Shown: positions 1-64,000 of the stretch, piece by piece | How the letters are laid out: each line of letters opens with the position of its first letter | How positions within the stretch are numbered: the stretch's first letter is position 1 | NCBI GenBank assembly: GCA_020073085.1 | Contig: JAIQFV010000014.1 | Coordinates: 62,001 to 126,000 of the forward strand | DNA: 64,000 nucleotides | Origin: Terriglobia bacterium | Lineage (GTDB): Bacteria > Acidobacteriota > Terriglobia > JAIQFV01 | Direction of reading: 5' to 3' | Notes under the pieces: model-generated | The model's input: only the letters and a program-made list of their open reading frames with translations | Databases searched by the model: none | Told to the model about the DNA's origin: nothing | Program-made: the position numbers and the translations under genes

Positions 1-2
1 TC

Positions 3-449
3 CCCGATGTGATGGGGCTGATTGAGGCGACCCGAATTCTGGTGAAGGAAGGGTTTGTGGTCCTGCCTTACACCAACGACGATCTCATCATCGCCAAGCG
101 GCTTATCGACGCGGGGGCTTCCGCGGTCATGCCGCTCGGCGCGCCCATCGGCAGTGGCATGGGCATCCAAAACCCCACCAACATCCGGATCATGCGCGAG
201 ATGATTAGCGGGGTGCCTCTTATCGTGGACGCCGGCGTCGGAACGGCGAGCGACGCGGCCCTTGCCATGGAACTCGGTGCGGATGCCGTGCTGATGAATA
301 CGGGAATTGCCTGCGCCCAGGATGCAGTCCTGATGGCCGAGGCGATGAAACATGGGGTGATCGCCGGCCGACAGGCCTATCTGGCAGGTCGGATCGAGAA
401 GAAGCTGTATGCGACGGCCTCCAGCCCGCTGGCGGGTGTGGTGCGGTAA
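3..449 (+). CDS. thiG: Thiazole synthase ThiG, C-terminal part (5' end outside window)
   Basis: ThiG forms the thiazole phosphate ring of thiamine from 1-deoxyxylulose 5-phosphate, the ThiS-thiocarboxylate and dehydroglycine, in the cytoplasm. The frame is open from the window edge (P-D-V-M-G-L...), so the start and the Schiff-base lysine lie outside. Visible are the phosphate-binding TIM-barrel loops [17 protein letters not shown] and [19 protein letters not shown], followed by [11 protein letters not shown], all typical of the family. The C-terminus ends normally at SSPLAGVVR. The gene is followed by an inverted-repeat gap and then convergent mqnD. Assignment to ThiG is firm from the motifs. 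Confidence 0.95.
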
Positions 450-454
450 GGGAA

Positions 455-693
455 GTTGTCGGTTCTCAGTTGCCAGTGCCCAGTTGCCAGTGCTCAGTTG
501 TCAGTTCTCAGATTTAACAGCTCAGAGAATAGATGACTGCAATGACCAGTCATCTGACCGCTCTTGGTTTTCTAGATTTCTGATGGGTCATGCATCGGAA
601 GGCCTTAACCAGGGGGTCCGCAAGCAACAGAGGATTGTCAAATAAATCGACCCTTCTGCTCACTGGCAACTGGGAACTGAGAACTGACAACTG
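455..693. repeat. Degenerate CAGTTGTCAGTT-type repeats as two inverted arms
   Basis: The arm at about 455-511 is a run of TCAGTTGCCAGTG/TCAGTTCTCAG-like units of about 7-8 nt. The arm at about 659-693 is its near reverse complement (CTGGCAACTGGGAACTGAG). The pair could fold into a long imperfect hairpin between the convergent genes thiG and mqnD, where it might stop transcription from both sides. That role is inferred. The 150 bases between the arms hold nothing I can identify. Confidence 0.75.
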
Positions 694-699
694 ATTTTC

Positions 700-1557
700 T
701 CACCCCACAAACTCCACGCGGACACGCTTGGGGAGGATCTTCTTTTTGAAGCCCTCGTTGAGGAGCAACTGAACGGCCCGCCGGCCGTCCTTGCCATAGT
801 CGAGAGTCAGGTCGTTCACATACATCCCCACGAACTTATCCGCCAGCTCCTTACTCATATCCCGGGCGAACTGCATGGCATAAGTCAAGGCCTCATCGCG
901 GTGGTCGAGCGCGTACTGAATCGAGGCTTTCAGCAAGCGGGAAACCTCCCGAATCGTTTCCAAACCCAAATCTTTTCGAATGGCGTTGCCGCCCAGGGGG
1001 AGGGGAAGTTGGTGGCGGTCGTACCACCATTCGCCCAGATCCAGGATCTTGTGAAGCCCTTCCCGGGCGTGGGTGAGCTGACCTTCGTGGATGAGCAGGC
1101 CCCCCTCCACCAATCCATGCTTGACGGCATCAATGATCTTGTCGAACGGGACGACCACGTGCTCAAAATCGGGTTCGTAAAGCTTTAGAGCGAGGAACGC
1201 GGTTGTCATCAGGCCGGGAATGGCGATGCGTTTTCCCTTGATGTCCTCGGGCGGGAAAGCCTTGCTGGCGACGACCAAAGGCCCGTATCGCTCGCCCATT
1301 GAAGAACCGTGTGGCAGCAAGGCGTAACGGTCTGCAATATGCGGGTATGCCGAAAAGGAGATGGCGGTGACTTCGTAGATGCCCTCCAGGGCTTTCGAGT
1401 TCAGGGTTTCGATATCGCCCAGGGTGTGATGAAACCTCAGATTTCCGGTGGGAAGCTTGTCGGTGGCGAGTGCATAGAACATGAAGGCATCATCGGAATC
1501 CGGGCTGTGCGCGATGTGGATATCGACCGGGTTGCTCGAAGGTGAAGGTTTCGTCAT
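700..1557 (-). CDS. mqnD: 1,4-dihydroxy-6-naphthoate synthase MqnD
   Basis: MqnD cleaves cyclic de-hypoxanthine futalosine to 1,4-dihydroxy-6-naphthoate in the futalosine route to menaquinone. The protein (285 aa) starts with the family motif [15 protein letters not shown] at about residues 15-29. It continues with [12 protein letters not shown], the [17 protein letters not shown] block and a [11 protein letters not shown] segment, all of the periplasmic-binding-protein-like fold used by MqnA/MqnD. I place the start at 1557, where GAGG lies five bases upstream of ATG; a longer frame to 1737 would overlap the end of the next gene and adds no family sequence. MqnA is the other candidate, but the HSPDSDD start favours MqnD. 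No other mqn gene is in the window. Confidence 0.88.
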
Positions 1558-1708
1558 AACGACCTCAGGAATGGAAATGCGAACCGACCTCGCTGGTGCA
1601 AAGAACAATGTCCAGAATGAAAAAGAGAGGAATGCATTATAACGAATAGTTTGCCATTTGAGAAAACTATGGAGTCTGTGGGCCAGTCTTGTTTGAGCAG
1701 GGTCTTCT

Positions 1709-2680
1709 CTAACGCGGAGGGCTCTCTGCGTTCTCAAAGAATTCCAGAAATTGACTGAGGATGAGTTCCTTGGAAAGGCGGGAGGGAAGCAGGATTCCCT
1801 GGTCGTCAGTCAGGGCAAGACGGGGGTAAAGGACGGCGAGGGAGTCGAATCGCCATCGCGCGTCGGTCCGGTCCTCCCTTCCATTCAATCGGTTCACAAG
1901 GGGTGCCAGGTCAATTCGCGGTCGCTTGGAGAGGGTCTTGGTTTCAAACCAGGTGACGATATGATAAAAGAACTCGCAGCGCAACCCGTCCTCACCTTCC
2001 AGAAAGGTTAATAGCCGGTCGTGCCGGCACGCATTGAAGCGCGACGTCAATGGAAATACTTCACGCGCTTCCATCACCGAGAGGCCGGCCTCCGGGTACT
2101 CATGAAGGGTGGCCGCTCCCCCCGCCAGGGCGCTTCGCGCCGCGGCGAGCCTGGCAAATTCCTCCTCATACAGTTCCCGGTAACGAGTCTGAAAGGTATT
2201 AAAAAGACCCGGGAGTTCGCCCAGCAGGGTTTCATAAATCAGTTGGTACTTCTGCGTTTCATCGAGCTTTATAAAATGTGCCCTTAAAGGGGAACGTTGA
2301 GGATCTTCAAAGGCGGAAACGACCAGATCGAACTGAACGGCCGCGGGAGTGGTAAACCAGCCGAAATCTCCCGCTTCAGCAGCGCGGATCAAGAACTCCT
2401 TGTGAGGAAGCGCCGCATGAGGATGCATCGCGGTCCAGCAGGACAGCAGTCCGTCGGTGTCGAAATGATTATTGCTGACAAATTCGATGTTCTCGAAAAG
2501 GCGATCAGCGTAAGGGTCGACGGCGAGATTAAGCGCAATCTCTGTGGAGGTGTCGGCCTTCAGATGTTCAGGAGTCTGGTTGTTGGGCCAATGACTGAGA
2601 TTAACACGACATTCCTCAACGCCATCAACCACCATGGTGTGCGATGGATTGATCCCGCTATGATAGAAGAGAAACTTCAT
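1709..2680 (-). CDS. Conserved hypothetical protein with an HFDTDG motif
   Basis: A soluble 323-residue protein without signal peptide or membrane segment. I do not recognise its function. The most distinctive stretch is [16 protein letters not shown] near residues 67-82. Its N-H-x-D-x-D-G pattern is reminiscent of metal-binding motifs of DHH-type phosphoesterases, but the remaining DHH motifs are not evident. It may belong to an uncharacterised DUF family (DUF6687 is a guess from memory). AAGGA six bases before ATG supports the start at 2680. It lies about 150 bases upstream of mqnD on the same strand, so co-transcription is possible. Confidence 0.6.
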
Positions 2681-2995
2681 GGGCCATCCTTCAAATACAG
2701 TTGAGTTCGGTTTGAGTGCATGAGTAGAGGAGGATGAGTCGCCTCGCCCTGCATGACTTCTAAAAAACGACTTACTAGCACGAGCCTGCCACCATCACCA
2801 TCCTACAACAAAAAAGCTTCCCGCATTGGATATCATGTACTGCGCTTGATGTACCGGATTCGAATCCCTTCTTGGAAGAGGATAACGCGGAAAAACTCTC
2901 CCCGGCGTAAATATTCTTTCCGTTACAAATTTGACAATTACCGTTATGAATAACGAAAACCGTTAACCGCAAAAGATCCCCGCCGTTCGTCAATC

Positions 2996-3012
2996 GTCAC
3001 AAATTGTATGAC
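2996..3012. promoter_or_regulatory. Inverted-repeat operator candidate GTCA-N9-TGAC
   Basis: GTCACAAATTGTATGAC has symmetrical GTCA/TGAC ends and a CACAAATTGT core, which is itself a palindrome. It lies 9 bases upstream of the sigma-54 promoter at 3022. The core recurs at 7651-7660, and shorter-spaced versions occur at 3115 and 5326. It may be the binding site of a regulator of the fibre genes. Confidence 0.5.
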
Positions 3013-3021
3013 TTGGTCTTT

Positions 3022-3037
3022 TGGCACCCCATTTGCC
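3022..3037 (+). promoter_or_regulatory. Sigma-54 (RpoN) promoter for the fibre-subunit genes
   Basis: TGGCACCCCATTTGCC matches the -24/-12 consensus TGGCACG-N4-TTGCW with GG at 3023-3024 and GC at 3035-3036, the obligatory spacing. Transcription should start near 3048-3050, leaving a leader of about 260 bases before the first subunit gene. Sigma-54 promoters need an AAA+ activator; none is encoded in the window. Confidence 0.75.
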
Positions 3038-3114
3038 AATGAGTCTCTGTTGATTTTATTGGAGGAATCAACGTGTGCTCATCTCTGGTCCCGGAAACAA
3101 GACCTATGGGGCTC

Positions 3115-3128
3115 GTCACAATTCTGAC
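3115..3128. promoter_or_regulatory. Operator-like palindrome GTCACAATTCTGAC
   Basis: GTCA-N6-TGAC, in the leader of the first cassette and downstream of the predicted sigma-54 start site. It differs by one base from the element at 5326-5339 in front of the second cassette. The near-identity of two separate copies, each ahead of an equivalent gene, is what argues for function. Confidence 0.5.
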
Positions 3129-3306
3129 ACACCTTTGAAATATTTTTGTTAAGTGTCTGATGTAAAAAATGACATGTACGATGCGAAAGGGAATGACGAT
3201 GAAGCGGCAGAAGCAAATGAAGACGGGATCAACAAGAAGGTTGATTCATAGTTCCTCTCATAAATCCGGTCTACCAGTGACCCATAAACTGGGAAAGGAA
3301 AATGAA

Positions 3307-3819
3307 ATGAAAAACAATTGGAAAGCTCTTTTGACTTGCACTGCAGTTGTGGCACTGGTCCTCTTGATGGGAACTTCGACCTTCGCCGCAAACGTCACTC
3401 AAACCCTGACCATCAATGCCACGGTGGCCGCCCGGGCGGAATTAACGCTGGCTCCGGCGACGATCAGTTTTGCCGACGCCAGTCCGGCGACCACGCCGAG
3501 CATCACGGCCAATTCCCCGGTCACCGTGACGGCGAATGTGCGCACTGCAAAAGCATCGACAGCAACTCTGACGGCTCTGGCTGGCACCGATCTCACCTCA
3601 GGGACGGATACCATTCCGATTACAGCCGTCACTTGGACAGCGTCAGCGTTGCCGTTTATTGCGGGGACCATGAGCCATACCTCCGCGCAAAGTGGTGCGA
3701 CGTTCAGCGCAGGCAGCGGTTCTTATAGCGGGACATACACTTTCACGTTGGCCAATAGCTGGAATTATAACGTCGGCGCTTATGCCGCGACAGTGACTTA
3801 TACATTGACCGCTCCATAA
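3307..3819 (+). CDS. Small secreted beta-sandwich protein, fibre-subunit candidate A
   Basis: A 170-residue protein with a signal peptide (MKNNWKALL..., hydrophobic core, cleavage near TFA-AN) and a Thr/Ala/Ser-rich mature part without cysteine. The mature domain runs from TLTINATVAARAELTLAP through ISFADASP, VTVTANVRT, LTSGTDTIPI and WTAS to the end strand AATVTYTLTAP. Alternating polar/hydrophobic strands suggest one Ig-like domain. It is one of six paralogues in this cluster and pairs most closely with protein D at 5688. The start at 3307 has GGAAAGGA upstream. An overlapping longer frame to 3169 is probably not used. A role as fibre subunit is inferred from the chaperone and barrel genes downstream; spore-coat-U or DUF4402-like proteins are the nearest families I can think of. 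Confidence 0.8.
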   Translation: MKNNWKALLTCTAVVALVLLMGTSTFAANVTQTLTINATVAARAELTLAPATISFADASPATTPSITANSPVTVTANVRTAKASTATLTALAGTDLTSGTDTIPITAVTWTASALPFIAGTMSHTSAQSGATFSAGSGSYSGTYTFTLANSWNYNVGAYAATVTYTLTAP

Positions 3820-3895
3820 AAGATATCTTCCAGGTTTTACCGGCGGCCGGATTTGAATCGGAATGATCTTAACCAAACGAATCTCGGAGGACATC

Positions 3896-4408
3896 ATGAA
3901 ACAATCTTATAAGACCTTGTTGAGCTTCGGGGCGGTGGCGTTGATGGTCCTGTTCATCAGCTCCTCAGTTTTTGCCGCATCGAGCCCAGCCACCCTCACA
4001 ATCAACGCGACCGTTGCGGCCCGGGCCGAGTTAGTGCTGGCGCCGACGACGATCAACTTTGCAGACGCGAGTCCGACCACGACCGCTTCCGTTCCTGCAG
4101 ATAACCCCGTGGCTGTGACCGCGAGGATCCGTACTGGGAGAGCGACTGCAGCAACGCTAACAGTTACCTCCGCTGCAGATTTGACCGCAGGCACGGACAC
4201 CATTCCGATCAGCAATGTCAGTTGGACCGCCTCCGGCGCGCCTTTTATCGCCGGGACCATGAACAAGGCAACGCCGCAAAGTGCCGCGACCTTCGCTAAC
4301 GGCAGTGGATTGTTCGGCGGGACGTTCAATTTTTTCCTGGCCAATAGCTGGACCTACAATACCGGCGCTTACACAGCAACGGTTACCTATACATTGACCG
4401 CCCCATAA
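3896..4408 (+). CDS. Small secreted beta-sandwich protein, fibre-subunit candidate B
   Basis: A 170-residue paralogue of A with signal peptide (MKQSYKTLLSFGAVALMVL..., cleavage near VFA-AS). The mature domain has the same blocks: TLTINATVAARAELVLAP, INFADASP, VAVTARIRTG, LTAGTDTIPIS, WTASGAPFIAGTMNK and the closing TATVTYTLTAP. No cysteines. Shared details (ELVLxPTTINFAD, ADNPVxVTARxRTGxATAATLTV, GxFNFxLAN) make it the counterpart of E at 6253 rather than of A. CGGAGG seven bases upstream supports the start. It follows A by 76 bases, most likely in the same transcript. Confidence 0.8.
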   Translation: MKQSYKTLLSFGAVALMVLFISSSVFAASSPATLTINATVAARAELVLAPTTINFADASPTTTASVPADNPVAVTARIRTGRATAATLTVTSAADLTAGTDTIPISNVSWTASGAPFIAGTMNKATPQSAATFANGSGLFGGTFNFFLANSWTYNTGAYTATVTYTLTAP

Positions 4409-4437
4409 AGGCGGCTGCGGCTGGCTTCGATAGAGAC

Positions 4438-4472
4438 AGCAGCGGGACGATTGCAGAAACGCTCCCGCTGCT
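4438..4472 (+). terminator. Intercistronic hairpin before cysteine-containing subunit C
   Basis: AGCAGCGGGA at 4438-4447 pairs perfectly with TCCCGCTGCT at 4463-4472. There is no clear U-run, so it may be a leaky terminator or a 3'-end protecting stem between B and C. An equivalent stem with a T-run sits at 6794-6828 in the second cassette. Confidence 0.6.
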
Positions 4473-4517
4473 CCATCTATCACTCTTAAGAGATGCGCGC
4501 CTGAGAGGAAGACGCCC

Positions 4518-5069
4518 ATGAGACCCGATAGGCAGAACAAGCCAGAACCAAAGGGGATGGGCAGGTTCAAGCAGCAGACGATCGCGGGAATGGTGATCGC
4601 GATCGCCCTGCTGATTGCGAGTCCACTTTCCCAAGCCCAGACCTTGTCTCTGAACGTGAATCCCAGTTCGATTAGTTTCGCGGATCAAAATCCTACTAAC
4701 TTCCCCAGTATCTCGGCGAGCGCGATCGTGCAGGTGCAAGTCACCGCTTCCTGGGGCAATGGGACCTGGTCGGTCACAAGCCTGGCTGGCGGCGATCTCT
4801 TAAACTCCGACGGGAGAAGCGTGATTCCAATTTCCAATATGCGCTGGACCGCTTCGCGGGCCAGCGGCAGCTGCTCCGGGGGATGTACTTGCATGGGGGG
4901 GACAGCCAGTAAATCGAGCCCGCAACATATCCTCAACGGGAGTGGCTATACCGGGTTCCTTGGATTTGGTAGTTATACCTGCAATGTTAACTTCACACTC
5001 GTGAATGACTGGAGTTACAACACGGGGTCCTATTCCCAATCGCTCACGGTCACCGCGGCAAATCCGTAA
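4518..5069 (+). CDS. Cysteine-containing secreted paralogue, fibre-subunit candidate C
   Basis: A 183-residue secreted protein with a longer basic N-terminus and a signal peptide ending near SQAQT. The domain follows the same plan as A and B: ISFADQNPT, VQVQVTASW, then a nearly equivalent IPISNMRWTAS block and VNDWSYNTGSYSQSLTV at the end. It differs by four cysteines (SCSGGCTC around residues 117-124 and YTCNV further on), which could form disulphides in the periplasm. It is the counterpart of F at 6860. GAGAGGAA before ATG supports the start. Placement behind a hairpin suggests lower expression than A and B, fitting a tip, base or adaptor subunit; this is inference. Confidence 0.75.
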   Translation: MRPDRQNKPEPKGMGRFKQQTIAGMVIAIALLIASPLSQAQTLSLNVNPSSISFADQNPTNFPSISASAIVQVQVTASWGNGTWSVTSLAGGDLLNSDGRSVIPISNMRWTASRASGSCSGGCTCMGGTASKSSPQHILNGSGYTGFLGFGSYTCNVNFTLVNDWSYNTGSYSQSLTVTAANP

Positions 5070-5687
5070 ACGGATTCCCCGGAGTTGTCCTTGGGTTCGA
5101 GAGATCCGATTGGATTGGGTGTCTCGCGGTTTTCTGTGGGGGATCCCGGTCCTCTCTGATCCTTATTCCTTGTCGCCATTCGACAACCCCATATTGACTT
5201 AATCTAAACGCGCTTTTCCCAGTCCCTTACTTGGGGGGCTAAGATGTCTTCATTTTGATGATGAGTGCTGCCATTTAAACCATCCCTAAAGTGATCTCTA
5301 GCACCTCGTCGCTTGGCCCAAAATCGTCACAATTTTGACATCCCTTCCTCAGAAGTTACAACTCCTCCCTTTCCTTTCAAGTTCTGAAATGTCACAAAAA
5401 TGTTAATTTATGACCTTTAGTTAGAAAGGCTTAGATCGTCGGACCCCAATGAAATCAGGGTCTCTTGAAGGGTCTACTCTCCGGCCCTATCCATCCCCAA
5501 GGAATCTCCCTACCGTCACATTTTTGTCATATGAAAGTTGTAAAACATGACTGTGATTATCGAGAGGGGTTTAACAGTGGACTTGACAGAGCAAAATTCG
5601 ACAAAGCAAGCGGTGATCAGCAAGTCCAGTGTTAAGCCCCTTGATGAGTCCGAGAAAAAACAAATTTCATTCAAACAAGAGGAAAAC
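5070..5687. other. Long leader between the two subunit cassettes
   Basis: This 618-base gap holds several GTCACA elements (5326, 5391, 5515) and AT-rich stretches, and looks like a duplicated regulatory leader. An open frame from 5547 is continuous with gene D, but its first 47 residues are hydrophilic and resemble no paralogue, so I treat them as untranslated. Confidence 0.5.
5326..5339. promoter_or_regulatory. Operator-like palindrome GTCACAATTTTGAC before the second cassette
   Basis: GTCA-N6-TGAC, one base different from the element at 3115-3128. Further GTCACA half-sites occur at 5391 and 5515 in the same leader. I could not find a convincing -24/-12 promoter in this gap, so the second cassette may have another promoter type or be read from the first. 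Confidence 0.45.
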
Positions 5688-6206
5688 ATGAAAACCAATT
5701 CGAGTCCCGCCAGGAAGATCTTTACAATTCTTGCTGTGATGGGGGTGGCAGCCATGATGACCGGCTCCACACTTTTTGCGGCCACACAAACCTTAACCAT
5801 CAATGCTACGGTATCCGCTCGTGCGGAGTTGACACTATCCCCTTCAACGATCAATTTTGTGGATTCAAGTCCCACTGGCACGCCAACCATCACCGCTAAC
5901 TCCACGGTGGCCGTGACGGCCAACGTGCGGACAGCGGCAAACAGCAAAGCGACGCTCCTGGCGGCAGTGAGTGGAGACCTGATGTCGGGGACTGACTCCA
6001 TCCCCGCGAGCAATGTCAGTTGGACCGCTTCGGCGGGTCCATTCATTGCCGGAACCTTGAACAAGACCACGGCGCAGAGTGCGGCCAATTTTGCAAACGG
6101 GAGCGGGTCGTACAACGGAGTTTACACTTTTACCCTGGTCAACAGCTGGACCTACAACACAGGGAGTTATGCGGCGACGGTGACCTACACCCTGACCGCT
6201 CCATAG
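5688..6206 (+). CDS. Small secreted beta-sandwich protein, fibre-subunit candidate D
   Basis: A 172-residue paralogue with signal peptide (MKTNSSPARKIFTILAVMGV..., cleavage near LFA-AT), no cysteine and the common blocks TLTINATVSARAELTLSP, INFVDSSP, VAVTANVRT, SGTDSIP, WTAS and AATVTYTLTAP. TPTITANS and GSYNGVYTFTL match A (TPSITANS, GSYSGTYTFTL), so D opens the second copy of the cassette. AGAGGAAAAC precedes the ATG at 5688, a better start than 5547, because the other paralogues also begin directly with the signal peptide. Role inferred as for A. Confidence 0.8.
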   Translation: MKTNSSPARKIFTILAVMGVAAMMTGSTLFAATQTLTINATVSARAELTLSPSTINFVDSSPTGTPTITANSTVAVTANVRTAANSKATLLAAVSGDLMSGTDSIPASNVSWTASAGPFIAGTLNKTTAQSAANFANGSGSYNGVYTFTLVNSWTYNTGSYAATVTYTLTAP

Positions 6207-6252
6207 ATTTTAGCTTTCAAAACTTGAACAAATAATCCTTATGGAGACCAAC

Positions 6253-6765
6253 ATGAAGAACTTTTGGAAGACCCTGATAACGATTACAGTAATTGCCGGC
6301 GCCGCGCTCATCCTGAGCACTGCAGCTTTCGCTGCATCCGACAGCAAGACGCTGACCATCAATGCCACCATTTCGGCTCGCGCCGAGCTGGTGCTTTCGC
6401 CCACGACGATCAACTTCGCTGATAACAGTCCGACGTCGGTAGCTTCCGTTGCCGCCGACAACCCCGTCTCGGTGACCGCCAGGGTACGCACGGGAAAAGC
6501 GACCGCAGCGACATTGACGGTTGCTTCCCCTACCGATCTGACTTCGGGTTCGGATACCATTCCGATCAGTGCAGTGAGTTGGACCGCGACCGGCGCGCCA
6601 TTCATCGCCGGGGCGATGAACAAAACGACCGCCCAGAGCGCGGCGACCTTTGCCAATGGCAGCGGTTCGTTCACCGGCTCATTTAATTTTGTCCTGGCGA
6701 ATACCTGGGCTTACAATACCGGGAGCTATACGGCCAACGTTACGTATACGCTGACCGCCCCCTAG
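6253..6765 (+). CDS. Small secreted beta-sandwich protein, fibre-subunit candidate E
   Basis: A 170-residue paralogue with signal peptide (MKNFWKTLITITVIAGA..., cleavage near AFA-AS) and no cysteine. It shares with B the ELVLSPTTINFAD, ADNPVSVTARVRTG and FNFVLANTW stretches, and ends in TYTLTAP. An ATG at 6241 is in frame, but GGAG six bases before the ATG at 6253 and the paralogue N-termini favour 6253. Only 46 bases separate it from D, so the two should be co-transcribed. Confidence 0.8.
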   Translation: MKNFWKTLITITVIAGAALILSTAAFAASDSKTLTINATISARAELVLSPTTINFADNSPTSVASVAADNPVSVTARVRTGKATAATLTVASPTDLTSGSDTIPISAVSWTATGAPFIAGAMNKTTAQSAATFANGSGSFTGSFNFVLANTWAYNTGSYTANVTYTLTAP

Positions 6766-6793
6766 TTCTCCTGCTGCGGGTTCGGTGATGTGC

Positions 6794-6837
6794 GGACAGC
6801 GGGATGGTGATGACCTCCCCCGCTGTCCCGGTTTTTT
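6794..6837 (+). terminator. Hairpin plus T-run before cysteine-containing subunit F
   Basis: GGACAGCGGG (6794-6803) pairs perfectly with CCCGCTGTCC (6819-6828), followed by a T-run at 6832-6837. This is a proper intrinsic-terminator shape inside the putative operon, so it probably acts as an attenuator that lowers transcription of F relative to D and E. Its position matches the hairpin at 4438-4472. Confidence 0.7.
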
Positions 6838-6859
6838 CGAAGGAAAGATAGGTCAAGCG

Positions 6860-7372
6860 ATGCTAAAAAAGACGGAAACAAAAATTTTGATGGGGATCGC
6901 GGTTCTGGCGGCGGTCTGCATGTGGGGTTCGCCGTCTTACGCTGCAGTTAATTTCACGCTCACGATAACTCCGTCCACCATCAGTTTTCCTGATGCCAAT
7001 CCAACCACGACGGCCCAGATTCCAGCCAACTCCTCAGTGGCGATAAAAGTGACGACGAGTTATGCGACTAACACGAATTGGTCGGTTCACTTTTTGGCCA
7101 ATGGCGATCTGAGGAATAGTGTTGGCACGAGCACGATTCCCATCGCCAACATCACTTGGACTGCAACGCTAACCGGGAATTCCTGTCTGCAAGGTTGCAG
7201 CTGCGTGGCAGGGACCATGAGCTCGACGGCCGCACAGGATGTGATTCGAGGGCGCGGGAACACTCCTACGAACGGTTTCAATTGCAATACCAATTTTCTG
7301 CTGAAGAACCAGTGGGGTTACATCACAGGCTCATACACTCAGACGATTACTGTGGTCACCGCATCGCCATAA
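6860..7372 (+). CDS. Cysteine-containing secreted paralogue, fibre-subunit candidate F
   Basis: A 170-residue secreted protein (signal peptide MLKKTETKILMGIAVLAAV..., cleavage near SYA-AV). It has ISFPDANPTT, the IPIANITWTA block, SCLQGCSCVAGTMS and NCNTNFLL, ending in GSYTQTITVVTASP. The four cysteines sit where those of C sit, making F its counterpart in the second cassette. The start follows AGGTCAAGCG. An in-frame start at 6785 lies inside the preceding hairpin region and is unlikely. It is the last subunit gene before a 720-base gap and the chaperone gene. Confidence 0.75.
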   Translation: MLKKTETKILMGIAVLAAVCMWGSPSYAAVNFTLTITPSTISFPDANPTTTAQIPANSSVAIKVTTSYATNTNWSVHFLANGDLRNSVGTSTIPIANITWTATLTGNSCLQGCSCVAGTMSSTAAQDVIRGRGNTPTNGFNCNTNFLLKNQWGYITGSYTQTITVVTASP

Positions 7373-8092
7373 ACACCTCCCCTCTGCCCCGGGGCCCTGA
7401 GAAATGCGGGTATCCGTGAGGGTGAGGCCTTTGAAGTTCGCGTATGTCCTCCGTTCGATTGTTGAAGAGCAAGCGCAGAGAAATGATTCGGCCGGCCCAA
7501 GCGATGAACCGTTCTGTGATGATTTTCCGCCCACTCCCCTCACCCCCTGTCGCCTCGTTTGTCTGACCCAGAGCTTGATCGGCAAGGTTTCTTTTTCACG
7601 GTTTTCTTGGTTCACCTTCAGGGGGTTAACAAATTACCAGAGGGAAGAGCCACAAATTGTCAATGATGGAATCTCACGGAATTCCCTTAATGTGCTCAAA
7701 AAGAAAGAGATGTTCGATTGGAGGGTGGTTTGCATATGCATATAGGATGGTCTGCATTGGGTTAATGTCCCGCCATCCAAAGGATTGTAACCGGCCGTGG
7801 CCGGGTCCCTCGATTGAGCTGAGGCGAAGCGGGCGTCCCAGATAAGACTTTTCGCTTCAGGATAGACCTTTTCGTTGCCAGGTGGGTTTTGAAATCTCGC
7901 TTCCTACCAGCGCCGCACGCTCTGCTGCAAAAAATTCTGCAACCTCCAGTGGATGTTAAAGTTTTGAGACACTTTTTTCGGACAATGCAGCGTAGTGAAA
8001 GTGGCAGGATCGGAAGTGGAAAGAGGTAAGTCGAGTTGAATAAAGAAATCAAGGGGATCCAGGGAAGTTCAAGCAGGGATAAGGAAGGAAAG
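7373..8092. other. Long gap between subunits and chaperone, with a possible second sigma-54 promoter
   Basis: No convincing gene: the frames here have no signal peptide, no family motif and poor start signals. CACAAATTGT at 7651-7660 repeats the core of the element at 2996. TGGAGGGTGGTTTGCA at 7719-7734 keeps GG and GC of a -24/-12 promoter at the right spacing, but three of the intervening consensus bases differ. It may drive the chaperone and barrel genes separately. Confidence 0.4.
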
Positions 8093-8974
8093 ATGCAAGG
8101 AAGAGAAACAAAGAAAAGCAGAGGGGGACGGCAAGGGGCCTCGGTGGCCGGGCTGTCAGGGCTACTGCTGGTGGCCGCTATGATCTTCGGATCAGGAATC
8201 ACCCTTCGTGCGGATGTCGCCATCGGGGTCTTCCCGATCCGCGCGGAGCATGAGGTTCAGGCGGGACAGACCAAGACCGACGGGATCACGGTCGACAATG
8301 ACTCGGCAGAAAACATTCATATGCGCGTCACGGTGGCGGATTGGTATCTCACACGCGATGGAAACCCCACCTTCGTGAAAAAGGGCAAGTCTCCCGAGTT
8401 CTCGATGAGCGAATGGATTGTGGTGAATCCCGCAGAATTCGTCGTGCCTCCTCACGGTCATCAGATCATCCGTTACACGTTCACGGTTCCCAAGGATACC
8501 CCCGACGGTGGATATCACACAGCCATCATGATTGAGTCGGTTCCCAATATTGCGCCGGGACAAGACGCGCATGCCGCTTACTTGAACGCCCGGGTTGGCG
8601 CCATTATTTACGACCGCGTGGGAAAGACCACGCCGCAGGGAACCATCACCGCTCAGCAGGTGGTGATTGACCAGAAAGACACGGGCCAGGTGGGAGTCCA
8701 GATCACTTTGAAGAACAGCGGTTCCTCTCATTTCCGATTCAAGGGAGAAAGCAAGATCATCGACAAACAGGGAAAGGTGATTGAGACCCTGCCGATCAAT
8801 GACTCCGTGGTCCTCCCCCAGTCGGAACGGGACGTTTTCGTCCCGGTCAAAGGAATCCTTCCCACCGACGGATTTACGATTGTCAGCAGCCTGGACATTG
8901 GACTGAAAGAACTGCTCGAAGCAGAGACCCGAGTGGAGCCGAATCCTTCAAGTCAGCCGGAAGTGAAAAAGTAA
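8093..8974 (+). CDS. Periplasmic PapD/DUF916-like chaperone
   Basis: A 293-residue protein with a basic N-terminus and signal peptide (RGGRQGASVAGLSGLLLV..., cleavage near LRA-DV), then two predicted Ig-like domains. The first carries a PapD/DUF916-style pattern: a hydrophobic strand, VNPAEFVVPPHGHQIIRYTF and PKDTPDGGYHTAIMI. The second runs from about VGVQITLKNSGSSHFRF to the end. In pilus chaperones the first domain donates a strand to the subunit; that function is inferred. AAGGAAGG before ATG supports 8093; an alternative TTG start at 8036 is preceded by GAGG. It is followed after 9 bases by the barrel gene, so the two are one operon. WxL-interacting proteins of Gram-positives are the other family it recalls. 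Confidence 0.7.
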   Translation: MQGRETKKSRGGRQGASVAGLSGLLLVAAMIFGSGITLRADVAIGVFPIRAEHEVQAGQTKTDGITVDNDSAENIHMRVTVADWYLTRDGNPTFVKKGKSPEFSMSEWIVVNPAEFVVPPHGHQIIRYTFTVPKDTPDGGYHTAIMIESVPNIAPGQDAHAAYLNARVGAIIYDRVGKTTPQGTITAQQVVIDQKDTGQVGVQITLKNSGSSHFRFKGESKIIDKQGKVIETLPINDSVVLPQSERDVFVPVKGILPTDGFTIVSSLDIGLKELLEAETRVEPNPSSQPEVKK

Positions 8975-8983
8975 ATTCTTACA

Positions 8984-11900
8984 ATGACGACCAACGGAAA
9001 GACCTCATCACAGTCGCGGCGCCGGACGCCAGGATTCATTTGCGCCGCGGTTATGGTGTGCCTCCTTTTGGCCCCGGCTCAGGTCCTTCGAGGTGAAGAG
9101 GCCGGCGGCGCCACAGTCCAGTTCCAGTTCAATAACAATGCCACCGGCGCGACTTCCAGTATCCTCAACAACCCGCTCTTCTCCCTGGCGATTCCAGGAT
9201 ATACGAATGCGGATCTGAGGGTGGACACCTACCAGTTCATTCCGAATTGGGGCCTGCTGAAAACCTCTTTCGACGTGGCCAACACCAACGACTCTCTCCG
9301 TCCCAGCCGGGGAATGCTTGAATTGTCGGACTATCATCTTGGAGAATGGAAGTTTGATATTGCGGCAGGGGACCAGCCCTTCGCCGCTTACAACATCGAC
9401 TTTGGGTTGAATTCCCTGTTTAACCCGTTTGCCTATCTGCGCGGTGGGCGAGTGACCACCTCGACCGACCACGTGTCGTTTACGGTTTTTGGAGGGCGCA
9501 CCGCCGCGATGAATGGGTTTTTCGGCGAGTCGCTGCGTCTGAGCGAAGAAAGTATCATGGGAGCCCGTGGGGTGTTCACTCCCTCGTCGAAATTGAAGAT
9601 CGGTGCCAGTCTGGTCCACACCAGCGCCCCGGAGAACTCCACCGACCAAATGATTCCTCAGTCCGATACCATGGCGACGTTGGATGTGCTGTACCAGCTG
9701 AATCCCCATGTTCAATTTCTGGGAGAATCTTCGCTTTCCAAATTTTCCGGCTCCCCCGACACCGAGCATCGCGACGGAATGGATCTCTCCTATCTGTTTG
9801 GCACCAAGATCAAGGGCGTGCGGGGCAGTGCGGAAGTCACCTGGCAGAGGATGGGGCCCAATTATCTTCCGCTCAACTTCTTCAATCTGGGAGATCGCGA
9901 AGGACTCTTCAGCTCCGCGGATTATCAGGTGAATCACAAGCTGTCTTTGTACGGGGCGTTCAATCGTTTCCACACCAATCTGCTCGATTCTCACACCCAG
10001 ACCGGACTTCAAGTCAACAACCAGTTCATCGGGGCTCGGTATGTTTTGCTCCCTCACAGCACCCTTAATATTCGTGTAGGGAACGCCGGGGTCGAATCCA
10101 GCGCGTTCAGTCCCAATTTTGTTTCCACTCACAGCCACACCCTGGACCTCGAGTTCCTTCAACAGTTTCGAGCCTGGCGGTTCCTGGCGCGTTACATGGA
10201 CAGCCGCGACCTTGATTTCACCACCGCTTTCCAGCACAGCTTGCGCCAGCGGGTGGAGTTCGAGGTGCGCAGGACGTGGAAGAACGGGACCAACCTCTGG
10301 GTCTCCGGTGGCACGCTGCGCGAGGCGCAGCAGCAGGTGGAGGACAACAAACACTTGAGCCTGGTGGGAAGCGCCGGATTCACCTGGAACGTGCGACCCA
10401 CTTTGTCGTTCTATTCGGAGCTGAACTGGAACCAGGATGTGGCCGTGGTGCGGACCTCGAGCTTCAACAACACTTCATTAAACAGCGGCGTGAGTTGGGC
10501 GCTCCCCCACGGAGTCCAGTTTTCGGTGAACGGCCAGTACAACCGCTCCAGCAACAAGATCAACCTCCTGGACTTCTACACGCTGTCTCCCGACAATGTC
10601 AGCGACCTCCAGAACCTCCTGCTCAACCAGCAGCTCAACCGGTACCAGTTCACCTTTAGGATCCAGAAGACCTTCCGGTGGGGAGAGCGCCCTCAGGAAA
10701 TCCTGCTCAGAGAATCAGGCGCTTCGGCGCTGGCGGGCCGACCTCATGATTTTGGAAACATCGCGGGACTGGTCTTTAACGACCTCGACCGGAACAGTCT
10801 GAAGGACAACAAGGAAACGGGCGTTTCCAACGTTACGGTCGTTCTTGACAAGCGGGTGAAAGCTTCGGTGGATGAGCAGGGCCGGTTTGAATTCAAGAAT
10901 GTCCCGGTCGGAAAGCACACCGTGGAGTTGGATCTGCTCACCCTGCCGGCGACCTTCGACGCCGGGGCCAATACCCGGGTGGCTGTCAACGTCGCGAAAC
11001 GCGCGACCGCCGATGTTCAGTTTCCGCTGTTGGAACTCGGAAAGGTTTCGGGAAAGGTCGTCCTCGTGAACGGGATGGACTCCAATGGTCTTCGTAAGGA
11101 AATTGGAGAAAGCAAAGTCCCTGAACTGCCGGGGACGAGTATCATCATCCTCCTGAATGAGACTTACAAGGTAACCTTTACCGATGGGGACGGAGAGTTC
11201 GAGTTCAGCAACATCCCGAGCGGTGAGTACCGCGTCCGCATCGATCGCGGCACGCTGCCCGAGTTCTCTTCAGTCGATTCCGAGGAAGTGCAAGTGGTTC
11301 GAATTGCACCCGGCGAGAAGCTCTCCAACCTAAAGTTTGTGGTCAAGCTCAATCCTCGCCCGAATCGCCGTCTCCTGGTGGCGTCCCAGACCATGCCGCA
11401 ACCTCCGAAGGCGGAGCCTGACACAACCGCCGTCGTCAACTCCGGGGCGAGAAAACGAGTCCGGTCTGAAGTGGCACAGAATGGAAAGTCGCCCGCAGAG
11501 AATCGCACTGGGAAAGCGACCTCAAGTGTTTCGGCGCTCGCGGGCGGCAATGGACCCACTCTCGAAGACATCGATCGGTGGTCGAAATCAGCGCAAAACG
11601 GGATCGTGATCCATAAGGTCCGGACCGGGGAAACCCTCGAGATTCTGGCGCTGAAGTACTACCAGACGAAAACGAAATGGACGCTGATCTTCAATGCCAA
11701 CAAGGATCAGATCGGCGCCTCCAAGAAATTGCAGCCCGGCCAGGAGTTGAAGATCCCGGTGGAGCCGGAGCCGGTCTCGAGACTGAATAGGACGACAGGT
11801 CATGGCCCCGCAAGGGTTCACGTGGTCCAGCCGGGAGAAACACTCGGAAGTCTCTCCATGCGATATTACAAGACCGAGACCAAGTGGAACCTGATCTATG

Positions 11901-12103
11901 AAGCGAACAAGGCGCAACTGGCCGCTTCCAAGATTCTTCGTGTCGGACAGAAAATAACGATCCCTGTCGACCCCGAATTGGCGAAGGCGGTGGCTCCTGA
12001 TAAGAATGTGAACACCTCGAGTACTCTGGGAGCGTCCTCCGCCGACTCTTCCGCTGCCCCCGCGCCCTCGCCCGGCACCGGGAACGATCCCCCCTCGCAC
12101 TGA
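8984..12103 (+). CDS. Usher-like outer-membrane barrel with Ig-like and LysM domains
   Basis: A 1039-residue protein. After a signal peptide (about residues 1-38), residues 45 to about 570 are rich in alternating aromatic/polar strands typical of a large beta-barrel. At about 592 an SdrD-B/carboxypeptidase-regulatory-like domain begins (IAGLVFNDLDRNSLKDNKE), followed by a second one to about 790 (FTDGDGEFEFSNIPSGEYRV). A low-complexity linker leads to two LysM domains at about 873-929 and 944-998 (VRTGETLEILALKYYQ and VQPGETLGSLSMRYYK), which normally bind peptidoglycan. Classical ushers have a barrel with Ig-like end domains but no LysM; I see no clear FimD N-terminal domain. Context with a chaperone and six small subunits suggests subunit export. 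An unrelated porin-type function cannot be excluded. Confidence 0.65.
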   Translation: MTTNGKTSSQSRRRTPGFICAAVMVCLLLAPAQVLRGEEAGGATVQFQFNNNATGATSSILNNPLFSLAIPGYTNADLRVDTYQFIPNWGLLKTSFDVANTNDSLRPSRGMLELSDYHLGEWKFDIAAGDQPFAAYNIDFGLNSLFNPFAYLRGGRVTTSTDHVSFTVFGGRTAAMNGFFGESLRLSEESIMGARGVFTPSSKLKIGASLVHTSAPENSTDQMIPQSDTMATLDVLYQLNPHVQFLGESSLSKFSGSPDTEHRDGMDLSYLFGTKIKGVRGSAEVTWQRMGPNYLPLNFFNLGDREGLFSSADYQVNHKLSLYGAFNRFHTNLLDSHTQTGLQVNNQFIGARYVLLPHSTLNIRVGNAGVESSAFSPNFVSTHSHTLDLEFLQQFRAWRFLARYMDSRDLDFTTAFQHSLRQRVEFEVRRTWKNGTNLWVSGGTLREAQQQVEDNKHLSLVGSAGFTWNVRPTLSFYSELNWNQDVAVVRTSSFNNTSLNSGVSWALPHGVQFSVNGQYNRSSNKINLLDFYTLSPDNVSDLQNLLLNQQLNRYQFTFRIQKTFRWGERPQEILLRESGASALAGRPHDFGNIAGLVFNDLDRNSLKDNKETGVSNVTVVLDKRVKASVDEQGRFEFKNVPVGKHTVELDLLTLPATFDAGANTRVAVNVAKRATADVQFPLLELGKVSGKVVLVNGMDSNGLRKEIGESKVPELPGTSIIILLNETYKVTFTDGDGEFEFSNIPSGEYRVRIDRGTLPEFSSVDSEEVQVVRIAPGEKLSNLKFVVKLNPRPNRRLLVASQTMPQPPKAEPDTTAVVNSGARKRVRSEVAQNGKSPAENRTGKATSSVSALAGGNGPTLEDIDRWSKSAQNGIVIHKVRTGETLEILALKYYQTKTKWTLIFNANKDQIGASKKLQPGQELKIPVEPEPVSRLNRTTGHGPARVHVVQPGETLGSLSMRYYKTETKWNLIYEANKAQLAASKILRVGQKITIPVDPELAKAVAPDKNVNTSSTLGASSADSSAAPAPSPGTGNDPPSH

Positions 12104-12109
12104 AGAAGA

Positions 12110-12550
12110 TCACCTGCTTCTCTGATTGACGGATCGGCGATATCCGTTTTCCCATCTACAGCCTTTCCATTCCCGAACGAAAAGAGAAAGGCTCTTTCCA
12201 TCTTTAGTGACCTGGGTTTGCTTCCAGCTTCCGACCTGCACGGCTTGATCGCCATTCACCCAGATCTTCATATCCGGATTGAAATCAAAGGCCGAAATCG
12301 TGAAGTTCGTCACGGCCGCCGTCCATACGCGCTTGAGGCGCGGAAATCCCACCAGGGGTCCTTCATTGATGTCGTAATAGATGTTGCTGGGATCCTTATC
12401 GAAAATTTCATCGAGAATCGAGAGATCCTTGGCCACAATGGCCCCGGTAAACTTCTTCGTTTTCTCCTGGATGGCCTGTTCCGGATCTTGCCCAAAGGCT
12501 GGGAGAGCCACGAGCATCACCAAAAGTACTGTGAAGCATGTCTTCCTCAT
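12110..12550 (-). CDS. Secreted NTF2/SnoaL-like (DUF4440-type) protein
   Basis: A 146-residue protein with a signal peptide (MRKTCFTVLLVMLVALPAFG-Q) and a cone-shaped NTF2-like domain. It begins with a helix EQAIQEKTKKFTGAIVAKD, followed by LDEIFDKDPSNIYYDINEG and strands ending at VGSWKQTQVTKDGKSLSLFVREW. The last 18 residues (from KGCRW) do not look like the usual final strand. A neighbouring frame does not repair it clearly, so a late frameshift is possible but unproven. GGAGGT four bases from the ATG gives a strong start. It is convergent with the usher-like gene, with six bases between them. Ligand or reaction unknown. Confidence 0.7.
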   Translation of the reverse strand: MRKTCFTVLLVMLVALPAFGQDPEQAIQEKTKKFTGAIVAKDLSILDEIFDKDPSNIYYDINEGPLVGFPRLKRVWTAAVTNFTISAFDFNPDMKIWVNGDQAVQVGSWKQTQVTKDGKSLSLFVREWKGCRWENGYRRSVNQRSR

Positions 12551-12582
12551 GTTGACCTCCAGATCAAAGGGATTTCAAGAAT

Positions 12583-13827
12583 CTAAGGGGTGGCCTCTGG
12601 AGACTCTCCCGAGCGCTTCAAGGCCCACACGATTTCTTCAATAACGTCCGGGTCGTCTTCTCTTTGTTGTTGAACCCGCACCGCCTCGATTCCTTCGACG
12701 GTGCCGATTTCGCTCAGGGCCCAAACGGCGTGTTGCCGGACCAGGGGCTCTGGATGAGAGAGCGCCCGAGCAAGAACCGGAACCGCTTCGGCCGAATGGC
12801 TGTTTCCAAGGGCGACGGCGACATTGCGCAGGAAGCCTGCATATCGGGCACGCTGGATGGGGCTCTCTTTGAAACGGCGGTTGAATTCTTCCTGGGTCAG
12901 GGTCAAGAGCTCTGCCAGCCGCGGGGTGAGATTGCCGGCGGCGGGTCGGAAGTGCGGATCCGCAGTCGGCACGGCGAACCGGTTCCAAGGGCACACTTCC
13001 TGGCAGTCGTCACAACCGAAGATGCGGTTACCGACGAGACGACGAAACTCGCGGGGAATGGGGCCCCGCAGTTCGATGGTCAGGTAAGAAATACACCTTC
13101 GGGAATCAACCACGAAGGGGGCGACAATGGCGCGTGTTGGACAGGCTTCCAGACACCGTGTGCAGGTCCCACAGAAGGTTTTCTTGGTGCTGTCTGCCTG
13201 AGACCGCTGCTGCCGGGCAGAGTCTGATCTGGGTTCTGCCCTTCTGCCCACCCTGGAGGGACCGATGGCTGGGTGTTGGAACGGCGGATCGTAAGCGCTC
13301 TCCTCAAACGAGTGCGTCGAGAGTATCTCTCCCACAAAAATCCAGGAGCCGATCTCCGTGGTGATCAAATTTGCGTTCTTGCCGATCCATCCGATCCCGG
13401 CGCGCTCGGCCCACCATTTGTCGAGTACTGGACCGGTGTCTACATAGGACAGAAATGAGGCACGGGGGAGAAGGGACGAGACAAACGTTTCAAGTTCGCT
13501 CAGCTTCTGTTTTACAGTGAGGTGGTAGTCTCGCCCCCACGCATAGCGCGAAATGACGCCGGTGTCGCTGTCGCCTCTGTTGTTTTCCGGGGAATAGTAG
13601 TTGATGAGGACGGAAAGGACCGACCGGGCATTTTCCAGGACAACCCGCGGATCGATGCGCCTCTCCGGCGCGCGGCTCATGTACTTCATCCCGCCTTGAA
13701 ACCCGTCTTCCAGCCATTTGAGAAATCGCTGCTGCGAGAGCGCATCGATGGGCTCCGCCCGTGTGATGCCGCATTTGAAGAAACCAAGCTCTCTTGCCCG
13801 GGTCTTTATTTGTTGCGAAATGCTCAC
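12583..13827 (-). CDS. queG: Epoxyqueuosine reductase QueG with C-terminal HEAT repeats
   Basis: QueG reduces epoxyqueuosine to queuosine in tRNA using cobalamin and two 4Fe-4S clusters. Visible are the N-terminal cobalamin-binding part (DTGPVLDKWWAERAGIGWIG, IGKNANLIT), ferredoxin-type cysteines CGTCTRCLEACPTRAI, a C in SRRCISYL, FGCDDCQEVCPWN, and HEAT-like helices from about residue 340 (RNVAVALGNS, VRQHAVWALSEIG). Between the catalytic domain and the first cluster motif there is a hydrophilic insert of about 30 residues (from FQHPAIGPSRV) that I do not recall from the family. The start appears to be GTG at 13827 without a clear Shine-Dalgarno sequence. It lies about 120 bases downstream of the CysO-MoeZ fusion on the same strand. 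Confidence 0.92.
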   Translation of the reverse strand: MSISQQIKTRARELGFFKCGITRAEPIDALSQQRFLKWLEDGFQGGMKYMSRAPERRIDPRVVLENARSVLSVLINYYSPENNRGDSDTGVISRYAWGRDYHLTVKQKLSELETFVSSLLPRASFLSYVDTGPVLDKWWAERAGIGWIGKNANLITTEIGSWIFVGEILSTHSFEESAYDPPFQHPAIGPSRVGRRAEPRSDSARQQRSQADSTKKTFCGTCTRCLEACPTRAIVAPFVVDSRRCISYLTIELRGPIPREFRRLVGNRIFGCDDCQEVCPWNRFAVPTADPHFRPAAGNLTPRLAELLTLTQEEFNRRFKESPIQRARYAGFLRNVAVALGNSHSAEAVPVLARALSHPEPLVRQHAVWALSEIGTVEGIEAVRVQQQREDDPDVIEEIVWALKRSGESPEATP

Positions 13828-13949
13828 GGGAGGATATTAGAGGTTTTCAAAAAAATCAGCGAATTCTGTGGCGCACCGGAAAGGTCCGAGAGAGCTTCCG
13901 TGACCGGAAGCGTCCCCCGGAGGACGTCGCCCTTCAGCCAAAAACCCAT

Positions 13950-15419
13950 TTAATACTTCGGTACGGTTGGATCGACCTGGTCACTCCAAGCCAGGATGCC
14001 TCCCTTGAGATTCTTCACCTTGGCAAATCCCGACTTGCGGAGAAAATCACACGCCTTGGCGCTCCTTATCCCGCTTTTGCAGTGCGCCACGATCAGATGG
14101 GCTGAATCCAGCTCGTTGATGCGCACGGGAAGGTCTCCCAGGGGTATGAGGTGAGAGTTGGGGATTCGGCAGATCTGGAATTCATGGGGCTCCCGGACAT
14201 CGAGGATGAACACCGGGTCATTGCGGTCGATCATTTGCTTCAGGGTGGGTGCGTCGATTTCAAAGTCAGAGTGTGCAGACATTTCCTGGTCCTTTGCTTT
14301 TTGTTGTGGAATTCCACAGAATTGTTCGTAATCGATCAAACGGTGGATGGAGCGATTCTTTCCGCACATGGGGCACTCCGGATCCTGGCGCAACTTCAAC
14401 TCGCGGAACTTCATCTTCAGCGCGTCGAACAACAGCAGTCGCCCGGCAAGAGTGTCTCCTTTTCCCAGAATCAACTTGATCGTTTCATTGGCTTGAATGC
14501 ATCCGATGATCCCCGGGAGAACCCCTAGAACGCCGCCTTCGGCACAGCTCGGTACCAGTCCCGGCGGAGGCGGTTCGGGATACAAACAGCGGTAGCAGGG
14601 CGCATCCGGCATTCCAAAAATGGACGCCTGACCCTCGAAACGGAAAATGGAGCCGTAAACATTGGGTTTCCCAAGCAGGATGCAGGCATCATTCACCAGA
14701 TAGCGTGTTGGAAAGTTATCGGTTCCATCGACGATGATGTCGTAATCCTTGAAAAGATCGAGGGCATTTTCGCTGGAGAGTTTGATTTCATACCCCACGA
14801 TTTTGATCTCCGGGTTTATCCCCTGGAGCCGCTCCTTGGCGGACAGCAGCTTGGGCCGCCCGACATCTGCCGTCGAATGGATGACCTGGCGCTGGAGGTT
14901 AGTGAAGTCGACGACATCAAAGTCGACGATCCCGAGGGTCCCGACCCCGGCGGCCGCCAGGTACATTCCCAATGGGGCTCCCAAGCCCCCGGCGCCGATG
15001 GTGAGGACTTTCGCGGCCTTGAGCTTCAGCTGGCCTTCCATTCCGACCTCGGGAATGATCAAATGCCGGCTGTAACGCAAGATTTCATCGTTCGACAATT
15101 TCATCTGCCTGGCAGACTCGGCGATGGCGTCCGCCACCGCGGAAGAACCCCCCGCAATCGACGGGATGATGGAAATTGTCTCGCCCCCGTTAAGCGGCGT
15201 CGCCTCTTTTTGAAGGTACCGGATATCATCGTCGTTCACATAGATGTTGATGAAGCTGCGCAGCTTCCCGTCGTCGGTGTACAAATGTTTCTTCAAGTCG
15301 CCGTATTGTGTTGTTAAAGAACGCAAGGCGTCACTTACCGTCGGAGCGTCCACCTCCACCGAGTCCTTCTTACCCGCATACGGGCGAAGGGGGGTGGGGA
15401 TCAGAATCTTTACTGCCAT
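13950..15419 (-). CDS. CysO-MoeZ-rhodanese triple fusion (sulfur carrier, E1 activating enzyme, sulfurtransferase)
   Basis: A 489-residue protein with three parts. Residues 1-91 are a ubiquitin-like sulfur carrier close to mycobacterial CysO (IPTPLRPYAGKK, RSFINIYVNDDDIRYL, IPSIAGG); the usual C-terminal GG is internal here, at 90-91. Residues about 105-370 are a MoeB/ThiF/MoeZ E1 with the ATP loop GAGGLGAP, DGTDNFPTRY, zinc cysteines CYRC and CPMCG, and PEPPPPGLVPSCAEGGVLG. Residues about 390-489 are a rhodanese with active-site CKSGIRSA. The E1 would adenylate the carrier's GG end and the rhodanese would supply sulfur. GGAGA seven bases before ATG at 15419 sets the start. JAMM peptidase and CysM genes directly upstream indicate thiocarboxylate-dependent cysteine synthesis. 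Confidence 0.9.
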   Translation of the reverse strand: MAVKILIPTPLRPYAGKKDSVEVDAPTVSDALRSLTTQYGDLKKHLYTDDGKLRSFINIYVNDDDIRYLQKEATPLNGGETISIIPSIAGGSSAVADAIAESARQMKLSNDEILRYSRHLIIPEVGMEGQLKLKAAKVLTIGAGGLGAPLGMYLAAAGVGTLGIVDFDVVDFTNLQRQVIHSTADVGRPKLLSAKERLQGINPEIKIVGYEIKLSSENALDLFKDYDIIVDGTDNFPTRYLVNDACILLGKPNVYGSIFRFEGQASIFGMPDAPCYRCLYPEPPPPGLVPSCAEGGVLGVLPGIIGCIQANETIKLILGKGDTLAGRLLLFDALKMKFRELKLRQDPECPMCGKNRSIHRLIDYEQFCGIPQQKAKDQEMSAHSDFEIDAPTLKQMIDRNDPVFILDVREPHEFQICRIPNSHLIPLGDLPVRINELDSAHLIVAHCKSGIRSAKACDFLRKSGFAKVKNLKGGILAWSDQVDPTVPKY

Positions 15420-15466
15420 AGGTTTATCTCCAGTTAGCGAACAGCTGTCAGCTGATCGCTTCTCTC

Positions 15467-15931
15467 TCAAATCTCCATCAATCTCTCAGACTCAAATCTT
15501 TCTCGCGCGACATCAGTTTCCCAACACGTGACCTCTTTCGGCTGACCCTGGTCTACCGAGACGATCACATAGGAGTACCCGCTGCTTGCCACGCGCAAAT
15601 CATACTTCGAGGGAGCGGCGGGGTGATCCGGATGGGAATGATAGAACCCTATGATTGAGAGGGAACGTGAACGGGCCCGCTTTTCTGTTTCGAACAAGTC
15701 TCGCGGATCAATCACATACCGATTGCGCAGTCCCCGCTCATCCTCATCAATACCCAAGGCCGCAGCGGTCTCCCTTTCAAAACTGTTGGGCAGACGGACG
15801 ATTTCTCTCACTTCCTTGTCCCCATTCCCGTCAGCGAGCCCTACCAGGGCGCCACAACACTCATTGGGATAGGTCTCACGAGCATGCTGTCTGATGCCCT
15901 CGAGTTGTTCCGCTTTTACCTTGAGAGTCAT
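15467..15931 (-). CDS. mec: JAMM/MPN+ metallopeptidase, Mec-type CysO-cysteine hydrolase
   Basis: A 154-residue JAB1/MPN zinc peptidase. The full JAMM set is present: E24 in YPNECCG, H98 and H100 in YHSHPDHP, S108 and D111 in PSKYD. In mycobacteria the equivalent enzyme releases cysteine from the CysO-cysteine adduct. Here it may also have to cut the fused carrier after its internal GG. I place the start at ATG 15931 (MTLKVKAEQ); an in-frame ATG at 15967 is possible and neither has a strong ribosome site. It ends 47 bases before the CysO-MoeZ fusion and follows the cysM-like gene by about 125 bases, all on the minus strand. Confidence 0.88.
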   Translation of the reverse strand: MTLKVKAEQLEGIRQHARETYPNECCGALVGLADGNGDKEVREIVRLPNSFERETAAALGIDEDERGLRNRYVIDPRDLFETEKRARSRSLSIIGFYHSHPDHPAAPSKYDLRVASSGYSYVIVSVDQGQPKEVTCWETDVARERFESERLMEI

Positions 15932-16055
15932 TCCGGTCCACTCAATAAGGATTCCACACCTGAACATCACCCGTTGAGGCGTCGCATCAGCCTCGGCTCA
16001 GTTTGTCCCTTGAATCAACCCGGGTTCGTCGTCGCGCCCGGGCGGTGCGTTACCT

Positions 16056-16997
16056 TCAAATATCCTCGTCCCAAAACCTTTCGCTCAGGTACTTGTCACC
16101 GCCATCGCAGAGGATGGTCACGATGACCCCTTCTGAGACGCGCTTAGCCACTTCCAAAGAAGCCACAATCGCGGCCCCGGAAGAGATCCCGATAAACATG
16201 CCCTCTTCGCGAGCGGCCCGCTTCACCATACGATAGGCTGCTTCGGTTGAGATCTGCAACTCCCCATCCGCCAGGCTGCGGTCATAAATTCGGGGCACAA
16301 TAGCCGTGGCCATGTGCTTCAACCCCTCCAGCCCATGAAAGGGTGAATCCGGTTGGAACGAGATACACTGGATGGCGGGGTCGAACTCCTTCAGACGACG
16401 GCTGGTTCCGACGAAAGTCCCGCTGGTTCCGAGCCCCGCGACAAAGTGAGTGACGCGATGGTCCGTCTGTTCCCAGATTTCGTTGCCCGTGGTCTTGTAA
16501 TGCGCCCGCCAATTAGCCTCGTTGTCGTATTGATCCGGATAGAAATATAGATCCGGACTTTGCGCAAAAAGTTTCCTTGCCATCCGGATGGCGCCATCGG
16601 AACCCTCTTGGGGGCTGGTCAGAACCAGTTCTGCCCCATAGGCCTTGAGGATCCGTTTTCGTTCTTCGCTCGCATTCTGCGGCAGGCACAATCGGACCCG
16701 GTACCCTTTGACGGCGCAAATCATGGCGTAGGCGATCCCGGTGTTTCCTGAAGTCGCATCCAGGAGGATTTTTCCCGGCTTCAGTCTCCCGCTCCGCTCC
16801 CCTTCGAGGATCATGTTCAGGGCGGGGCGATCCTTCACCGAGCCTCCCGGGTTAAACCACTCCGCCTTCCCATAGATCTCCACCGCTGAGGGCAATTCAC
16901 CGGCGACGCGCGTCAGGCGGATGAGGGGGGTCGCTCCGATTCTCGAGAGCAGGTCGGCCTGTGTCACCGGTTTTTCAAGATCAGTCACTCGCGTCAT
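16056..16997 (-). CDS. cysM: CysM-type cysteine synthase (PLP-dependent)
   Basis: A 313-residue fold-type II PLP enzyme. Motifs: IGATPLIRL, the PLP lysine in NPGGSVKDRPALNMI, SGNTGIAYA, the phosphate-binding loop GLGTSGTFVG and the late ISSGAAIVAS. It should join a sulfide donor to O-phosphoserine or O-acetylserine. Which one cannot be read directly, but the adjacent CysO-type carrier and JAMM peptidase favour the mycobacterial-type route with O-phosphoserine and thiocarboxylated CysO. Start at ATG 16997 (MTRVTDLEK); the frame is open to 17072 but the extra residues look non-family. First gene of the minus-strand cysteine cluster. Confidence 0.9.
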   Translation of the reverse strand: MTRVTDLEKPVTQADLLSRIGATPLIRLTRVAGELPSAVEIYGKAEWFNPGGSVKDRPALNMILEGERSGRLKPGKILLDATSGNTGIAYAMICAVKGYRVRLCLPQNASEERKRILKAYGAELVLTSPQEGSDGAIRMARKLFAQSPDLYFYPDQYDNEANWRAHYKTTGNEIWEQTDHRVTHFVAGLGTSGTFVGTSRRLKEFDPAIQCISFQPDSPFHGLEGLKHMATAIVPRIYDRSLADGELQISTEAAYRMVKRAAREEGMFIGISSGAAIVASLEVAKRVSEGVIVTILCDGGDKYLSERFWDEDI

Positions 16998-17190
16998 AGC
17001 TCCCGAGAATCCTCCGGGAAGAAACGGGGAATGAACACCTGTCTCCTCGTCCCGCCAGGGCCTTCGGGGCACCCCGGACAGGGGTAGCCCGCATGCTCAC
17101 TTCTGAAAACGGACATTATAACATGCCACTCCGCAGAACCCCGTGTAATAATTTGTAAGCCGACAGAGGGGCATTCGTAAACACTGCGGC

Positions 17191-17616
17191 TCACTGAATC
17201 GTTGTCTTGGAGGGTTGAACGTTCGATGGCGGGGTAAGTGAGGCGTGATGGTGAATCAACAGCCAGCCCTCGTCCCGGTGCATAAAGAGGTTCGTGGAAA
17301 AGGCTTGAGCGGTTTCCACGCCCTCGCCGAAGCGGTTGGTTATATTCTCAAGACAGCACACCCAGGCCAGAATACCCTCAATTCTCACGGTGACGAAGCT
17401 CAGTTGAATGCGGATTTCACGAGTGTGACGGAAAATGCGCTCCCAGCTTTCGGAAATGTTGTCCCAGCCGACAATCAGGCCCCAGCCGGGGTGGACACAC
17501 TTGACCCAGTCCTCGTGCAGCCAGACTTCGGACATTTGAGAGAGGTCCAGCGCTTCGAGCGCGCCGTAAAATCGCTTATTCACCTCGAGAACCTGTAATT
17601 CGTTGTCGCTTGTCAA
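17191..17616 (-). CDS. SnoaL/NTF2-like domain protein
   Basis: A cytoplasmic protein of about 141 residues with an NTF2-like fold. It has the N-terminal helix LQVLEVNKRFYGALEALDLSQM, followed by VWLHEDWVKCVHPGWGLIVG, WERIF, then ITNRFGEGVETAQAFSTNLF and HRDEGWLLIHHHAS. Many homologues are about this long. The frame stays open to 17814, but the extra N-terminus is not family-like. A TTG at 17616 with GGGAG five bases upstream is the best start. Function unknown; such proteins are often small-molecule-binding or isomerase-like. It stands alone between the cysteine operon and the divergent transporter. Confidence 0.75.
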   Translation of the reverse strand: MTSDNELQVLEVNKRFYGALEALDLSQMSEVWLHEDWVKCVHPGWGLIVGWDNISESWERIFRHTREIRIQLSFVTVRIEGILAWVCCLENITNRFGEGVETAQAFSTNLFMHRDEGWLLIHHHASLTPPSNVQPSKTTIQ

Positions 17617-18152
17617 GAGTGCTCCCTTTTTTTCGGCGGGCGTAAGAAAATTGATCCTTCCACTCCACCGACCCGGGCTGAAAGCGGGTTTAACGGGGAA
17701 ATCGCGAGGCGACGGATATCCTTCCCTCAAGGATCTTGATAGGGTCAGACAAAGATTCCTGCAGAATTGCGTTCCGAGTTTCGAACTGCACCCCGGGACT
17801 TGCGGCCGGCGCACGCCCCTCTCCCCCTGCCCCGATGACTCAAGCTGCTTTCCTCCATTATGCAGAACCTTAGATTTTAGTTAAAGTACAAGGTCTTTGC
17901 AATTGTCTTTCTCGAACGCCGGGCTGGCGGTTCTTCATGTCGGCATGACAATCTTGCAGCTGACTGCCGGCGAATGGTTCTGAGGGAGGGGCCTACTGCC
18001 GTCGAAAGGTCCTTTGAAACCTTTTGGTTCGGAAGGACGAACTTCAACAGGGAGACTTAAGGGAATTAAGCCCTCCCCGATCGAAAATCAGCGAAGCGTG
18101 GTTGGTTCCACGGTCTTTTTCAGATACGATTCAATGCTGGGAACATAAAGCT
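17617..18152. other. Divergent intergenic region
   Basis: This 536-base gap separates two divergently read genes, so promoters for both should lie here. I saw no gene, strong hairpin or clear -35/-10 pair. A stretch resembling a -24/-12 site near 17941 has the wrong spacing. Confidence 0.4.
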
Positions 18153-19082
18153 ATGCGGCCTGGAAAGATATCTATTTACCTGATGTACGCCACGATCTGT
18201 TTCATCTGGGGATCGACCTGGCTGGCGATCAAGCTGGGCCTGGACGGGGTTCCGCCGCTGGTGGGAGCCGGGTTCCGCTTCGCCGTGGCGGGCTTGCTAT
18301 TCCTGGTTCTGATCGTATCGCAAAAGCTATCCTTGAGATTGAATGGGGCCAGTCTCCGGTTGATCGCGATGGTGGGGGTGATGAATTTCGGCCTCTCTTA
18401 CGGATGTGTCTACTGGTCGGAACTTACCATTTCCAGCGGACTGGCCTCGGTGCTGTTTTGTGTCTTTCCGTTCTTTGTGGCCCTGCTCGCCCATTACTGG
18501 TTTGACTTGGAATCATTGAGCTTGAAAAAGATTCTAGGGATTGGGTTCGGGTTTGCCGGAATTGTCGTCATCTATGCCGACGAGATCCAGTCTTCCATGG
18601 GTTCTCTTCGGGGGATGCTCGCCATGTTCGTGGCCACCCTGGCCTCCAGTATTTCCCTGGTCTATCTTAAGAAATACGGGTCGGAGTTAAACACCCTCGT
18701 CTTGAATTTCTATTCCATGGTTCTGGGAGCAGTTCTCCTGCTCCTGACGTCCCGCCTGTTGGAGCAGGGGCAGGCGATTCGCTGGTCCGGAAAGAATATT
18801 TCCGCCCTCCTTTATCTCGCGGTCTTTGGTTCCGTGGTGGCGTTTACGATGTATTTTTACTTGCTGAAACATTTGAAGGCAACCCAGATGTCTTTCGTGA
18901 CCTTTATTTATCCCATCCTGGCTTTGCTGCTCGGCTCGTGGTTTCTTCATGAACGGTTGTCGAGGAATCTGGCGGTGGGGGCGGCGATGGTCCTTGGGGG
19001 AATTTTCATTTCAAATCGAGCCAGCCCGGCGGGAGCTGTGGAGCGTGTCAAGAGCGGGGAAGGGGATTCAGCGGGCTCTTAA
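18153..19082 (+). CDS. EamA/DMT-family membrane transporter
   Basis: A 309-residue inner-membrane protein with ten predicted helices in two EamA halves. Family signatures are WGSTWLAIKLGLDGVPP in helix 1 and the FIYPILALLLGSWFLHERLS segment near the end, the usual spot for the conserved glutamate in the second repeat. DMT exporters move amino acids, nucleotides or other metabolites; the substrate cannot be read from sequence. The open frame extends to 18024, but the preceding residues are charged and unlike the family, so ATG at 18153 is preferred. The C-terminal tail is short and hydrophilic. It is followed by tatA. Confidence 0.88.
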   Translation: MRPGKISIYLMYATICFIWGSTWLAIKLGLDGVPPLVGAGFRFAVAGLLFLVLIVSQKLSLRLNGASLRLIAMVGVMNFGLSYGCVYWSELTISSGLASVLFCVFPFFVALLAHYWFDLESLSLKKILGIGFGFAGIVVIYADEIQSSMGSLRGMLAMFVATLASSISLVYLKKYGSELNTLVLNFYSMVLGAVLLLLTSRLLEQGQAIRWSGKNISALLYLAVFGSVVAFTMYFYLLKHLKATQMSFVTFIYPILALLLGSWFLHERLSRNLAVGAAMVLGGIFISNRASPAGAVERVKSGEGDSAGS

Positions 19083-19154
19083 GCTCATTCAGGTTTAGCG
19101 TTTGACTTCGATGGTGGGTTCACTTACAATGAGTTGATTGAACTGGAGGGCGAT

Positions 19155-19322
19155 ATGCCAGGAAAGCTGGGTCTGCCGGAATTACTGCTGATTCTCCTCA
19201 TCGTCATATTGATTTTTGGGGGCAGGAAGATCCCAGAGATCGGCAAAGGGATTGGCGAAGGAATCAAGAATTTCAAGGACGCGATGAAGAAGGGCGATGA
19301 GAGCCCGACTGAAAAGAAATAA
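19155..19322 (+). CDS. tatA: Twin-arginine translocase subunit TatA/E
   Basis: A 55-residue membrane protein with one helix ([17 protein letters not shown]), the hinge and the amphipathic helix [21 protein letters not shown], then a short charged tail. This is the whole TatA/TatE plan; TatA forms the pore for folded proteins carrying RR signal peptides. GGAGGGCGAT before ATG at 19155 fixes the start; an upstream TTG at 19134 is unlikely. tatB and tatC are not in the window. An intrinsic terminator lies downstream. Confidence 0.93.
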
Positions 19323-19470
19323 GTTGTCTTCCTCCCCGATTGTGACCAATCATTTGAAAGAGTTGCCTATTCCAGCCTCCATGTTTTCTGCAGAGAGAGA
19401 TATGTAAGGGGAATTGCCCTCCGCTCGGTAGATGAGGGAGAACCATTCCCGAAGACGAATAGATCAAGTG

Positions 19471-19503
19471 CCGGTGAGTGTCATTCTCACCGGATTTTTT
19501 TTT
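19471..19503 (+). terminator. Intrinsic terminator after tatA
   Basis: CCGGTGAG (19471-19478) pairs with CTCACCGG (19486-19493) around a seven-base loop, followed by A and nine T. It lies between tatA and the convergent regulator gene. Confidence 0.88.
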
Positions 19504-19573
19504 GCCTGGGAGAAGGGACGGAATCGGTCAATCATGTTTGATTCATCTTTGGGAGGAAGGTTGAAGGCGGGAC

Positions 19574-20224
19574 TTACTCCTGCTGACGAACATAGATGTC
19601 GCGGGCGATCTCAGGTTCGAGTGCCACCTGGGTCTCTTCGCACTGCAAAACGACGGAGGGGGATTTCTGAAAGAGCTTGACGGTCACGCCGGGAGAGATG
19701 CCGAACGCCGATAGCTTCTGGAGCCGTGGAAAATTGCGTGTGTTGATGTACGCGATTCGGCCGGTTCCGCCGATGTCCAGGGCGGTCAGGGGGAGCACCA
19801 GCGGCTTCACATCCGAGCGCGCCTGAGTGCAGCATTTTCCTTCCGGAATATCCCGGCCATGGGGGCATCGTGTGGGGTGACCCAGCAAGGTGCAGATCGA
19901 ATCCGCCACTCCGACGGCGAGGGAGTGTTCAAACTCACAGGCATTGTCTTCGGCCTCCTGAATATCCACCCCGAGGACATCCATGACCAGACGCTCGGCC
20001 AGCCGGTGTCGACGGATGATTTCGCGAGCGAGCACTCTGCCGTCCGCCGTCAAATCCAATTGCTCGTCTTTTTGCTCGACCAGATGCCCGTCCAGCAGCG
20101 ATTTCATCAGTTCGAAGGTAAGTGAGACTTTCGCCATGGAGGCTACTTGCTTCCAAGTCGTCCCCCCCTGCTCTTTCGCCGTCCAGACGGCTTCCAAAAC
20201 CTCTTCCATCTGCTGGGTGATCAT
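19574..20224 (-). CDS. DtxR/MntR-family metal-dependent regulator with FeoA domain
   Basis: A 216-residue transcription factor. The N-terminal winged helix (about 1-70) is followed by the dimerisation/metal part with RRHRLAERLVMDVLG, the CEFEHSLAVGVADSICTLL helix and CPHGRDIPEGKCC. Residues from about 145 form a FeoA/SH3-like domain (PLTALDIGGTGRIAYI, LSAFGISPGVTVKLFQK). It should sense Fe(II) or Mn(II) and repress iron uptake genes. It lies 220 bases downstream of feoB on the same strand, separated by a repeat array. There is no separate feoA gene, so the fused domain may serve only regulation. The two cysteines in GKCC are usual for the iron-type members. Confidence 0.85.
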   Translation of the reverse strand: MITQQMEEVLEAVWTAKEQGGTTWKQVASMAKVSLTFELMKSLLDGHLVEQKDEQLDLTADGRVLAREIIRRHRLAERLVMDVLGVDIQEAEDNACEFEHSLAVGVADSICTLLGHPTRCPHGRDIPEGKCCTQARSDVKPLVLPLTALDIGGTGRIAYINTRNFPRLQKLSAFGISPGVTVKLFQKSPSVVLQCEETQVALEPEIARDIYVRQQE

Positions 20225-20239
20225 GAGTCAATGACCTGA

Positions 20240-20432
20240 ATATGGAAATTTGAAATCTCAGCTCCGGATTCCTCAGAGCACAATTCGCAATTCCAAAACC
20301 GCAATCGCCCCTCTGCAATCCGGCCTCAGTTTTGCCCATTCCACAATCTGCTGTCCTCAATCCGCAATCCGAACTCCGAAATCCGCAATCTAAACTCCGC
20401 AATCCGAAATCGGAGATTCGCAATCCTTGCCG
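20240..20432. repeat. AATCCGCAATC-type degenerate repeat array
   Basis: Run of units such as TCCGCAATCC, GAAATCCGCAATC and AACTCCGCAATCC with a period of about 8-10 nt, filling the gap between feoB and the DtxR gene. It belongs to the same kind of low-complexity intergenic arrays as those at 455, 41753, 49228 and 61229. Confidence 0.7.
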
Positions 20433-20444
20433 GGCCCTCCCATT

Positions 20445-22445
20445 CTATAACAACTTGCTGAATTGCGGAGCAAGGTGCAGAAGCCAGTTGAGCGTGGCTC
20501 CCGTCCCCAGGGCAATGGGAGTGATCACGAGGGCGATATAAAGGGCCCGTTTCCAGCCATGTTCCTTGATCATCATGAAGAACTGGGCTGTGCAGGGAAC
20601 AAAGAGCGTCATCGTCACGAGCGCAATCACGATCTGGATGTGGTCCAGCTTTCCTGCTTCCGTGAGACGATAAAGTCCGGCGGCCCCGTAATCACGGCGC
20701 AGAAATCCGAGAATGAACGCTGTCGCGGTTTCGGCCGGCAGGCCCAACATTCGGACCACGACCGGCTCGACCGCATGAATAATGTGCTTCAAGACGCGCA
20801 ACTGGTCGAGCAGGAAGAGGATAAAAGTTCCGAGCATGAAGAGCGGCACCGCTTCGCGCAGGTACCATTTCATCCGCATCCAGGTCTTAAATCCGATGTT
20901 CTTCAACTGAGGGACGCGGATGGGGGGGATTTCGAAAATGAAATCGCTGCGTTGCCCTTTCACAATTTTCGACGACAGAAAGCCGACCACGAAAACCTGC
21001 AGGGTGACGGAAGCGAAGATCGTAAACAGGGCCAGTTTCGAAACGCCGGCGGTAATTCCAAGGATGACTCCGAGCTGGGCTGAGCAGGGAATTCCCAGGG
21101 CCAGGAGCAGGGTGGCAATGATGCGCTCCTTCTTCGTGGCGAGGACCCGGGTCGTCACGGTCGCCATCGTGTCGCAACCCAGGCCGAGAATGAGAGGCAG
21201 CACCGCCTTGCCGTTCAGTCCCATGGCCCGAAAGATCCGGTCCGAGAGAATGGAGAGCCGGGGAAGATAGCCGCTGTCCTCCAGGAATCCAAAGGCCAGA
21301 AAGAAGGTCCCCACAATCGGCAAGACAATGGCGATGGCATACGGGAGGGCCATGGAAATCAACCCATAGGGGCCGACAAATAAATCATGAAAGAAGGCGA
21401 TCGGCATGATGCGATCAAAGAGGATCCTGGCTGCGGGGATCACGTATTGCCCAAAGAGGGTCTTTTCTAGAAAGTCAACCGCCTTCTGGGCGCCCAGCAC
21501 CCCGACAAATTCATACATGAGAAAGAGCACCAGGACCAGGATGGGCACCCCGGTCAGAGGCTCGCGCGTCCATTTCCCTAGTTTCTCGTAGAAGATTTTT
21601 CGGTCGAAGGGCACCATGTGGCGCAAGGACTCGACATGCCGGTCCAGAAAGGCGACGCGCTCCCGGTTAATCATGGCCGCAGGGAATTGGTGATTCCGTT
21701 CTCGAAATTCCTGAAGCTGCATTTCCAGTTTTTGCAGCTTCTCCGGGGGCACCAGGCATTCGATGGGACGACGCAGGGATTGGTCCGACGAGGCCAGCCA
21801 TTCGACGGTCAGGCGCGCAGGCAACGGGGAGGAATGGTTCAGCAGGACCCTGACCTGCTCCAGGAGAGCATCCGAATCCCCCTGATGCGGATCCCGCGGC
21901 ACTTGTGCATTCTTGAGGGCGTCAAAGAGCCTTCGGAACCCCTCGCCGGTCGTGGCCACGGTCTCCACCACCGGAACCCCAAAGAGCGCGCCCATGGCCT
22001 TGTGGTCAATAACAATGCCCCGGGTGCGGCACTCGTCCATCATGTTCAGGTCAATGACGAGGGGACACTGCAGCTCGGCCAGCTGGAGGGTAATCAGCAG
22101 GGAACGGCGCAGGTTCTTGGCATCCGCCACCTGGATGATGAGGTCCGGCTTCTCGGCCAACAGGATGTCCCGGGTGACCCGTTCGTCTTCCGACTGAGGG
22201 ACAAGACTGTTTACGCCCGGGGTATCGATGATTTCAAAGGTCTCGCGATAAATCGTGGCGTTGCCCCGCGACACCTCCACGGTGGTCCCGGGATAATTGG
22301 AGACCACCACGTATTGGCCGGTGAGTTTTCCGAAAAGAACGGATTTCCCCACATTGGGGTTCCCCACCAGCGCGATCTTCCGTCGCGGGGGTGATTCCGC
22401 GCGAGCATTCTCCATACCTGTTGGCCTCGGCAAACTGTGTGACAT
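20445..22445 (-). CDS. feoB: Ferrous iron transport protein FeoB
   Basis: A 666-residue inner-membrane Fe(II) transporter. The N-terminal G domain shows G1 GNPNVGKS, G2 in NYPGTTVEVSRG, G3 DTPGVNSL and G4 in LNMMDE; a guanine-dissociation-inhibitor-like helical part follows. The membrane part has about eight to ten helices with the Gate motif region GCDTMATVTTRVLATKKER and IPCSAQLGVILG, and later PCTAQFFMMIKEHGWKRAL. It lacks the C-terminal cytoplasmic domain of E. coli FeoB, as many short FeoBs do. AAGGAGG 11 bases before ATG 22445 supports that start; an ATG at 22487 is also in frame. A Fur-like box lies upstream. Confidence 0.95.
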   Translation of the reverse strand: MSHSLPRPTGMENARAESPPRRKIALVGNPNVGKSVLFGKLTGQYVVVSNYPGTTVEVSRGNATIYRETFEIIDTPGVNSLVPQSEDERVTRDILLAEKPDLIIQVADAKNLRRSLLITLQLAELQCPLVIDLNMMDECRTRGIVIDHKAMGALFGVPVVETVATTGEGFRRLFDALKNAQVPRDPHQGDSDALLEQVRVLLNHSSPLPARLTVEWLASSDQSLRRPIECLVPPEKLQKLEMQLQEFRERNHQFPAAMINRERVAFLDRHVESLRHMVPFDRKIFYEKLGKWTREPLTGVPILVLVLFLMYEFVGVLGAQKAVDFLEKTLFGQYVIPAARILFDRIMPIAFFHDLFVGPYGLISMALPYAIAIVLPIVGTFFLAFGFLEDSGYLPRLSILSDRIFRAMGLNGKAVLPLILGLGCDTMATVTTRVLATKKERIIATLLLALGIPCSAQLGVILGITAGVSKLALFTIFASVTLQVFVVGFLSSKIVKGQRSDFIFEIPPIRVPQLKNIGFKTWMRMKWYLREAVPLFMLGTFILFLLDQLRVLKHIIHAVEPVVVRMLGLPAETATAFILGFLRRDYGAAGLYRLTEAGKLDHIQIVIALVTMTLFVPCTAQFFMMIKEHGWKRALYIALVITPIALGTGATLNWLLHLAPQFSKLL

Positions 22446-22525
22446 CGAAACGCCCACCTCCTTATCGGCGGGACGGGTCAAATTCATTACGAGGGCTTCA
22501 TTTCAAGTTGTGAAAACATGCACTT

Positions 22526-22544
22526 GATAATGAAATTCATTTTC
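22526..22544 (-). promoter_or_regulatory. Fur-like iron box upstream of feoB
   Basis: GATAATGAAATTCATTTTC agrees with the classical 19-bp Fur box GATAATGATAATCATTATC at 16 of 19 positions and contains a perfect 6-1-6 palindrome AATGAAATTCATT. It lies about 80 bases before the preferred feoB start. Either a Fur protein or the nearby DtxR-type regulator might bind; the sequence is more Fur-like. Confidence 0.75.
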
Positions 22545-22972
22545 ATTTTATGGGGCGTCCGCGGAATTGTCAACCCCCATTTGACGGGAGGTCGTCGCCG
22601 GGTGAGGCGAAGGGGGAGAGCGGTTGAAGGGGCGCGGGCATGGACCCGGAGGCGGACGGGAACGGTTGCACTTTTCTTTGCGAATAGATTGTGGCTTTTT
22701 CCTCTCGTTCACGTCTTTTCAAGGGAAGGCCCATTTGACTCAAACGCCCCTTTAAACTAAACTCATGGGTCTGTTGTCTGAGGTGGGCGACCGATAGGGT
22801 CGCGCGGAATCGGTCTGGAAACGGCTCCGAATTGAAATTCGATGACATGAGAACCTCTTTCCCCGGGAATCTCCCGGGGGATTGAGTTTTCTTGGGTCTC
22901 TGAGGATCCTTTGAGAAAAAGGCCGACCACTGGGATTCCAGTCTTTTTCCGGTTGGGTCGGGCTAGGAGAAT
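22545..22972. other. Divergent gap between feoB and the S55 gene
   Basis: No gene is visible here. It contains a GC-rich stem CCCGGGAATCTCCCGGG around 22861-22878 and should carry the promoter of the plus-strand S55 gene, but I could not define a -35/-10 pair. Confidence 0.4.
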
Positions 22973-24895
22973 ATGAAGAATCGATCTTGGTTACTGAGGG
23001 TGGGGTGGCTCGGGCTTGTTCTGGCGCTTACTCCTTTGAATTCCTCCACGGCCCAGGAACCGCCGGCCCTGAAGACCCCTGCCGTTCCCCCCGCGTCTGA
23101 CTCGAGGTTTTTCAAGTTGAAAGACCTCCGTCCGGGCATGATGGGGGTGGGACATACGGTGTTCAAAGGGGATGCTGTTTCCGATTTCCAGGTCGAGATC
23201 CTCGGGGTGGTCGATAACTTCCTCCCCAAGCAGAGTGCCATTTTTGCCAGGCTTTCAGGCGGACCCCTCGCCGAGACGGGAGTTTTTGCGGGAATGAGCG
23301 GCAGCCCGGTCTTCGTCGATGGAAAGTTGCTGGGTGCCGTGGCCTATTCCTTCCCTTTTTCAAAGGAAGCCATTGCAGCGATAACGCCCATTGAAAACAT
23401 GGTCAACATGACCGACAGCAGCCCCTTGCGGCCGGACAAGGGCACGGCCGGCACTTCGTCTTACGCCGAGGGGCCTTCCGACGGTTCATCCCAATCGATT
23501 ACCCAACAGCTTTGGGGTCTCGTTCCCTCCTCCCCCGTGAACATTCCGGTGGGGGAATGGGCGGGAAGGACCACTGAGAATGGACTTCCCAATCCGGCCG
23601 AATTGAAACCCATTGACACTCCTCTGATGCTTTCCGGTTTTCCGAGGGCGGCCATTGACTATTTCCTTCCCCAATTCCGCGCGATGGGTCTGGCGCCTGT
23701 GATGGGAGGGGCGATGGGAGGGCCGGATGTGCCCAACGATACCCTGGCGGAAGCCTCCGACATCGGTCCCGGATCGGGCGTGGGGGCGCAGCTGGTCCGC
23801 GGCATTTTCGGCGCCACGGCGGCCGGTAAGGTCACCTATCGCGAAGGAAACAGGATTTTTGCCTTCGGCCATCCCTTTCTGCACAGCGGGCCTACCGATT
23901 TGCCAATGACCAAGACCCGGCTTATCACCGTTCTTCCGAGCCTGATGAACTCGACCGAGCTTTCAGTTCCCACCGAGCTGATCGGGACGATCAAGGAAGA
24001 TCGCGTCAGTGGCATTTTCGGAGAGGTGGGGGTAGCCCCGCGGATGATCCCGGTGACCATCCACCTGCGTTCGAGCCGCAATATTCAAAAGACCTTTCGA
24101 TTTGAAACCGTCAACGACCGTTTCCTCACCCCCTTCCTCGTCAACTTCACGGTTTTCTCGGCGCTCACCTCCAGCGAGCGGGCCCTGGGCGAATCCACGC
24201 TTGAGGTGCAAGGCACGATTGCGCTCAAGGGGAAGCAGGAGGTGAGGGTAGAAAGCTTCGTCTCCGGGGACGCCAATTCTTCAGTCATCGCCTCCCTCTC
24301 GGTGGCGAACCCTGTCAACTTCCTGCTTCAGAGTGGGCTGAAGGATGTCCAGATCGATTCCATCACGGTCGATGTAACGTCCTGGGATGAGAAACGACAG
24401 GCGGTTCTGGAGCGGATCTGGAGCGACCGCCGGGAGGTGGAAGCGGGAGACCGGGCTGAGGTGAGTGCCGTCCTGCGCCGGACGGACGGGGAAGAGATTC
24501 TGGTGCGTATCCCCATCACCATCCCGGAACAAACCCCGCCCGGTCCCTTGATGGTTACTGTGATGGATGGAGGGGTTCTCTCGATGCTGGAGAGTCGGGA
24601 GACCCGGCCGACGTACCTTCCCAAGGACCTCTCTCAACTGGTCAGGATCATCAACCAAGCGCGTCAAAACAACCGGCTTTATGTCCGCGTGATGCGGCCC
24701 GAACAGTCATTCGCCATTTACGGCGAAGCCTTCCCCGCCGTACCGCCGTCACTTGCTGCCCTGATGCTCTCCGACCGGACTTCCGGCGCCAACCAGACGA
24801 CTCTGCGGAGTTCGCCGCTCGCGACCGTGGAGGGACCACCGCTCAACCTGCTGCTTGCCGGGCAGCGGTCGATCACCCTGTCCGTGGTCAAATGA
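22973..24895 (+). CDS. Secreted SpoIVB/S55-type serine peptidase-domain protein
   Basis: A 640-residue secreted protein (signal peptide to about STAQE). After LKDLRPGMMGVGHTVFKG it has the S55 core: GVFAGMSGSPVFVDGKLLG, whose serine in MSGSP near residue 110 is the presumed nucleophile, and VAYSFPFSKE. The characteristic GNRIFAFGHPFLHSGP follows around residue 300. The C-terminal half is beta-rich and unassigned. SpoIVB cleaves SpoIVFA in Bacillus sporulation, but acidobacterial-type homologues are periplasmic or secreted with unknown targets; sporulation should not be inferred. TAGGAGAAT before ATG sets the start. The next gene begins about 70 bases downstream and may share the transcript. 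Confidence 0.8.
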   Translation: MKNRSWLLRVGWLGLVLALTPLNSSTAQEPPALKTPAVPPASDSRFFKLKDLRPGMMGVGHTVFKGDAVSDFQVEILGVVDNFLPKQSAIFARLSGGPLAETGVFAGMSGSPVFVDGKLLGAVAYSFPFSKEAIAAITPIENMVNMTDSSPLRPDKGTAGTSSYAEGPSDGSSQSITQQLWGLVPSSPVNIPVGEWAGRTTENGLPNPAELKPIDTPLMLSGFPRAAIDYFLPQFRAMGLAPVMGGAMGGPDVPNDTLAEASDIGPGSGVGAQLVRGIFGATAAGKVTYREGNRIFAFGHPFLHSGPTDLPMTKTRLITVLPSLMNSTELSVPTELIGTIKEDRVSGIFGEVGVAPRMIPVTIHLRSSRNIQKTFRFETVNDRFLTPFLVNFTVFSALTSSERALGESTLEVQGTIALKGKQEVRVESFVSGDANSSVIASLSVANPVNFLLQSGLKDVQIDSITVDVTSWDEKRQAVLERIWSDRREVEAGDRAEVSAVLRRTDGEEILVRIPITIPEQTPPGPLMVTVMDGGVLSMLESRETRPTYLPKDLSQLVRIINQARQNNRLYVRVMRPEQSFAIYGEAFPAVPPSLAALMLSDRTSGANQTTLRSSPLATVEGPPLNLLLAGQRSITLSVVK

Positions 24896-24967
24896 TCATC
24901 GAAATATACTGCCCGTGTGATAGCCCGCGAAGGACGGCCCCGGCTAAGTGAACCCCAAGGAGAACCC

Positions 24968-27205
24968 ATGCGAAAAGTGCTCGCAACAGATTTCCTGATC
25001 CTGATATTGATCCTGGCGTGCTCCAGCCCGGTGTTTTCTGTGGGGCCCCAGTTTTGGGAGCAATCAACCTTTCGTGATTTTCAGCAAGGCAAGGTGGTCG
25101 GTTGTTCCATCGCGCACGAGGGGCGCGTTACCCTGTCGCCCGAACTGAAGCCGATCTTCTCGACCGACCAGGTGCTGGTCTGGTCGATGGTCAACGACGC
25201 GCGTGGAAATCTTTACCTGGGGACAGGACACGGCGGGAAGGTTTTCAGAGTAGATTCCAAGAACGACGGAAAGTTATTTTACACGGCCAAAGAACTTGAT
25301 GTCTTTGCACTGGCAGTTGATCCGGAAAACAATCTCTATGTGGGAACCTCTCCCGACGGAAAGGTATACAAGGTAACTCATGAAGGCAATGCCAGCGAAT
25401 TCTTTAATCCGCATTCCAAGTACATTTGGGCGCTGGCGATCGACTCGCAAGGAAACCTCTTCGTGGGCACGGGGGACCAGGGAAAGGTCTACAAGGTTGA
25501 TCCCGCCGGGAAAGGCAGCCTCTTCTACGAAACCAAACAGACCCATGTCATGGTGCTGAAAATGGAAGGGAAAAATCAGCTGTTGGCCGGCACATTCCCC
25601 GAGGGCATCCTCTTCCGAATTTCACCGGCGGGAAAGGGATTCGTCCTCTACGACTCCCCGCTTCAGGAAATCCACTCCATTGAATTGGCTGCTGACGGCT
25701 CCATCTATATCGGGTGTCTCAACGAAAAGGTCCCTCGCCGTTTGGGGACCGCGGGCGCCCCGCAGCCTGCCATTCCGCAAGAGGCCTCTCCCGCGGGCGG
25801 TATCACCGTGACAGTAACCGACTCACCCGGCCAGGGGGCGACTGAGGCGCATTTGGAGCCTCAGTTCGCATCGCCCGTATTTACGGCAGGGCTGAGCGGC
25901 GGCCTGCGGAGCGCGATCTATCGCATTGCGCCCGACCTCACGGTGGAGACTCTCTGGAGTTCGCCCGAGGAGAGCGTTTTCGATTTGCTTTACCGGAAGG
26001 ACCATATTCTATTTTCCACCGACACGAAGGGACGGCTCTATGAGCTTTCTCTGGACCGCAAATACACGCTCCTTGCGGAGGCCAACGAGGCGCAAGCCAC
26101 GCAGCTGGGGCTGCGGGGACAGGATGTCCTCGTCGCAACCAGCAATTCCGGGAAGCTGTATGAATTTGGATCGAATTCCCCTTTGCAGGGCGTCGTTGAA
26201 TCCCCGGTGAAGGATACGCAGTTCGTCTCCAAATGGGGGGTGATTTCCTGGCAGGGCGAAGCGCCCTCGGGATCCTCGATCCAGTTTTTTACCCGGTCCG
26301 GAAATTCCGACCGGCCCGATTCAACCTGGAGTGATTGGTCCACAGCGTATGCTCGTTCGGAAGGCGAACAAATCACCAGCCCTTCGGCGCGGTTCATCCA
26401 GTGGAAGGCTGAGCTGAAGGGAAATCCCAAGGTCTCTCCATGGGTCGATTCGGTGACGGTGGCTTATTTGCCTCAAAACGTCCGACCGGAGATCACTGCG
26501 TTGACCGTCACACCACAGGGATTGAATCCTTCCCGGCGTTCTGGCGGGGAATCGACCGGTACGATCGGAGGTTCAGAAGGGGAGTCGAAAGGCGTATCTG
26601 GCGACTCCCAGCCCAGCGTCACGGTAACGGCCTACCCGACCCCGGGTCCTTCTCGAAACAGGGTCACCATCAACTGGCAGGCCGAGGACAAGAACCACGA
26701 TACGTTGGAATACGCCGTCTATATTCGTGGGACCCATGAATCCAACTGGAAGCTGCTAAAAAAGGAAATGAGGGAAACCTCTTATACCTTGGATCCGGAA
26801 ACTTTGCCGGATGGAAAGTACCGCATTCGTGTCGTGGCGAGCGATGCTCCTTCCAACCCTCTCCAAAGCGCCCTCACTGCCGAGATGGAGAGCGACGTTT
26901 TTCAGATCGACAACACGCCACCCAACGTGGAGATTACAGAGAAGTCGGCTGAAGGCGACAAGGCCACCGTCCATTTTCGCGCCACGGATGTGGGATCCAA
27001 TTTGCGCCGTGCCGAATTCTCACTGGATGGAGGGAAATGGCAAATGATCGAATCGGACGATGGAATAGTCGATTCCAAGTTCGAGGAGTTCACGATCCGG
27101 GTGGACACCCTTTCAGTGGGTGAGCATGTGGTCACTCTGCGGGTTTACAATGCCAGTGGAAGTTCCGGGTTGCAGAAGGCTATAGTAAACATAACAAAGA
27201 AGTAA
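24968..27205 (+). CDS. Secreted beta-propeller protein with C-terminal Ig/Fn3-like domains
   Basis: A 745-residue secreted protein (signal peptide MRKVLATDFLILILILAC; the cysteine at LACSSP might make it a lipoprotein). The first 400 or so residues contain repeated blades such as ARGNLYLGTGHGGKVFRVD, ENNLYVGTSPDGKVYKV and QGNLFVGTGDQGKVYKVD, a propeller of WD/NHL/SMP-30 kind. The C-terminal part has Ig-like stretches (INWQAEDKNHDTLEYAVYIR, PPNVEITEKSAEGDKATVHF). AAGGAGAACCC before ATG 24968 favours it over an in-frame GTG at 24917. Probably a ligand- or protein-binding surface protein; the specific role is unknown. Confidence 0.75.
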   Translation: MRKVLATDFLILILILACSSPVFSVGPQFWEQSTFRDFQQGKVVGCSIAHEGRVTLSPELKPIFSTDQVLVWSMVNDARGNLYLGTGHGGKVFRVDSKNDGKLFYTAKELDVFALAVDPENNLYVGTSPDGKVYKVTHEGNASEFFNPHSKYIWALAIDSQGNLFVGTGDQGKVYKVDPAGKGSLFYETKQTHVMVLKMEGKNQLLAGTFPEGILFRISPAGKGFVLYDSPLQEIHSIELAADGSIYIGCLNEKVPRRLGTAGAPQPAIPQEASPAGGITVTVTDSPGQGATEAHLEPQFASPVFTAGLSGGLRSAIYRIAPDLTVETLWSSPEESVFDLLYRKDHILFSTDTKGRLYELSLDRKYTLLAEANEAQATQLGLRGQDVLVATSNSGKLYEFGSNSPLQGVVESPVKDTQFVSKWGVISWQGEAPSGSSIQFFTRSGNSDRPDSTWSDWSTAYARSEGEQITSPSARFIQWKAELKGNPKVSPWVDSVTVAYLPQNVRPEITALTVTPQGLNPSRRSGGESTGTIGGSEGESKGVSGDSQPSVTVTAYPTPGPSRNRVTINWQAEDKNHDTLEYAVYIRGTHESNWKLLKKEMRETSYTLDPETLPDGKYRIRVVASDAPSNPLQSALTAEMESDVFQIDNTPPNVEITEKSAEGDKATVHFRATDVGSNLRRAEFSLDGGKWQMIESDDGIVDSKFEEFTIRVDTLSVGEHVVTLRVYNASGSSGLQKAIVNITKK

Positions 27206-27415
27206 TGAGGTGACTGTGGTGTATAATGGCAGAGAACCTCAACCCGGCGTGTGGTTCTGATCAGGAAAGACTTTTTTTCAGGATAGAATCCTAGAGAGCA
27301 CCCTGCAAAATGTTTGTGAGGATGCTGCCCGTGCCGCGGGAACTTCTTTAATACCGGCCGGATCCTTTTACCCTCGTGGCCACGTTAATCCCGCGCGGGG
27401 GGGAAGAAATCACGC

Positions 27416-28018
27416 TTGCAAAAACAGAACCCATCTCCTGCACCTGAGGCTTCGGAACGGGAAGCCATCAAACGTGCCCAAAAGGGCGATGGGGCTGCGT
27501 TTGAAACCCTCTACCATCTGCACAAAAAGCGGGTTTATTCTCTTTGCCTGCGAATGACTGGCTCCACGGCGGAGGCCGAAGACCTGGCGCAAGAGGCCTT
27601 CATGCAGCTGTATCGCAAGATCCAGACTTTCCGGGGCGAGTCCGCTTTCTCCACCTGGTTACACCGGCTTACGGTGAACGTGGTTTTGATGCATCTTAGG
27701 AAGAAGGCGCCCGATCAAGTCTCGATCGATGAAACAGTCGAGGGGGCGGAGGAGACTGGCCCCCCTCGCGAGTTGGAGGACGTGGACCTGCGGTTGACAG
27801 GTTCCATCGATCGGGTCAACCTGGAGCGTGCCATTTCCCGCCTCCCCGCTGGATATCGGACCATTTTTATCCTCCATGACATCGAAGGATACGAGCACAA
27901 CGAGATCGCCAAAATGCTGGGTTGTTCGATCGGCAACTCGAAATCCCAGCTCCATAAGGCCCGAATGCGGTTGAGGGACCTGGTGGTGGGCAATCCACAG
28001 CCATTACCGCAGGAGTGA
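27416..28018 (+). CDS. ECF-type RNA polymerase sigma factor
   Basis: A 200-residue sigma-70 group 4 protein. Region 2 is visible as [40 protein letters not shown] and [19 protein letters not shown]. Region 4 is [41 protein letters not shown]. The start is a TTG at 27416 preceded at 11 bases by a purine-rich stretch; no better start is nearby. It is followed by a zinc-finger anti-sigma factor and a DUF4097 gene, a common envelope-stress arrangement, and should be held inactive by that anti-sigma protein. Confidence 0.92.
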
Positions 28019-28145
28019 ATTTCGGGGACGAGGGGCGCTATCTGTTTGGAATGCAAAATTTTGTAAAAAAGGTCGGCATCACTTGCGCCGGATTATGCAT
28101 CGAAGGAAATGAGTGCAAGAAAGGGTTAGGGGGAAGGGAAAGGAA

Positions 28146-28823
28146 ATGGATTGTCAGGAATTCCAGCTGTTGATTTCAGCCCAAATTGATGGAGATATGT
28201 CCCCTGCCGAGGTTATCGAGGCGGAGCGGCACCGGGGGGGCTGTTCCCGGTGTGCGGGGGTTTTCAATGACCTTAAAACGATCGTGGTGGAGGCACAACA
28301 ACTCCCCCCCTTCGAGCCGAGCGACCGTCTGTGGATGAAACTGCGAGCCCAGTGTGAATCTGAGGGTCTGATGCGCTCACCCTCGGGGGCCCCTTGGTTC
28401 CGGATGGAGTGGATTCGCTTGCTGGAGGGGCCAAAGATTGCCATGGCCACGGCGTTCCTGGCGGTTCTTGTTATGGTGGCCAGTATCATGACCTATCGGG
28501 GGATCCAGATCCCCCCCCAGGGTCCATCCCGCGATTCGACTGCGGAAATCCAGGCCGCCAATGAAGTGCGAGCCGCTGAACAGCACTATCTCGAAGCCAT
28601 CGATTCGCTTCAAAGGATCACCGAGACAAGGATGGCCCAGATGGATCCTTCGCTGAAGTCAGTTTTGGAGGACAACCTGGCGACCATCGACTATTACATT
28701 GACAAGTGCCGTGAAACCGTAAAAAATGATCCCTCGAACGCCCTGGCTCAACGTTATTTGTTAGAGGCTTATCGCAAAAAGGTCGACTTGCTCGCATCCA
28801 TCGTACACTCTGATGTTTTTTAA
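28146..28823 (+). CDS. Membrane-bound zinc-finger anti-sigma factor
   Basis: A 225-residue protein with a ZAS-type zinc finger at the N-terminus (HRGGCSRCAGVF, giving H-x3-C-x2-C) that usually clamps the ECF sigma factor. One membrane helix follows around residues 97-118 (AMATAFLAVLVMVASIMTY), then an extracytoplasmic helical part. GGGAAAGGAA precedes ATG 28146. Its last bases overlap the start of the DUF4097 gene, implying translational coupling. It pairs with the sigma factor about 130 bases upstream. Confidence 0.85.
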   Translation: MDCQEFQLLISAQIDGDMSPAEVIEAERHRGGCSRCAGVFNDLKTIVVEAQQLPPFEPSDRLWMKLRAQCESEGLMRSPSGAPWFRMEWIRLLEGPKIAMATAFLAVLVMVASIMTYRGIQIPPQGPSRDSTAEIQAANEVRAAEQHYLEAIDSLQRITETRMAQMDPSLKSVLEDNLATIDYYIDKCRETVKNDPSNALAQRYLLEAYRKKVDLLASIVHSDVF

Positions 28824-29709
28824 CTCTCTGAAAATGAAATCTGAAGTTGTGCGGCCTGTGTTGTTAGCGGCCTTCAGCTGTGCTTTGGTGTTTTGCATTG
28901 GGGATGTCTCCCCCCTTTCGGCCGCCGGGAATGACCGGTTTGAAAAGCGCTTTCCGGTCGGGGCAACTCCCACGGTGATCGTCACCAACGACAACGGCCT
29001 CGTTACCGTCCGCGGGACCCCTCGAAATGAAGTCCATGTGGTCGCCACCAAGCGCTCCTCCAGTGTCGAAGTCGACACCGAGGCGATGGGGAATCGGCTG
29101 CGGTTCGATACCCACCTGTTCGACAAGAACATGAAACCGCAGGAGCGAACGGTAGACTATGTTCTCGAGGTGCCGGAGAAAACCTCACTCGAAATTCACA
29201 ACGTGGGGGGGCGGGTCAAGGTGGATGGGGTCAATGGAGGAGTGAGCATTGACGCGTTGAATTCCTCGATCGAGCTCAACGACATCCATGGGTCGATGAT
29301 TCTGCGCTCCGTCAGCGGCAACATGAGCGTTGCCCGCAGTTCCGGCCGCATCGAGGCGAACTCCATCAGCGGCGATCTCCAATTCACCGACCTCTCCAGC
29401 CAGTCCGTGGACGGCTCCACCACGTCAGGCAATATCTCGTTTGAAGGCAATTTTTACGACAACGGACGATATACCCTCTCCAATTACAGCGGATTCATCG
29501 ATATCGCCACACCCGCCGATTCCTCTTTTGAATTGGACGCGCGCAGCGTCAAGGGCAGCGTGCAAAGTGAGATTCCCTTGAAGTCGAAGCCCCATACAAA
29601 CTTCAACCCTACCGTCATGAGACAGTCGCTGCTCGGCATCTATAACGACGGCGCTGCTTCCGTGCATCTTTCCTCCTTCTCTGGTAAAATCAGAATCCGA
29701 AAAAAGTAG
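28813..29709 (+). CDS. Secreted DUF4097-type beta-helix protein
   Basis: A 298-residue exported protein. After the signal peptide (cleavage near SAAG), repeated strands occur with the DUF4097 rhythm: VGGRVKVDGVNGGVSIDALN, SGNMSVARSSGRIEANSISGD, TSGNISFEGNF and a closing FSGKIRIRKK. This forms a right-handed beta-solenoid. Such genes often sit downstream of ECF/anti-sigma pairs as here; the function is unknown. The ATG at 28813 overlaps the anti-sigma stop by 11 bases; an ATG at 28834 is an alternative start. Confidence 0.82.
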   Translation: MFFNSLKMKSEVVRPVLLAAFSCALVFCIGDVSPLSAAGNDRFEKRFPVGATPTVIVTNDNGLVTVRGTPRNEVHVVATKRSSSVEVDTEAMGNRLRFDTHLFDKNMKPQERTVDYVLEVPEKTSLEIHNVGGRVKVDGVNGGVSIDALNSSIELNDIHGSMILRSVSGNMSVARSSGRIEANSISGDLQFTDLSSQSVDGSTTSGNISFEGNFYDNGRYTLSNYSGFIDIATPADSSFELDARSVKGSVQSEIPLKSKPHTNFNPTVMRQSLLGIYNDGAASVHLSSFSGKIRIRKK

Positions 29710-29815
29710 ATATTGACAGACCATTTCCTCCACCGAGAGCATGGACGCGATGCCCGGCAGGAAAATGCCGCGAGCGGTCACTCGTCCGTGGACATCATGG
29801 GCCCCTTGGCTATTC

Positions 29816-30316
29816 ATGAAGAACCTCTTTTTAGTAGGATTTATGGGTTGTGGAAAGACCACGGTGGGTCGTGCGCTGGCCACGCTCCGTACCTGCGGTT
29901 TTGTGGATCTCGACGAGCAGATCGAAACCCGGGAAAAGATGGAAATCTCCAGAATATTTGAGGAGCGGGGGGAACCGTATTTTCGCGAGATTGAAAATCG
30001 GGTCCTGACGATGCTGGATTTGACCACGCCCAAGGTGGTGGCGCTGGGAGGGGGGACGTTTACTTTCCCGCGGAACATTGAATTTGTCAGAAATCAGGGG
30101 GTGTCTTTTTTTCTGGATTGCCCTCTCGAGCTTCTGAGAGCCCGGTGTGAGGCCTTTCAGCATCGCCCCCTGTTTTTGCGGGATCCCGTCAAACTCACGG
30201 ACCTGTTTTATGCCCGTCTCCCTTTTTATCGCTGTGCCGACTATCGGGTGGAAGTCTCCGATGCGCCCCCGGAAGACGTGGCGCGAAAGATTGTCAACCT
30301 TCTGGAGAAAATATGA
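29816..30316 (+). CDS. aroK: Shikimate kinase
   Basis: A 166-residue P-loop kinase that phosphorylates shikimate in aromatic amino acid synthesis. Seen: Walker A GFMGCGKTTVGRA, substrate-binding VDLDEQIE and FREIE plus the following ENRVL, the glycine motif VVALGGGTF, the lid RPLFLRDP and the adenine-side ARLPFYRCADY. Length is normal. The frame is open to 29741, but the preceding residues are unlike the family, so ATG at 29816 is chosen even though its Shine-Dalgarno is weak. It shares ATGA with the next gene. Confidence 0.93.
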   Translation: MKNLFLVGFMGCGKTTVGRALATLRTCGFVDLDEQIETREKMEISRIFEERGEPYFREIENRVLTMLDLTTPKVVALGGGTFTFPRNIEFVRNQGVSFFLDCPLELLRARCEAFQHRPLFLRDPVKLTDLFYARLPFYRCADYRVEVSDAPPEDVARKIVNLLEKI

Positions 30317-31095
30317 ATCGATGTGTACGCCGGGTCATCCATGGCTTCAGTGTTCCGCTCATTTTTTGTCTGATGATTTGTGCCGCCTACGGTCAACCCC
30401 CGGCGCCTTCCAAAGAAGGAAAGGGGCCCGCCCCCCGCAAGGCCCCGTCAGACCCCCAGCTCACGGGGATTCAGAAGGGAGCCTTCAATATTTACGTTGA
30501 AGATCAGCTGAAGGGAACGGAAGAATTTGGTGTGGAGCCCGCGGGGAATGAATTTGTCGCCCGGGGAAAAATCCACCTCACCATTACACGCGATGAAAAG
30601 CCGGTGCAGTATTACATCGACACGGAATTGAACTTGAAGCCGAACTTTGATCCGATTCGCTATAGCATGGTGCAGAAATTTGAGGGAAATACCTCTTCCA
30701 TCAAAATGACATTTCAAGACGGCAAGGCAACAGCCGACTTCAGCACCAGTGTAGGGACCGAAAAGCGCGACTACCAACTGGCTCCGGGTGTCGCGCTTCT
30801 GGACGACAATATCTTTCACCATTATGCCTTACTGGCCGAGCGGTATGACTACGAGAAAGGCGGCTTGCAGGAATTTCCCGCCTTCATCCCCCAGGAATCT
30901 ATCGGAGGGGTGCTTCACATCATTTACAAAGGCGATGAGAACGTTGATGTCGGGGGGAAGAGCATGGCAGTGCAACATTTGCTCGTGGATACCAATGATC
31001 TGAAGCTGGACTTGTATGTGGAAGGCAACCAGCACCGCCTGGTTAAAATGGAAGTCCCGTCCTCTAAGGTCGTGGTGGTCCTCCAAAAAGGATGA
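30313..31095 (+). CDS. Secreted hypothetical protein
   Basis: A 260-residue secreted protein I do not recognise. Signal peptide to about YGQPP, a Pro/Lys-rich linker, then a beta-rich domain with many alternating strands (GAFNIYVEDQLKGTEEFGV, YYIDTELNLKPNFDPIRYS). This recalls proteins that bind lipid or report on a membrane, but there is no motif to name a family. It overlaps aroK by four bases and so is translated together with it. A convergent kinase gene follows after 47 bases. Confidence 0.6.
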   Translation: MNRCVRRVIHGFSVPLIFCLMICAAYGQPPAPSKEGKGPAPRKAPSDPQLTGIQKGAFNIYVEDQLKGTEEFGVEPAGNEFVARGKIHLTITRDEKPVQYYIDTELNLKPNFDPIRYSMVQKFEGNTSSIKMTFQDGKATADFSTSVGTEKRDYQLAPGVALLDDNIFHHYALLAERYDYEKGGLQEFPAFIPQESIGGVLHIIYKGDENVDVGGKSMAVQHLLVDTNDLKLDLYVEGNQHRLVKMEVPSSKVVVVLQKG

Positions 31096-31142
31096 AACGC
31101 TCCTCTCCGTGTGGTCGCGGCGGATCGGGGAGCGTCGATGCC

Positions 31143-32126
31143 TCAGGGTAACAAAGCCGCCCTTCTCAATTCCTCCAGTGAAACCGTCGCAGTTCCCAAT
31201 TTCCCTACCACAATGCTGGCGGCGGCGTTGGCGAGGAACGCCGCCTCAACCATGGAAGCCCCGGCCGCGAGTGCCAGGGCGAGGGTCGAGATCACCGTGT
31301 CGCCGGCGCCGGTCACGTCGAATACCTCGCGCGCCCGGGCCGGAATGTGAGTTACCCTTCCATTGGCTTCACACAACGTCATCCCATGCTCTCCACGGGT
31401 AATCAGAAGGGCCTGGGCTTCGAACTGCTGCAAAAGCCTTTTCCCCGCCCGTTCGGCCGCCCGGTCGTCATGAATGGTCACCCCGCTCAGTCGCTCCGCC
31501 TCGTGATGGTTTGGAGTGATCAACGTCGCCCCCCGGTAAAAGGGAGCGTGCGAGACCTTGGGATCGAGGCACAGGGGAATCTTCTTACGGCTTGCCTGGG
31601 AAATGAGGGTTTCGAGCACTCCGCGGGCGATGAGCCCCTTCTCATAATCGGAGACAATGATGGCATCGTAACGTCCGGCGCCGGTCGCCCAGAGACGCAA
31701 CAGCCGGGATTGGATCCTGTCGTCGACTGCTTCCTTCCGTTCACGATCGGCTCGAACCACCTGTTGATGCTCGGCGATGACCCGTGTCTTGAGTGTGGTC
31801 GGGCGGTTTGGGTCAGTCAACACTCCCCTGGAATCGATTTGCATCCTTCGAAACTCCCGGCGAAGTTTCTGTCCGGCCTCGTCTTTCCCCACTACGCCGA
31901 ATGGGAAGGCCGCGCCGCCCAGGGAGGAAATGTTCGCAGTCACGTTTCCGGCCCCGCCCAAATGAAAGGTGTGCTCGGTGACCTCAACGATGGGCACCGG
32001 CGCTTCCGGGGAGATACGGGAGACGCGGCCACGCAAAAACTCGTCCAGCATCAAATCGCCCCAGACCGCGATACGCCGCCCGCTGAAACGCCGGAGAATA
32101 CGTTCAATCGTGGACCTTTTCAGCAT
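31143..32126 (-). CDS. hldA: D-glycero-beta-D-manno-heptose-7-phosphate kinase (HldE kinase-type)
   Basis: A 327-residue PfkB/ribokinase-fold protein, kinase domain only. Signs: WGDLMLDEFLRGRVSRISPEAPVP at the start, LGGAGNVTANISSLGGA, the anion-hole/catalytic DVTGAGDTVISTLALALAAG near the end, and PNHHEAERLSG. The SRISPEAPVPI stretch is typical of heptose kinases rather than adenosine kinases. It activates heptose for LPS inner core; the HldE cytidylyltransferase domain is absent and not seen nearby. Start at 32126 or at the ATG two codons upstream. Shares strand and theme with the glycosyltransferase genes upstream. Confidence 0.88.
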   Translation of the reverse strand: MLKRSTIERILRRFSGRRIAVWGDLMLDEFLRGRVSRISPEAPVPIVEVTEHTFHLGGAGNVTANISSLGGAAFPFGVVGKDEAGQKLRREFRRMQIDSRGVLTDPNRPTTLKTRVIAEHQQVVRADRERKEAVDDRIQSRLLRLWATGAGRYDAIIVSDYEKGLIARGVLETLISQASRKKIPLCLDPKVSHAPFYRGATLITPNHHEAERLSGVTIHDDRAAERAGKRLLQQFEAQALLITRGEHGMTLCEANGRVTHIPARAREVFDVTGAGDTVISTLALALAAGASMVEAAFLANAAASIVVGKLGTATVSLEELRRAALLP

Positions 32127-32339
32127 ATACACTCACTTCGATCGAGACGGAATCAAAACCATATTGGATTAGGAATCCAGGAATCCCGGAGGTCGGACCT
32201 TGATACGATTCTTCCTATAGAATCATGTTTTTTCAGATCGACGGTTCTTAACTTCCCGTATTCCTGGCCTCCTAATAAATTGAATCGGCCGCCGGATGCG
32301 TTGGTGCGAGTCGTCCCGCACAGGTTTAAACAGGGGCTA

Positions 32340-33428
32340 TCAATTTCTTGAGCCCTCATGAAGGATCCGTTTTATCGCTTCTTTGACCTGTTCTACTGTG
32401 ATCGACTTGATGCACTCCGGCTCTCCGAACTTCCAGCAGGAATACCCGGCGCAGGGGTTGCAGTCAAAGGGATTTTGAACCACCTCGCTGCGCGTTTTCC
32501 AGGGCGACCAGGCCACGGAGTTGGAGGAACCAAAGAGTATCACTGTGGGTTTTCCGACCGCGGCGGCGATGTGAGCCGGGCCGCTGTCATTACCCAGGTA
32601 CAAACCCGCGCCTTGGATGGCGGCAATCAGCTCCTGAACGGAGAGGTTCGAGAGCAACCCCACCGGTACCCGGACCATTGATTTCACGCCCTCCAGTTTT
32701 GCCCTTTCTCCGGGGGCTCCGGTGAGCACGACCTGGTAACCCTTGGTAGTCAGGAAATCGGCGACGGCAGCAAAGCGGTCACCCATCCATTCCTTGGTCG
32801 CAAACACGGCGGTGGGCTGGACGACAGCGTATCGGGCATGGGGATCGATCCCGACCGCTCGCAGCTTTTCCTCGGCCGATGCCTGCGCCGCTTCGCTGGC
32901 CAGGACCGTCAAGGCCGGCGCCCCGGAGAAATCCGTGCGAGATTCACCGCGCAACCAGTCGAACCAGGCAAGAGTTCGCTCGACGGTATGGTGCATCTTG
33001 CGGCCCAGCAGGTCGCCCGATGGAGGGATAAGAATGTTATAAGCAATCTGATGGCGGAATTCGGTACATCCAACGCGGCAACGGGCCCCGCTCAATGCGG
33101 TGATCCAGGCCGAGGTGTTCCCGCCATGCAGATTCCAGACGACATCATAATGGGCCTGGTGGACCCGCCAGAGCAGCCGGGGCCTCGATAACAGGGCCGG
33201 CGGGGACGTTTCGGAGGTCGCCGGCGCCTTTGTTTGGGTTTGGGCGGCCGGCCTTGCCGATCGGAGTTCAAGCAACCGGTGGATATAAGGATTTTCGTAG
33301 AGCACCTCGCTGAAAGGATGCTCCACCACCACATCCAGCATGATATCGGGACGCGCTTCATAAATGGACTCCAACAAGGGAGTCATGAGGACAACGTCCC
33401 CCAGGGAACGGAGCCGAATCAGCAGCAT
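32340..33428 (-). CDS. GT9-family glycosyltransferase (heptosyltransferase-like)
   Basis: A 362-residue WaaF/WaaC-type transferase. N-terminal MLLIRLRSLGDVVLMTPLL, then LDVVVEHPFSEVLYENPYI; the GDSGPAHIAAAVGKPTVILFG motif near the C-terminus binds the nucleotide-sugar in this family. It should add heptose or another sugar to the LPS core. Start chosen at ATG 33428, where homologous sequence begins; a TTG at 33491 is in frame and would overlap the Trm112-like gene by 29 bases. The carboxyl end has cysteines in DCNPCAGYSCWKFGEPEC, seen in some family members. Confidence 0.88.
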   Translation of the reverse strand: MLLIRLRSLGDVVLMTPLLESIYEARPDIMLDVVVEHPFSEVLYENPYIHRLLELRSARPAAQTQTKAPATSETSPPALLSRPRLLWRVHQAHYDVVWNLHGGNTSAWITALSGARCRVGCTEFRHQIAYNILIPPSGDLLGRKMHHTVERTLAWFDWLRGESRTDFSGAPALTVLASEAAQASAEEKLRAVGIDPHARYAVVQPTAVFATKEWMGDRFAAVADFLTTKGYQVVLTGAPGERAKLEGVKSMVRVPVGLLSNLSVQELIAAIQGAGLYLGNDSGPAHIAAAVGKPTVILFGSSNSVAWSPWKTRSEVVQNPFDCNPCAGYSCWKFGEPECIKSITVEQVKEAIKRILHEGSRN

Positions 33429-33462
33429 CTTGGGCGCGAAGCCGAGAGAGCGGAATAAATTC

Positions 33463-33636
33463 TCAGGCCTCTTCAATTTTGGCCTCGTCAATCAGCATGA
33501 CCGGGATGTCGTCGCGAATCGGATAGACCCGATGACACGTTTCACACTTGAGTCCCGTCCCCTCATGCACCAGCTTGACGGGGGTTTTGCAGAGAGGGCA
33601 GACTAGAATCTCAAGCAAATCTTCATTGATAACCAT
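33463..33636 (-). CDS. Trm112-like zinc-ribbon protein
   Basis: A 57-residue protein with two CxxC knuckles (CPLCKTPV and CETCHRVYPIRDDIPVML), the pattern of the Trm112/UPF0434 family. Bacterial members are small and often sit beside LPS genes; some may stabilise methyltransferases, but no partner is visible here. AGGAGA four bases before ATG 33636 fixes the start. It lies just upstream of the GT9 gene, almost touching it. Confidence 0.85.
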   Translation of the reverse strand: MVINEDLLEILVCPLCKTPVKLVHEGTGLKCETCHRVYPIRDDIPVMLIDEAKIEEA

Positions 33637-33689
33637 GCAGTCTCCTGGCCCTGTTGTTATTTTTTTGGGCTCGTAACTTGTTAACAATT

Positions 33690-33790
33690 AACCGCAAAGG
33701 GCGCCAAGACCGCAGAGTTACGAGAGGGTTTGAATGGCCTGTTCTAGGTCCTGGCGCCCTTTGCGCCTTCTTGGCGTCCTTTGCGGTTCG
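33690..33790. repeat. CGCAAAGGGCGCCAAG-type inverted repeat
   Basis: ACCGCAAAGGGCGCCAAGACC at about 33692-33712 is approximately reverse-complementary to GGCGTCCTTTGCGG near 33773-33786, with another copy (GGCGCCCTTTGCGC) at 33753-33766. Such elements resemble the ACCGCAGAGACGC motif also seen near 39882, 46108, 52815 and 55130. It fills the gap between the Trm112-like gene and the upstream membrane transferase. Confidence 0.6.
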
Positions 33791-33824
33791 GTTTGCACTT
33801 CTATGACTGCCGTGATTCACTATT

Positions 33825-35429
33825 CTATCGTGAAGTTGCAGAAGAATTTTTCTGCCGATACAAGCTTGTCTGTGAGCCATCCGGCAAATCAAAAGTCGCT
33901 ACCTTTTGGAAGCGAAGAGGATCGCTTTCCACATCTCGATTGATCTCGGCGTTTCCGCGTGTTGTTCCCGGCTCGCCCTGGGAACCGGACTTGATCAGCA
34001 GATAATTCACTTTCGCAGGCGGGTCCAGTTGAGAAAATTGCGCAATCCGTTCGATCTGGATCGGGGTCGCCTCGAGTCTCGAATAAAGGATGAAATCAAA
34101 ATGATTGAATCGTGGCAAATCGGGCACGATCCCGAGTTGCGGGTCTCCGATTCCCTGCTGGCTTGCATCTTCTTTCGTACGCTTCAAAATCGGCAGGATT
34201 TTCCACTCCTCCCGGCGTGGCGGCCCGACGAGATGTTCATAGCTTTGCGCGTATAGATTCACTTGGACGGTCGGTGAGTCATAAATCCTGACCGAGTCCG
34301 GCCACGCCTTGATCCCGAAGGTGATGAGGCCGAATTCGATGCTGGCACTGACCACGAGCACTGCTGTCAGCGCGCGGCGCCAGACCGCCGACCTTATCTC
34401 GAACAGCCCCGCCGCAGTTAAAATCGCCAGGTAAGGCAGGCTCGCCACCGACATTCGGACTTCCCGATGCACCAGCGTAAACGTCATTATAGCCAGACTG
34501 CCGAACCCTCCCAAGTACAAAATCAGCGCGCGGCGCGGGAACCGCCTGAGTGAAATGAAAACACCCAGGAGAAGGAACAGAAAGGGGACGAACAGCATGT
34601 GAACCCGCGTCAGGGCGTCCAGGGTGTAGAGCAGCGAAGGGGCCGTCATAAACTCCGGTTGCTGCAAGACGTAATGCAACTGGCGATTGATGAGGAAATA
34701 CTCTCGAACATCTGACCAGTGTGGGGCATACCAGAGTGCGGCGCCTGCGATCCCCACAAGATGGGCCATCAGAAAATTCCTGAAGCGCACAGAGCGCCGC
34801 CGCAGGGGCGCCTCGTCGCGGGTAGCCATCTCATAAAGTGCGAACAGGGCCAGCGGTAGTGCATAGAAAATGAACCCGTGTTTGGTGAGAAAGCCGAGGG
34901 CGAAGGTCACCCCGTAAAGCAGGGAGCGCTGGCCCGAGGAGAAATTCTCAGTGGAAAGGTAGGCCCAGGCGGCAACAGCCACAGCAGCCACCAGCGAAAG
35001 ATCAAGAAGCGCCTCCCGGGCCAGCCACGCCATGACCGGGTACGTGGCGACCAGAAAAGCCGCGAGTAACCCCACCTGTTGAGAGAACAGCTTCCGTCCC
35101 ACCCCGTAGGTTGCCGCCATCAAGACAGCCAGCGGTATAAAGTTTGCCGCCGGCCCGACGTGAATAGAAGGATGAAATACCCAGAAGAAGATCCCCATCA
35201 GGGCCGGAAACAGGGTGGGATAATACTTCCCCAGCAGGAGGATCGATTTGAGGGTGGTCCAGGAGAATGAGGCGTGCTTAAAGGTCTCCCAAAAATCCAG
35301 AGCGGTGGTCAGATGAACCGCCATGTCCCATATCGGCGGACGATCATCGAGGGCGAACCAAACGCAATCCAGCACGACGATCGCGATGTAAAGGAGGGCC
35401 AGCAATGAATAGATTCGAGTCGGCTTCAA
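33825..35429 (-). CDS. Integral membrane glycosyltransferase, GT39/ArnT-like
   Basis: A 534-residue protein with about ten to twelve predicted helices. The first external loop has WDMAVHLTTALDFWET, matching the D-x-x-x-H-region of polyprenyl-phosphate-mannose-type GT-C enzymes. LAREALLDLSLVAAVAVAAWA is the usual second motif. Such enzymes transfer sugars from undecaprenyl-phosphate carriers to lipids or proteins on the periplasmic side. The C-terminal about 130 residues are soluble. Start is TTG at 35429 with GGAAAGACGAT upstream. The adjacent gene 34 bases upstream is a similar membrane protein, so the two are probably co-transcribed. Confidence 0.78.
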   Translation of the reverse strand: MKPTRIYSLLALLYIAIVVLDCVWFALDDRPPIWDMAVHLTTALDFWETFKHASFSWTTLKSILLLGKYYPTLFPALMGIFFWVFHPSIHVGPAANFIPLAVLMAATYGVGRKLFSQQVGLLAAFLVATYPVMAWLAREALLDLSLVAAVAVAAWAYLSTENFSSGQRSLLYGVTFALGFLTKHGFIFYALPLALFALYEMATRDEAPLRRRSVRFRNFLMAHLVGIAGAALWYAPHWSDVREYFLINRQLHYVLQQPEFMTAPSLLYTLDALTRVHMLFVPFLFLLLGVFISLRRFPRRALILYLGGFGSLAIMTFTLVHREVRMSVASLPYLAILTAAGLFEIRSAVWRRALTAVLVVSASIEFGLITFGIKAWPDSVRIYDSPTVQVNLYAQSYEHLVGPPRREEWKILPILKRTKEDASQQGIGDPQLGIVPDLPRFNHFDFILYSRLEATPIQIERIAQFSQLDPPAKVNYLLIKSGSQGEPGTTRGNAEINRDVESDPLRFQKVATFDLPDGSQTSLYRQKNSSATSR

Positions 35430-35463
35430 ATCGTCTTTCCGATCTTTTTGGGCGGCACCCTCG

Positions 35464-37536
35464 TCATGGGATGGAGACGTTGACTGAAATGCCCAAGGAC
35501 GGCGACTCCAGCAGGGTCAACCGAAGCGAGTAGCGCCCTGGTTGCCCCGGTGTTTCCAGCAGGATGGGCAACGACACGCGGTTCAACACATAAGGCAGTC
35601 GTAATTTCAAGCTCTGGCGGTAAACGACGCGTTGTTCCGAATCCAGCCACTCTACTGCCACAGGAGTCATGCCGACACGGGCATCAGGACGATCCGGAAG
35701 ATGAGGGAGCTGAGGATTTACCAGGTAATCAATGGATTGGGAACGAAGCCCGTCGGTCTGAAGGAAAGCTTCGATTTGTGATTTGCTCCCCGAGGGAGTG
35801 ACGTGCACGACGAGGTCCCACTGCGCGTCACCCAGATTCTGAGAAATCCTGAGGTGGGGCTGAATCGCCACCACTTCATCTCCGTCGGGAAATTCTTTGA
35901 CCCGCTTGAGACGGGTGCTTGAGTTCAAGAATGCTTGCCATACCTGGTTTTCCGGCAAAGACATTTTTTGGGAGTGCAAAACAATCGTCCTCACCCCGAC
36001 AACCTCAAAGGTATCCAAGGCATCTTCGGCAGGAAGACGACGGGCCGTCGCCACCAGATCATAGAAAGGAGGCGGAAAATAACCGCTGTAGCCAATGACA
36101 ACAGGCTTCAGATGATACGCCGCATAATAAGTATAGGAGCGGACTGTGGGCTCGCCTCCGTCCTCATGGAAGACGACTGGAATCTCCAGAATTCCTCCCG
36201 GTTCGCCGTAAGTTTTCAAAAACTGATAAGCGGACGGAATTTTGGTCCCCGAAACCTCTGAGAGCAAGGGGAGCGGAATTGACAAGAATTCCAGGCCGAG
36301 CAACACGGCTGTCGCCAGGCAGAGAGGGGTCTCACTGATCCTTCTGCCATGCGACCCGCACTTGAGTTTCAGCCATTCATAAAGGTGGATCCAGCCGTAG
36401 GCAGCCAGGACCGAAATCGAAGCGAGCAAGATCAACCCGGCACGGGCCGGCACGCGGAGCATCGAGAATCCGGGAAGTGGGTTGACAAACCATTTGTAGG
36501 GAAGGGGGACTTTGGTGACGTGTCCGGAAACCTGGAGGAAGGGTCCCAGTGCTACCAAGTAGCCTGCCACCGCTATCGCAAAGAATATCCTGACATGGTG
36601 ATCCCGGCGCGATCCCCAAGCCAGAACCACCAGTAGGATTGTCACAAATCCTGTGAAATAAAAGCGTTCATACGGAGGGGAACTCAGAGAATGAAGCAGC
36701 TTCCCGTAAATCACATTCGATGGAAAGACGGCGAACAGGTTGCTCCATAAATCCGATGAGAAATAGACCTTCAGTGATTCAGGAGGAAGGAAATTCCACT
36801 CTTGGTGGAGGTCGTAATAATGCCGAAGGAAAGGCGCGAGCAGCAGCATGGAAAAAACCATGGCGACCAGGGCTTGAAGAACCACCTTTCCTCTCCATTT
36901 CCCTGCGAGAAGGAAATAGACAACAAAATAGATTCCGAGCAGCGGGATGAGGTAAAGCGCCACATACACCGTGGTCAAATACTGCAGCACAAAAAAAAGC
37001 GCCGTGGCCATCGCATCCCGCCACTGAGTCTTGTGAAGCCACCGATCGAAGAAGAGGAGAATGAGCGGCAACCACATCAAGCTGAGCAACTGCACATGGT
37101 GGAGGTGGCTGAGACGAATGGGCGTGAATCCGAAGATGAACCCGGCTAACCAGGCGGCCGGAAAATGGTGTGTGAGATAGTACACCAGGGCCAGCATGCA
37201 AATTGCCGACAGAGGAAAAGTCAGAATTAGCGTAGAATTGTACGCGATGAGCGGGTTGTGCGTGATAGCGAGGATGGGGGCAAAGATCACCAGGTCAGGG
37301 AGCATCAACTCAGAAAGCGCCAGCGCATTGGCCTCGGGAAAGAAAATGTTTCCGTTGAAGAACTGGGAAGGCTTTGTCGCCAGCGCATGCGTCTCCCAAC
37401 TGAGAATCCAGACATTCAGGTAGGAATCGCCATTCTCGAAAATGCGGTCGCCGAGATGAAAAGGCAGGGGGTAGAGAAAAATGGAGGTGGCAAGGAGGTA
37501 TAAAAGGATTGCGAGGACAAACAGCCGTGCGCGCAT
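35464..37536 (-). CDS. Large integral membrane protein, GT-C-like
   Basis: A 690-residue protein with about ten to twelve predicted helices in the first 420 residues and a soluble C-terminal part. It opens with LYLLATSIFLYPLPFHLGD then GDSYLNVWILSWETHAL, a position where GT-C transferases carry a catalytic acidic loop. The RVPARAGLILLASISVLAAYG helix is also seen in YfhO-like relatives. I do not assign a precise reaction; glycan or lipid-linked sugar transfer is the likely theme from context. AAGGGTTC before ATG 37536 supports the start. First gene of the minus-strand envelope cluster. Confidence 0.65.
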   Translation of the reverse strand: MRARLFVLAILLYLLATSIFLYPLPFHLGDRIFENGDSYLNVWILSWETHALATKPSQFFNGNIFFPEANALALSELMLPDLVIFAPILAITHNPLIAYNSTLILTFPLSAICMLALVYYLTHHFPAAWLAGFIFGFTPIRLSHLHHVQLLSLMWLPLILLFFDRWLHKTQWRDAMATALFFVLQYLTTVYVALYLIPLLGIYFVVYFLLAGKWRGKVVLQALVAMVFSMLLLAPFLRHYYDLHQEWNFLPPESLKVYFSSDLWSNLFAVFPSNVIYGKLLHSLSSPPYERFYFTGFVTILLVVLAWGSRRDHHVRIFFAIAVAGYLVALGPFLQVSGHVTKVPLPYKWFVNPLPGFSMLRVPARAGLILLASISVLAAYGWIHLYEWLKLKCGSHGRRISETPLCLATAVLLGLEFLSIPLPLLSEVSGTKIPSAYQFLKTYGEPGGILEIPVVFHEDGGEPTVRSYTYYAAYHLKPVVIGYSGYFPPPFYDLVATARRLPAEDALDTFEVVGVRTIVLHSQKMSLPENQVWQAFLNSSTRLKRVKEFPDGDEVVAIQPHLRISQNLGDAQWDLVVHVTPSGSKSQIEAFLQTDGLRSQSIDYLVNPQLPHLPDRPDARVGMTPVAVEWLDSEQRVVYRQSLKLRLPYVLNRVSLPILLETPGQPGRYSLRLTLLESPSLGISVNVSIP

Positions 37537-37898
37537 GAACCCTTGTATGTGGTGGTTTTAGAGAGATCCGGTCAAAATAAAAAGGCGGCGTAGCATAGCA
37601 CCCGCAAATTCATGTCGTCAATCATAGTGAGAGATAAGGGGACTCACCGCGGAGGTGCGGAGATCGCTGAAACGAGCGGGTTTTTAGAAACTAATTCGGA
37701 GATTGCGCCGCCCTACGCGCGCGAAATTCAGGATTCCCTTTCAGCGTCCCGTTAGATAGTGGTTCGGGGTTCATTATCGAGGACGAAGTTTCGATTTCTT
37801 CCGGCTCCCTTGGCCTCTCGGCGGTGAGTGTTTTCTAGAATTTTAGAAAGGTTTAGACTTTTTTACTCCCAATGTCGTCTTCGAAAGTGAAGGATGGA
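37537..37898. other. Divergent gap between membrane transferase and ECF sigma factor
   Basis: No gene apparent; an ATG at 37872 in frame with the sigma factor has no ribosome site. TTTCTAGAATTTTAGAAAGG near 37830-37850 is a near-palindrome in front of the sigma gene, a possible operator, but no matching element was seen elsewhere. Confidence 0.4.
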
Positions 37899-38489
37899 AT
37901 GGCCATTGAGCGTGCCTCGGACGCCAAGCTGGTTCGACAAGCAAGAAAGGGCGACATCGCGGCCTTCAATGGGCTGGTGAAAAAGTGGGAGAAGGCACTT
38001 TACAACTTTGCGTTGCGGTTGACCGGGCACCGGGAAGATGCGCTCGACTTGGCTCAGGACGCGTTCCTCAAAGCCTACAATCAGTTGCATCAGCTCCAGG
38101 ATCCCGACAAATTTTCCCGATGGCTGTTCAAGATCGCCCTGAACCTGTTTTACAGCGCGAAACGCGGGTCGCGCGAAGGGCAGACGATCTCCCTGGACGA
38201 GGAGGTGGGGGACGGTCTCAACCTGCTCGACGCCCTCCCTCCGGAGGGAACCAGGAATCCTGCCGGCTCCGATGCCCTCATGTTCGAGCGGGAACGGGCC
38301 CGCGGCGTCCGACGGGCCATCGCTCAACTGGGCCCGGACCAGCGGGCGGCAATCATCCTGAAGATTTATTACGGCATGAAGTTTGAGGAAATCGCGGAAG
38401 TGGTTGATTGCCCGGTCAGTACCGTGAAGTCGAGGCTGTATGCCGCCATGGAAAATTTGCAGGAAACCTTGAAGGATTGGATTGCATGA
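37899..38489 (+). CDS. ECF-type RNA polymerase sigma factor (second module)
   Basis: A 196-residue sigma-70 group 4 factor. Region 2: LVKKWEKALYNFALRLTGHREDALDLAQDAFLKAYNQL and FSRWLFKIALNLFYSAKR. Region 4: LGPDQRAAIILKIYYGMKFEEIAEVVDCPVSTVKSRLYAAMENL. AAGGATGGA before ATG 37899 supports this start; 37872 is a longer alternative. An anti-sigma gene follows after 77 bases, then a secreted protein and the type II secretion operon. It might control that operon or envelope functions, but no target promoter was identified. Confidence 0.92.
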   Translation: MAIERASDAKLVRQARKGDIAAFNGLVKKWEKALYNFALRLTGHREDALDLAQDAFLKAYNQLHQLQDPDKFSRWLFKIALNLFYSAKRGSREGQTISLDEEVGDGLNLLDALPPEGTRNPAGSDALMFERERARGVRRAIAQLGPDQRAAIILKIYYGMKFEEIAEVVDCPVSTVKSRLYAAMENLQETLKDWIA

Positions 38490-38566
38490 GGATTTGGGGC
38501 GCGGTTTAGAGAAAGCAGCACAGCACGTCGCCGCTTCTTAATTATGATTGTTTGGAGGGGTGCAAT

Positions 38567-39244
38567 ATGAATTGCCAGGATTTTAAGAAAGAATTCATGG
38601 ATTTGGGACTGGGTGAGTTGTCTGATGATTCGCGCCCTGCGCTGGAGCAACACGCCGCCGAGTGTACGGCCTGCAACGCCCAACTCAACCGCCTCGTTGC
38701 GCTCGGGAATGTGTTAAGAAGGGGATGGCGCGATGAGGAGGTTCCAACCTCCCTGGTGTTTACCCCTGCGGTTTCCCCATCCACGTCGCGTTTCTGGAAT
38801 TGGTTGTTGACAGCCCCGAAGTGGGTGAATGCCTCCATGGCCGCGGCGGCCGCCCTGCTGGTTCTCGTGGCCACACTGTCCCTGGCTCGTGCCGATTTCC
38901 GTTTTGAGCATGGACAGTTTGCGCTGTCGTTCGGTCAGCCGCGTGGCAGCGCTCCATTGGCGACGACCACCCCCACCCCCGCCCTCAACGCCTCCGCGAA
39001 CACGTCGGAGATTGAAGACATCATCACGGCAAAATACGCCTCCTTGAGCGCCCAGGAACGGCAGCAATATGCGGCCATGCTGGACCACCTCTCCCAGCAG
39101 TTGCAGTCCCAGCGCGAGGCCGATCTCCAGAAGATTGGCGGGGCTTTCGATCAGGTCAAGACCGTCGTGTGGAAAGAAATGCAGCGCAATAACGCAATCG
39201 TCCAATATGCGGCCCAGCGGATCGCCACCAACACCAGGAACTGA
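38567..39244 (+). CDS. Zinc-finger anti-sigma factor with membrane helix
   Basis: A 225-residue protein: N-terminal zinc-finger HAAECTACNAQL (H-x3-C-x2-C) and a membrane helix near residues 85-105 (ASMAAAAALLVLVATLSLA). The periplasmic part holds a Thr/Pro/Ala-rich segment and a coiled-coil-like helix (YASLSAQERQQYAAMLDHL). It should anchor and inhibit the sigma factor encoded just upstream. GGAGGGGTG before ATG 38567 gives the start. Similar in plan to the anti-sigma at 28146 but with a different periplasmic part. Confidence 0.82.
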   Translation: MNCQDFKKEFMDLGLGELSDDSRPALEQHAAECTACNAQLNRLVALGNVLRRGWRDEEVPTSLVFTPAVSPSTSRFWNWLLTAPKWVNASMAAAAALLVLVATLSLARADFRFEHGQFALSFGQPRGSAPLATTTPTPALNASANTSEIEDIITAKYASLSAQERQQYAAMLDHLSQQLQSQREADLQKIGGAFDQVKTVVWKEMQRNNAIVQYAAQRIATNTRN

Positions 39245-39304
39245 CGCTTCTCAAGTCGATCGGGTGATTTTGAGCGCAAGGCGGGTCGAGTCAGGATAAT
39301 TCAT

Positions 39305-39868
39305 ATGAAAAGACACCTTTGGATTGGGATCTGCACGACCCTGTTGGTCATCCTGCTCGGTACCTCCGCGCTGGTGAGTAAGCCGGGCCAGGACCTCACC
39401 GCAATCAAGCAAAACATTGAAGTGTTCGAGGGGATCCTCTCGACCGTGCTTCAACAGGGTTTTCCGGATCCTTTTGCAGTGCTGGAAAAGCCGAAGGGAG
39501 CCTATCTGGATGGCTTTGGAACCGTTTTTTCATTTGAGATCGACATTGCAACGGTGAAGCGGCCGAACCTGTTTTCCCAGGCGCGATCCACGCCCGAAGA
39601 GGAAAAGAAGGCTTTCAACGAACGCTTACCGAAGTTGAAGGAATTGATGGAAAAGACCCTGGCTGAACACGGCGATTCCATGACCTCGATCGGCCCGGAG
39701 GAACAGATCGCGGTCGTGGCCCAGCTCTTCAATTCCGGTTTCCTTTCGCGACCCCTGGAATTGAAAACTGTTACGGTCCGCACAGCAAAAAAGAACCTCC
39801 TCGAATACAAAGCCGGGCGGCTGAATTACGAGGATTTGAAGAAAAAGATGGAAGTGTCGCAATACTAA
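39305..39868 (+). CDS. Secreted hypothetical protein
   Basis: A 187-residue protein with a signal peptide (MKRHLWIGICTTLLVILL...), helix-rich afterwards (IKQNIEVFEGILSTVLQQG, EEKKAFNERLPKLKELMEKTL). It is followed by a stretch ending in a short basic tail. I recognise no family. AGGATAATTCAT precedes the ATG. It lies between the anti-sigma gene and gspE, possibly in the sigma-factor operon; a part in sensing envelope state is only a guess from position. Confidence 0.6.
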   Translation: MKRHLWIGICTTLLVILLGTSALVSKPGQDLTAIKQNIEVFEGILSTVLQQGFPDPFAVLEKPKGAYLDGFGTVFSFEIDIATVKRPNLFSQARSTPEEEKKAFNERLPKLKELMEKTLAEHGDSMTSIGPEEQIAVVAQLFNSGFLSRPLELKTVTVRTAKKNLLEYKAGRLNYEDLKKKMEVSQY

Positions 39869-40033
39869 AGATCCATGTTCACCGCAGAGACGCGGATGAC
39901 ACTGGGCCTTTGCGTCTGGGCGGTAAATGGTTTTTCTCCTGGGCGAATTCCTCGAAGGGAATTCAAGACGCTGCGCTCCGAGCCCTCACCGGGGCCTCGG
40001 AGCGCGGCGTCGCGTTTAGAGAACGACTTCCGA

Positions 40034-41743
40034 ATGGTCGATATGAATTCCAAGACAAAACTCATCGGTGAGATTCTGAAGGAACAACACCACATCACGG
40101 ATGAGGATCTCAACCGGGCCTTGCAGCTCCAGGCGGAGCGGGGCGATAAAATTGGACGGCTGCTGGTCGAACTGGGTTTGGTTTCCGAAAGGGATGTGCT
40201 GGAGGCTCTCCGGGAGCAACTGGATCTGCCCCTGCTGGTCGCGCATCAGGTCCCCGAGGTGCCGCTGGATCTTGAGAATTTTTCGCCTCGCTTCATGAGA
40301 CAGACTCATTGCCTCCCGATCCTGCATCACGAGAACGAGCTGACCGTCGCTATGGCGGATCCGCTGGACCATGCCACGATCGAATCCATTCAGCTCTTCA
40401 CCGGCTTGCGGGTAAAGCCGGTCCTGGCCCCGGAGGCCGAAATCCTGGACTCCATCGAAAAGCTTTACGGGGCCGGCACCAACGCCATGGGAAGGCTGAT
40501 CGAGAACATGGAAGGCGAGCCGGGCGGAATAACGGAGGAACAGGAAAGCATTGAACATCTCAAAGACATGGCCTCCGAAGTCCCGGTCATCCGGTTCGTG
40601 AACCTGCTGATCTCCCGCGCCGTGGAACAGCGGGCCAGCGACATCCACATCGAGCCTTTTGAAAAAGACGTGAAGGTGCGCTATCGCATCGACGGCATTC
40701 TTTACAATGTGGAAACTCCGCCCAAGGCGCTGAAGGCCGCCATCATTTCCCGCGTCAAGCTGATGGCCCGGCTGAACATCGCCGAACGCCGTCTGCCCCA
40801 GGACGGACGCATCAAGCTCCGGGTGCTGGGCAAAGAGATTGATTTGCGCGTTTCCACTCTCCCGACCATGTACGGCGAGTCGGTGGTTATGCGCATCCTT
40901 GACAAGTCCGATTCCTCCAAGATCAATCTGAGAGCGCTTGGATTTCCCGAGCGGGAGCTTCAGCTGGTGGAGCAGATCACGTCCCGCCCTCACGGTATCT
41001 TTCTGGTGACCGGACCGACGGGCAGTGGGAAGACGACCACGCTGTATTCCGCCCTGCTCCGGATCAATCAGCCCGACAAGAAGATCATCACCATTGAAGA
41101 CCCCGTGGAATACCAGATGGATGGAGTGAACCAGATCCAGGTGAACCCTCAGATCGGGTTGACCTTCGCCAGCGGCCTGCGTTCCATTGTCCGCCAGGAC
41201 CCCGATGTCATCATGATTGGGGAGATCCGCGACCTGGAGACCGCCGAAATCGCCATCCGCTCGTCGCTCACCGGACACCTTGTTTTCTCCACGCTGCATA
41301 CCAACGATGCGCCCTCCTCCATCACCCGGCTTCTCGATATGGGCGTCGAAGATTACCTGCTGGCGTCCTCGCTCCTCGCCGTGCTGGCCCAGCGGCTGGT
41401 GCGCGTGATTTGCCGGGGATGCAAGAAGCCTTATCCCATCGACGCGAAGATCCTCCATGGACACGGGTTCGACGGGACCCGTTCCGGGGAGGTGACTCTC
41501 TATCGCGGGGAAGGTTGCGAGACATGTGGCTATACCGGTTACGAGGGGCGCGTCGGCATCTTTGAGTTAATGCTTGTCGATGATGCCCTGCGGCGGCTGA
41601 TCGTCACCAAAGAGGACGCCAACGTCATTGCCGCCAAAGCGCGGGAACTGGGCATGATTACGCTGCGCGAAGATGGATGGCAGAAGACCCTGCAGGGAAT
41701 AACAACGCTGGATGAAGTCTTGAGGGTGACGAAGGAAATTTAG
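40034..41743 (+). CDS. gspE: Type II secretion ATPase GspE (PilB-like)
   Basis: A 569-residue secretion ATPase that powers pseudopilus assembly. N-terminal domain with LGLVSERDVLEALREQLDLP (T2SSE_N type), then the ATPase core: Walker A GPTGSGKTTTLYSAL, Asp-box IEDPVEYQ, Walker B IMIGEIRDLETAEIA, His-box GHLVFSTLHTNDAPSS. The zinc-binding C-x2-C motifs are CRGCKKPYP and CETCGYTGYEGR. ATG at 40034 or 40043 is chosen; the open frame reaches back to 39875 but the extra N-terminus is not family-like. First gene of a block in the order E, F, G, H, I, J, K, L, M, C, D. Confidence 0.93.
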   Translation: MVDMNSKTKLIGEILKEQHHITDEDLNRALQLQAERGDKIGRLLVELGLVSERDVLEALREQLDLPLLVAHQVPEVPLDLENFSPRFMRQTHCLPILHHENELTVAMADPLDHATIESIQLFTGLRVKPVLAPEAEILDSIEKLYGAGTNAMGRLIENMEGEPGGITEEQESIEHLKDMASEVPVIRFVNLLISRAVEQRASDIHIEPFEKDVKVRYRIDGILYNVETPPKALKAAIISRVKLMARLNIAERRLPQDGRIKLRVLGKEIDLRVSTLPTMYGESVVMRILDKSDSSKINLRALGFPERELQLVEQITSRPHGIFLVTGPTGSGKTTTLYSALLRINQPDKKIITIEDPVEYQMDGVNQIQVNPQIGLTFASGLRSIVRQDPDVIMIGEIRDLETAEIAIRSSLTGHLVFSTLHTNDAPSSITRLLDMGVEDYLLASSLLAVLAQRLVRVICRGCKKPYPIDAKILHGHGFDGTRSGEVTLYRGEGCETCGYTGYEGRVGIFELMLVDDALRRLIVTKEDANVIAAKARELGMITLREDGWQKTLQGITTLDEVLRVTKEI

Positions 41744-41752
41744 CGGAGGCCG

Positions 41753-42082
41753 AAACTCCAAATTCCAAAGTCCAAAATCCAAATAAAATCCAAATTCCAA
41801 GAACCAAATTCCAGGTAAGAATGAGTTCCATTTACAAAATAGACCCTCGGGAATGATTCATTCTTCTTTCTCAATCCGCAAAAATGGGTCTCTGATTGAG
41901 GAACCCTGGTTTTGGATTTCCCTAGTTTGAAAATTGAAATGGAACATAGAGTTCACATGCAGAATTAGATAGATGCTAGGCGCAGGGAAGAGAGCTTTTG
42001 TTTGCATTTTGGTTTTTACTTGGAATTTGAGTTTTGGAACTTGGATTTTATTTGGATTTTGGACTTTGGAATTTGGAGTTTG
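41753..42082. repeat. CCAAATTCCAAAGTCC-type inverted repeat between gspE and gspF
   Basis: About 65 bases at 41753-41818 (units like CCAAATTCC and AAAATCCAAAT) are nearly the reverse complement of 42015-42082 (TTGGATTTTATTTGG, TTTGGAATTTGGAG). A 200-base spacer, including an AT-rich stretch, lies between. The transcript would fold into a long hairpin within the secretion operon. No gene fits in the 351-base gap. Confidence 0.8.
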
Positions 42083-42094
42083 CTTCTTAATAAC

Positions 42095-43309
42095 ATGGAA
42101 TTCTTCTACAAAGCCACCACCTTTGACGGCAAGCTGATGGAGGGTTCGCTCGAGGCCGAGAGCGAAAAGGCCGTGAGCTTCCGGCTCCAGCAGATGGGCT
42201 ATCTTCCGATCCAGATTGGGACCGCGGCCCAGGGGAAGCCCGTCTCGATCTCCCTGCCCTTCGGGCGATCCCGTCGCGTCCGCAACAAGGACTTGCTCCT
42301 GTTCACGCAGGAGCTGGCCACCCTGTTGAAATCCGGCTCGCCGCTGGACCGCAGTCTGAGTCTCCTTGTCGAGCTGAGCGAAAATCCGACATTGAAGTCA
42401 GTGACCCAACAACTGCTCAAGGACATCAAGGGCGGAAAATCCTTTTCCGAGGCCCTGGCAGAGCATCCCAAGGTGTTTTCGAAACTCTTCGTAAACATGG
42501 TTCGCGCCGGCGAGGTGGGCGGGTTCTTGAATGAAGTGTGTGAACGGCTGGCGGAATTCTTAGGGGCGAGCGAAGCCCTGCGCACCACCCTGGTCAATGC
42601 CATGATCTATCCGGCCCTGCTGACGGTCGTGGGAATCACCTCGATCGTCATCTTGATGACCTTTGTGATCCCCAAGTTCACGCAGATTTTTTCCGACATG
42701 GGCCGGGCCTTGCCCCTGCCCACCGTGATCCTCATGGATGTGAGCTATGGAGTCACCCATTTTGGATGGCTCATTCTGCTGGGGGTGGCGGCGCTTGTCT
42801 TCCTGTGGCGTCGGATTCTGGCGACCCCGTCGGGCCGCATGGGCTGGGATCAGTGGATTCTGCGGTGGCCGGTGCTGGGGGACCTTTTGTTGAAGGTTGA
42901 GGTGGCGCGGTTCACGCGTACGATGGGGACCCTTCTGCACAGCGCAGTTCCCATGATGCAATCTCTGAACGTTGTCACCGAAATCATCGGCAACCGCGCC
43001 ATCGCCTCCAAACTCGAGGGAGTGGCTTCCGGCATCAAGAAGGGAGAGGGGGTGGCCAAGCCCATCCTTCAGGCGCGCATGTTCCCGCCGCTGATGGTCC
43101 ACCTGCTCGAGGTGGGGGAAGAAACCGGGAAGCTGGACGCCATGATGCTTCAGATTGCCGACATTTATGATGGCGAAGTTCGCTCCACCATGAAAAACCT
43201 GTTGGCGCTTCTGGAACCGTCCATTATCCTCGTCATGGGTCTGATCGTCGGGATGATTGTGCTCTCCATCCTGACGGCCATCCTCTCGATCAATGAGGTG
43301 AAGTTCTAA
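42095..43309 (+). CDS. gspF: Type II secretion inner-membrane protein GspF
   Basis: A 404-residue polytopic platform protein of the GspF/PilC family. MEFFYKATTFDGKLMEGSLEAES at the N-terminus is typical. The two duplicated T2SSF domains are seen as FTQELATLLKSGSPLDRSLSLL and FTRTMGTLLHSAVPMMQSLNV. Helices occur near ALLTVVGITSIVILMTFVIP, LILLGVAALVFLWRRIL and the C-terminal IILVMGLIVGMIVLSILTAIL. ATG 42095 is the family start; the upstream 31 codons come from the repeat region. Confidence 0.93.
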   Translation: MEFFYKATTFDGKLMEGSLEAESEKAVSFRLQQMGYLPIQIGTAAQGKPVSISLPFGRSRRVRNKDLLLFTQELATLLKSGSPLDRSLSLLVELSENPTLKSVTQQLLKDIKGGKSFSEALAEHPKVFSKLFVNMVRAGEVGGFLNEVCERLAEFLGASEALRTTLVNAMIYPALLTVVGITSIVILMTFVIPKFTQIFSDMGRALPLPTVILMDVSYGVTHFGWLILLGVAALVFLWRRILATPSGRMGWDQWILRWPVLGDLLLKVEVARFTRTMGTLLHSAVPMMQSLNVVTEIIGNRAIASKLEGVASGIKKGEGVAKPILQARMFPPLMVHLLEVGEETGKLDAMMLQIADIYDGEVRSTMKNLLALLEPSIILVMGLIVGMIVLSILTAILSINEVKF

Positions 43310-43391
43310 GGGACGACCCCCGACCCATAGAGAGGACCCGGGGGCGCGTCTCGACCACCTGCCTGGCTGTGGCAGACAACAAGGAGAGAAC

Positions 43392-43826
43392 ATGCAGCGC
43401 CCGCGAAATCGGAATGGGGAAGCCGGCATCACGTTGCTGGAGTTGCTGGTGGTCATGGTGATCATCGCGCTGTTTGCAACGCTGGTGGGCACCCGACTGT
43501 GGAGAAACGTCGCCACGGCGAAGGCAACAACCGCCAAGGCCCAGATTGAGACCTTTGAAAATGCCATCGAACAGTTTCGCCTCGACGTCGGTCGATTGCC
43601 CACCCAGGAGGAGGGCATTCAGTCGCTGCGCGTACGGCCTCCCTCCCTGGATGAATCCAAGTGGAAAGGGCCGTATCTGCAGAAGGAAATCCCGATGGAC
43701 CCCTGGGGCAATGCTTACGCCTATAGGATGCCGGGACAACACGGGGATTATGACATCCTCAGCTATGGACGGGACGGCCGCGAAGGCGGCGACGGCGAAG
43801 ATGCAGACGTGGTGAGTTGGAAGTGA
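43392..43826 (+). CDS. gspG: Major pseudopilin GspG
   Basis: A 144-residue type II pseudopilin. Prepilin-peptidase site before ITLLELLVVMVIIALFATL with glutamate at +5 (G-I-T-L-L-E). The globular part has the GspG-type tail: GRLPTQEEGIQSL, KGPYLQKEIPMDPWGNAYAYRMPG and DYDILSYGRDGREGGDGEDADVV, containing the calcium-site DG residues. It follows gspF by about 80 bases. The major pseudopilus subunit should be the target of the absent prepilin peptidase. Confidence 0.94.
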   Translation: MQRPRNRNGEAGITLLELLVVMVIIALFATLVGTRLWRNVATAKATTAKAQIETFENAIEQFRLDVGRLPTQEEGIQSLRVRPPSLDESKWKGPYLQKEIPMDPWGNAYAYRMPGQHGDYDILSYGRDGREGGDGEDADVVSWK

Positions 43827-43832
43827 GGAAGC

Positions 43833-43884
43833 AGTTGCCAGTTCCCAGTAGCAGTTGTCAGTTCCCAGTTGTCAGTTCTCAGTG
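43833..43884. repeat. CAGTTGCCAGTTCCCAG-type repeat after gspG
   Basis: Single-arm array of the same kind as 455-511 (CAGTTGTCAGTTCCCAGTTG). A further copy is at 46068-46112. The stretch on to gspH also holds a palindrome GGGGCGCACAGCTGTGCGCCC around 43985-44005 and a GTCAGGAGTCAGAGGTC array at 44066-44100. Confidence 0.7.
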
Positions 43885-44078
43885 TGAAGCGCATTTATTG
43901 GCGGGATGGATGAGGATGACAAGGGCCAAGTTATCTATGTGGGGCGCACCGATCTCAGGGGTGTGAAGCCGGATGGAATCTGTAGGGGCGCACAGCTGTG
44001 CGCCCAATTTGTACGTATTATGAGCGTTTTCCGTCAGCCCTGAAGGGGCGAAACAGAGATTACGAAATCAGAGGACAG

Positions 44079-44597
44079 ATGTCAGGAGTCAGAGGTCATG
44101 TATTGCGTGCCGGCAGGTTGAGAGCGCAGGGAGCCTTTCGACCTCGATCACAACAGGGGATTACCCTCCTTGAGTTGCTGGTTGTAATCACGTTGATTGC
44201 AATCCTGGGCGCCCTGGTGTACCCCTCCTTCGGCAATGCCCTCTCGAACCTGCGATTGAGAGGCATGGCGCGCGAGACCGTGGCCCTCTGCCGGCTTGCC
44301 AGGTATGACGCCGTCACGCACCGGCAGCCCTATCGTCTCGCTGCGGACCTTGAACAGAACCAGTTTCGTGTCACCGATTCAGCTCAACAGGTAGTGAAAG
44401 AGCTTGACCTCCCTTCCGGGATCCGAATATTTCAAGTCCAAGTGTTGTCTGAGAATAGTCCTGCCGACGCCAGCGAACTCTATTTTTTCCCCAACGGTGC
44501 TGCCGAGCCGGGTTCCATCACCCTTCGCGATGAGGGGGGACGCAGTGTCAGGATCGTGGTCGACTTGCTGACCGGAGATGCCAGGATTGCTGATTGA
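44079..44597 (+). CDS. gspH: Minor pseudopilin GspH-like
   Basis: A 172-residue pseudopilin with a longer leader and cleavage site before ITLLELLVVITLIAILGALVY, glutamate at +5. The periplasmic part (ALCRLARYDAVTHRQPYRL, LRDEGGRSVRIVVDLLTGDARI) resembles GspH/FimT. The start is placed at 44079 (AGAGG upstream), inside a GTCAGGAGTCAGAGG-like repeat stretch. The frame stays open to 43998, so the exact start is uncertain. Position between gspG and gspI fits. Confidence 0.85.
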   Translation: MSGVRGHVLRAGRLRAQGAFRPRSQQGITLLELLVVITLIAILGALVYPSFGNALSNLRLRGMARETVALCRLARYDAVTHRQPYRLAADLEQNQFRVTDSAQQVVKELDLPSGIRIFQVQVLSENSPADASELYFFPNGAAEPGSITLRDEGGRSVRIVVDLLTGDARIAD

Positions 44598-44654
44598 ATG
44601 AGCCTGACTATGGCAGGGATGACTGCCGGGGGCTTAGGTGCTGACAGGTACGGA

Positions 44655-44713
44655 AAGTCTGAAGCCGGAAGCCAGAGATCAGAAGCCGGAAGTCAGAAAT
44701 CAGAAGTCAGATG
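44655..44713. repeat. GAAGCCGGAAGTCAGAAGTCAG-type array
   Basis: Units such as GAAGCCGGAAGCCAG and GAAGTCAGAAATCAG in the gap between gspH and gspI. The open frame upstream of gspI would read it as repeats of S-E-A-G-S-Q; I assume it is not translated. Confidence 0.65.
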
Positions 44714-44765
44714 TAAGAGATATCCGATTGAGTTTGTGGGATTCTTTGCATTGACCAGTAAATGC

Positions 44766-45230
44766 ATGGTATCGATGAATAAATCCAGAGTATTAAGCCG
44801 CCACCGCAAAGTGAACTCGCCTTCCTCCCAGTCGGGCTTCTCTCTGCTCGAGGTGATCGTGGCCACGGCGATCGTCGCCCTGGTGTTCGTCTCGATGATG
44901 GAGATCTTTTCAAACGGGTTGCGGAGCGAGGGCCGGGCCGATGAGTATGTTACGGCCATGCAGCAGGCCACCCGGGTGATGAATGATCTCTGGGTCAACA
45001 CCCTCGAGGCGCAGGCCTCCCGGAATGAGGGGCGATTCGACGACGGCATGACCTGGCAGACCTCCGTCCAAGCCTTTCGTTTGCCAGGCGAGGCCCTGGA
45101 TTCCTCCAAAAATCTTCCCATGGAAAAAATGATCCTCCGCGTAGAAGTGACTTGGAACTCCCGCGGGTCGGAGAAGAAGGTCCAGCTTCAATCCATAAAA
45201 AATGTCCGTAAGGGATCGTCTAAATCCTGA
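44766..45230 (+). CDS. gspI: Minor pseudopilin GspI-like
   Basis: A 154-residue pseudopilin. Leader up to QSG, then FSLLEVIVATAIVALVFVSMM with glutamate at +5; the head ends with MILRVEVTWNSRGSEKKVQL. Alternative start ATG at 44775 three codons on. Context (between H- and J-type genes) and length support GspI. The large frame from 44598 includes the repeat and is not chosen. Confidence 0.85.
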   Translation: MVSMNKSRVLSRHRKVNSPSSQSGFSLLEVIVATAIVALVFVSMMEIFSNGLRSEGRADEYVTAMQQATRVMNDLWVNTLEAQASRNEGRFDDGMTWQTSVQAFRLPGEALDSSKNLPMEKMILRVEVTWNSRGSEKKVQLQSIKNVRKGSSKS

Positions 45231-45250
45231 CTTTTTGCGTCTTGAACAGC

Positions 45251-46066
45251 ATGAGGCGCGTCGAGCCAGAATTGCGTAATCCGACCTCCGGTTTCTCCCT
45301 GCTGGAGGTGATGGTGGCAGTGACCCTCACGGCGCTCCTGTCGACAGCTGTGATTGCATCGTTCCGCATGGGGATTAGCTCGTGGCGTCGGGGGGAGGAC
45401 TTCCTCGACCGGTCCCAGCGGCTTTCAGTGGCAGCCGAATTGATGCAAAAGCAGATCGGCTCGGCAAATCCGCTTTTTCCCGTGGGAGCGCTGAATGTCT
45501 TCTCAGGACTTAACAAGCCCAAAGTGCAGGAAGCCCAGGACGCCCCTGCATTCCTGGGAGGGACTAAAGAGCTTGTGTTCGTTACGAATTATCCTCTGGT
45601 ATCACGGCCGGAGGGAAGCATGCAGGTGGTTCATTACACCCTCAGTTTGGAGGGAGATTCAAGCGGCCGGATAGGATTGGTTGGGTCGCAACCCGTCACC
45701 TCGTCGTCAGCCCTTCAGCTCTGGATGACGGCCGCCCCCATTTTCAGGCGGGAGGATTTCCTGGATCTGGCTACAAAGACGGGGACCCCGGGCGCAAGCT
45801 CCTTAAAGCTTCTCGATGGGATCGGGGACATTACCTTTCAATACTGGGGTGAAGAGCAGGTCTCATCGCAGGGTTCGGGGGACCCTGAAACCCGGAAGAT
45901 CGTTGCCTTTGATCGGTGGGATGGGTCCAAACGCCGGCGGTTGCCGGATGCGGTGTTCATCAAGGTTCAGTTCACCGCGACCCCGAGCGGGCCTGAGGGT
46001 CGAAGCCCCTACAATCGCGATTCAATCGAATTGCTCGTGCCCATCAGTGTGGGAAAGAGTGATTAG
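45251..46066 (+). CDS. gspJ: Minor pseudopilin GspJ-like
   Basis: A 271-residue pseudopilin. Prepilin site in SGFSLLEVMVAVTLTALLSTAVI with glutamate at +5. The larger head includes TLSLEGDSSGRIGLVGSQ, LLDGIGDITFQYWGEE, SKRRRLPDAVFIKVQFT and IELLVPISVGKSD, the GspJ pattern of a pseudopilin tip complex with I and K. A TTG at 45242 in frame is an alternative start. A short CAGTTGTCGGTTCTCAG repeat follows at 46068-46112. Confidence 0.86.
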   Translation: MRRVEPELRNPTSGFSLLEVMVAVTLTALLSTAVIASFRMGISSWRRGEDFLDRSQRLSVAAELMQKQIGSANPLFPVGALNVFSGLNKPKVQEAQDAPAFLGGTKELVFVTNYPLVSRPEGSMQVVHYTLSLEGDSSGRIGLVGSQPVTSSSALQLWMTAAPIFRREDFLDLATKTGTPGASSLKLLDGIGDITFQYWGEEQVSSQGSGDPETRKIVAFDRWDGSKRRRLPDAVFIKVQFTATPSGPEGRSPYNRDSIELLVPISVGKSD

Positions 46067-46067
46067 A

Positions 46068-46112
46068 AGAGTTATCAGTTGTCGGTTCTCAGTTGTCAGT
46101 TGGACCGCTCGG
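46068..46112. repeat. CAGTTGTCGGTTCTCAG repeat plus CTGCGGTGAATA motif
   Basis: Single arm of the same class as 455 and 43833, ending in GGCGTCTCTGCGGTGAATAA, a motif also found near 52815 and, inverted, near 39882. Confidence 0.6.
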
Positions 46113-46143
46113 CGTCTCTGCGGTGAATAATCCGGGTTTAAGA

Positions 46144-47091
46144 ATGAACCGTCATTTAAAAAAATCTGAACGCGGTGTCATCCTCCTGATTGTCCTCTGG
46201 GTGGTCGTGGCGTTGAGCGTGCTCGCGTTTGGCTTTGCCACCAATGTGCAGTTGGGCATGCGTTCCATTCGCAACACGAAGGACGGAGTGTCCGGATATT
46301 TTTTGGCGAAGGGGGCCATGAACGAATCGATTTTTGAAATGATGAAAATATCTCAACCGGATACTCCGCGGGAAGCCGGACTGGCTTTTACGCAGGAACG
46401 GGCGTCCTCCCAGCCGCTTTCAATCACCCTGGAGACGGGCTCCGCTCAATGCTGGATTGAGAATGAATCCGGTAAATGGGACCTCAATGCCGGTTCTGCG
46501 GCGATATTTCGTAATCTCATGATGCGCCAGTTTGGGGTCGACGACACGCTTGCCAATGACCTGGTCACTCAATGGGAGGAATGGCGGAAGCCGAAACCCG
46601 ATCCCAGCGGAAACTTCCAGGGCGGCCCGTTCAACTCCGTCGAGGAGCTTTCCGGGTTGAGAGGGATGAAGCCGGAATTCATTTACGGGTTTTGGAGGCG
46701 GGCCTCCGATGGAACGGTGGAACACCGCCGGGGGCTGCTGAGTCTGGCGACCCTTTATTCGGGTTCCCCGGGGATCAACCTGAATGATGCACCCCTTGAA
46801 GTCCTGCAGGCATTGCCGGGCGTAAATGCTGCCGAGGCAAATGCCATCGTCAACGCCAGGGCTCAACGCTTTTTTGAGTCGGTGGAGGATTGCCAGCAGC
46901 GCGTACCGATCCAGTTCAACGACGAGGCCCGCAATCTGGTCACCCTGCAGGAATCCACCGCATTTGCCCTGGTCGCCACCGGGCGCGCTGCAGGCTCCGA
47001 TTATGAACGAACTATCCGGGCTATCGTGAAGTTTGGAACGAATGATCCTCTGGGCTACCGAATTGTGTATTGGAAAGACGAGGAGATCTAG
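46144..47091 (+). CDS. gspK: Type II secretion GspK-like protein
   Basis: A 315-residue pseudopilin-tip protein. The N-terminal helix (RGVILLIVLWVVVALSVLAFGF) lacks the +5 glutamate, as usual for GspK. The large head includes WIENESGKWDLNAG, GGPFNSVEELSGLRGM, INLNDAPLEVLQALPGVN (helix-hairpin-helix-like) and a late VATGRAAGS. ATG 46144 is chosen; an upstream GTG at 46093 is in frame but lies in a repeat. It ends four bases before gspL. Confidence 0.87.
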   Translation: MNRHLKKSERGVILLIVLWVVVALSVLAFGFATNVQLGMRSIRNTKDGVSGYFLAKGAMNESIFEMMKISQPDTPREAGLAFTQERASSQPLSITLETGSAQCWIENESGKWDLNAGSAAIFRNLMMRQFGVDDTLANDLVTQWEEWRKPKPDPSGNFQGGPFNSVEELSGLRGMKPEFIYGFWRRASDGTVEHRRGLLSLATLYSGSPGINLNDAPLEVLQALPGVNAAEANAIVNARAQRFFESVEDCQQRVPIQFNDEARNLVTLQESTAFALVATGRAAGSDYERTIRAIVKFGTNDPLGYRIVYWKDEEI

Positions 47092-47094
47092 GCC

Positions 47095-48576
47095 GTGTTA
47101 GCAACCAAGAAGATCGTTTCCATCTCTGTCGACGGGGCGCACCTGCACTTTGTTGCCGTCAAAAAGGGCTTGCGAGGCTACGAGCTCTCCTCATGGATGA
47201 CTCTCGAAAATGACCCGCAGCGGGATCCTCTCGCGCTTCGGCCGCAGATCGATGAATTCTATCGGCGCGCCGGCATCGACAAAAATCAGACGGTGGTCGA
47301 GATGCCGCGTGCCAGGGTGGCGCTTCGAACGCTGCAATTCCCCAAGGCGGTTCTCGACAACCTCACCCATATCATCGAATACCAGGTAGAGAACTATGAG
47401 CCCATCGATCGCGCGGGCCTGGCTTATGTGCACCAGTTGGTGGATGACGCCTCGCCCTCCGGAACATCCGCCCTCATGAAACGTCTGGCGCTGTTCAGTC
47501 GCCCTCCCTCCGGCAGAGCCAGGATGCAGGGCGCGCCGGTTGGCCAGGAAAAACTGGAGGTGCTGCTGGCCATGGCGCCCCGCGCCGAAGTGGAGCATCA
47601 ACGAGAGTTTTGGGCCGGGCAGGGGATACATCCCCGGGCTGTGCTTTGCGGGTCGTTTGGGCTGGCGAGGCTTCTGCAACTGGATCCCGGCGCCCCGCGC
47701 GAGAAGAACTTTCTCCTGCGCGTGGGCGAGGACGATTTTGAACTGATCGCTGTCTTTTTCGGAAAGATCCGCCGTGCCAAACGCTTTGAATTTCTCTCCA
47801 GTGAACCCCCTGCGCGCGCGGAGCACATGTTGCTCGAGTTGGGACGATTGCGGGCAGAGCTCCGTATCGAGGATAAGGACGTTCAAAACGTGTATGTGAC
47901 AGGTGTGGATCCGGAGTCCGTCCTGAAGGGATTTCGGTCGGACCCTGCCGTCCTCCCCTTGCGACCGTTGCGTGTTCCGGCTTGTCTGCGCTCCCGTGCC
48001 AACCTCAAGGAGTTTCATGCCCTGGCTCCCGCCATCGGCGCTTCATTCCTTGCGATGAGCAAGGGAGGCCTGGCCACCGATCTGATGGGCCGGGGCGAGG
48101 ACATCGCCCAACCCCGTTGGGTATGGGCGCCAACCTATGCGCTCTGCGGATTGGCCATTCTGATGGGGGGGGCAAGTGTCTCGGGGCCCTACCTTCAGCA
48201 GTCGCGGTTCCTCGATCAAATGAGTTCGGAGATCACGAGGCTCCAACCCCAGGTCAGACAAGTGGAGCGCCTTGAGACCGAGACCAGCGAAGTTCAGAAG
48301 AAGGCGGCGATTCTCGAGACGATCCAGGGACGCGATGCACTCAACCTTGAGGCGCTTCGAGAACTCTCCGAGATTCTGCCGGACTCGGCCTGGATCAATG
48401 ACTTCAACCTCCGGGGAGATGGGGTGGAAATCAATGGCCTGGCGGAAAACGCCACGGCCCTCGTGCCTCTGCTCGAGCAGTCCCCCCTGTTCAAGGATGT
48501 CGCCCTGGCTTCAGGAATTACCAAGAACCAGCAAGGCAAGGAGATGTTTCGCATCCGGGCCAAGTTTGAGTACTAG
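47095..48576 (+). CDS. gspL: GspL-like protein (PilM-PilN fusion type)
   Basis: A 493-residue inner-membrane protein. Residues 1-330 are an actin-like PilM/GspL cytoplasmic domain (KIVSISVDGAHLHFVAV, IEYQVENYEPIDRAGLAYV, LELGRLRAELRIED). A membrane helix near residue 345 (TYALCGLAILMGGASVSG) and a PilN-like periplasmic coiled coil and ferredoxin-like domain follow (FLDQMSSEITRLQPQVRQV, INGLAENATALVPLLEQSPL). GspL recruits GspE to the membrane. Start is GTG at 47095. gspM follows after 40 bases. Confidence 0.85.
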   Translation: MLATKKIVSISVDGAHLHFVAVKKGLRGYELSSWMTLENDPQRDPLALRPQIDEFYRRAGIDKNQTVVEMPRARVALRTLQFPKAVLDNLTHIIEYQVENYEPIDRAGLAYVHQLVDDASPSGTSALMKRLALFSRPPSGRARMQGAPVGQEKLEVLLAMAPRAEVEHQREFWAGQGIHPRAVLCGSFGLARLLQLDPGAPREKNFLLRVGEDDFELIAVFFGKIRRAKRFEFLSSEPPARAEHMLLELGRLRAELRIEDKDVQNVYVTGVDPESVLKGFRSDPAVLPLRPLRVPACLRSRANLKEFHALAPAIGASFLAMSKGGLATDLMGRGEDIAQPRWVWAPTYALCGLAILMGGASVSGPYLQQSRFLDQMSSEITRLQPQVRQVERLETETSEVQKKAAILETIQGRDALNLEALRELSEILPDSAWINDFNLRGDGVEINGLAENATALVPLLEQSPLFKDVALASGITKNQQGKEMFRIRAKFEY

Positions 48577-48616
48577 CGGCTCGCTATCCAGAGTCACGCT
48601 GAATCAGAGATGAATT

Positions 48617-49219
48617 ATGAAACTCTCACTTCCAAAATTAGGTTTTGTGGCGCGCCTTTCATCACGCGAAAGAAGAGTCCTGGGCGCGGGACTGCTTGCA
48701 GCGGTTCTTTTTGCCGCGCTGTATTTTTTTGCCTTTCCAACCTACGACAAGGTCAAACAGTACCCCGAGCAGATTGCCCAGAAGACCCGGCTCCTGCAGG
48801 GGTACAAAGAAGTCATCGCCCAACGGCAGTCGCGGGAACAATCCCTCGATACCACCCGAAAAAGAATTGCGGAGTTGGAGAGTCATCTCCTGACCGCCCG
48901 CACCACGGCAGCCGCTCAGGCCCAACTGCAGGGACTCGTCAATGACCTTGCCAAACAGTCCCAGCTCCAGATTAACCGCAGCGATTTCCTCCCGAAGAAG
49001 GAGCTGAGCAAGGATTATGAAAAGATTTCGGTTCGGCTCGATGCCGTGGGGACCGTCAACGAGGTGACGGCGTTCCTGACGGCGGCTAAAGAGATGCCCA
49101 TGTTTGTGCTGAACGACGACTTGCGGCTGTGGAGTTATAGCAGCATGAGTGAAGGGTGGAAGAAGTCGAAACAGATTGCGGCCACCATTGTGGTGTCCGG
49201 GGTGATTCGGCACGAGTGA
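48617..49219 (+). CDS. gspM: GspM-like (PilO-type) protein
   Basis: A 200-residue protein with a short cytoplasmic start, one membrane helix (VLGAGLLAAVLFAALYFFAF) and a long coiled coil (YPEQIAQKTRLLQGYKEVIA through RKRIAELESHLLTART). A small ferredoxin-like domain (YEKISVRLDAVGTVNEVTAFL) completes it, the plan of GspM/PilO. It partners GspL in the inner-membrane platform. The following 260 bases hold an inverted repeat before gspC. Confidence 0.83.
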   Translation: MKLSLPKLGFVARLSSRERRVLGAGLLAAVLFAALYFFAFPTYDKVKQYPEQIAQKTRLLQGYKEVIAQRQSREQSLDTTRKRIAELESHLLTARTTAAAQAQLQGLVNDLAKQSQLQINRSDFLPKKELSKDYEKISVRLDAVGTVNEVTAFLTAAKEMPMFVLNDDLRLWSYSSMSEGWKKSKQIAATIVVSGVIRHE

Positions 49220-49227
49220 GGATGGGG

Positions 49228-49471
49228 GATAGGTGGTAGGTAATAGGTGGTAGGTGGTAGGTAATAGGTAATAGGTGAGAGGTGGTAGGTGATAGGCAAG
49301 AGAGGGTATGCAAATGGAGGTAGGGAAAAGAAGCTGGAGGTCAAGACCTAAGCGAGTGGTTCTCCTTTGGAATATCGTTGGACCTCGCTCATAACTCGAG
49401 ACCAAACGCGTGGGCCCTATAACCTGTAACCTATTCCCTATCACCTATTACCTACCACCTATTACCTACCA
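49228..49471. repeat. GGTAGGTAATAGGTGG-type inverted repeat between gspM and gspC
   Basis: Arm at 49228-49297 (units AGGTGGTAGGTAATAGG) and reverse-complement arm at 49417-49471 (CCTATTACCTACCACC), separated by about 120 bases. As RNA this could make a stable hairpin in the middle of the secretion operon. Confidence 0.8.
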
Positions 49472-49486
49472 ACAAGGCGCAGAACA

Positions 49487-50191
49487 ATGACAATCCTAAA
49501 AAAGATCCTGGCGATGAAATACATCATTCTGCTCAACCTGCTTCTGATCGCACTGTGCGTGTGGATAGGGGTAAGTCTCCGCCGGCAGTGGTTGGCCAAT
49601 GCCGCGGCTTACCAGGTTTCCAGGATTGTGGCGCCCAGCGTGGCAATGAAGCAGGCCGTAGAGAAACAGAAATCAGCCGACGCCCTCCGGAAGAACTACA
49701 TGGTCATTGCCAGCCGGAATCTTTTCAGCCCGGATCGCAACGATCAAATCGCCCGTGAAGACACGGTCAAGACGCGCCCTCCCAAACCCGTTTTGTTCGG
49801 CGTCATCAATTTGAAGGACGCGAAACTGGCCATGATGTCGTCGCCCGGGACCCGGGATTTCCGATCGCTTAAGGTGGGAGACAAGATCGGGGAATATACC
49901 CTGACCAGGATTCTCGCCAACAAGGTGGAGATGCAGTGGGGAACTGAAACAGTGGAAACGACGACGGAAGAGCAGCCCAAGAACATTCCGGCCCCGGTCA
50001 CACCGGTCGTTGGCGCAGGGGCTGGAGGAAAAGTTGTTTCCGTCAGTGGTTCAGAAGGGGGGGCTGCCTCCAACGGAGCGTCCGGCCCGGCCAATGCAGG
50101 CCAGGCACAACCCCCGGCTGGCCAAGGTCCATGCAAGGGACGTTGGGTGAAGACCCTGTTTGGGATGGTGTGCTCTGAGGACACGAAATGA
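49487..50191 (+). CDS. gspC: GspC-like protein
   Basis: A 234-residue protein with one N-terminal membrane helix (MKYIILLNLLLIALCVWIGV) and a GspC HR-like domain: VIASRNLFSPDRND, PPKPVLFGVINLKDAKLAMM, RSLKVGDKIGEYTLTRIL. GspC links the inner-membrane platform to the secretin. A Gly/Ala/Pro-rich linker leads to a C-terminal end with VKTLFGMVCSEDT, a motif that also appears near the N-terminus of the adjacent secretin. No PDZ domain is seen. Confidence 0.83.
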   Translation: MTILKKILAMKYIILLNLLLIALCVWIGVSLRRQWLANAAAYQVSRIVAPSVAMKQAVEKQKSADALRKNYMVIASRNLFSPDRNDQIAREDTVKTRPPKPVLFGVINLKDAKLAMMSSPGTRDFRSLKVGDKIGEYTLTRILANKVEMQWGTETVETTTEEQPKNIPAPVTPVVGAGAGGKVVSVSGSEGGAASNGASGPANAGQAQPPAGQGPCKGRWVKTLFGMVCSEDTK

Positions 50192-50200
50192 AAGAGCAAG

Positions 50201-50268
50201 TTCAAAGTTCAAGGTTTAAAGTTCAAAGTCTTGGGTTCAAACGTCAATTTTGAACCTTTAAGGTCTTG
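50201..50268. repeat. TTCAAAGTTCAAGG-type array between gspC and gspD
   Basis: Units GTTCAAAGTTCAAGG and TTTAAAGTTCAAAG with an opposite-strand copy TTTTGAACCTTTAA at about 50247-50260. Same low-complexity class as 62562-62620. The transcript may form a short hairpin. Confidence 0.65.
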
Positions 50269-50339
50269 AATGGGGCGGTGGGTCTTTAGGGCACGGTGCG
50301 AATTGTGGGAAGGAATCATGCAGAAATCATAGGAGTCAC

Positions 50340-52754
50340 ATGGTGCACATGAAATCTTTGATCAGGATGGCACTCTGGGTGGGCTTTATTTGGTTGGCCT
50401 TCTCCCCGGCAATGGCACAATCTCAACAGGAACAGAAACCTCCGGCCCAGGGAGCGGCTCAAGAAAAGAAAGCGGGGAAGGAAGAGCCCCCCAAGAAAAA
50501 GATGAAGAAGGTCCACACCCTCTTTGGGGATGTTTGGGTGGAGGACACCGGTGAGCCGGAGCAGACACCCCCTGGGGTGAAACCTGAACCCGCGGCGCCG
50601 ACCCCGCCCGGTTCACCTGCGCAGCCTTTGGCGGACCAATCTCCCAAGGCCCCCGTTGGGGATGCGGTTGCTGCTCCTCAATCGCCGCAGTCAAAGCCGA
50701 AACCAGAGACCGGAGGGACTCAACAGCCTGTTCCGGGAGAAAAGAGGCCTGAGTCGGTATCGCCCCCATTGACACCCGGTTCCACCCAGGCCCCTGCTAC
50801 GACCCCAACACAAACGGCACCCCGTACCCCCTCCTCGCCCCCCATTACGGGTGCTTCGCTGGTTTTCAACAACGCGGATCTGATTCAGGTCGTCCAGGTG
50901 ATCGCCAACCTGCTCCATCTCAACTACGTCCTTGACCCGGGTGTAAAAGGATCCGTGACGATTACAACCATGGGCGATATCTCCAGTGCGGACTTGATGC
51001 AGATCCTCCAGACATTGCTCCGCATTAACGGCTCTACGGCCATCCAAACCGGCAACTTATGGCAGATTGTGCCCCTTAAGTCGGTACATCAGATTCCGAT
51101 TCGAATGGAGCACCCGGGCGACAAGCCGCTGTCAGCAGGGGATGAAATGGTGACAGAGATCGTCCCTATGCAGTTTGTTACCGCCGCGGACATGAGCAAG
51201 CTCCTCAAGGAATTTCTCTCGGACGCCGGGTCAATCGTCAGCCACGATCGCGGGAACATCCTTATTCTCACGGACGCCAGCCGCAACATGTCGAGACTGC
51301 TGGATTTAATTCGGACCTTCGACTCGGATGCCCTTCAGAACCAGCGGCTCCAGATGTTTACTGTGAAGAACAACTCGGCACGGTCAATCATCGAGGATTT
51401 GAAGAGTATTTTTTCAGCTTACGCGATGAGCGACAAGGACTCCGCCATCCGGTTCGTCCCACTCGACCGCCTCAATGCCGTTCTGGTGGTGGCGCCCAAC
51501 CCGGCCACCTTCGATGTGGTGGAACAGTGGATTGATAAGCTCGACCAGCCCGCTCAGATCGCAGGGATAAGGAACTACGTTTATCATTTGCAATATGCCA
51601 AGGCAGGCGTGATCCGGGGTATGTTGAGCGAGTTGTACGGTTCGGTCATTACCAAGGAAGCGCCCGGGGTAGGTCGGCCGGAACCTGCGGCCGTTGCAAC
51701 GCCTTCTCTCACAGCGGGAATGTCCACCAGTACCATCCTGGCGCAGGGGAATTCGCCGGAAAGGGTTCAGCAGAAGGAAAGGGAAGTCTATGGTTTTCAA
51801 GGCAATATCAAGATTGTTTCCGACGATACCAACAACATGTTGATCATTCAAGCGACCCCACAAGACTATGACTTGATTGAACAAACACTCCACCAGATCG
51901 ACATTCTCCCGCTCCAGGTGTTGATCGAAGCACAAATTTTTCGCGTCGACCTGTCGCACGATTTTTCATTGGGAATTGAATATTCCCTGCAACAGCGGGG
52001 CACTGCCCCGGGCGGCACTAAACCGCTCGCCGACTTTACGGGAGGGATCCTCAGCGGCTCCATGGTGATCATGAATGCAAGTGCCCGGGAGCTTTTCGCC
52101 AAGGTCACAGCGAGCGAGAATCGGACGCGTGCCAAGACGCTCTCGGCGCCCTCCATCCTGGTCAGCGATAATATGGAGGCCCGAATCCAGGTCGGTGTGT
52201 CCATCCCCACCCTCAGTTCGTCGGGCTTTTCACCGGGGTCGACCAACGTGGTCTTTAACACCGTGCAAAATGTGGACACCGGTGTCATCCTGTCGGTGAC
52301 CCCCCATGTCAACGCCAGCGGCCTGGTCGGTCTGAGAGTCACCCAGGAGGTGAGTTCTCCGGTGCCCCCGCCGGCCGGAGTCACCAACATATCCCCCTCC
52401 ATCAACCGCAGTTCGGCCTCCACCACTTTCGTCATCAAAGACGGAGAAACCATGGCCATTGCGGGGATTATCACTGAGGATAAAGAGCTCACCCGCACCC
52501 GGATTCCCCTCCTGGGCGATATCCCGATCGTGGGGGGCGCTTTTGGAAGCACGAATTGGACGAATAAGCGCAGCGAATTGATCATTTTCATCACACCGCA
52601 TGTCGTAACGACCCTGGACCGGGCCAAGGTCGTCACAGATTCTTTTAAAGAAGAAATGAAGAATTTGACCAGCGAGATTCAAAGCAAGAATCGAGCGCAT
52701 CACGCTGCCTGGGATAAGGTGAAGCCGCCCGTGCCACCCCCCACTCAGCCATGA
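50340..52754 (+). CDS. gspD: Type II secretion secretin GspD
   Basis: An 804-residue outer-membrane secretin. After a signal peptide (cleavage near AMAQS) comes a Pro/Gln/Lys-rich segment of about 150 residues containing VHTLFGDVWVEDT at about 58-70. N domains follow (ASLVFNNADLIQVVQVIANLL, ITTMGDISSADLMQILQTLL), then the C-terminal secretin domain with VQNVDTGVILSVTPHVN, TFVIKDGETMAIAGII and LLGDIPIVGGAFGS, ending in SELIIFITPHVV. The multimer forms the pore. AGGAG before ATG 50340 fits. It is the last gene of the operon; a stem without T-run (52761-52790) lies after it. Confidence 0.94.
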   Translation: MVHMKSLIRMALWVGFIWLAFSPAMAQSQQEQKPPAQGAAQEKKAGKEEPPKKKMKKVHTLFGDVWVEDTGEPEQTPPGVKPEPAAPTPPGSPAQPLADQSPKAPVGDAVAAPQSPQSKPKPETGGTQQPVPGEKRPESVSPPLTPGSTQAPATTPTQTAPRTPSSPPITGASLVFNNADLIQVVQVIANLLHLNYVLDPGVKGSVTITTMGDISSADLMQILQTLLRINGSTAIQTGNLWQIVPLKSVHQIPIRMEHPGDKPLSAGDEMVTEIVPMQFVTAADMSKLLKEFLSDAGSIVSHDRGNILILTDASRNMSRLLDLIRTFDSDALQNQRLQMFTVKNNSARSIIEDLKSIFSAYAMSDKDSAIRFVPLDRLNAVLVVAPNPATFDVVEQWIDKLDQPAQIAGIRNYVYHLQYAKAGVIRGMLSELYGSVITKEAPGVGRPEPAAVATPSLTAGMSTSTILAQGNSPERVQQKEREVYGFQGNIKIVSDDTNNMLIIQATPQDYDLIEQTLHQIDILPLQVLIEAQIFRVDLSHDFSLGIEYSLQQRGTAPGGTKPLADFTGGILSGSMVIMNASARELFAKVTASENRTRAKTLSAPSILVSDNMEARIQVGVSIPTLSSSGFSPGSTNVVFNTVQNVDTGVILSVTPHVNASGLVGLRVTQEVSSPVPPPAGVTNISPSINRSSASTTFVIKDGETMAIAGIITEDKELTRTRIPLLGDIPIVGGAFGSTNWTNKRSELIIFITPHVVTTLDRAKVVTDSFKEEMKNLTSEIQSKNRAHHAAWDKVKPPVPPPTQP

Positions 52755-53397
52755 TAGAGCAGGGGCGCCCCGACCCGCCAGAGCGCCCCTAAAGCCTTCC
52801 TCAGCGCCTCCTGCGTTTTTTGCGGTGAATAGAGATTTACTCCGCCCTCACCTGAATAAAATCTCAAAAAATGAGATTCTTTCCGTCTCAATCATTGATT
52901 GTGTAATGTAGGTTTACCAGTCGTTCCGCCGGATAAAGGCTGTCAAATCACTGAAAAGCGCTTGACAACTGAAAACGAAGGATGTTACATTCGGCGGGAA
53001 TTTCGAGGCTTCACCTCACTGTTGTTCATGAGTCCAACTTTATAGCGGGTATTTTTGACAAAATTCTTGAAGTTGTGACTCAGGGTAGCGATGAATCGAT
53101 GGTATCTTTCGCACGACAGTTCAGATTCTGGTTCAAGAGGAGGTGAGGCGTCGGAAATTGGCGCGTGATACCACGCTGATTGCGCCAAGCAGCACCCCTT
53201 AAACGCTCCTGGGAAGCCTTTGGGGCGATTTCCTGAATCAGCGGCGCAATTCAACTTTTTTACGGTCCCGGCAATACCCCCGAAACCTTGGGGCGAAACA
53301 ATCAATCCCTTCGAGTAAAATCTAATCCGTCTGCCGATCTTACAGTTTGGATAGGAGGGCGGATCAATTGCCCATATTAAACAAAAGGAGAAACGAG
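52755..53397. other. Intergenic region after gspD with stem and promoter candidate
   Basis: Stem AGGGGCGC/GCGCCCCT at 52761-52768 and 52783-52790; a palindrome AATCTCAAAAAATGAGATT near 52858-52876. TTGACA at 52962-52967 with TACATT at 52986-52991 (18-base spacing) is a possible sigma-70 promoter for the following gene, about 400 bases upstream. A minus-strand frame here (52985-53305) shows no family sequence. Confidence 0.45.
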
Positions 53398-55032
53398 ATG
53401 TCCTTAAGAAAATTAACTCTAGTTGCGCTTGCCCTCACGTTCCTGCTGACGGGCGCAACCCTGTTTGCCCAACAGGTACCGCACTTCGTCCTTAGCGGCA
53501 CGCAGACAGTGGTTCGTCAGCACGGTCAGACGGAAGTTCTCGGTGACCTGACGCTGACATGCGACGTGGCTGGAACATTTCCAACCAATTCCACATTTTC
53601 AGTCATTTATGCCCCGGTGGCGGGTCTTGTGAACGCCAACTCCTCCAACCTTTTCACCAACGCGAGTGCCCAGGCGGTCAACGCCCGCGCAGCTCACGTG
53701 GAGAGTGAACCCGCGACCACTACGATCGTTATTGGAACCGTATCCTTGAACACGGTACTCACCAATAGCATTACCGTGCAGGTGTCCGGCACGGCTGCAA
53801 CAGGCGACATCATCCGCATCATGGGAATTCGTGCGAACATTGCGGGTGCGAGCTTGCCGCCTGCCACCTCCGTCAATGGCACCATCATTGCGATCCCACC
53901 GAACGCCTTCCAGATCGACAACGTGACGACGTTCCCGGTGGCCTTCGTATTGGATGAAATCAGGGTTGACGTCTCCCCGGCAGATCCTATTTTGGCTTGC
54001 GAGCCGGGCTTCTGCCAAACCGATTCCATCGACATCACGGAGAAGTTCCCCTCGGCCTTGACTACGGTCACCGATGAGAACGACATCCAGCACACGCCGA
54101 GCGGAGTCGGAGCCACCAATGGACCGCCGAAACTGGCCACCAATGGGACGCAGTTGATCGTCACGATTGCCGGGGTTCCTCCCGGAGTCGAAGTGCTCTT
54201 CAATGGTTCTTCCGATATCGTGGGCAATTTGTCGCTAACGGCTGTGGGGGCGACTACTTTCGAAAACACCTCAGCGACAACCCCCGCGAGCACTACCTTC
54301 ACCTTCGCGGTTACGAATGACGATATCAACATCTCAGAACAGATAAGACTATTCTTCGAGTTCTGCCCGACGTCTGATATTCCTGCTCCTCCCGTGCTCT
54401 CGACGATTACAGGACAGGTGACTCTGGGTCCGAATAAGTCCGGCACCTTCAACACCACCGTGACTTCAGCCAACATTCTGAGCTTCGTAAAGAATCTCCA
54501 GAATACTCCTCCGGATCCGATCGGATCGCTGGCGAATTGCGTTACGAATTTACTCTGTAAGTTCATTTCGACAGCAACCGGTGCAGTGCCCGGTGGCGGC
54601 TATGACACGGGTCTTGCCATCGCCAACACCAGCACGGACATCTTCGGAGATTTTGGTGCCACTCCGCAGACGGGTGTGTGCCGTATGTTCCTGTTTGGTT
54701 CGGGCGGCACTAGCGCCAACATCAACAGCACAACGAAGCCGGTCTTCACGACTCCGTTGGTTACAAGCGGCACCAGCGCGGTGTTTGATGCCAAGTTCAC
54801 CGCGGGTGTGGGCGCTGGATTCCAGGGCTATAGCATCATCCAGTGCGACTTCCAATTCGCTCACGCGGAAGCCATTATCGCGGATCAGCAGTTCTCGACC
54901 TTCTCACATGGTTACGACTGCTTGATTCTCCCGGATGTCAACGTGGCCGGACCCCGCTCTGCCGATCCTCAGAACTTCAACAGGCAGGAAGGTGCTGGCG
55001 AATCCTTGGGTCAGAAGAGGGCCCACCGCTAG
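53398..55032 (+). CDS. Large secreted beta-rich protein
   Basis: A 544-residue secreted protein (signal peptide MSLRKLTLVALALTFLLTGATLFAQ). Low in charge, rich in Thr/Ser/Asn, with two small cysteine clusters (CEPGFCQ, FCPTSD and later CVTNLLC). The C-terminal part has GGYDTGLAIANTSTDIFG and VCRMFLFG, a pattern I associate with acidobacterial extracellular proteins. No enzyme motif seen. AAAGGAG before ATG 53398 fixes the start; the frame back to 53347 is not needed. A candidate type II secretion substrate because it follows that operon, which is only positional. An intrinsic terminator follows. Confidence 0.65.
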   Translation: MSLRKLTLVALALTFLLTGATLFAQQVPHFVLSGTQTVVRQHGQTEVLGDLTLTCDVAGTFPTNSTFSVIYAPVAGLVNANSSNLFTNASAQAVNARAAHVESEPATTTIVIGTVSLNTVLTNSITVQVSGTAATGDIIRIMGIRANIAGASLPPATSVNGTIIAIPPNAFQIDNVTTFPVAFVLDEIRVDVSPADPILACEPGFCQTDSIDITEKFPSALTTVTDENDIQHTPSGVGATNGPPKLATNGTQLIVTIAGVPPGVEVLFNGSSDIVGNLSLTAVGATTFENTSATTPASTTFTFAVTNDDINISEQIRLFFEFCPTSDIPAPPVLSTITGQVTLGPNKSGTFNTTVTSANILSFVKNLQNTPPDPIGSLANCVTNLLCKFISTATGAVPGGGYDTGLAIANTSTDIFGDFGATPQTGVCRMFLFGSGGTSANINSTTKPVFTTPLVTSGTSAVFDAKFTAGVGAGFQGYSIIQCDFQFAHAEAIIADQQFSTFSHGYDCLILPDVNVAGPRSADPQNFNRQEGAGESLGQKRAHR

Positions 55033-55064
55033 TTCTTAAGGTACATCTCAGCAATACAATTCGA

Positions 55065-55095
55065 GGGGTAGCCTACGGGCTACCCCTATTTTTTT
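55065..55095 (+). terminator. Intrinsic terminator after the secreted protein gene
   Basis: GGGGTAGCC (55065-55073) pairs perfectly with GGCTACCCC (55078-55086) around a TACG loop, followed by TATTTTTTT. Strong intrinsic terminator 33 bases after the stop codon. Confidence 0.93.
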
Positions 55096-55322
55096 GAGAC
55101 GGTGGAACTCCGGTAACAGAAGAGTTTCACCGCCGAGTTCGCAGAGGGCGCAGAGTTCTTCAGGCAGGGATCGCTGGACGGGTCAGTTGACCTTGTGCGA
55201 TGATGATAAAGGACGGGGGCCGATACGAAAGGAAACTCGAAGTCGGCGGGAGTAAGGTGTCTTCCCCTATCTCGACCTTTGCGCGCTTTGCGGTTGAATT
55301 TATGGGATAACACTTTTCCACA

Positions 55323-56144
55323 ATGAAAAAAAATCTGTTGCTCCTTATAGGCGTGTTGAGCTTCTTTCTCGTTTTTTTCCTGGCCCCCGTAATTCGCGCC
55401 GGGGACAATCCCCTGGAAACGCAACTCCGCGCCCGGGTGACCGAGTTTTGGACGGCTTGGTCCCGGGGTGAGACCGAAAAAGTGAATCTTCTGGTCCGGG
55501 AGGGAGATCGCCAGGCTTTCGCCAATGTTCGACGATACGAGATCAAGGAGTTTAAGATTGAGTCCGTGCAGTTTGGCTCGGATTCCAAGTCCGCCGTGGT
55601 AAGGACACACATCACGCGGACTTTTCCGACGTCGGCGACACCTCTCGTTTGGACGCTCGAAAATCAATGGGTTTATGAAAAGGGGGATTGGTACCTTCAA
55701 TTCGCACAGAACAAACAGCCTGCGGGCCAGGAGGGAGAGGGTCCCTCCCTTTTCCGGTCCGGTCCGACCCCTTCCCAGCCGCCGCCTCCAAACGACATCG
55801 TCTTTGATTCCACAACTTACGATTTCGGGGCCGTGACGGCCAGCGCCTCGCTTCAACATGTTTTTTCATTTGAGAACCGGGGGAAGCGGACCCTGAGACT
55901 GGTCCGCTTGGCTTCGCCCTGCCAGGGACAGCTCGTTACCCCTTCACAGTGCGCTGGAGTGGTGGCCCATTCCGACGCCTCCTTCTTTGCGCCGGGGACA
56001 AAAGGAAAGATCGAAGCGCGGTGGCAGAATGCCTTGACCCCTCAGAAGGTGGACCAAGCCGTCGAGCTTTACTTCAGTAATGGCCAGTCTTTTAGTCTCC
56101 GTTTTGTGGGCACCGTCACAGAGTCGAAGGCGCCGAAACCGTAA
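55323..56144 (+). CDS. Secreted protein with NTF2-like and DUF1573 domains
   Basis: A 273-residue exported protein. Signal peptide to about IRAGD. Residues 30-125 suggest an NTF2-like domain (RVTEFWTAWSRGETEKVNLLV, WTLENQWVYEKGDWYLQF). After a Pro-rich linker, residues about 160-265 form an Ig-like DUF1573 domain beginning YDFGAVTASASLQHVFSFENRG. DUF1573 domains usually occur in surface or periplasmic proteins of unknown role. Start is the first ATG after CACTTTTCCACA; no clear Shine-Dalgarno. It lies between a terminator and a REP-like element. Confidence 0.72.
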   Translation: MKKNLLLLIGVLSFFLVFFLAPVIRAGDNPLETQLRARVTEFWTAWSRGETEKVNLLVREGDRQAFANVRRYEIKEFKIESVQFGSDSKSAVVRTHITRTFPTSATPLVWTLENQWVYEKGDWYLQFAQNKQPAGQEGEGPSLFRSGPTPSQPPPPNDIVFDSTTYDFGAVTASASLQHVFSFENRGKRTLRLVRLASPCQGQLVTPSQCAGVVAHSDASFFAPGTKGKIEARWQNALTPQKVDQAVELYFSNGQSFSLRFVGTVTESKAPKP

Positions 56145-56230
56145 GATACGCGATGAGGGATAAGAAGGGACAGCCCCCGACTTTAGAGCAATTTCGAATT
56201 CGAAACTAATGAAAGAAAGGGACAAAGAAA

Positions 56231-56504
56231 GGGACAGACACCTAAATTTAAGCGGTTCCGAGGCCAATGTGAGTAAGGTGTCAGTCCCTGGATTTCTTTG
56301 TTCTTCAATAAACGTCAAGTAATTCCTCGCAATAATCCGTAAAGCACGTTCTCTCAGCTCGAACTCCTTGTTCCACAGTGTCTTGCCCTCGGGAATTCCG
56401 GGCACTAACCTACTAGAAAAGGACAAGAAGCGATTCAATCGTAATGGGACAGACACTAACTTTATAAGGAGTTTCGAAGTCAATGCGCGGAAAGTGTCAG
56501 TCCC
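56231..56504. mobile_element. Pair of REP/MITE-like palindromic repeats with a degenerate transposase remnant
   Basis: Copy 1 is at 56231-56288 and copy 2 at 56446-56504. Both begin GGGACAGACAC and end with GTGTCAGTCCC, an inverted pair about 58 bases long, with different interiors. Between them the minus strand reads WNKEFELRERALRIIARNYL, compatible with the C-terminus of a REP-associated (Y1/RAYT-type) transposase that has decayed. No intact transposase is present. The next gene's promoter may lie inside this element. Confidence 0.65.
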
Positions 56505-56566
56505 CAAGTGTTACTGCAGTTTTCGTGAAAACAGATCTCAATGAATTGAAAGGGTATGGGTTTCCA

Positions 56567-59131
56567 ATGCACCTAAGAAATTTGCATTCAAAGTCTCATC
56601 GCTGGACAAGGGTGACGTGCATCGCTTTCGCATGCTTGGCTTGGGCGGTCCTCACACCGGCTCAGACTCAGAATACCGTCTATTTTGCGGACATCGTCCA
56701 CGGCGGCTCGGGCTCACCGTTCCAGACAATTCTCCAATTGTTCAATGCGTCAGACCAGGGGGTGACGGGAACCCTCAGTATATTTCAGGACAACGGAGCG
56801 CCTTTCAATCTGGGTCTCAAAGACTCTCAGACCGGTAATGCCTTGACGCCCACTTCACCTGGGGTATTCAGTGTTTCAATTCCCGCGCGGGGTGTGAAAG
56901 CCGTTGTCACGACGGGCTCCCAGTCGGTACAGGCAGGCTGGGTCCAGGTGACTTCCACGTCCTCTAAATTGAATGGCAATGTCGTATTTCAACAACTGGA
57001 CAGCGTGGGGAATCTTCTGTCTCAGACGGGGGTAGGGAACTCGCCTGCCATCTCCTCTCTAACAGGTTTCCTGGAGAAGTCCTCCACCGTGAATACAGGC
57101 ATCGCATTGGCGAATCCATCTTCAACCGCGACGGTGCAGGTCACCCTCCAGGTCACGGGGCCCGATGGGCTGGTCACACTCAGCCCATTTACCTTTTCTC
57201 TTGCTCCCCTTCAACACATTGCGCAGTTCCTGGAACAGTTTCCACCGTTTGCGAACGTGGGAGGCACGGTGGGCACCCTGGCCGTCTCGGCAAGTGGGAA
57301 CATCATCGGAACGTTTTTGAGGCAGGATCGGGGCCAGCTGACCACCGTCCCGCTATTCGCTGGAACGGCGCTGGTTCCCACCATCCTCAGCATCTCTCCT
57401 ACTTCGGGCAGTACAGACACCACGGTCACCATCACCGGAGCGAGTTTTGATACCAACAATATTGCCAGCAACCATGTGACCTTCAACGGCGTCAATGCGC
57501 TGGTCGTGAGCGGAACGGCCACCACGCTGGTAGTCACCGTTCCCCCGGGCCTTCCCGCCCAAACGGTGCCCGTCGTGGTCACCGCGAACGGGGGATCGAG
57601 CAACAGTGTCAATTTCACCGCCACCGCAGGGTTTGCAGTGCCGGTCATAAATTCGCTCGACCCGCCGGCTGTGTTGGCCGGCTCCGACACAACGAATGTG
57701 ACCATCAATGGGGCGAACTTCGGAACAGTTCAGGAGGGCGCCGCAGTTCGGTTCGGAGCGTCGGCAACCACCTTCACGAACCCTGCCTTGCAGGTGGTCA
57801 GTTCCACGAAAGCCATTATGACCTTGACGTCGGATCTATTGGGACAGGTTGGAAGCTTCTTTGTGACCTTTGTAAACCCGAGAAACAGTCTGTTCAACGA
57901 CAACCTATCAAATCCGATGTCCTTCCAGGTGTCGAATCAGATTGCGACCCAGCCGCCGACCATCACCAGTGTCGATCCGACTTCTGCCCACGTGGGAGAA
58001 CGTGTGACCATTGCCGGAACCAACTTTGATCCGATCAATACGTCTAACAACATCGTCCGGTTCAATGGCGTCCAAGCAGCCTCACTCCTCTCCGCCACCG
58101 GGACACAGATTGCAGTCGCTGTACCGGGGGGGGCAACCACAGGGCCGTTGACGGTGACCACGAGTGGATTGACCAGCAATGCTGTGAACTTCACCGTTTT
58201 GCTCCCTCTCGCCCTTCGCACCATACCCGTCGGAGCCGCTCCCGCCAAGGTGGCCATCGACCCGGTTCTTAATCAGGCCCTCGTGACCGATAGTAACCCT
58301 GGATCGATTTCCTCAGGTGCAACCAACGCCGTCACCTTTGTGGATATCGCGAGCGCGTCTGTACTCACCACGATCTCCGTTGCTGCCGAGAATCCCCTGG
58401 GAATCGCTATTTTTGGCCGGCAGGCTTTTGTTGCCAATTTCCCCGGATTGACTCCAACGAGGAACCTGAGTGTTCTCAACCTTGACGCGCGAACCTTCCA
58501 GGCCCTGATCGATGTGAGCAGCCTGGGAGGACGCCCGTTCAATCTGGCGGTCGATTCGGCCAATGGCAATGCCGTAATTACGGACAATTCGCTGCATGTG
58601 GGCGTGTTAAACTTTGCCACAGGGCAAACTGTTTCATTTCTCGTGAGCACACCGTATGACGTGGCGATATACAACCCCTCTCCCACTGTGGACTGGGCCT
58701 TGATTTCGGATTTTTCCGAAGGGAAGCTCGTCATCTTCGATTTGCTCACACAGACCCAAAAGACCACGATTGCCGTGGGACGCAGCCCGCAAGGAATCGC
58801 CGTGAATCCCGGCACGGGCCTGGCCGTGGTCGCAAACAGCGGCGATAACACGGTGTCCATTGTTAACCTGAACACGCTGACAGTGGTGGGGACGGTCACC
58901 GTTGGATCCAGCCCGAATTACGCGGCGGTGGATACGACGCGTAATCGGGCCGTCGTGACCAACAACCTTGATGGCTCGATCTCGGTGATTGATCTGACAA
59001 GCAAGGCCGTCACGGCAACACTTTCGACCGGAGGGAATAACCCCACCGGCGTTGCGATTAGTCCCAATGCCAACCTGGCTCTCGTGACGAACCAGGGCTC
59101 CGGCACCCTGGCGTTCATTGCCTTGCCGTAG
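56567..59131 (+). CDS. Secreted multidomain protein with IPT/TIG and YVTN propeller repeats
   Basis: An 854-residue exported protein. Signal peptide MHLRNLHSKSHRWTRVTCIA... to about TPAQT. Residues about 25-260 are a beta-rich domain (TVYFADIVHGGSGSPFQTIL). Three IPT/TIG Ig-like domains follow: PTILSISPTSGSTDTTVTIT, PVINSLDPPAVLAGSDT and PPTITSVDPTSAHVGERVTI. The C-terminal 300 residues form a YVTN-type beta-propeller (LGIAIFGRQAFVAN, GIAVNPGTGLAVVANSGDN, GVAISPNANLALVTNQGSG). Such proteins are usually adhesive or structural on the cell surface. ATG 56567 is chosen; the frame extends to 56483 inside the REP-like element. Confidence 0.8.
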   Translation: MHLRNLHSKSHRWTRVTCIAFACLAWAVLTPAQTQNTVYFADIVHGGSGSPFQTILQLFNASDQGVTGTLSIFQDNGAPFNLGLKDSQTGNALTPTSPGVFSVSIPARGVKAVVTTGSQSVQAGWVQVTSTSSKLNGNVVFQQLDSVGNLLSQTGVGNSPAISSLTGFLEKSSTVNTGIALANPSSTATVQVTLQVTGPDGLVTLSPFTFSLAPLQHIAQFLEQFPPFANVGGTVGTLAVSASGNIIGTFLRQDRGQLTTVPLFAGTALVPTILSISPTSGSTDTTVTITGASFDTNNIASNHVTFNGVNALVVSGTATTLVVTVPPGLPAQTVPVVVTANGGSSNSVNFTATAGFAVPVINSLDPPAVLAGSDTTNVTINGANFGTVQEGAAVRFGASATTFTNPALQVVSSTKAIMTLTSDLLGQVGSFFVTFVNPRNSLFNDNLSNPMSFQVSNQIATQPPTITSVDPTSAHVGERVTIAGTNFDPINTSNNIVRFNGVQAASLLSATGTQIAVAVPGGATTGPLTVTTSGLTSNAVNFTVLLPLALRTIPVGAAPAKVAIDPVLNQALVTDSNPGSISSGATNAVTFVDIASASVLTTISVAAENPLGIAIFGRQAFVANFPGLTPTRNLSVLNLDARTFQALIDVSSLGGRPFNLAVDSANGNAVITDNSLHVGVLNFATGQTVSFLVSTPYDVAIYNPSPTVDWALISDFSEGKLVIFDLLTQTQKTTIAVGRSPQGIAVNPGTGLAVVANSGDNTVSIVNLNTLTVVGTVTVGSSPNYAAVDTTRNRAVVTNNLDGSISVIDLTSKAVTATLSTGGNNPTGVAISPNANLALVTNQGSGTLAFIALP

Positions 59132-59207
59132 CGGTGCGTTGGAGGGCATGCGGCGTTCCATGGGGATTCGTCTGTGCCCTAATGATGAAGCGTATTGAGT
59201 TTTTGAG

Positions 59208-59249
59208 GGCGCTCTCGTTGCATTGATAAGAACGGGAGCGCCTTTTTTT
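59208..59249 (+). terminator. Intrinsic terminator after the IPT/YVTN protein gene
   Basis: GGCGCTC (59208-59214) pairs with GAGCGCC (59236-59242), followed by seven T. The remaining gap up to 59610 shows no gene and presumably carries the promoter of the sugar-nucleotide operon. Confidence 0.85.
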
Positions 59250-59610
59250 GTGACCGCTGGAACGCGGACGGATATCAGGGCGGTGGGATTGGAGATTCTC
59301 GGCTTGGGCCCTAGCTCTCAAATGGTCAGGCGCTGGAAGTGATTAAGATTCACGCCGAGCATGCGAGGGATAGGATATGGCCGGTCCCTCACTATGGCGT
59401 GCAGGAAACTCTCGTGCTTGACCACATTGGTTTGTATTGAGATGATGTATTGTTTTATTTGGCCCCGATGTTCGCGGCCTTGCCACGCATAATGCGGAGT
59501 CATGATATTTCGTGAGTCCTCAAGAGAATTATCGAAAGCCGGGCTTCTGATTCAACAGTGAGTGGGAACTTGATCTTCGAATAGAGACGGCTTTGGACCC
59601 AAGGAAAACG

Positions 59611-60633
59611 ATGCCATCCATGCCAAATGCGAACATTGCGGTTGTCGGTTGTGGTTACTGGGGCAAGAATCTTGCGAGAAACTTTGCGCAGCTTCGCATG
59701 CTCCGCTGGATCTCTGATACAAATGACGTCGCTTTGGAGGCGCAGTCGAAGCTCTATCCCGATGTAAAGATCACTCCCCGGTTCGAGGAGGTCCTGGAGG
59801 ATGAGCACATTCGCGGCGTGGTGATCGCCACCCCCGCGGTGGCTCATTATTCACACGCACGCGAAGCCCTCTTGAAAGGGAAGGATGTTTTTGTCGAAAA
59901 GCCGCTCTCCCTCCACTACTCGGAAGGACAGGAATTGGTTGCCCTGGCAGAGTCGAAGGGCGCTATGCTGATGGTGGGTCACATCCTTGAGTATCATCCG
60001 GCGGTGAAACTACTAAAAGCAATCGTCCACCGGGGTGAATTGGGCCGGATCTGGTATCTCTACTCCAATCGGTTGAATCTCGGGAAGGTAAGACAAGAAG
60101 AGAACATCCTGTGGAGCTTTGCTCCCCACGATATTTCCGTTATTCTGAGCCTGGTCGGTCGAGAGCCCGCGGCAGTGAGCGCGCATGGAGGCAGTTACCT
60201 TCAGTCGGGTATTGCCGATGTCACGGTGACCACACTTCTTTTTGAAGACGGAATCAAGGCGCATATTTTTGTCAGCTGGCTGCATCCTTACAAGGAACAG
60301 AAGCTCGTGATCATCGGGGAACGTAAGATGGCGGTGTTTGACGACACGGTGCGCGAGGGCAAATTGAGAATCTATGACAAGGGAATTGAGTGGAAGTTAG
60401 GTTTGCCGGTCCCGCGCCAGACGGCGGAGACGACCCTGTTTCTCGAGGAATCGGAGCCCCTCCGGCTTGAGTGCGAACATTTCCTGGATTGTATTCGAGA
60501 CAGAAGCCGGCCATTAACGGACGGGGTGAGTGCCCTGAAGGTGTTGAAAGTGCTTGAGGCAAGCCATCACTCCCTGGAGCGAATGGGTGAACCCGTGAGG
60601 CTCGACGAGATTGAAGCGGGGGTGCAACGCTGA
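59611..60633 (+). CDS. Gfo/Idh/MocA-family oxidoreductase (WlbA/WbpB-like)
   Basis: A 340-residue NAD-dependent sugar dehydrogenase. Rossmann motif VVGCGYWGKNLARNF at the N-terminus, VIATPAVAHYSHAREAL, FVEKPLSLHYSEG with the catalytic lysine (EKP), and GHILEYHPAV and WSFAPHDISVI. The closest type is WlbA/WbpB, which oxidises UDP-N-acetylglucosaminuronic acid at C3. AAGGA six bases before the ATG at 59611 sets the start. It shares one base with the acetyltransferase gene downstream. The aminotransferase needed to complete the diacetamido sugar is not in the window. Confidence 0.85.
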   Translation: MPSMPNANIAVVGCGYWGKNLARNFAQLRMLRWISDTNDVALEAQSKLYPDVKITPRFEEVLEDEHIRGVVIATPAVAHYSHAREALLKGKDVFVEKPLSLHYSEGQELVALAESKGAMLMVGHILEYHPAVKLLKAIVHRGELGRIWYLYSNRLNLGKVRQEENILWSFAPHDISVILSLVGREPAAVSAHGGSYLQSGIADVTVTTLLFEDGIKAHIFVSWLHPYKEQKLVIIGERKMAVFDDTVREGKLRIYDKGIEWKLGLPVPRQTAETTLFLEESEPLRLECEHFLDCIRDRSRPLTDGVSALKVLKVLEASHHSLERMGEPVRLDEIEAGVQR

Positions 60634-61217
60634 TGGATTATTTCGTTCATCCGTCCTCTTTTGTGGATGAAGGGGCCGAAATCGGCAGCGGCACGAAGAT
60701 CTGGCACTTTTGTCATGTCATGCCCCGCGCCCGAATCGGGAAGAACTGCAACCTGGGACAAAACGTGCATGTGGCTTCGGATGTCACCATCGGAAACAAC
60801 GTAAAGATCCAGAATAATGTGTCTCTCTATACCGGGGTGGTCATTGAAGACGACGCTTTCCTGGGCCCCTCCATGGTCTTTACCAACGTCATCAACCCTC
60901 GCAGTCATGTGTCGCGGCGAGGTGAATATCAGACTACCCTGGTCAAGCGGGGTGCTTCGATTGGCGCCAATGCGACCATTCTCTGCGGCGTCACCTTGGG
61001 CCGGTACTGCTTTGTAGGTGCCGGCGCCGTCGTGTCAAAGGATATCCCGGAGTACGCCCTGGTCTATGGGAATCCTGCCCGGATCCGAGGGTGGATGTGC
61101 CAATGCGGAATCAAGCTGTCGTTGAAGGCGGACGCGACGGAGGGGGAGTCGGGCTGTCCGAGCTGTCAGACACGGTACGTGATGCGAGGTGTAATCGTGC
61201 GGCCCGTAGAAGGGTAA
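60633..61217 (+). CDS. Left-handed beta-helix acyltransferase (WbpD/WlbB-like)
   Basis: A 194-residue hexapeptide-repeat acetyltransferase. Repeats run from VDEGAEIGSGTKIWHFCHV through IGKNCNLGQNVHV, IGNNVKIQNNVSLYTG, IEDDAFLGPSMVFTN, IGANATILCGVTLGRYCFVGAG. The closing YGNPARIRG and the H in WHFCHV fit WbpD-type UDP-3-amino sugar N-acetyltransferases. The C-terminus has cysteines CQCG and CPSC that could form a small zinc ribbon. TGATG overlap with the dehydrogenase shows coupling. Confidence 0.85.
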   Translation: MDYFVHPSSFVDEGAEIGSGTKIWHFCHVMPRARIGKNCNLGQNVHVASDVTIGNNVKIQNNVSLYTGVVIEDDAFLGPSMVFTNVINPRSHVSRRGEYQTTLVKRGASIGANATILCGVTLGRYCFVGAGAVVSKDIPEYALVYGNPARIRGWMCQCGIKLSLKADATEGESGCPSCQTRYVMRGVIVRPVEG

Positions 61218-61228
61218 CAAGTTCGGTA

Positions 61229-61455
61229 GGAAGGTGTCAGGTGCTGGGTGTCAGGTGTGAGAAGCAATTGGTCGTTGGATGTAATCAATATTGGGTGAAG
61301 TCGGAAGTCAGATATCAGAAGTCAGATAAGAACGCTCACCTTGTAATCTGCTCCGGGACCGACGGAATTCTACAGTCTAATCTTCATGTTGGCCCCGACA
61401 CCCGCACCTTCCTTCCGACATCCGACCTCTGACCTCCGACTTCTGATTTCAGTTC
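61229..61455. repeat. GAAGTCAGATATCAGAAGTCAG-type inverted array
   Basis: Arm 61229-61330 contains GGTGTCAGGTGCTGGGTGTC and GAAGTCAGATATCAGAAG; arm 61393-61455 contains CCGACCTCTGACCTCCGAC. The two are partly reverse-complementary. The ribosome site of the epimerase gene lies just beyond. Confidence 0.7.
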
Positions 61456-61491
61456 GTGTGGGACATCCCTGAATCCTACCAAAGGAGCACC

Positions 61492-62535
61492 ATGGCTGAC
61501 CTTGACCGATTCAAAGATCAACGCGTCCTCGTGACAGGGGGCGCCGGGTTTGTCGGATGCAACATCGTCCGGAGGTTGTTGAGCACCGGAGCGTCGGTGA
61601 TTGTTCTTGACGACTTTTATACCGGGAAGGAGGACAATCTTCCCATCGGTCATCCCAAGCTTGAGGTCGTGCGCGGCAGTGTGACCGATTTCGATCTCGT
61701 TCGCCGTGTGGTCAAAGCCTCCGACCTGGTGATCCACGAAGCGGCCCGCAACATCATCGTTTCGATGCGCAACCCGAGGGAGGATTTTGAGGTGAACATC
61801 GGCGGGACCCTCAACGTGCTCATGGCGGTACGGGAGGCCGGCATCCGCCGCATGGTTTATGCATCGTCGGCATCCATTTATGGGAACCCCCGATACCTTC
61901 CGATCAACGAGGAAGATTCCGCGAATATGCTGACGCCCTACTCCGTCTCCAAGTTTGCCGGCGAGAATTATTGCAAGGCCTTTTATGAGAGTTATGGCAC
62001 TTCCGCCGCGGTGGTCCGCTATTCCAATGTTTACGGCATCGCCCAGCGCCCTGACAATCCCTATTGCGGGGTGGTGGCGAAGTTCTTCGAATCGGCGATG
62101 GCCGGTGAGCCCCTGCATGTCCACGGGGATGGCCAGCAGACACGCGACTTCACTTTTGTGGAGGACGTGACGGAGGCAACCTTGTTGGCGGTGCTTTCAC
62201 CGAAAGCCGAAGGCCAGGTGTACAACGTGGCCACGGGGCATGAAGCGTCAATCAACCAACTGGCCCGCCTGATCATCGAGGTGACCGGTAATCGCGTCGC
62301 GCTGGATTTTGTGGACCGGCGCGACATCGACAATATCCGCCGCCGTGTGCTGAATATCGAAAAGATTCGCCGTGATCTCCGCTGGATTCCCTCCGTGACT
62401 CTGGAACAGGGGCTGCGGCGCACCTATCAATGGCTGCAGGAGAACAAGAGGCCGGAGGCCGGAAGCCGGAAGCCAGAAACCAGACGCCGGAATCCCAAAG
62501 CCAGAGGTCGGAAGTCAGAAGTCGGAAAGAAATGA
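61492..62535 (+). CDS. NAD-dependent sugar epimerase/dehydratase
   Basis: A 347-residue short-chain dehydrogenase. Rossmann VLVTGGAGFVGCNIVRRLL, catalytic S-SAS and YxxxK as YASSASIYGNP and YSVSKFAGENYC, late GDGQQTRDFTFVEDVTEATL and NVATGHEAS: the extended SDR pattern of UDP-glucose 4-epimerases and relatives. AAAGGAG before ATG 61492 fixes the start. The last about 28 residues (RPEAGSRKPETRRRNPKARG...) are encoded by a GGAAGCCGGAAGCCAGAAACC-like repeat (62447-62528) and are unlikely to be part of the native fold. Confidence 0.85.
   Translation: MADLDRFKDQRVLVTGGAGFVGCNIVRRLLSTGASVIVLDDFYTGKEDNLPIGHPKLEVVRGSVTDFDLVRRVVKASDLVIHEAARNIIVSMRNPREDFEVNIGGTLNVLMAVREAGIRRMVYASSASIYGNPRYLPINEEDSANMLTPYSVSKFAGENYCKAFYESYGTSAAVVRYSNVYGIAQRPDNPYCGVVAKFFESAMAGEPLHVHGDGQQTRDFTFVEDVTEATLLAVLSPKAEGQVYNVATGHEASINQLARLIIEVTGNRVALDFVDRRDIDNIRRRVLNIEKIRRDLRWIPSVTLEQGLRRTYQWLQENKRPEAGSRKPETRRRNPKARGRKSEVGKK
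62447..62528. repeat. CCGGAAGCCGGAAGCCAG-type array overlapping a gene end
   Basis: Units of GGAAGCCGGAAGCCAG, AGACGCCGGAATCC and GGTCGGAAGTCAGAAG with a period of about 7-8 nt. It is read through as the basic C-terminal tail of the epimerase, whose stop codon comes just after the array. Confidence 0.7.
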
Positions 62536-62561
62536 AGAAGATCTGATTGCTACTCTTGGCG

Positions 62562-62620
62562 TCTTGAATTTGGACTTTGGGCCAGGAACTTTGAACTTGG
62601 AACTTTGAACTTGGAACTCA
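62562..62620. repeat. GAACTTTGAACTTGGAAC-type array before the glycosyltransferase
   Basis: Units GGAACTTTGAACTTGGAAC immediately upstream of the ATG at 62621. The purine-rich GGAAC of the last unit serves as the only visible ribosome site for that gene. Confidence 0.6.
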
Positions 62621-63349
62621 ATGACAGAACAAACAATGCGCGTGCTCTGCGTTGCGCCGGCATGGAATGAGGGGGAACGAATCACGCGGGTTGTCAGCGC
62701 GATTCCGCGGGATGTTGCGGAAGCCGTTGTCGTGGTGGATGACGGGTCATCCGATGATACGGCCGAACGAGCCAGGGCTGCAGGCGCCACCGTCCTCCGT
62801 CATGATCAGAACCGTGGCGTCGGCGCCGCCATCCGGAGTGGAATTGATTTCGCCCTCAAAGAGGGCTATGACATTGTGGTGATCGTGTCCGGAGGTGGAA
62901 AGACCCCGCCCCAGCAGATCCCGAGGCTGCTGGCCCCCTTGCTGAAGGGAGAGGCCGAACTCGTGCAGGGGTCGCGCTATACCGCGGGCGGTGACTTTGT
63001 CCGAATGCCGTTGAAGAGGCGGATTGGGACGCGCGCCTACACGGGGTTGTTTTCGCTTCTCCTCGGCCATCGCATTACGGACGCCTCCAGCGGGTTCCGG
63101 GCGATGCGTCTCTCCTTGTTCGAGGACCGCCGGATTGATCTTTGGCAGGACTGGCTTGACCGCTACGAGCTCGAACCCTATCTGCTTTTCAAGGCGGTGC
63201 GTCTTCGGCATAAAGTGATCGAAGTGCCCGTGACGATCGAGTATCCGCAGAAAGGTGACCGCCTGGCCTATACCAAGATGCGCGCGATCGTCGACTGGTG
63301 GCGGATTTTTCGGCCCGCGCTGTATCTCGCTCTCGGCGTGAAACGGTGA
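62621..63349 (+). CDS. GT2-family glycosyltransferase (dolichyl-P-mannose synthase-like)
   Basis: A 242-residue GT-A transferase. The nucleotide-binding stretch VVVVDDGSSDDTAERARAAG at about 37-56, then HDQNRGVGAAIRSGIDFAL. The expected second acidic motif is replaced by IVSGGGKTPP (most members have D-x-D-x-Q here), so metal binding or activity may differ. Later GSRYTAGGDFVRMP and SGFRAMR, HKVIEVPVTIEYPQKGDRLAYTKM match GtrB/DPM1-type enzymes that load polyprenyl phosphate. No C-terminal membrane helices. Confidence 0.82.
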   Translation: MTEQTMRVLCVAPAWNEGERITRVVSAIPRDVAEAVVVVDDGSSDDTAERARAAGATVLRHDQNRGVGAAIRSGIDFALKEGYDIVVIVSGGGKTPPQQIPRLLAPLLKGEAELVQGSRYTAGGDFVRMPLKRRIGTRAYTGLFSLLLGHRITDASSGFRAMRLSLFEDRRIDLWQDWLDRYELEPYLLFKAVRLRHKVIEVPVTIEYPQKGDRLAYTKMRAIVDWWRIFRPALYLALGVKR

Positions 63350-63547
63350 CAATTTCGAGCCTCGATTACCTTTCCTTTGCCTCTAGACTAAGAAACTCAA
63401 GATTCGTCCGGGAATGCCTGTGGGAAATGAGTTTTTAATCCCTTGTCGCATTTCTTGCGTTCCACAACGAAACCAGGAGCCCCCCAATCCCCTTCTTAAT
63501 CGAAGCCTGTGACGGAGAAGACTCTTTTGCGGTAGGATTCTAAAAGC

Positions 63548-63750
63548 ACCCCGATTTATCGGGGTGGGCGCCATTCCCCCCTCCCTGCTCTTTAACCGAT
63601 TCATCGGTTTCCTTTCGTTGGTGCGAGCCTCATTAAGGAGGCCAGGAACTTCTCTCTTTTCCAAAGCTGGCTTGAGCGCCCTCCCTAAACCGTTGAAACG
63701 GTTTCCATTCGGTTTTCCGGGTTCGTAGTCACCCCGATGAATCGGGGTGC
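63548..63750. repeat. Cluster of REP-like palindromes
   Basis: Short palindromes: CACCCCGATTTATCGGGGTG at about 63548-63567, ACCGATTCATCGGT at about 63597-63610, AACCGTTGAAACGGTTT at about 63688-63704 and CACCCCGATGAATCGGGGTG at about 63731-63750. The first and last are near-identical. Such elements are usually targets or by-products of REP-associated transposases. The surrounding 500-base gap (63350-63843) holds no gene I trust. Confidence 0.7.
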
Positions 63751-63843
63751 TGTTGAATTTGAGATTCAATGCTCACGGGTTGGGTACAAGAGAAAGCCAA
63801 GCACTCGTATGGGAGATGTCCTTTTGCGATTCATGTCCATTGA

Positions 63844-63999
63844 TTACTGATTCGGCGGCTGTCTAGGACCCGGGTTGGCGGGTAGGTTTTGAGGCGAGTT
63901 GGGCTCAGGGGGGTTCTGCAGAAGCAGATTCAGATTATTCCTTGCCCCTTGATTGGAAGGATCGATCTCGAGAGTTCGAAGGTACTCTCGGATTGCGGC
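63844..63999 (-). CDS. TPR-repeat protein, C-terminal fragment (start outside window)
   Basis: The minus-strand frame is open from the right edge and stops at 63844. The 51 visible residues read AAIREYLRTLEIDPSNQGAR first, the second helix and turn of a tetratricopeptide repeat (the L...DP.N..AR pattern), then a short helix and a Pro/Asn-rich tail ending in RQPPNQ. The remainder lies beyond 64000. It may be a scaffold or lipoprotein; nothing more can be said. Confidence 0.65.
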   Translation of the reverse strand, partial: AAIREYLRTLEIDPSNQGARNNLNLLLQNPPEPNSPQNLPANPGPRQPPNQ

Positions 64000-64000
64000 A

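Follow-up and report, generated by a model that had tools for sequence, protein, structure and literature searches.

An operon of eight genes on the + strand of a soil Acidobacteriota genome looks like a distant, previously undescribed relative of the chaperone/usher (CU) pilus machinery. It occupies positions 3307-12103 of the window, by which we mean the whole 64,000-nucleotide stretch of DNA that was analysed, and encodes six subunits, a chaperone and a large outer-membrane-type protein (OMP). It quite likely specifies a divergent pathway of the chaperone/usher type for export and assembly, and the machinery is probably a CU-type donor-strand system whose usher lacks the N-terminal domain and is attached to peptidoglycan. 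A divergent chaperone/usher-like system was also the core of the preliminary description of this DNA, and that idea is now well supported by controlled profile comparisons and by a gene order shared between two phyla.

Results

Open reading frames and Pfam matches bear out the gene set of that description: six small, secreted, beta-rich paralogues, a PapD/DUF916-like protein and a 1039-residue OMP, all on one strand. Its span of 3022-12103 was right at the end and wrong at the start, as the cluster opens at 3307 and 3022-3306 is sequence upstream of the operon. The start of the chaperone was put at 8093; a TTG at 8036 merely gives the longest open reading frame. A cassette of subunits from two classes, in the order A-A-B, is present twice (genes 1-3 and 4-6), and the DNA of genes 1-2 is co-linear with that of genes 4-5 (~1.0 kb, 67%, E 3e-89). 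Scans for promoters, terminators and Rfam families gave no signal above chance. The usher family PF00577 has no match anywhere in the source genome, and a canonical CU operon was rejected for that reason. A search of genome contigs with one protein as the query matched only the near-identical L015.

Identities among the subunits are 64-78% within class A, 47% between the two class B members and 35-39% between the classes. Subunits 1 (3307-3819), 2 (3896-4408), 4 (5688-6206, opening the second cassette) and 5 (6253-6765), all on the + strand, were assigned to class A from open reading frames, paralogy and the cassette duplication; subunit 1 has a signal peptide, the N-terminal strand TQTLTINATV and the last strand GAYAATVTYTLTAP. 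Subunits 3 (4518-5069, +; a candidate tip or cap subunit) and 6 (6860-7372, +; the subunit gene closest to the chaperone) were assigned to class B from open reading frames, paralogy and alignment. Class B is marked by four cysteines, the lack of an N-terminal strand and a gene that usually adjoins that of the chaperone. In the alignments, the TLTINATV element is found in subunits 1, 2, 4 and 5 and is missing from 3 and 6, and the same split recurs across families. Relatives have between one and five subunits, and the lone subunit of one of them (L018) is without the N-terminal strand. Glycine at -14 and tyrosine at -12 from the C-terminus are found in 6/6 subunits.

Either the first or the last strand had been proposed earlier as the donor. 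The N-terminal candidate, TLTINATV (3400-3426, +, in subunit 1, placed from alignments), is favoured because A subunits have it and B subunits do not; the C-terminal strand, with its glycine 14 residues from the end, instead looks like the chaperone-facing edge. Two A-A-B cassettes sharing one chaperone and one usher suggest that two alternative or mixed fibres may be made. The subunits matched no pilin or WxL family in Pfam. In hhalign comparisons with WxL, SCPU and DUF4402-like alignments, no match was significant outside the last strand or the signal peptide: WxL domains gave 0.039 (probability 1.3), and the SCPU alignment gave a marginal 3.5e-4 (probability 37) in which signal peptides were part of the aligned stretch.

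The chaperone gene (8093-8974, +) encodes a two-domain periplasmic protein with homology both to archaic CU chaperones and to WxLIPs (DUF916-DUF3324), as judged from PF06030, profile matches, hhalign with controls and key residues. It reaches E 4.9e-6 and 27.0 bits against PF06030 (WxLIP_PGBD, DUF916), for which the cut-off is 27.3, and PF11797 gives a weak match in 2 of 21 chaperone relatives. Profile matches include EfmWxLIP1 (1.7e-7, whole length), CsuC (5.6e-4) and, weakly, EcpB (0.014). With hhalign, the chaperone family aligns over its whole length with archaic CU chaperones taken from three Acidobacteriota PF00577 usher loci (232 columns, probability 98.9, E 1.2e-17; column-shuffled controls 0.31-0.86, with reversed controls also run) and, likewise end to end, with Gram-positive WxLIPs (3.7e-12); compared directly, CU chaperones and WxLIPs barely match (0.017). 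An HMM of the family recovers the archaic CU chaperones of the PF00577 loci at E 6e-13 to 9e-18. PapD_N is matched above cut-off by the chaperone of one relative (L089) and is not reached at E 1 by that of the window. In sequence terms, the chaperone family is a link between Gram-negative pilus chaperones and Gram-positive WxLIPs. As part of the core reading, the DUF916-type chaperone of the preliminary description draws good support from these controlled comparisons and from the conserved gene order, with PF06030 itself just under its cut-off.

P112 of the chaperone aligns with CsuC Pro59, said to be the sole invariant of the CU superfamily, and is kept in 7/7 aligned members; R214, at the CsuC Arg174 site, is likewise invariant (7/7). 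Arg174 is one of the subunit-carboxylate anchor residues of non-classical chaperones, together with CsuC Arg89 and Tyr196. At the Arg89 site the window's chaperone has His, while relatives have Arg (several of them), His or Asn; Tyr196 is replaced. The G1-equivalent strand alternates A161/L163/A165/V167, and the C-terminus (...SSLDIGLKELLEAETRVEPNPSSQPEVKK) contains no apparent hydrophobic helix.

The large OMP-type protein (8984-12103, +) was classed as usher-like, without the usher N-terminal domain, from its open reading frame, Pfam, hhalign and gene order. CU ushers are defined by PF00577, an N-terminal domain, a 24-strand barrel, a plug and C-terminal domains. No member of the window's barrel family matches PF00577; the N-terminal domain is absent from the large protein, and a full-size plug is not recognisable in it. 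Four Pfam domains are above cut-off. Two are C-terminal beta-sandwich domains, one SdrD_B-like (10760-10981, +; PF17210 8.9e-13, with hhalign to the usher C-terminal region) and the other CarboxypepD_reg (11129-11299, +; PF13620 4.7e-12, with hhalign). The others are LysM domains, the first (11612-11761, +) matched by PF01476 in two stretches and placed at residues 877-926 by LysM2_NFP and NCBIfam matches, the second (11819-11965, +) matched by PF01476 at residues 946-994. The presumed beta-barrel region (mature residues 1-552; 9095-10750, +) was delimited by position and size. In the orthologue L016, Porin_4 is matched below threshold (E 3.5e-4), which is consistent with a barrel, as are 22 candidate amphipathic strands versus 18.5 +/- 2.3 in shuffles; the excess is too small to fix the number of strands. 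The LysM domains of the preliminary description are borne out. Its predicted barrel, for which support is indirect, was not confirmed by AlphaFold2 (pLDDT 26 from a two-row alignment). The AlphaFold2 model of subunit 5 reached pLDDT 48 from 11 rows; both alignments comprised window sequences and one related locus.

The large-protein alignment (A8) matches ushers in hhalign at 1.1e-8. Its C-terminal part matches ushers at 2.4e-7 over 129 columns; against TonB-type CarboxypepD domains it reaches 2.5e-4 over 48 columns. Compared with distant usher-like OMPs, the region made up of the two C-terminal domains gave 1.7e-23 (TonB control 1.1e-7). For those distant OMPs, encoded by operons of this type, the match to ushers is 1.9e-23 and still 2.9e-18 once their C-termini are removed. 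The barrel region of the window alone gave nothing significant, either with ushers (0.0044, 0.013) or with the distant OMPs (0.041, 0.016). A resemblance of the C-terminal domains to usher C-termini is supported by these profiles. CarboxypepD_reg has 41 matches among TonB-type OMPs of the source genome; however, a TonB/Oar-type receptor was rejected because the domain is C-terminal rather than N-terminal and TonB, plug and receptor models have no match in the large protein.

It is plausible that the LysM pair holds the OMP to peptidoglycan. Such anchoring is not general, because LysM is an add-on confined to the window's family; SPOR takes the same place in some other families, and most relatives have neither.

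The gene order, on whose conservation elsewhere the preliminary description staked its reading, recurs in two phyla: subunits, chaperone and large OMP follow one another in many Acidobacteriota families and in Deinococcus. Among independent loci located via the OMP alone, counting only those with enough upstream sequence, the chaperone adjoins the OMP in 12/12, and the order is far beyond chance. Operons on Deinococcus plasmids (L144-L146) match the chaperone HMM at E 2e-36 to 2e-42. On a plasmid of Cellulosimicrobium (Actinomycetota), a DUF916 protein adjoins a small secreted protein; the neighbours of this pair are LamG and glycosyl hydrolase proteins in place of a large OMP.

Discussion

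We suggest that the subunits, which have signal peptides, would cross the inner membrane by Sec. In the periplasm, the alternating hydrophobic strand of the chaperone would complete each incomplete Ig-like subunit, which would meet the chaperone through its Gly-14/Tyr-12 C-terminal strand. Chaperone-subunit complexes would then pass to the large OMP. This protein, presumed to be a barrel that carries two usher-like C-terminal domains in the periplasm, could serve as a gated pore. There, TLTINATV of one A subunit would displace the chaperone strand in the next, giving a surface fibre that a B subunit, having no donor strand, may end, and the LysM pair may fix the platform to peptidoglycan.

The same proteins might instead form a diderm WxL/WxLIP surface complex, in which single subunits keep the DUF916-like protein bound as their anchor partner and are displayed, unpolymerised, by the LysM-bearing OMP. 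The chaperone does match WxLIPs over its whole length, the LysM and SPOR domains suggest anchoring, and the Cellulosimicrobium plasmid pairs a DUF916 protein with a small secreted one without a large OMP. For WxLIPs, moreover, the prediction is that a strand they insert completes the WxL sandwich, with no assembly machine involved (PMC10599100). However, the chaperone matches CU chaperones more strongly, the C-terminal transmembrane helix of WxLIPs is not apparent in the window chaperone, and the subunits are not detectably WxL. Subunit classes defined by an N-terminal strand, together with an obligatory OMP with usher-like C-terminal domains, also point to assembly and export, and we regard a display complex as unlikely.

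Fibre formation is an inferred part of our proposal, and CU-type chemistry could also secrete an amorphous protein coat or matrix. A spore-coat role has been proposed for the Mcu-type CU systems of Myxococcus, the host is a soil bacterium, and subunit number varies among the relatives; the conserved set of several strand-bearing subunits plus one without is at least as compatible with a fibre that has an end piece, and a coat seems to us very improbable. We give hardly any credence to the idea that the large protein, lying by chance beside a DUF916-like protein and small adhesins, is a porin, a transporter or a polysaccharide-binding OMP. The Porin_4 match of the orthologue and the abundance of CarboxypepD_reg in TonB-type OMPs of this genome would fit such a protein, but the C-terminal position of these domains, the missing TonB plug and receptor domains, the universal adjacency of the chaperone among testable loci in two phyla, and the far better match of the C-terminal region to usher-like OMPs than to the TonB control all argue against it.

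Few bacterial surface fibres have been studied as closely as CU pili, which are regarded as essentially proteobacterial. If a divergent branch exists in Acidobacteriota and Deinococcota, the range of CU systems is wider, and many operons of 'hypothetical proteins' come under one testable mechanism. With a chaperone family placed between CU chaperones and WxLIPs, a common origin of monoderm and diderm surface systems becomes directly testable. No paper on this link was found in the open literature, a search that left preprints and most subscription journals outside. More tentatively, and with somewhat less than even confidence, we propose this family of operons as a surviving intermediate: WxLIPs and CU chaperones would be one strand-donating family, and Acidobacteriota and Deinococcota would build fibres through an usher that has lost the N-terminal domain and is fixed to peptidoglycan by LysM or SPOR in some lineages. 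In known systems the usher N-terminal domain recruits chaperone-subunit complexes, and a platform without it raises the question of how they are recruited here.

One of the closest described relatives is the archaic Csu system of Acinetobacter baumannii (chaperone CsuC, usher CsuD, subunits CsuA/B). It shares with the window a homologous two-domain chaperone with the superfamily proline and the Arg174 site, the gene order, and subunits ending in a G-x-Y alternating strand. In contrast to Csu, the chaperone of the window keeps neither Arg89 nor Tyr196, its subunits match no SCPU or pilin model, and its OMP family lacks PF00577, the usher N-terminal domain and a recognisable full plug, having instead SdrD_B/CarboxypepD_reg C-termini and LysM (SPOR in some relatives). 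In the alternative CU system ECP, the donor strand of EcpB (Ala111, Ala113, Ala115, Ile117) resembles that of the window chaperone in its small hydrophobic residues, whereas subunits and usher show no significant similarity. WxL/WxLIP clusters of Firmicutes share the chaperone homology over both domains, and their predicted strand insertion resembles donor-strand complementation; the operon family described here differs in its ever-present large OMP and its diderm hosts. Structures of EfmWxLIP1 have been solved (9i25, 9i1y). Inverse autotransporters (intimin, YeeJ) also join LysM and Ig-like domains to an outer-membrane barrel, with LysM before the barrel and the Ig-like domains as passenger. 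In the window's OMP the barrel comes first, then the sandwich domains and last LysM, while subunits and chaperone have genes of their own; an inverse autotransporter was rejected because LysM is on the wrong side of the barrel. YeeJ is described as binding peptidoglycan (PMC5595812).

The Deinococcus operons, one of which (L145) is from the culturable and harmless Deinococcus psychrotolerans, have a chaperone of the same family and run small protein, chaperone, small protein and an OMP of ~1000-1090 residues with CarboxypepD_reg/SdrD_B C-termini. They differ from the window in the N-terminal Ig-like domains added to the OMP, its lack of LysM and the one small gene between chaperone and OMP. 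Their genes are annotated as hypothetical or carboxypeptidase-like.

Operon layout and genomic setting

Evidence from sequence comparison is good that this operon would work like a chaperone/usher (CU) system. All the genes named in the preliminary description are present on the plus strand, namely six secreted paralogous subunits (3307-7372), a two-domain, DUF916-like chaperone-like protein (8093-8974) and a 1039-residue large protein (8984-12103). The 5.8-Mb genome holds a single copy, judged by one chaperone match across the genome, and subunit paralogues are confined to it; a whole-genome search found no PF00577 usher. Both flanks are housekeeping genes. The thiG-like and queG-like neighbours (named from sequence) also flank the orthologous operon at locus L016, from a second genus of the same family, and the operon is therefore a fixed chromosomal locus there. 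The neighbours compared are MAG-based, and the nearest named relative (L015) is a soil Terriglobia (Acidobacteriota) MAG with 93% chaperone identity. Convergent to the large gene, 12110-12550 on the minus strand encodes a small secreted protein that, at a reading of its sequence, resembles a SnoaL/DUF4440-like ketosteroid-isomerase fold. In L015 the corresponding copy is 159 aa long and ends differently at its C-terminus; the window copy may therefore carry a frameshift.

Two classes of subunit

The subunit genes are arranged as two A-A-B cassettes: about 1.0 kb of DNA aligns between genes 1-2 and genes 4-5 (E 3e-89), and the closest pairs are gene 2 with 5 (78%) and gene 3 with 6 (47%). L016 has one A-A-B triplet only. 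The two classes are distinguished by the N-terminal strand. In A subunits TLTINATV, with alternating hydrophobics, is the mature N-terminal segment preceding the core; B subunits begin directly with the core and have four cysteines. Gly at -14 and Tyr at -12 are shared by all six subunits of the window; Gly-14 with an alternating last strand is a hallmark of CU pilins. The subunits would build a fibre, which B subunits might cap. At loci of several other families the subunit gene adjoining the chaperone likewise lacks the N-terminal strand and encodes four cysteines. The strand-less subunit of L061 lies away from the chaperone and has no cysteines, and L018 (L018:7304-8598 and L018:4862-6163) has a strand-less sole subunit, placed ahead of the chaperone, with which polymer formation is hard to reconcile. 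L018 also has a subtilisin-like protein about 1.1 kb upstream, with a repeated FLDQSSAA motif plus a stretch of Ns.

The chaperone

As a single sequence, the window chaperone reaches only DUF916/WxLIP_PGBD, slightly below the cut-off. Against solved structures, a 21-row profile matched EfmWxLIP1, a WxL-interacting protein (WxLIP), over its whole length (1.7e-7), the archaic CU chaperone CsuC at 5.6e-4 and the alternative CU chaperone EcpB at 0.014. In profile-profile comparisons (pairwise hhalign values, not database E-values; shuffled and reversed controls at least 0.28), the family matched archaic CU chaperones of Acidobacteriota usher loci at 1.2e-17 and Firmicutes WxLIPs at 3.7e-12, both over the whole length, while WxLIPs and CU chaperones compared directly gave only 0.017. 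These profiles show the chaperone to be homologous to both.

P112 lines up with CsuC Pro59, which has been described as the sole invariant residue of the CU superfamily (PMC4654587), and R214 with CsuC Arg174. The CsuC Arg89 site is His in the window and Arg in several relatives; CsuC Tyr196 is not kept. The G1-equivalent strand reads A161/L163/A165/V167, and the chaperone may donate a strand to the subunits. A WxLIP strand is predicted to pair as a parallel sheet, completing the WxL sandwich, in a paper in which the terms chaperone and donor do not appear (PMC10599100). The protein in the chaperone position at L065:6257-7120 has an AMIN domain (PF11741, 4.9e-11), a further envelope or peptidoglycan-associated module within the operon type.

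The large outer-membrane protein

The large outer-membrane protein (OMP), through which the subunits would be exported, consists of a signal peptide, about 550 residues of presumed barrel, SdrD_B-like and CarboxypepD_reg domains and two LysM. The whole family alignment matched Acidobacteriota ushers at 1.1e-8, co-linear over 398 columns, and the C-terminal part at 2.4e-7 over 129 columns; as a control, its match to TonB-type CarboxypepD domains from this genome reached 2.5e-4 over 48 columns. On these alignments the C-terminal domains are shown to be usher-like. The barrel part alone gave non-significant values against ushers in two groupings (0.0044 and 0.013; shuffles 0.25-0.98), and the sole direct barrel hint is a sub-threshold Porin_4 match in L016 (3.5e-4). 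The divergent CU-like system first proposed is supported by the chaperone homology, the gene order and the usher-like C-terminal domains; the barrel does not match ushers significantly on its own.

When the large OMPs were grouped, the window's group (g1) was linked to g2 (1.9e-24), g3 (1.3e-19) and weakly g4 (7.5e-5), and g4 to the distant group d2 via the g4 N-terminal domain (hhalign 2.1e-5). Groups d1 and d2 matched ushers at 2.8e-11 and 3.2e-12, and the combined distant set at 1.9e-23. Clear usher homologues are therefore part of this operon type, and the window's group, in which the N-terminal domain is missing, seems to be a derived form. Its final link to ushers, between the barrels, is no more than suggestive. 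A canonical CU system is ruled out because a PF00577 usher and the N-terminal domain are missing. The OMP at L066:4292-6838 has an N-terminal Cu_amine_oxidN1 domain (PF07833, residues 54-168), also matched by two further OMPs among 36, at the position where ushers carry their N-terminal domain; the N-terminal region of this OMP group matched that of the distant usher-like OMPs at 2.1e-5 (hhalign).

LysM is confined to the window's family (window, L015 and L016). In L062, L064, L085 and L088 the corresponding C-terminal position is taken by SPOR (5/36 OMPs at E 0.01 or better), and the majority of relatives carry neither module. That peptidoglycan-binding modules were gained independently at one and the same end suggests a periplasmic location for it, and also that the predicted peptidoglycan anchoring would be useful rather than essential.

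Distribution and gene order

Among 396 sampled Acidobacteriota genomes, 49 matched the chaperone at 1e-6 or lower, some of them through canonical CU chaperones. Independently of the chaperone, the OMP alignment used as a query detected 23 of 200 relatives. Fourteen loci from the latter were fetched; excluding two without upstream sequence, the chaperone lay upstream of the OMP in 12/12, the L171 OMP frame being incomplete. Chaperone-anchored loci have a large same-strand downstream gene almost throughout, the exceptions being L074, L082, which has a PF00577 usher frame, and L084, at a contig end. The same order is found on three Deinococcus plasmids (L144:5851-11536, L145:5916-11662 and L146:5941-11514; chaperone HMM E 2e-36 to 2e-42), as small protein, chaperone, small protein and an OMP of about 1000-1090 residues with additional N-terminal Ig-like domains, annotated as hypothetical proteins. 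Conservation of the order elsewhere, proposed earlier as a check, is seen in two phyla. NCBIfam had no model for the relatives tested.

PF00577-usher operons occur in 8 of 149 Acidobacteriota genomes sampled (L078:6502-11519, L082 and L111 among them), two with SCPU-like subunits adjoining the usher, and offer a useful in-phylum outgroup. On a Cellulosimicrobium plasmid (L147:4073-5915), an actinobacterial DUF916 protein adjoins a small secreted protein whose sequence ends in GSYSSTLTLTLFEDTY. The neighbours are LamG and glycosyl hydrolase genes, a large OMP is missing, and the locus looks like a monoderm counterpart of the operon.

Follow-up and report, generated by a model that had tools for sequence, protein, structure and literature searches.

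The window analyzed here, a 64,000-nt stretch of the 5.79-Mb genome of a soil Acidobacterium, contains six genes for small secreted proteins arranged as two sets, A-B-C and D-E-F. Downstream of both sets lie a gene for a chaperone-like protein and a gene for a large barrel protein, one of each in the locus (Table 1). A preliminary description had proposed that the six proteins are paralogues encoded in the same order and on the same strand in both sets, and all six open reading frames were found in this arrangement. The same spacing had also been claimed; the gaps are similar but not identical in length (A-B, 76 nt versus D-E, 46 nt; B-C, 109 nt versus E-F, 94 nt). Upstream in-frame extensions of the A and D reading frames were set aside as protein N termini, because a ribosome-site-like GGAAA lies just 5' of 3307 and 5688 and because, judged by identities to relatives, conservation is lower in the leader part than in the gene. 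An alternative GTG start for F is present at 6785, and the chaperone reading frame is open already from 8036. An Rfam scan of positions 2000 to 9500 detected no known RNA.

Table 1. Coding and noncoding features of the locus (positions in the window)
Feature	Position	Strand	Description
Box, set 1	3115..3129		GTCACAATTCTGACA; upstream of set 1, conserved in congener
A	3307..3819	+	Secreted long-type subunit with N-terminal extension
B	3896..4408	+	Long-type subunit; partner of E in trees
Stem-loop, B-C gap	4438..4472	+	10-bp arms AGCAGCGGGA / TCCCGCTGCT
C	4518..5069	+	Short-type subunit lacking N-terminal extension, four Cys; proposed tip
Box, set 2	5326..5340		GTCACAATTTTGACA; upstream of set 2
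D	5688..6206	+	Long-type subunit
E	6253..6765	+	Long-type subunit; partner of B in trees
Stem-loop, E-F gap	6794..6828	+	10-bp arms GGACAGCGGG / CCCGCTGTCC, then CGGTTTTTT
F	6860..7372	+	Short-type subunit, four Cys; proposed tip of second set
Chaperone	8093..8974	+	Chaperone-like periplasmic protein (WxLIP_PGBD, subthreshold)
Barrel	8984..12103	+	Usher-like outer-membrane protein: predicted 26-strand barrel, two beta domains (SdrD_B/CarboxypepD_reg), two LysM

The motifs said to link the two sets were recovered exactly for A and D (TPSITANS/TPTITANS and GSYSGTYTFTL/GSYNGVYTFTL) and to the letter for B and E (ELVLAPTTINFAD/ELVLSPTTINFAD and ADNPVAVTARIRTG/ADNPVSVTARVRTG), and the four cysteines of C and F occupy aligned positions. 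Identity of the mature proteins across the sets was 78% for B-E, 70% for A-D and 48% for C-F; within the sets it was 66% for A-B, 63% for D-E and 42% for A-C. A to F were the sole matches of any strength in their own genome, and a seventh match, with an E value of 0.1, was dismissed as noise. The genome contains just two exact matches to the 15-nt pattern GTCACAATTNTGACA, one before each set. In both sets a hairpin precedes the third gene, with the same core at a nearly equal offset. The energies of the hairpins relative to shuffled sequences were modest (z of -1.0 to -3.8), and a strict 9-bp stem was missing in one of the five hairpins compared. Intercistronic hairpins can set the ratios of pilins. 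The parts of PMC11316696 covered by a term search contain nothing on intercistronic hairpins and pilin ratios.

It had been suggested that the two sets arose by duplication of the whole unit, and that A/D, B/E and C/F would then branch as pairs. In the phylogeny, B and E paired with full support (100/100) and C and F paired weakly (82/63), but the A/D pair was neither supported nor rejected (AU test, P = 0.253; further tests, 0.128 for DNA and 0.141 for protein). The opposing topologies, in which A groups with B or D with E inside a set, were rejected by the AU test (P = 0.0068 and P = 0.00058, respectively). A search for relatives with one cassette identified, within the same family, a syntenic genome with a single set, and in a congener both sets are found at the same syntenic place, with B missing. 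The two long subunits encoded by the single-set genome resemble each other (82%) more than they do any other subunit, and conversion or lineage-specific duplication therefore clouds one-to-one orthology. This resemblance, together with the failure to recover an A/D clade, is what would be expected if the subunits had multiplied singly in tandem, their order being kept by chance or by selection. Comparison of the whole spacers of the two sets revealed homology in the box alone; the other noncoding DNA could not be aligned, so that the spacers themselves give no sign of recent duplication. However, multiplication gene by gene must also account for six genes in matching order, the fully supported B/E pair, the rejection of A+B and D+E, the rare box common to both sets, and a shared hairpin core at almost equal offsets, and we consider it unlikely. 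These data suggest a likely duplication of the whole subunit set as one unit, in which the box before it and the hairpin inside it were copied along with the genes.

The predicted structure of A (mean pLDDT, 91.5) is strand free over residues 1 to 15, with the core strands starting at residue 16, and its N-terminal extension carries the pattern L-T-I-N-A-T-V. Pilin subunits, as described in an excerpt of PMC3960871, have an incomplete Ig fold and a 10- to 20-residue N-terminal extension with alternating hydrophobic residues, and the tip subunit lacks the extension. By prediction and sequence, A displays the former arrangement and C and F the latter. The extension is absent from C, from F and from exactly one subunit of each complete single-set locus. 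Over 21 loci, 19 have one short subunit and one (L070) has two, one per set; in L086 the sole short candidate is cut by the contig end. Long and short types were assigned by eye from the aligned N termini and the start of the profile, because a signal-peptide heuristic had misplaced several cleavages (e.g., WIN_5544, which is D, L075_11416, L076_1745, L078_11409, L088_10736, L088_11295, L072_8569 and L075_8621).

In a Foldseek search of the PDB with A, all four matches at an E value of ≤0.001 were to the CFA/I pilin CfaB, followed by, among others, the PapG pilin domain, FimG, PapA and Csu. These fold matches were limited (E near 1e-4, TM near 0.5), and by Z the pilins were not clearly ahead of other Ig-like folds. 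Searches of A to F against Pfam and NCBIfam matched no pilin model and gave nothing usable, sequence profiles of the subunits returned only noise from the PDB, and a fold search of BFVD yielded nothing at an E value of ≤0.001. The PHROGs scan of the subunits likewise gave nothing usable; a match at 0.004, covering 46 residues, was set aside.

For the barrel protein, rows 1 to 11 of the Foldseek results were all FimD or PapC (E values of 1e-17 to 2e-13), many orders of magnitude better than the E values of porins, and the alignment with FimD runs from residue 137 on. The TM-scores with FimD and PapC were low (0.32 to 0.38 by query length), and by VIA Z the FimD match (17.1) was tied with porins and AlgE (16.5 to 16.9). 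The model itself was of only moderate quality (pLDDT, 76.3; pTM, 0.55). It places 26 strands in the barrel, which starts at residue 17 and has a longest interstrand gap of 27 residues, and two C-terminal beta domains and a LysM tail are predicted to follow. Ushers have five domains, according to an excerpt of PMC8410936: an N-terminal domain (NTD), a 24-strand barrel, a plug, CTD1 and CTD2. The protein analyzed here departs from this architecture in strand number and in having neither an NTD nor a plug. Judged by the sizes of the FimD plug and NTD, the start at residue 17 and gaps of at most 27 residues leave no room for either. The usher model PF00577 matched none of 11 barrel proteins scanned (the window protein and 10 relatives) and nothing elsewhere in its own genome, in a search for which the E. 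coli control was positive. The usual usher domain for recruiting complexes and the gate that would prevent leakage are both absent, which counts against a chaperone-usher reading of the locus.

The chaperone of the window scored 26.8 bits against the Pfam model WxLIP_PGBD (PF06030), below the cutoff of 27.3, and its relatives scored lower. Among solved structures, the best match of the chaperone profile was EfmWxLIP1, over both domains (E value of 0.006); a sequence-profile search of the PDB with one relative's chaperone gave no match. PapD_N (PF00345) matched nothing in the genome, including the window chaperone. In contrast, the chaperone of a remote relative (L064), which aligns with the family profile at 98.3% over 179 columns, passes the PapD_N cutoff (26.5 bits versus 23). 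The resemblance of the chaperone to WxLIP suggests that two strand-donating systems, studied separately, share an origin.

On the basis of the computed gene content, duplication pattern, predicted folds, extension dichotomy, hairpins, boxes and co-occurrence, we propose that the locus probably encodes a divergent chaperone-usher-like surface-fibre system whose subunit set, two extension-bearing proteins and one extension-less protein, was duplicated as a unit. Signal peptides would take the subunits across the inner membrane, where the downstream chaperone would cap each of them as an incomplete Ig-like protein. Complexes of subunit and chaperone would then dock at the C-terminal beta domains of the barrel protein, which would export the fibre. 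By donor-strand exchange, the free N-terminal strand of A, B, D or E may complete the preceding subunit; C and F could not donate a strand, and the only position open to them would therefore be the first, the distal tip. Lying between the long and short genes, the hairpin may act by attenuation, reducing expression of the tip relative to the shaft, and each set may be under its own upstream box. Since one chaperone and one barrel would serve both sets, this shared machine could build two fibres, or a mixed one. The earlier suggestion that the three proteins act as a functional set is thus well supported, and a concrete role, as fibre subunits and tip, can be proposed for them. A more specific version, which we advance tentatively, is that of a minimal, gate-less chaperone-usher lineage in Acidobacteriota that lacks recruiting domain and plug, is tied to peptidoglycan by LysM, has a chaperone between PapD and WxLIP and makes two separately controlled fibres.

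The duplication and the fibre may both be real and the six subunits nevertheless copolymerize into one heteropolymer, the second set adding variety or dosage. The single chaperone and barrel genes are consistent with this, as is the finding that neither PF00577 nor PF00345 matches anything else in the genome, whereas two tip-type genes and two boxes fit two separately controlled fibres more naturally; we regard a single heteropolymer as possible rather than probable. A further explanation dispenses with polymerization: the barrel would be porin- or exporter-like, and the small proteins would be nonpolymerizing Ig-like surface or S-layer-type proteins scaffolded on peptidoglycan by a WxLIP-like chaperone, as in Gram-positive WxL clusters. 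The EfmWxLIP1 and near-threshold WxLIP_PGBD matches, the tied VIA Z values of FimD and porins, the LysM of the barrel and the lack of a Pfam usher match all point this way. However, Pfam has a WxL model, and none of A to F matched it at an E value of ≤1; the best folds were polymerizing pilins for the subunit and, by Foldseek, ushers for the barrel; and a free extension on every subunit type of a set except one is the hallmark of chained subunits. We therefore consider this explanation improbable. It is in part the same mechanism as the chaperone-usher reading, since WxLIP has been proposed to complete the WxL beta-sandwich with a strand (PMC10599100, in excerpt).

Of 396 Acidobacteriota genomes sampled, the same 14 contain the subunits, the full barrel and the chaperone; although the subunits have no Pfam or NCBIfam match, they belong to a conserved system that also includes a chaperone and a barrel. 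No description of such a system was found in the open-access literature searched. Should the barrel prove to be an usher, it would reveal which domains ushers can do without, and would provide a naturally minimal form in which to test the need for the plug and N-terminal domain. The presence of duplicated sets beside a single machine also allows a simple test, set up by nature, of whether the choice of fibre depends on subunit identity alone. Were the minimal gate-less lineage to hold true, pilus chaperones and WxLIP proteins would be linked as one strand-donating family.

Three known systems invite comparison. With the CFA/I (alternate) and type 1/P (FimD, PapC) chaperone-usher pili, the locus has in common a single cluster that combines a periplasmic chaperone, a large outer-membrane barrel followed by two beta domains on its C-terminal side, and predicted Ig-like subunits whose fold is incomplete; these carry a free extension at the N terminus, except for one subunit in each set. 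Unlike those systems, it has no sequence match to PF00577 or, for the window chaperone, to PapD_N; its barrel, predicted with 26 strands, carries a LysM tail and lacks the N-terminal domain and plug; its tip candidate is single-domain; and two subunit sets accompany one machine. The WxL/WxLIP (DUF916-DUF3324) clusters of Gram-positive bacteria resemble it in the chaperone, whose profile matches EfmWxLIP1 and whose window member lies near the WxLIP_PGBD cutoff. They differ in that the subunits here are not WxL by Pfam, an outer-membrane barrel is present, and the chaperone ends in a hydrophilic tail, whereas WxLIP is described with a transmembrane helix; Acidobacteriota are diderm, in contrast to the Gram-positive hosts of WxL clusters. 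The TLP-1a and TLP-1b filaments (PDB 9ikj and 9ikk) gave the top VIA Z values for A (9.0 and 8.9, over 138/143 residues), although they consist of a longer protein with 17% identity.

The six genes of the two sets, A-B-C and D-E-F, carry the paralogue motifs that the preliminary description had reported as common to pairs among them; its claim of equal spacing in both sets did not hold, as the gaps are similar but not identical. A search of the 5.79-Mb own genome revealed no further copies of A-F. In the main tree (24 rows, including sequences from outside Acidobacteriota), two of the three claimed pairs were recovered, B/E with support of 100/100 and C/F with 82/63. The third, A/D, was absent from the recovered tree yet not rejected (p-AU 0.253), and A and D each paired with their counterpart in the congener G001 at 100. 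The tree that had been named as refuting, with A joined to B and D to E, was rejected by AU when either grouping was forced (p-AU 0.0068 for A+B and 0.00058 for D+E). With the nine long subunits alone, DNA and protein trees were concordant, and A/D was neither recovered nor rejected (p 0.128 and 0.141). In these trees the two long subunits of G002, a same-family genome with a single set, grouped together (87/95 for DNA, 63/75 for protein). In their mature part these subunits (L017:11924-12433 and 12526-13035, minus strand) share 82% identity, higher than either has with any other, so that gene conversion or a lineage-specific event may have occurred in G002. The duplication in the window is real and was most likely that of a whole unit.

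Features of the locus in window coordinates
Feature	Position	Strand	Description
A-B-C, D-E-F (in order)	3307-7372	+	six ORFs, each about 170-183 residues long and with a signal-peptide-like start
Chaperone-like gene	8093-8974	+	WxLIP_PGBD match just under cut-off
Barrel gene	8984-12103	+	SdrD_B, CarboxypepD_reg and two LysM domains

The sequence GTCACAATTNTGACA occurs exactly twice genome-wide, at window positions 3115 (before A) and 5326 (before D), and both boxes are kept in G001. With up to three mismatches allowed, it was found neither in the 710 nt 5' of the first gene of G002 nor in the remaining window (8093-64000). Outside the box, the DNA upstream of A and of D aligned no better than shuffles. 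Within the leader before D, about 60 nt (5547-5610) are nearly unchanged in G001, beyond much of their surroundings, and this conserved leader may be regulatory.

The gap that separates the short gene from the last long one contains a GC-rich stem-loop with the common core CAGCGG. Strict pairing gave stems of 10 bp in both B-C and E-F, and of 9 bp in A-C of G001 and B-C of G002; the E-F stem of G001 was obtained with RNAfold and includes G-U pairs. None of the four long-long gaps has a stem above 6 bp. Energies were modest relative to shuffles (z -2.0 and -1.05), and in E-F CGGTTTTTT comes after the stem. Exact matches to the core pair CAGCGGGA...TCCCGCTG were limited to a single genome site, the B-C gap, and a dispersed repeat is therefore ruled out.

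The A-F family was found in just 3 of the 61 genomes searched as relatives (the own genome, G001 and G002). Their loci are syntenic, running from VitK2_biosynth and DUF6687 genes through the subunits, a chaperone-like gene and a barrel gene to an ORF equivalent to window 12583-13827. The single set of G002 consists of long, long and short genes, and G001 has A-C plus D-E-F, with B absent. Between the congeners F is the least conserved subunit (mature identity 70%, versus 83-93% for the others). The interval 7373-8092, which separates F from the chaperone gene, measures 720 nt, and its counterpart in G001 506 nt; in G002 the short subunit C' and the chaperone ORF are near 30 nt apart.

Pfam and NCBIfam scans of A-F gave no fitting family. 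Mature A was modelled with AlphaFold2 from an alignment of 63 rows (mean pLDDT 91.5); in the model residues 1-15 are without strand and the first core strand spans 16-22. In a Foldseek search of PDB only CfaB of CFA/I pili reached E<=0.001, with four matches; the next rows include CfaB, the PapG pilin domain, FimG, PapA, Caf1 and Csu, interspersed with integrins. By VIA the TLP-1a/1b filaments ranked top (Z 9.0 and 8.9, middling values) and CfaE next. The N-terminal stretch T-L-T-I-N-A-T-V has alternating hydrophobic residues, as do donor strands according to a review (PMC3960871). Both C and F begin right at the first core strand, with 14-15 residues to the anchor Phe versus 28 in A, B and E; the scripted distance of 35 for D reflects a misplaced signal cleavage. 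The review assigns the extension to all type 1 and P pilins other than the tip adhesin (PMC3960871). Because a subunit without the extension could not join the growing chain, C and F are most readily interpreted as putative tip subunits. In the Aminicenantes-type loci (L072-L086, L088) the first subunit gene, where present, is divergent (e.g., L075:8621-9157), and in most its profile match ends early.

The chaperone family profile matched EfmWxLIP1 in PDB (E 0.006). Profile comparison also linked it to a remote relative, itself above the PapD_N cut-off. The barrel model (residues 25-800, 21 sequences; pLDDT 76.3, pTM 0.55) has 26 strands within model residues 17-542, followed by two beta domains, and leaves no space for an N-terminal domain or plug. 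FimD and PapC filled Foldseek rows 1-11 at E 1e-17 to 2e-13, their TM-scores being low. In VIA the alignment of the barrel with FimD began at residue 137, and its Z of 17.1 was tied by porins. The C-terminal LysM tail is present in the three Terriglobia barrel proteins and absent in the other seven aligned. In a related barrel protein (L059:8455-11610) a SPOR domain replaces it, a second type of peptidoglycan-binding tail on such proteins. The chief doubts are that the barrel model is moderate, that porins tie by Z and that the A/D pair was not recovered.

Among 396 sampled Acidobacteriota genomes, 26 have the chaperone (E<=1e-6), 14 the subunit family and 29 barrel matches at E<=1e-15, of which 14 span the barrel and 15 cover C-terminal domains only. 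The genomes with subunits and with the full barrel are the identical 14, and these are 14 of the 26 with the chaperone. The GTDB contig scan gave 21 chaperone loci, mostly from Aminicenantes and other Acidobacteriota, all with subunits and 20 with the barrel (L086 ends before it); only that of the congener has two short subunits. One locus holds two chaperone-like genes with two subunits between them (L077:9941-10768 and 11749-12546).

These observations suggest that A-B-C and D-E-F supply the subunits of a chaperone-usher-like fibre system with a reduced usher-like barrel. We do not file it under the chaperone-usher family because two defining usher features tested on the window barrel, a match to Pfam usher PF00577 and the five-domain layout, were both absent. 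Its anatomy, as known from sequence and predicted structures, is like that of the chaperone-usher pathway.
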